DNA of 11,611 bases, taken from Alphaproteobacteria bacterium. GTDB lineage: Bacteria; Pseudomonadota; Alphaproteobacteria; Sphingomonadales; Sphingomonadaceae. The position numbers were made by a program, and so were the translations under genes. The notes below the pieces were generated by a model, which saw only the letters and a list, made by a program, of their open reading frames with translations, was not told the DNA's origin and ran no database searches. The DNA lies in contig JAENVZ010000103.1 of NCBI GenBank assembly GCA_016650315.1, positions 1 through 11,611 on the forward strand, written 5' to 3'. Positions 1-11,611 of the stretch are shown piece by piece. Within the stretch, counting starts at the first letter, position 1, and each line of letters starts with the position of its first letter.

Positions 1-149
1 TGTCCGTGCGGTCGATCAACCCCTGCTCTCTCCCCTTGAGGGGAGAGATACGAAGGCTTGGGAGCGAAGCGACCTAGCCGCAATTGAGACGGGCCCTCGG
101 CGCTTGCGACAATCCCCTCTCCCAACCCTCTCCCCTGAAGGGGAGAGGG
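1..149. repeat. Two-hairpin GC-rich palindromic repeat element inside valS (left end outside window)
   Basis: The first palindrome has arms 126-135 and 140-149, a perfect 10-bp stem of CCCTCTCCCC with a TGAA loop. The second has arms 27-35 and 40-48, a perfect 9-bp stem of TCTCTCCCC with a TTGA loop. A further direct copy of CCCTCTCCC lies at 115-123, next to the one at 126-134. About 77 bases separate the hairpins. The CCCTCTCCCC...GGGGAGAGGG form is typical of dispersed intergenic repeats in proteobacteria. Here it lies in the valS coding frame with no stop codon, which resembles Rickettsia palindromic elements in behaviour though not in sequence. The boundaries are approximate; the valS-side edge is probably near 150-155. 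Confidence 0.8.
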
Positions 150-1721
150 CTTTTCGGCTGCATCAGGCCAACCCAGCGTGCCGAAGGGCCAGAGGGCGGA
201 GGAGAACCATGTGTCGAGGACGTCAAGATCACGACTGAGAACAACTCTGTTTTTCACGCTTGTAAAGGTAAGCACATCACTAAAGTCAATTTGGCACTCG
301 TTGCCATAATAAGCGAGCGCCTGTTTCCTGACGTCATCCTCATTTACACCCACGAACGTTTGCTGATCTCGATGTCGGATTTCGACGACACTCATGTCGC
401 CCTGGTTTAAGGTAGCCTCGATACCTCCTACCGATTTGGATGGCCCGTACCACGCCGGTATCTGATGCCCCCACCACAATTGCCGCGAGACACACCAGGG
501 CTGGATATTCTCCATCCAGTTATAATAGGTCTTTTCCCAGGTCTTCGGCACGACCTCAATCTTGCCGGACTTCACCGCCTCGATCGCCGGTTTCGCCAGC
601 GTTTCGGCGTCCACATACCATTGGTCGGTCAGCCATGGCTCGATGACCACGCCCGAACGGTCGCCATAGGGGGTCTGGATTGTGCGGTCCTCGATCTGTT
701 CGAGCAGGCCCGCGTCCTCGATCATGTCGACGACGATCTTGCGCGCCTCGAACCGGTCGAGGCGCAAAAATTCCTGCGGTATCAGGCCATCGCTGACCTG
801 AACCACCTTCGCATCGGCATCCAGCATGTTGAGCATGTCGGCAGGCTTGAACCCCGCGCGCTTGCCCACTTCGAAATCGTTGAAGTCATGCCCCGGCGTG
901 ATCTTCACCGCGCCACTCCCAAGCTCGGGATCGGCATGTTCGTCCGCCACAATCGGCACCAGCCGCCCGGTAATGGGTAGGCGGACATTCTTCCCGATCA
1001 GCGCCTTGTACCGATCATCCGTCGGGTTCACCGCGACCGCCATGTCGGCCAGCATCGTCTCGGGCCGCGTGGTGGCAACCGAGATATGGCCCGATCCATC
1101 CTCCAACGGATAACGGAAATGCCAGAACTTGCCCTGCACTTCCTTGGTCTCGACCTCCAGATCGGAAATCGCGGTTTTCAGGCCGGGGTCCCAGTTGACC
1201 AGCCGCTTGTCGCGGTACAATAGGCCGCGATTATACAGCTCGACGAACACCTTGATGACGGCCTTTGAAAAGCCCTCATCCATGGTGAAGCGTTCATTGG
1301 CCCAGTCCATCGACGCGCCCAGCCGGCGGAGCTGGCGGGTGATCTCGCCGCCGCTTTCTTCCTTCCACGCCCAGACCTTGGCAATGAATTCCTCGCGGGT
1401 GAAATCGGTGCGCTTTTGCCCCTTGGTATTCATCTGCCGCTCGACCACCATTTGCGTCGCGATCCCCGCATGGTCGGTGCCAACGACCCACAGCGCATCC
1501 TTGCCGCGCAGCCGCTCGTAACGGATGACGATGTCCTGCAACGTATTGTCGAGCGCATGGCCGATGTGCAGCGATCCCGTCACATTGGGCGGCGGGTTGA
1601 CGATGGTGAAGGGCACAGCATCGGGCCGTTCGGGGCGGAATAATCCGTTCTCTTCCCAATGCGCGTACCAGCGCGCCTCTATGGCGGCGGGATCAAAGGT
1701 CTTTGGCAGTTCGTTACTCAT
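1..1721 (-). CDS. valS: Valyl-tRNA synthetase, N-terminal 573 residues (runs off left edge)
   Basis: This cytoplasmic class Ia synthetase charges tRNA-Val with valine. The frame is open from the ATG at 1721 to the window edge. Visible motifs are [13 protein letters not shown] (residues 43-55, the HIGH signature), [10 protein letters not shown] (81-90), the editing-domain motif TTRPETM (218-223 region), [10 protein letters not shown] (416-425) and [12 protein letters not shown] (500-511). The KMSKS half lies outside the window. Two things are odd. The stretch between WYG and DLDVLDTWF is about 71 residues, against about 30 in E. coli, and is AT-richer than its surroundings. From about residue 523 the frame reads through a palindromic repeat element ([12 protein letters not shown] and onward) in place of the expected short loop before the YPT...FFW segment. 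No clear Shine-Dalgarno precedes the ATG. The gene identity is certain; whether the protein resumes normally past the edge cannot be seen. Confidence 0.95.
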
Positions 1722-1839
1722 GACATCGCGCTTTAGCGACTGCGCGTGCGAGGTCAAATAGGGACAATGATTCCGCTCACGAAAGGATCGTTATTTCTGC
1801 TATATGCTGGTCACTAATACCGATGGAAGGGTATTGCCC

Positions 1840-2529
1840 ATGCAGATCATTCTCATCCCCGGCCTGATGAACGATGGCTGGATCTGGCGGCATCAGATCG
1901 GCGCGTTAAGCCGGATCGCGCCCGTCACCATCGCCCGCACGGACGGATGCGGCACGTTGGAGGAAATGGCGGAACGGATTGTGACCGGCACGGTCGGATC
2001 GCTCGCCATCATCGGTCATTCCATGGGCGGTCGCGTGGCGCTGGAAGTGGCGGCGATGGCGCCCTATCGCCTCTCCAGCCTCATCATGCTCGACAGCGGC
2101 GCCCATGGCCCGACCGAAGGCGAACGCACAGGCCGGATGCAATTGGTTGAAACAGCGCAAAAAGAGGGCATGGCGGCGGTGGCGCGCGACTGGCTGCCCC
2201 CCATGCTGGCCATGGCCAATCGGCAAAATACGGGGCTGGTTCACGGCATCACCGAAATGCTGGAGCGATGTTCATCCGAAAATTTTGCCCTTCAGCAACA
2301 AGCCTTGCTCACTCGTCCCGACCGCAGCGCCTTGCCCGCGCAGATCAGTTGCCCGTTGCTCGCGATTACAGGAGACGAGGATCAATGGGCTACGGTCGCC
2401 CAGCATGAAGCCATCGCCAGCGCGGCGCCCGATGGGCGGCTGGAAGTTGTGTACGGCGCAGGTCACATGCTGCCTGTCGAAGCGCCCGAAAGCGTTACGC
2501 GGATATTGGAGGACTTCCTGACGCGGTAA
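1840..2529 (+). CDS. Alpha/beta-fold hydrolase, 229 aa
   Basis: This is a soluble serine hydrolase of the alpha/beta-hydrolase fold; the substrate cannot be deduced. The nucleophile elbow is GHSMGG with Ser61. The likely acid is Asp179 in ITGDED, and the catalytic His is His209 in GAGHMLPVEAPE. The early LIPGLMNDGW stretch (residues 5-14) fits the oxyanion-hole loop after the first strand. An in-frame ATG at 1804 exists, but the ATG at 1840 is preferred: GGAAGGG sits 8 bases upstream and the protein then begins directly with the first beta strand. The gene is divergent from valS (118-base gap) and convergent with popZ (15-base gap). It therefore separates two genes that are often adjacent in alphaproteobacteria and is probably transcribed alone. 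A secreted role is unlikely, as no signal peptide is present. Confidence 0.88.
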   Translation: MQIILIPGLMNDGWIWRHQIGALSRIAPVTIARTDGCGTLEEMAERIVTGTVGSLAIIGHSMGGRVALEVAAMAPYRLSSLIMLDSGAHGPTEGERTGRMQLVETAQKEGMAAVARDWLPPMLAMANRQNTGLVHGITEMLERCSSENFALQQQALLTRPDRSALPAQISCPLLAITGDEDQWATVAQHEAIASAAPDGRLEVVYGAGHMLPVEAPESVTRILEDFLTR

Positions 2530-2544
2530 CGACCGGATAGGCCG

Positions 2545-3075
2545 TCAGAATGGCCGATCGCTCAGGCGCGCGATTTCCTTTGCCACGATCTTTTCAACGA
2601 GATCGGGCAGGTTGGCGTCCAGCCATTCCTTCAGCATCGGGCGCAGCATGTCGCGCACCAGCCCTTCCAACGTATTCGACGGCGCATCGTCCGGTCGAAT
2701 GAGAAGCGCCGACAATGCGGCAAGCGAATGGCGGCTGGCAGCCGCCGTTTCGTTGGACAAGATGGTTTCCACAGACATGTCACTCACCATTTCCGGCTGA
2801 CCATGTAGAGGTTCAGCCTGCTGGCCCTCGACTTCGGGCGCGACCTCATCGGTCAATTCCAGAATTTCATCCGCATCACCATCGGCATCGGGCGACTCGA
2901 CCGCACGCAATGCCTCATCGGCGGAGTCATCGGGTTGAACCGGCAATTTCGCCTTCGATTTACCGCGCAAAGGGCTGCGAGGCGCGGATTTCGGCGTTTC
3001 GCTTTCTTCCGCGATAATGCGCTTAATAGAAGAGAGTATCTCCTCCATCGAGGGTTCCTTCGTCATGTCCCCCAT
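2545..3075 (-). CDS. popZ: PopZ-like polar organising protein (DUF2497), 176 aa
   Basis: In Caulobacter, PopZ self-assembles at the cell pole and tethers the centromere-partition complex and signalling proteins. The homologue here has the same three-part plan. An N-terminal partner-binding helix contains EPSMEEILSSIKRIIAEE (residues 7-24). A disordered, acidic, proline-containing spacer spans about 28-100. A conserved C-terminal oligomerisation region (about 136-174) includes LVRDMLRPMLKEWLDANLP. The start at 3075 is chosen because GAGGCGG lies just upstream; an in-frame ATG at 3066 would have its purine tract too close. It is the last gene of the pcm-tolC-popZ operon, only 9 bases after the tolC stop. 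Its own stop lies 15 bases from the end of the convergent hydrolase gene. The family assignment is secure; polar function is inferred from the family. Confidence 0.9.
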   Translation of the reverse strand: MGDMTKEPSMEEILSSIKRIIAEESETPKSAPRSPLRGKSKAKLPVQPDDSADEALRAVESPDADGDADEILELTDEVAPEVEGQQAEPLHGQPEMVSDMSVETILSNETAAASRHSLAALSALLIRPDDAPSNTLEGLVRDMLRPMLKEWLDANLPDLVEKIVAKEIARLSDRPF

Positions 3076-3084
3076 ATTTCCGCC

Positions 3085-4530
3085 TCAATCCGTGTTCAAC
3101 GGTCCTACTGTGGAGTTTTGCGCAGGCGTGTCAACGGTACTCGTCGATTGCGGCATTGGCGCCGGGTCTTCGCCCCAGTCCCAAATGCGGCCTTTTACAC
3201 GTTCATAGTTCGCCGCCGGATCATATAATGCGCCGCCATCCAGACCTAGATCCTGCGCCTCTGCCTGCCCCATGGCCGCCAGCAGAGAGAAACCTGCCAC
3301 ATAAGCGTCCCGCCGAGCCGATACGAGCGTTACCTGAGTGTTGAGATATTCCTGCTCAGCATTTAAAATGTCAAGGATTGTGCGCGTGCCAACGGTATTT
3401 TCGGCCCGTACACCCTCCAAGGACAATTTGCTGGCCTCAACCGCGACCTGACTGGATTCGATGACGGCATTGGCCGCCTGATAACTGGCATAGGCCGAGC
3501 GCGTTTGGGCGACCACGCTGCGTTCCACCTCAAGCGTCTGTTCGATCGATTGACTCTCACGCGCCTGCGCCTGCCGGGTCAACGCTGCCGGATACCCACC
3601 CTGAAACAAGGGGAAGGTCGCCGTAACGCCAGCGCTCGCCGTGGTGACATTTTGCGCGAATGTACCGCCCAACGTACCCAGATAATCGACATACCCGCCA
3701 TCCGCTGTTGCCGATACGGTAGGCATCCGTGCCGCGCGCGCCACCTTCACTTCATAGGCGGTCGCTTCCCGCGCTTTTTTCGCCGCGGCAATATCGGGAT
3801 TGTTGCTGATGGCAATATCAACGGCCGCATCGGGTGATGCCGGTAAATTAGGCAGTGGCGGTGGTGGCTGCAAATCGTCCGGTGTGCCCCCGACAAGCTG
3901 AACATAGGTTTCCCGGCTGGAAATCAGTCGTGCTTCCGCCGCTCGCAGATCGCTGCGCGCAACGGCAAGGCGCGATTCGGACTGCGCGATGTCGGTGCGG
4001 GTCAGGTCACCCACCTCAAAGCGATCCTTCGTCGCCTCCAGATTAACGTCCAGCGCCCGGACATTCGACTGGTTCAGTCCAACAATGGCGCCATCGCGGA
4101 TCACATCCATATAGGCGGCAACAGTCGCGCTGAAAATGCTGGCTTCGGTGCCGCGCAAGTCGGCCTGCCCCGCCTCTACCCGTGCCTTGGCGGCCTTCAC
4201 ACTGTTGGCGACGGCCCCGCCCCTGTAGATTGGCACGGAAAGAGTGACTCCGCCTTGCACATAGCGGGTCGGCGAAGTGAAGCTGTTGCTCGATTTCTTC
4301 ACATTTTCTGTATAGCCGCCATTCAAACCCAGATCAGGCAATCCCCGGCTTTTCTCGATTGGGACATTTTCGTCATTGGCCCGTTGCCCCGCGCGTGCGC
4401 CAGTCAATGTGGGATTGGTGCGATATACTTTTGCCAGCGCCTCACGTAGCGTTTCTGCCGATCCATACGCAGGCAGCAAAAGTGCGAGAACGATAGCTGA
4501 CCCCACCATGGAAATGCGGCGACTGATCAT
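3085..4530 (-). CDS. tolC: TolC-family outer-membrane efflux/type I secretion channel, 481 aa
   Basis: This is a trimeric outer-membrane and periplasmic tunnel protein that partners with inner-membrane pumps or ABC exporters. A signal peptide is clear: MISRR, a hydrophobic core of about residues 8-21, then GSA before ETLREALAKVY (predicted cleavage after Ala25). Two outer-membrane-efflux repeats follow, roughly residues 27-220 and 235-430. Characteristic phrases are TNPTLTGARAGQRANDENV, RYVQGGVTLSVPIYRGG in the first repeat and TATFPLFQGGYPAA in the second. The C-terminal tail is proline-, serine- and threonine-rich and probably periplasmic. The ATG at 4530 is chosen over a TTG at 4542: GAGG ends 6 bases before the ATG, and that GAGG overlaps the TGA stop of pcm. 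Length is normal for the family. Co-transcription with pcm and popZ is strongly suggested by the 8-9 base gaps. Confidence 0.93.
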   Translation of the reverse strand: MISRRISMVGSAIVLALLLPAYGSAETLREALAKVYRTNPTLTGARAGQRANDENVPIEKSRGLPDLGLNGGYTENVKKSSNSFTSPTRYVQGGVTLSVPIYRGGAVANSVKAAKARVEAGQADLRGTEASIFSATVAAYMDVIRDGAIVGLNQSNVRALDVNLEATKDRFEVGDLTRTDIAQSESRLAVARSDLRAAEARLISSRETYVQLVGGTPDDLQPPPPLPNLPASPDAAVDIAISNNPDIAAAKKAREATAYEVKVARAARMPTVSATADGGYVDYLGTLGGTFAQNVTTASAGVTATFPLFQGGYPAALTRQAQARESQSIEQTLEVERSVVAQTRSAYASYQAANAVIESSQVAVEASKLSLEGVRAENTVGTRTILDILNAEQEYLNTQVTLVSARRDAYVAGFSLLAAMGQAEAQDLGLDGGALYDPAANYERVKGRIWDWGEDPAPMPQSTSTVDTPAQNSTVGPLNTD

Positions 4531-4538
4531 GATATGCC

Positions 4539-5192
4539 TCAAAATATGAAGCCTCCAGGCTTTGAAAAGCCCGGCAGGATAACCGATTCACAATCGGCGA
4601 AGCTGGTTATCCCGAATGCCTCGCCACTTTTGCGACCCAACGATAGACGTGTGACGCCCTTGTCGACAATGGCGGCGGCAAGACGGCCACCTTCGGCAAG
4701 TTGCTTGATAATGACAGGTGAAATTTCTTCGACCGCGCCATCAATAAGGATCAACGAATAGGGTGCATATTTGCGCGCGCCCTGATGAAGAGCGCCGGGA
4801 ACAAGCCTGACATTCCCGTAACCCGCCAGCACCGCTTTCGCCCGTGGCAACAGGGCTTCATCTTCTTCCACCGCAACGACCGAGGCTGCAAGCTGCGACA
4901 GCAGTGCCGCGCTATACCCCGTCGCCGCGCCAATCACGAGGGCAGTGTCATCGGGTGCGACCTCCGCCGCCGTCAAAAGCCGCCCCGTACTGAGCGGCGG
5001 ATTAAGCCAGCGCCCTTCCGATAGCTTCACCGGCCGGTCAATATAGGCCAGAGCCTGCTGCTCAACGGGCAGAAAGGCCTCTCGCGGGACGCTCGCCATT
5101 GCGGTAACGACGCGCGGATCATTAACGTCACTGGTGCGAAGCTGGCTTTCCACCATGGCGTTACGCATTGATTTGAAATTCTGCTCGGTCAC
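4539..5192 (-). CDS. pcm: Protein-L-isoaspartate O-methyltransferase-like SAM enzyme, 217 aa
   Basis: Family members use S-adenosylmethionine to methylate isoaspartyl residues in damaged proteins. The N-terminal MRNAMVESQLRTSDVNDPRVV and SVPREAFLP segments are characteristic. The SAM-binding motif I reads VIGAATGYSAALLSQ (residues 86-100), followed by the acidic VVAVEED. ILIDGAVE (148-155) is the later strand motif. The segment that in classical enzymes carries the catalytic serine region (ISQP) reads LNPPLSTGRLL here, so repair activity is less certain than the fold. GTG at 5192 is preferred because GAGAG lies just upstream; GTG at 5198 is the in-frame alternative, two codons longer. It is the first gene of the pcm-tolC-popZ operon, with a good promoter candidate about 26 bases upstream of this start. 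Confidence 0.87.
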   Translation of the reverse strand: MTEQNFKSMRNAMVESQLRTSDVNDPRVVTAMASVPREAFLPVEQQALAYIDRPVKLSEGRWLNPPLSTGRLLTAAEVAPDDTALVIGAATGYSAALLSQLAASVVAVEEDEALLPRAKAVLAGYGNVRLVPGALHQGARKYAPYSLILIDGAVEEISPVIIKQLAEGGRLAAAIVDKGVTRLSLGRKSGEAFGITSFADCESVILPGFSKPGGFIF

Positions 5193-5217
5193 GATCACTC
5201 TCGCTTCGCATAGCTGT

Positions 5218-5247
5218 ATTGTAAGTTCAATACACTAGATGGTCCAA
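5218..5247 (-). promoter_or_regulatory. Candidate sigma70-type promoter of the pcm-tolC-popZ operon
   Basis: Read on the minus strand, TTGGAC (5247-5242) is followed after 18 bases by TACAAT (5223-5218). Both are close to the -35 and -10 consensus. Transcription would start near 5211, giving a leader of about 19 bases before the GTG at 5192. Spacing and position fit well, but this is sequence inspection only. Confidence 0.45.
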
Positions 5248-5379
5248 AAGCTGTCTAATCCGATTGACGTGCAAGGCCAAGCGGCTTTGCGCAGTTTTTT
5301 GCACCGGCACGGGCCTAATCAGATTGCGCTGCACGGTTTTCTGGAGTAGCAGCCCCATTCCCGCAGAAATGCTGGGCGA

Positions 5380-5453
5380 GGCCCGATGGCGGAGTGGTTA
5401 CGCAGAGGACTGCAAATCCTTGCACGCCGGTTCGATTCCGGCTCGGGCCTCCA
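5380..5453 (+). tRNA. tRNA-Cys (anticodon GCA)
   Basis: A full cloverleaf is visible. The acceptor stem pairs GGCCCGA (5380-5386) with TCGGGCC (5443-5449), followed by discriminator T and encoded CCA (5451-5453). The anticodon arm is GAGGA-CTGCAAA-TCCTT with anticodon GCA. The T arm is GCCGG-TTCGATT-CCGGC. The tRNA inserts cysteine at UGC and UGU codons. The gene is divergent from the pcm operon. Confidence 0.97.
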
Positions 5454-5529
5454 CACAGTCCTGACTAACTCAGCCACTCCCGACATTCGGTCAGAAACCG
5501 GGCAGTTCCGCGTTATTTCTGCGAGGATA

Positions 5530-5558
5530 GCCGCCACAGGGCGGCTTGGCCGTTTTGT
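5530..5558 (+). terminator. Weak candidate terminator downstream of tRNA-Cys
   Basis: GCCGCC (5530-5535), loop ACAG, GGCGGC (5540-5545) form a 6-bp perfect GC hairpin. It is followed after a few bases by the T-rich tract GTTTTGTCGGGTTTTG. The T tract is interrupted and not directly adjacent, so intrinsic termination is only a possibility. Confidence 0.3.
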
Positions 5559-5719
5559 CGGGTTTTGTTGCTGATCGTGGCCCCGACCTTGTTCAATGCC
5601 TGCCGCCTTCACCCAAAGACAAAAGGGGACTGTGGCTTCACCGTTATCGTGAATAATCTTGCGTCATTCCGGATCTTAACGCCTGGATCGCGCCCGCAAT
5701 AAGTTAAAAACAAAGCAGA

Positions 5720-5739
5720 AATTGTTGCGCCGCACAATT
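5720..5739. promoter_or_regulatory. Dyad sequence, copy 1 of TTGTTGCGCCGCA
   Basis: AATTGT (5720-5725) and ACAATT (5734-5739) are perfect inverted arms around TGCGCCGC. The core TTGTTGCGCCGCA (5722-5734) recurs exactly at 6046-6058. It could be a repressor or activator site; no binding protein can be named. Confidence 0.3.
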
Positions 5740-5892
5740 CTCCTGGTTGTGTCGCTTGGCCTGATAATTTTCTGGATAGAGGCGTATGTTCGTGAGTCGT
5801 TCGGCCTCTTCTTTTTTCATGTCATGCGACCGGCCTTGAACACGGTCGACGGACGCTCGCAAAGCTGGCTGATCAAGCCGCTCCGTAAGTGA
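5722..5892 (+). CDS. Possible small membrane peptide, 56 aa (uncertain)
   Basis: I do not recognise this frame. It is open from a stop at 5677 to the TGA at 5890-5892. Read from TTG at 5722 it begins LLRR and then has a strongly hydrophobic stretch TILLVVSLGLIIFWI (about residues 5-19). A second apolar patch GLFFFHV (about 27-33) and a basic tail ending LIKPLRK follow. Basic residues before one transmembrane segment would fit a small inner-membrane protein. Against it: there is no ATG, no convincing Shine-Dalgarno at either TTG (5722, 5725) or GTG (5749), and it overlaps one copy of the 13-base repeat. It may be a chance frame or a gene remnant. Confidence 0.22.
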   Translation: MLRRTILLVVSLGLIIFWIEAYVRESFGLFFFHVMRPALNTVDGRSQSWLIKPLRK

Positions 5893-6041
5893 CGGTATTG
5901 GGATTAGCCAGCAAATGCTGCTGGGTGAAGGCTTGCCAGCGCATCATGTGCTGTCTGAATATCACGGCCTTTGTGGGAGGGTTGCAGGCCTATGCCGACA
6001 GCGATTGAGTGCGGACTGGCTAAAAATCAGAGGAACAGCAG

Positions 6042-6062
6042 ATATTTGTTGCGCCGCAATAT
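6042..6062. promoter_or_regulatory. Dyad sequence, copy 2 of TTGTTGCGCCGCA, upstream of the transglutaminase gene
   Basis: The exact 13-base copy at 6046-6058 contains TTGC-GCC-GCAA (6049-6059), a perfect 4-base dyad. It is flanked by ATATT (6042-6046) and AATAT (6058-6062). It ends about 25 bases before the ATG at 6085, a position where a bound protein could affect transcription of the operon. Function is inferred from position and symmetry only. Confidence 0.3.
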
Positions 6063-6084
6063 TAAATAGAGTTTCTTGCCATTC

Positions 6085-9000
6085 ATGATTAAGGCCGCGC
6101 TCCACCATCGCACCGCCTACCGGTATGACCGTCCGATCAAGCTTGGTCCGCAAGTCATTCGATTGCGCCCTGCCCCGCACAGCCTAACAAAGGTTCCCAA
6201 TTACACGTTAAAAATACAGCCGGCGCTGCATTTCCTGAATTGGCAACAGGACCCCCATGGAAATTGGTTGGCGCGCCTCGTGTTTCCAGAACCGACGAGC
6301 GAATTCGTCATCGAGGTGGACCTTCTTGCCGAACTGGTGATCGTCAATCCGTTCGATTTCTTCGTCGAACCTTATGCCGAAGAAATGCCCTTCACCTATG
6401 ACGAGCAGATCAAGACAGATCTTGCCGCCTATCATGAGATAGAGCCGCAGGGGCCGATCTTCGCCGCTCTGGTTGAGGAATATCGCGGCTGGACCGGGCG
6501 GACGATTGATTTCCTGGTGGAAATCAATGCCGCGCTTGAACGGCGTGTCGGCTATGTGATCCGCATGGAACCAGGCGTTCAGGCGCCGGAAGAAACGCTG
6601 GGCCTAGGCACAGGGTCATGCCGGGACAGTGCATGGCTGCTGGTTCAACTGCTTCGCAGCCTTGGTCTCGCGGCCCGCTTTGTGTCTGGCTACCTCATCC
6701 AGATGAAAGCTGACGTCGAACCAGTCGACGGGCCAAAAGGGCCGCAGGAGGATTTTACCGATCTGCATGCCTGGGCGGAGGTCTATCTGCCCGGTGCGGG
6801 CTGGGTCGGCATGGACGCAACGTCGGGCCTGCTGGCAGGCGAGGGTCATATCCCGCTGGCCGCAACACCGCATTACCGGTCAGCCGCGCCAATTTCCGGT
6901 ATGGCTGAACCCGCGGAAGTCGATTTTCATTTTGAAATGAGCGTGTCACGGATTGCCGAAGCGGTACGCATTACCAAGCCGTTCACGGAGGCACGCTGGC
7001 AATCGCTCGACCGGCTGGGGGAACAGGTTGATGCTGATCTGGTCGCGCAGGACGTCCGGCTGACGACCGGCGGCGAACCGACCTTCGTCGCTGTGGACGA
7101 TGCCAAAGCGCCCGAATGGAACGCCGACGCGGTTGGACCCACCAAAGCGCATTATGCCGATAGGCTAGTCCGTAAATTACGTGAGCAGTTCGCACCGGGC
7201 GCGTTGCTGCATCATGGCCAGGGCAAATGGTATCCGGGCGAAAGCCTGCCGCGATGGGCCTATGCCATTTACTGGCGCACCGATGGCGTGCCGTTATGGC
7301 GGAATGCGGCGTTGATCGCAGGCGAGAAGGCGAAGGAAAATCCGCGCATAGGACCGAAAGATGCTGGCGAATTTCTAAGTGCTGTGGCTGAAGGTCTGGG
7401 CGTTGGTCCGCAATTTGTGCAGCCGGCCTTCGAGGATGCGCTTACATGGTCGGTAAAGGAGGCGGAGCTTCCTGAAAATACAGATCCGACCGATCCCAAG
7501 ATCGACGACCCGGAGGAACGATCGCGCATGGTGCGGACGTTCGAGCGCGGCCTGTCGAAGCCCGTTGGTTATGTCCTCCCCATCCAGCGCTGGCAATCGC
7601 GCGCCGCGCGCGGGTGGCAAAGCGAGCATTGGCGAGTCCGGCGTGGCGGCCTGTTCGCGGTTCCCGGTGATTCCGCGCTTGGCTATCGTTTGCCGCTGGG
7701 ATCGCTGCCTTTTGTGCCGAAATCGGACTTTCCCTATATCCACCCACGCGACACCAGCGAGCCGCGCGAACCCCTGGCCGATTATCGCGAGCAGCGGGTG
7801 GAACGGGTTACCGAACCCGATACAGCCGCGCAGAAACGGGTTGAGCAGCGGATTATCGAGGGCGCCGTTCGGACCGCCATAACGGTTGAGGCTCGGGGCG
7901 ATCATTTGGCGATCTTCATTCCGCCGGTCGAGGCGCTGGAAGACTATCTGGAACTAATCGCGCAAGCCGAAGCGGTGGCCGAGAGAATGGGCGTGCCGGT
8001 TCGTATCGAGGGCTATCCCCCGCCGCCTGATCCTCGGCTTAATGTGCTGAAAGTGACGCCTGATCCCGGCGTGATCGAAGTCAATGTCCAGCCCGCAAAA
8101 AGCTGGCGCGAAACCGTCGATATTAGCGAGCGGCTTTATGCGATTGCACGGGAGTGCGGACTGACCGCCGACAAGTTCATGGTCGATGGCCGATCCATCG
8201 GCACAGGCGGCGGAAATCATCTGGTGCTTGGCGGTCCAACATTAAACGATTCCCCGTTCATTCGCCGCCCGGACCTTCTGAAAAGCTTCGTGCTTTATTG
8301 GCAGAGACATCCGTCGCTGAGCTATCTGTTTTCCGGCCTGTTCATTGGTCCCACTAGTCAGGCGCCCCGCATCGACGAGGCACGGCATGATGGCCTATAT
8401 GAACTGGAAATCGCGTTGGCGCAGGTACCCGCGCCCGGCGAAGGGAAAACACCACCACCGTGGCTGGTCGACCGGCTGTTCCGCAATTTGTTGGTTGATG
8501 TGACCGGCAATACCCATCGCACCGAAATCTGCATCGACAAACTTTTCTCTCCAGACGGTCCGACCGGGCGTCTTGGCCTTGTCGAATTTCGCGGATTTGA
8601 AATGCCGCCGGACGCGCAAATGTCACTTGCGCAGCAACTGATCCTTCGCGCTATGACGGCCTGGTTCTGGCGTGAACCGCAGAGAGGCGAGCTGGTCCGC
8701 TGGGGCACGGCGCTGCATGACCGCTTCATGCTGCCGCATTTCGTCTGGGCGGACTTTCTCGACGTGCTCTCCGACCTGCGCGGCGCAGGATATGATTTCG
8801 ACCCCAATTGGTTCGAAGCACAGCGGCAGTTCCGCTTCCCGGTGCATGGGTCAATCAATGCCGGGGGTGTGGAGATGGAGGTGTCCCACGCGCTTGAGCC
8901 ATGGCATGTGCTGGGCGAAACGGGGGCGATCGGCGGCACCGTTCGTTATGTCGATAGCTCGACTGAACGAGTCCAGGTCAAGGTGCGCGGCCTGATCCCA

Positions 9001-9378
9001 GGGCGCCATGTAATCGCCTGTAACGGCCGGCGAGTGCCAATGACGCCGACGGGTGCAACGGGGGAGGCCGTTGCCGGTATCCGGTACAAGGCATGGATGC
9101 CGACCAACTGCATGCATCCGGTTTTACCAGCGGACGCGCCGCTGACCATAGAGGTGCTGGACGCCTGGAATGCTCGCTCGCTGGGCGGGTGCGTTTATCA
9201 TGTCGCACATCCGGGCGGACGTGCTTATGATGATGTGCCGGTCAATGCCTATGAGGCGGAGGCGAGGCGCAAGGCACGGTTTCAGGACCATGGTCATACT
9301 CCTGGCTCGATTGAGATGCCGAGTGAGGAACGACCGATGGAATTTCCCATGACCCTGGACCTTAGACGAAAGTTATAA
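6085..9378 (+). CDS. Transglutaminase-like / DUF2126 (predicted GCS-like amidoligase) fusion, 1097 aa
   Basis: The N-terminal part (residues 1 to about 290) is a bacterial transglutaminase-like domain of the papain-like fold. It opens with the family leader [20 protein letters not shown]. The catalytic triad is visible as Cys179 ([10 protein letters not shown]), His228 (DLHAWAEVY) and Asp244 (GMDATSG). Such domains usually act as peptidases or amidases. The rest (about 325-1090) is DUF2126, predicted to be a glutamate-cysteine-ligase-like COOH-NH2 ligase. Recognisable stretches are [14 protein letters not shown] (about 326-339), [17 protein letters not shown] (from 702) and [14 protein letters not shown] (from 834). 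Length matches the usual roughly 1100 residues. The ATG at 6085 replaces a longer TTG start (6076) and gives the family N-terminus; its Shine-Dalgarno is weak. The downstream ATP-grasp gene begins within 30 bases and is probably co-transcribed. No signal peptide is seen, so it is probably cytoplasmic. The reaction and substrate are unproven. Confidence 0.92.
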
Positions 9379-9406
9379 TGATTGAATGGATGAAGGCTTT
9401 TTGGCC

Positions 9407-11611
9407 ATGGAACGGTCCGCATCCTCTGCATGGGTTGATGACTGGCTGAATCCTTACTGGGCATCGACACCCCATGGCGACGTGTTGCTGGGCGCGACCC
9501 CGGATATGGCAAACTGTTGGCGCGCGATGCTGGAATGGATCGCATCGCTTTGCCAGGGTGATTTGCCAGCATTGAAGGAACGCGTCACGCGGCAGACTCG
9601 CGACCTGGGCATGGCGTTTCGCCTGCTGGGTGACGAGGATGAGCGACCGTGGCCACTCAGTCCCATTCCCTTGCTGATTGATGAGGCCGAATGGAATGCG
9701 ATCGATTCCGCCATCGGACAGCGCGCCGATCTCCTCGAATATATCATTACCGACATATACGGGCCGCAGTCGCTTGTGACGTCTGGCGTGCTGCCGGCAC
9801 CCGTTATTACCGGCAGCCCTCATTTCTGGCGGCAAATGATCGGGGTGAAACCGGCAAGGAACCGGCACCTCCATTTCTATGCCGCGACACTGGGCCGCGG
9901 ACCGGACGGCGAATGGCGCGTGCTGGCGGACCATTGCCGGACCCCGGCCGGTGCGGGTTACGCGCTTGAAAACCGGCTGGCCATGGCGCGCTCGACGGGG
10001 GCATTGCTCGGCAACCTCAACGTGAAACGGCTGGCCTCCTTTTTCTCCGATTTCCGCGCAGGGTTGGCGGCCTGTTGCGAAAGGGTCGAACCGCGCATCG
10101 GCTTGCTGACACCTGGGCGATTCAATCAAAGCTATGCCGAACAGGCCCATCTTGCCCGCTATCTGGGCTTTCTTCTGGTCGAGGGGGAGGATTTGTCCGT
10201 CAGGGACGATCAGCTATTTGTGCGGACGATCGAAGGGCTGAAGCATATTGACGCAGTGTGGAGACGGATCGATTCGACCCTGCTCGATCCGCTGGCGTTC
10301 GATTCACGTTCGACCATTGGGGTTCCGGGTTTTCTTGACGCCGTTACCGCTGGCAATGTCGTCGTTGCCAATGCCCTTGGCGCGGGTGTGGTTGAATCTT
10401 CCGCCTTCACGGCATTTCTGCCGGCCCTTGCACGCGAAATACTGGATACGGACCTTGCCATTCCAAACATCGCCAGTTGGTGGTGTGGTCAGCAGGCCGA
10501 ATGTAACAGGGTGCTTGGATCGCTTGATAACATGGTTATCGCACCGGCTTTCGGGCAGCCCGTTCAGGGGCTTGAGGATGGCCAGCCCCGGCTCGGCGCA
10601 TCTTTGGACGCTGCGGAGCGTGTGGCGCTGGTCGAGGCGATCAAAAGGCGACCGCAGGACTATATCGGGCAGGAAGTTGTCCGCCTTTCCACTATGCCGG
10701 CACTGATGAACGGAGGCCTTGGCGCCCGCCCGTTCACACTCCGGGTTTTTGCGGCACGGAATAAGGATGGTAAGTGGTGCGTCATGCCAGGTGGGTTTGC
10801 CCGCCTTGCCAATGAGGGCGACATCCGCGCGGCCGTGATGGGCGAAGGCGCTTATTCGGCCGACGTGTGCATAATCGGCAAGGGCGTTGAACCGCCGGTC
10901 TCGCTTTTGCCCGCTGACCTGGAACCTAAAATCCGTAGAATTGCGGGAACCCTGCCGAGCCGCGCTGCGGACGATCTTTACTGGCTGGCGCGTTATATCG
11001 AGCGGAGCGAGATGACCCTTCGCATTATCCGCGCGATTTTAGGCGGGTCGATGGAAGTCAATTCGGGCGTTGGTTTTTCGGCCCAAACGATGAACAGGCT
11101 TCAGGACTTGCTTTTGGCCAGAGATGCTGTTGCCGATACACACTCACCACCGTCCATCGTTTCATTTTGCCGCAGCGCGCTTAACGACCAGCAAGTCAGT
11201 GGAAGCGTGCGGACATTGTTGCGTACAGCGCGGACCATTGGTCTTGGAATGCGCGATCGTCTGTCTCCTGACGTATGGCGCCTGCTTGATAGCGAATGGC
11301 CCTCGCTTTATGCAGATAATGTTGGTTCCATGCTTGACCAGACGACGGCACTGACGGACCGCTGCTCTGCATTTGCGGGCCTTGCTTCCGAAAATATGGG
11401 GCGTACGGCGGGTTGGCGTTTCCACGATCTTGGCCGAAGGGTGGAGCGGGCAATAAATATTTGCCAGCTTATCCGCCTTTTTGGATCCCCCCCTGTTGGA
11501 ACGGATGACCTCGTCATTTTGCTCGATCTGTGCGATAGCCAGATCAGCTATCGGTCCCGATATCTTCTGGGATTATCGCTTTTTCCGGTGCGCGATCTTG
11601 TCGGGCTTGAA
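9407..11611 (+). CDS. Circularly permuted ATP-grasp / Alpha-E fusion, first 735 residues (runs off right edge)
   Basis: Residues 1 to about 500 form a circularly permuted ATP-grasp unit (DUF404/DUF407 type), predicted to form amide bonds using ATP. Family phrases are LLTPGRFNQSYAEQAHLARY (about 233-252), VVANALGAGVVES (319-331), ASWWCG, and LRVFAARN...VMPGGFARLA (445-467). From about 517 an Alpha-E (DUF403) helical domain starts with LPSRAADDLYWLARYIERSE and includes WRFHDLGRRVERA. Roughly 90-100 residues are probably missing past the edge. The frame opens at ATG 9386, 7 bases after the preceding stop. ATG 9407 is preferred because GAAGG lies 10 bases upstream, but both starts are possible. 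The two families are often separate adjacent genes; here they are one polypeptide. It follows the transglutaminase-DUF2126 gene on the same strand. Enzymatic product unknown. Confidence 0.9.
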   Translation, partial: MERSASSAWVDDWLNPYWASTPHGDVLLGATPDMANCWRAMLEWIASLCQGDLPALKERVTRQTRDLGMAFRLLGDEDERPWPLSPIPLLIDEAEWNAIDSAIGQRADLLEYIITDIYGPQSLVTSGVLPAPVITGSPHFWRQMIGVKPARNRHLHFYAATLGRGPDGEWRVLADHCRTPAGAGYALENRLAMARSTGALLGNLNVKRLASFFSDFRAGLAACCERVEPRIGLLTPGRFNQSYAEQAHLARYLGFLLVEGEDLSVRDDQLFVRTIEGLKHIDAVWRRIDSTLLDPLAFDSRSTIGVPGFLDAVTAGNVVVANALGAGVVESSAFTAFLPALAREILDTDLAIPNIASWWCGQQAECNRVLGSLDNMVIAPAFGQPVQGLEDGQPRLGASLDAAERVALVEAIKRRPQDYIGQEVVRLSTMPALMNGGLGARPFTLRVFAARNKDGKWCVMPGGFARLANEGDIRAAVMGEGAYSADVCIIGKGVEPPVSLLPADLEPKIRRIAGTLPSRAADDLYWLARYIERSEMTLRIIRAILGGSMEVNSGVGFSAQTMNRLQDLLLARDAVADTHSPPSIVSFCRSALNDQQVSGSVRTLLRTARTIGLGMRDRLSPDVWRLLDSEWPSLYADNVGSMLDQTTALTDRCSAFAGLASENMGRTAGWRFHDLGRRVERAINICQLIRLFGSPPVGTDDLVILLDLCDSQISYRSRYLLGLSLFPVRDLVGLE

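Follow-up and report, generated by a model that had tools for sequence, protein, structure and literature searches.

In-frame palindromic repeats in a variable loop of valyl-tRNA synthetase in Sphingomonadaceae

The valS locus at the contig end

The stretch of DNA analyzed here at its full length of 11,611 bp (hereinafter, the window) is G000:C103:1-11611 from a genome of 2.06 Mb that is assembled in 324 contigs, and its position 1 is the contig end. The relevant features are the following (the last four without assigned strand):

156-1721, minus strand: N-terminal half of valS (valyl-tRNA synthetase, ValRS), residues 1-522, matching positions 2-471 of the TIGR00422 profile
3-155, minus strand: in-frame insert codons of valS, 51 stop-free codons that reach the contig edge
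24-151: dispersed Sphingomonadales repeat, hairpin-core-hairpin, approximately 127 bp, delimited by conservation across 48 copies
126-149: outer hairpin, valS side, with a perfect 11-bp stem (126-136/139-149), within the codons 149-114 for a 12-residue peptide
27-48: second hairpin, coded within YLSPQGER, with a perfect 10-bp stem (27-36/39-48)
1-23: contig tail beyond the element, resembling neither the repeat nor valS, either a continuation of the insert or the result of an assembly switch

In the profile search, the valS part of the window scores 649.8 bits, compared with a TIGR00422 cut-off of 612.1, and its residues 1-429 are 90% identical to those of the congener G001. The valS frame on the minus strand is open from 1757 to 3 and runs to the contig edge. 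The loop in family members that lack an insert consists of 10-15 residues followed by the YPN.. segment; the window departs from this arrangement, as the preliminary description of this DNA had claimed, and its statement that all 51 codons up to the window edge are open is also correct. The expectation that the frame resumes further to the left stood in part: C103 ends at position 1, but the C-terminal half of valS is located at the end of contig C14 (G000:C14:3102; profile positions 474-861, 343.8 bits), which starts with GATTTGCTTGCC, a 26-residue opening that is the segment expected after the ValRS loop. The two top profile matches accordingly complement each other (2-471 on C103, 474-861 on C14), with bases missing between the contig ends, and valS is read as two pieces. 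We infer that the valS gene of this genome is intact across the contig gap. A second intact valS, which had been considered as a possible counterargument, was not found: this candidate is rejected because the other five profile matches are weaker, partial and below the cut-off.

A dispersed palindromic repeat in the valS frame

The two hairpins on the valS strand, located as originally proposed, are perfect inverted repeats and are themselves inverted copies of each other (25-47 against 128-150, 91% complementary), so that these arms form terminal inverted repeats, a feature of the MITE type. The predicted RNA fold of the valS strand has an energy of -76.3 kcal/mol (z -3.21), and 2 of 200 shuffled sequences are as stable. 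Assignment to a known RNA family was considered and rejected, the nine matches obtained all being under the gathering score.

The exact 21-mer at positions 40-60 is present at 76 places of the genome collection. The records are titled as members of Sphingomonadales in 74 cases and as Proteobacteria and Alphaproteobacteria in one case each, and the hosts include Sphingopyxis, Novosphingobium, Sphingobium, Sphingomonas, Blastomonas, Erythrobacter and other Sphingomonadales. A second hairpin is found by the pattern used at 50 of the 76 places, with 117 bp being the commonest length of the element, and 48 places could be aligned to the window (26 are without a second hairpin by this pattern and 2 are too near an end). 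Agreement among the 48 aligned copies is high from 24-25 to 151-153, with block 115-151 being the best conserved part, and low outside, falling to the chance level at 1-23. Because these copies are conserved over approximately 24-151, the window carries the whole dispersed repeat unit, beyond chance. One copy, 82% identical over 26-151, is located on plasmid pSA1 of Novosphingobium resinovorum, whose record carries no gene annotation, and a partial copy lies at the ends of the convergent atzF and YncE genes of Novosphingobium sp. EMRT-2. Most copies are outside genes, judging from frames only: any frame is open for 60 codons on both sides at 6 of the 44 testable places, in agreement with the earlier characterization of the element as a genomic repeat normally found between genes. 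Each of the three valS-strand frames is open in 17-22 of the 48 copies (35-46%), so that an open frame alone is weak evidence.

The assembly of the window's own genome contains few copies: when a 4-base loop and as many as 2 mismatches are allowed, the hairpin occurs at 7 places, two of them in the window, compared to 2 in the reversed control, and with a 5-base loop it occurs at 3 places compared to none in the control. The core of the element has no other match in the same assembly at an E-value of 0.001.

The ValRS loop in relatives and across the family

A search with window residues 505-573 yielded 156 matches; among the 120 listed, those with names are valine--tRNA ligases, nearly all from Sphingomonadales, and the insert is absent from a few, such as P0054 and P0065. 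Alignment with the relatives identified a 22-residue peptide of the window that is identical in the ValRS proteins P0002 (Rhizorhapis sp. SPR117) and P0004 and differs at one residue in P0003; in these three proteins, the shared peptide is followed by a different spacer, SPEGER-like residues and LARHYPND. P0042 (Rhizorhapis suberifaciens) contains the same insert as G001, PLPFRGGVGVGP..SPEGEG. These matches suggest Rhizorhapis as the source of the window. In all four proteins an insert of this kind is located within an unbroken ValRS, and the placement of the insertion in the loop preceding the KMSKS half of the enzyme is supported. Cultured carriers include Sphingobium sp. SYK-6 (P0039) and Sphingobium lignivorans (P0032).

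P0002 aligns with the Thermus thermophilus ValRS (1gax) over residues 4-423, 491-519 and 563-959, and the two breaks correspond to the loops that we denote A and B. An AlphaFold2 model of P0002 built from a 30-row alignment (mean pLDDT 80.8, pTM 0.75) has 1gax as its best PDB match (E 5.4e-66), and the longest stretch with pLDDT below 50, 517-558, is the insert. The insert is accordingly predicted to be disordered, a prediction that pertains to this relative rather than to the window protein and for which low pLDDT is a mere sign.

The spacer that differs in the relatives bears on another reading of the contig end, namely that only the outer hairpin (approximately 112-155) belongs to valS, with positions 1-111 derived from another copy of the repeat and joined at a shared block of about 40 bp. 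The block in question includes the part that is best conserved among the dispersed copies, C103 ends approximately 151 bp past the border between valS and the element, a hairpin of this type forms the very end of another contig of the assembly, C239, and the tail 1-23 bears no resemblance to valS. The core peptide matches no other protein which, together with the different spacer between the hairpins in the relatives, counts against the reading of the full insert as a part of ValRS. For residues 534-573 (window 122-3), an exact-word search for sequences of similar length yielded 14 candidates, of which only the window itself matched at E 1, and the 20-mer 1-20 has no exact match in the genome contig collection, from which the genome of the window may be excluded. 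Conversely, a further 37 codons (113-3) are open, an argument that is weak given how often the frames of dispersed copies are open; LSPQGER near the end of the insert is comparable to LSPEGER or SPEGER in many ValRS inserts; and the same assembly offers no other match to the core at E 0.001. On balance, we regard an assembly switch as a serious alternative for 1-111, though one that is less likely than not; it would leave the outer hairpin unaffected since this hairpin is common to the relatives.

Besides the window, 156 species of the family were examined at loop B (154 by script and two, L135 and L149, by eye); the sample, drawn in part from the best-scoring among 212 genomes with a match, without G115, G151 and G175, leans to closer relatives. 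The loop has at least 20 residues in 42 of these species and 10-15 residues in the remaining 114, so that the insert is part of a family-wide hotspot and its uniqueness as a lone case of the Rickettsia kind is rejected. In all 156 loci a single stop-free frame spans the loop, and all 42 inserts are in phase. Sorted by eye, the inserts include the types PSPLEGRGLGEG..PPEGER, PFVPSEVEG..STALDTNG, RHSELVSES..LKHVQDD, PPRDGEVAARSADGG..PADGPPPRSGE, SPSSCDGEGD..SPTQVVGED, LPLAGGAGGG and PSPSGEGQGVG..TPPLKGRG; again by eye, the repeat classes at this site look unrelated to each other, and three of the 42 (L110, L126 and L130; 20-26 residues) are not repeat-like and were counted anyway. A perfect stem of at least 9 bp is present in 28 of 40 inserts, compared with 2 of 40 control pieces from the same genes (p 1.4e-8). 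Strong hairpins of this kind might suggest that the insert is never translated, being bypassed by the ribosome or removed from the RNA; neither bypassing nor splicing would require inserts to be open and in phase, as all of them are, and we consider such a mechanism extremely improbable.

The distribution of the inserts is patchy. Among the 20 insert-bearing genera with at least two species read, the genus of the window being excluded, 17 hold both states. On a tree built from short flanking parts of valS (303-393 nt), a minimum of 33 changes is needed to explain the presence of the insert, and 9 changes are needed for the 9 carriers of the STSLDTNG class. Outside the family, none of the 21 loci read has a loop B of 20 or more residues (21 of 31 outside-family genomes, namely G048, locus L027, and 20 others, 15 of which were read by script and 5 by eye). 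In G118 and G232, two genomes of one genus (loci L093 and L079), the insert consists of 25 and 49 residues, respectively, with the same ends; this difference is an in-frame trimming of one insert, between GEG-coding stretches.

Sources of the inserts, other loops and known systems

The relationship between genomic copy number and carrier status was examined for the PFVPSEVEG..STSLDTNG class. The nine carriers have 230, 132, 12, 44, 81, 70, 2, 129 and 159 genomic copies, and the 145 non-carriers have a median of 0; carriers have more copies (p 3e-7, or 4e-6 with the valS pair subtracted). Some copies are present in 49 of the 145 non-carriers, and 22 have at least 10 copies yet no such insert. 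With the reversed pattern as a control, the 219 genomes yielded a single match (G103). In a tree-aware test, the direction is retained (4.2 in the same sense, 0 in the opposite sense and 2.8 undecided) but not significant (median p 0.125). The two copies in G221 (L111) are the valS pair itself and, because the genome has no other copy, this valS allele may have been imported from another species rather than produced by local insertion.

Loop A (window approximately 225-475, preceding LDTWFSS) is also variable: of 155 loci, 32 have a long form exceeding 60 residues and 115 have a short form of up to 33 residues. It is long in the window and short in the congener G001, and the forms are scattered over the tree, with at least 28 changes. 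By eye, loop A of L034, L060, L076, L173 and L183 contains CGTC-REP-like peptides (RHSRAGGNP..LRGNDE and variants), and both loops of G194 (L076) harbor repeats.

The absence of the repeat from the rest of the G221 genome, along with the similarly scattered forms of loop A, could also point to one ancient insertion that was later overwritten through gene conversion with other genomic repeats or dispersed as valS alleles were exchanged. Such a history would require many losses, given the mixture of states within most insert-bearing genera and the lack of inserts in the loci read outside the family, and no relationship between the repeat classes at this position is apparent by eye; we therefore deem it unlikely.

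In the same genome as the window, truB (L013, G000:C239, 556-1539, plus strand) encodes an in-frame CGTC-REP-like peptide, SYRHPREGGDP..MDSRLRGNDE. A search with an insert-bearing query yielded 7589 TruB matches, and 88 of the best 120 contain the CGTC type in the same stretch as detected by a regular expression, a number that does not represent a frequency given the choice of the query; by eye, several of the remainder in the best 120 carry other repeat types. The loop of TruB, another tRNA protein, is probably a hotspot as well.

The recurrence of inserts at one spot in many genera, and the similar picture in another tRNA protein, TruB, raise the question of function: the hairpins in the valS mRNA or the disordered loop might be maintained for control of translation, partner binding or protection. 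Given that the insert is missing in 114 of the 156 species read, that the inserts differ greatly in sequence, length and repeat family and are subject to in-frame trimming, and that a tolerant loop combined with selection against frameshifts would give the same pattern, functional domestication appears very unlikely.

In-frame palindromes are reportedly best known from Rickettsia, as described by Ogata in 2002 and by Claverie and Ogata in 2003. The comparison with the Rickettsia palindromic elements made in the preliminary description is apt with respect to the way of working, as seen in P0002, P0003, P0004, P0042 and the 42 of 156 species, and does not extend to sequence membership: in both cases, dispersed palindromic repeats persist in frame in conserved genes and truB is a target, but the present repeats belong to another bacterial order, and several unlike families occupy the same loop in a single gene. 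E. lithoralis and S. alaskensis, which are mentioned below, are sphingomonads. In-frame REPs are already known, including those in tRNA synthetases and truB of these two: the 2013 survey reports in its main text REPs within ORFs of tRNA synthetases in X. oryzae, E. lithoralis and S. alaskensis and within truB of S. maltophilia, E. lithoralis and S. alaskensis, and lists truB also as a target of the Rickettsia elements (PMC3733652). The only shared site named there is in recB of two Xanthomonas, where REPs occupy about the same position, and that main text names neither the synthetase nor a shared site for it (PMC3733652). None of the titles listed by the literature searches concerns repeats at a single valS site in sphingomonads.

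The loop-A inserts (RHSRAGGNP..LRGND) resemble CGTC REPs, and that of G015 matches the CGTC pattern used in this analysis. The window element, in contrast, has no GTAG or CGTC tag, its ends being TGCTCTC.. and ..GAGGGCT, includes a core within its approximately 127 bp, and shares its site with several other families. The enterobacterial RU elements are similar in that they are small, mobile repeats of intergenic regions whose open frames are fused to proteins; they are different elements in other hosts, and the abstract describes no recurrent loop in an essential gene (PMC2759123).

Taken together, we consider it very probable that a palindromic repeat landed in the ValRS loop and is translated in frame, within a tolerant loop that is refilled across the family. 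Under this scenario, a repeat of approximately 127 bp of Sphingomonadaceae would enter the short ValRS loop between LDTWFSS..LGWP and the RHYPND strand, by transposition or template switching, and its length and frame would keep valS open, such that the insert would be translated as a disordered loop rich in proline and glycine. The loop would tolerate extra residues, the inserts being nearly neutral, and purifying selection would remove only out-of-frame or stop-bearing events. Because of this tolerance, and with selection limited to events that break the frame or bring in stops, unlike repeat families would arrive, be trimmed and be lost at the loop again and again across the family. A broader reading, which we offer tentatively and rate slightly short of an even chance, is that a few loops of essential translation proteins (A and B of ValRS, and that of TruB) are standing landing pads for unrelated palindromic repeats with continual, family-wide turnover, and that inserts might occasionally be retained for a benefit.

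The repeated in-frame filling of one loop of an essential enzyme by different mobile repeats can now be given in numbers, and many closely related empty sites serve as natural controls. Intragenic repeats may also explain the splitting of such genes in draft assemblies like that of the window. If translation is confirmed, the old claim made for Rickettsia, namely that repeats are a source of new protein segments, would become testable in free-living, culturable bacteria, and if the landing-pad reading is true, these loops would represent a natural, ongoing experiment in which new protein segments are made from mobile DNA.
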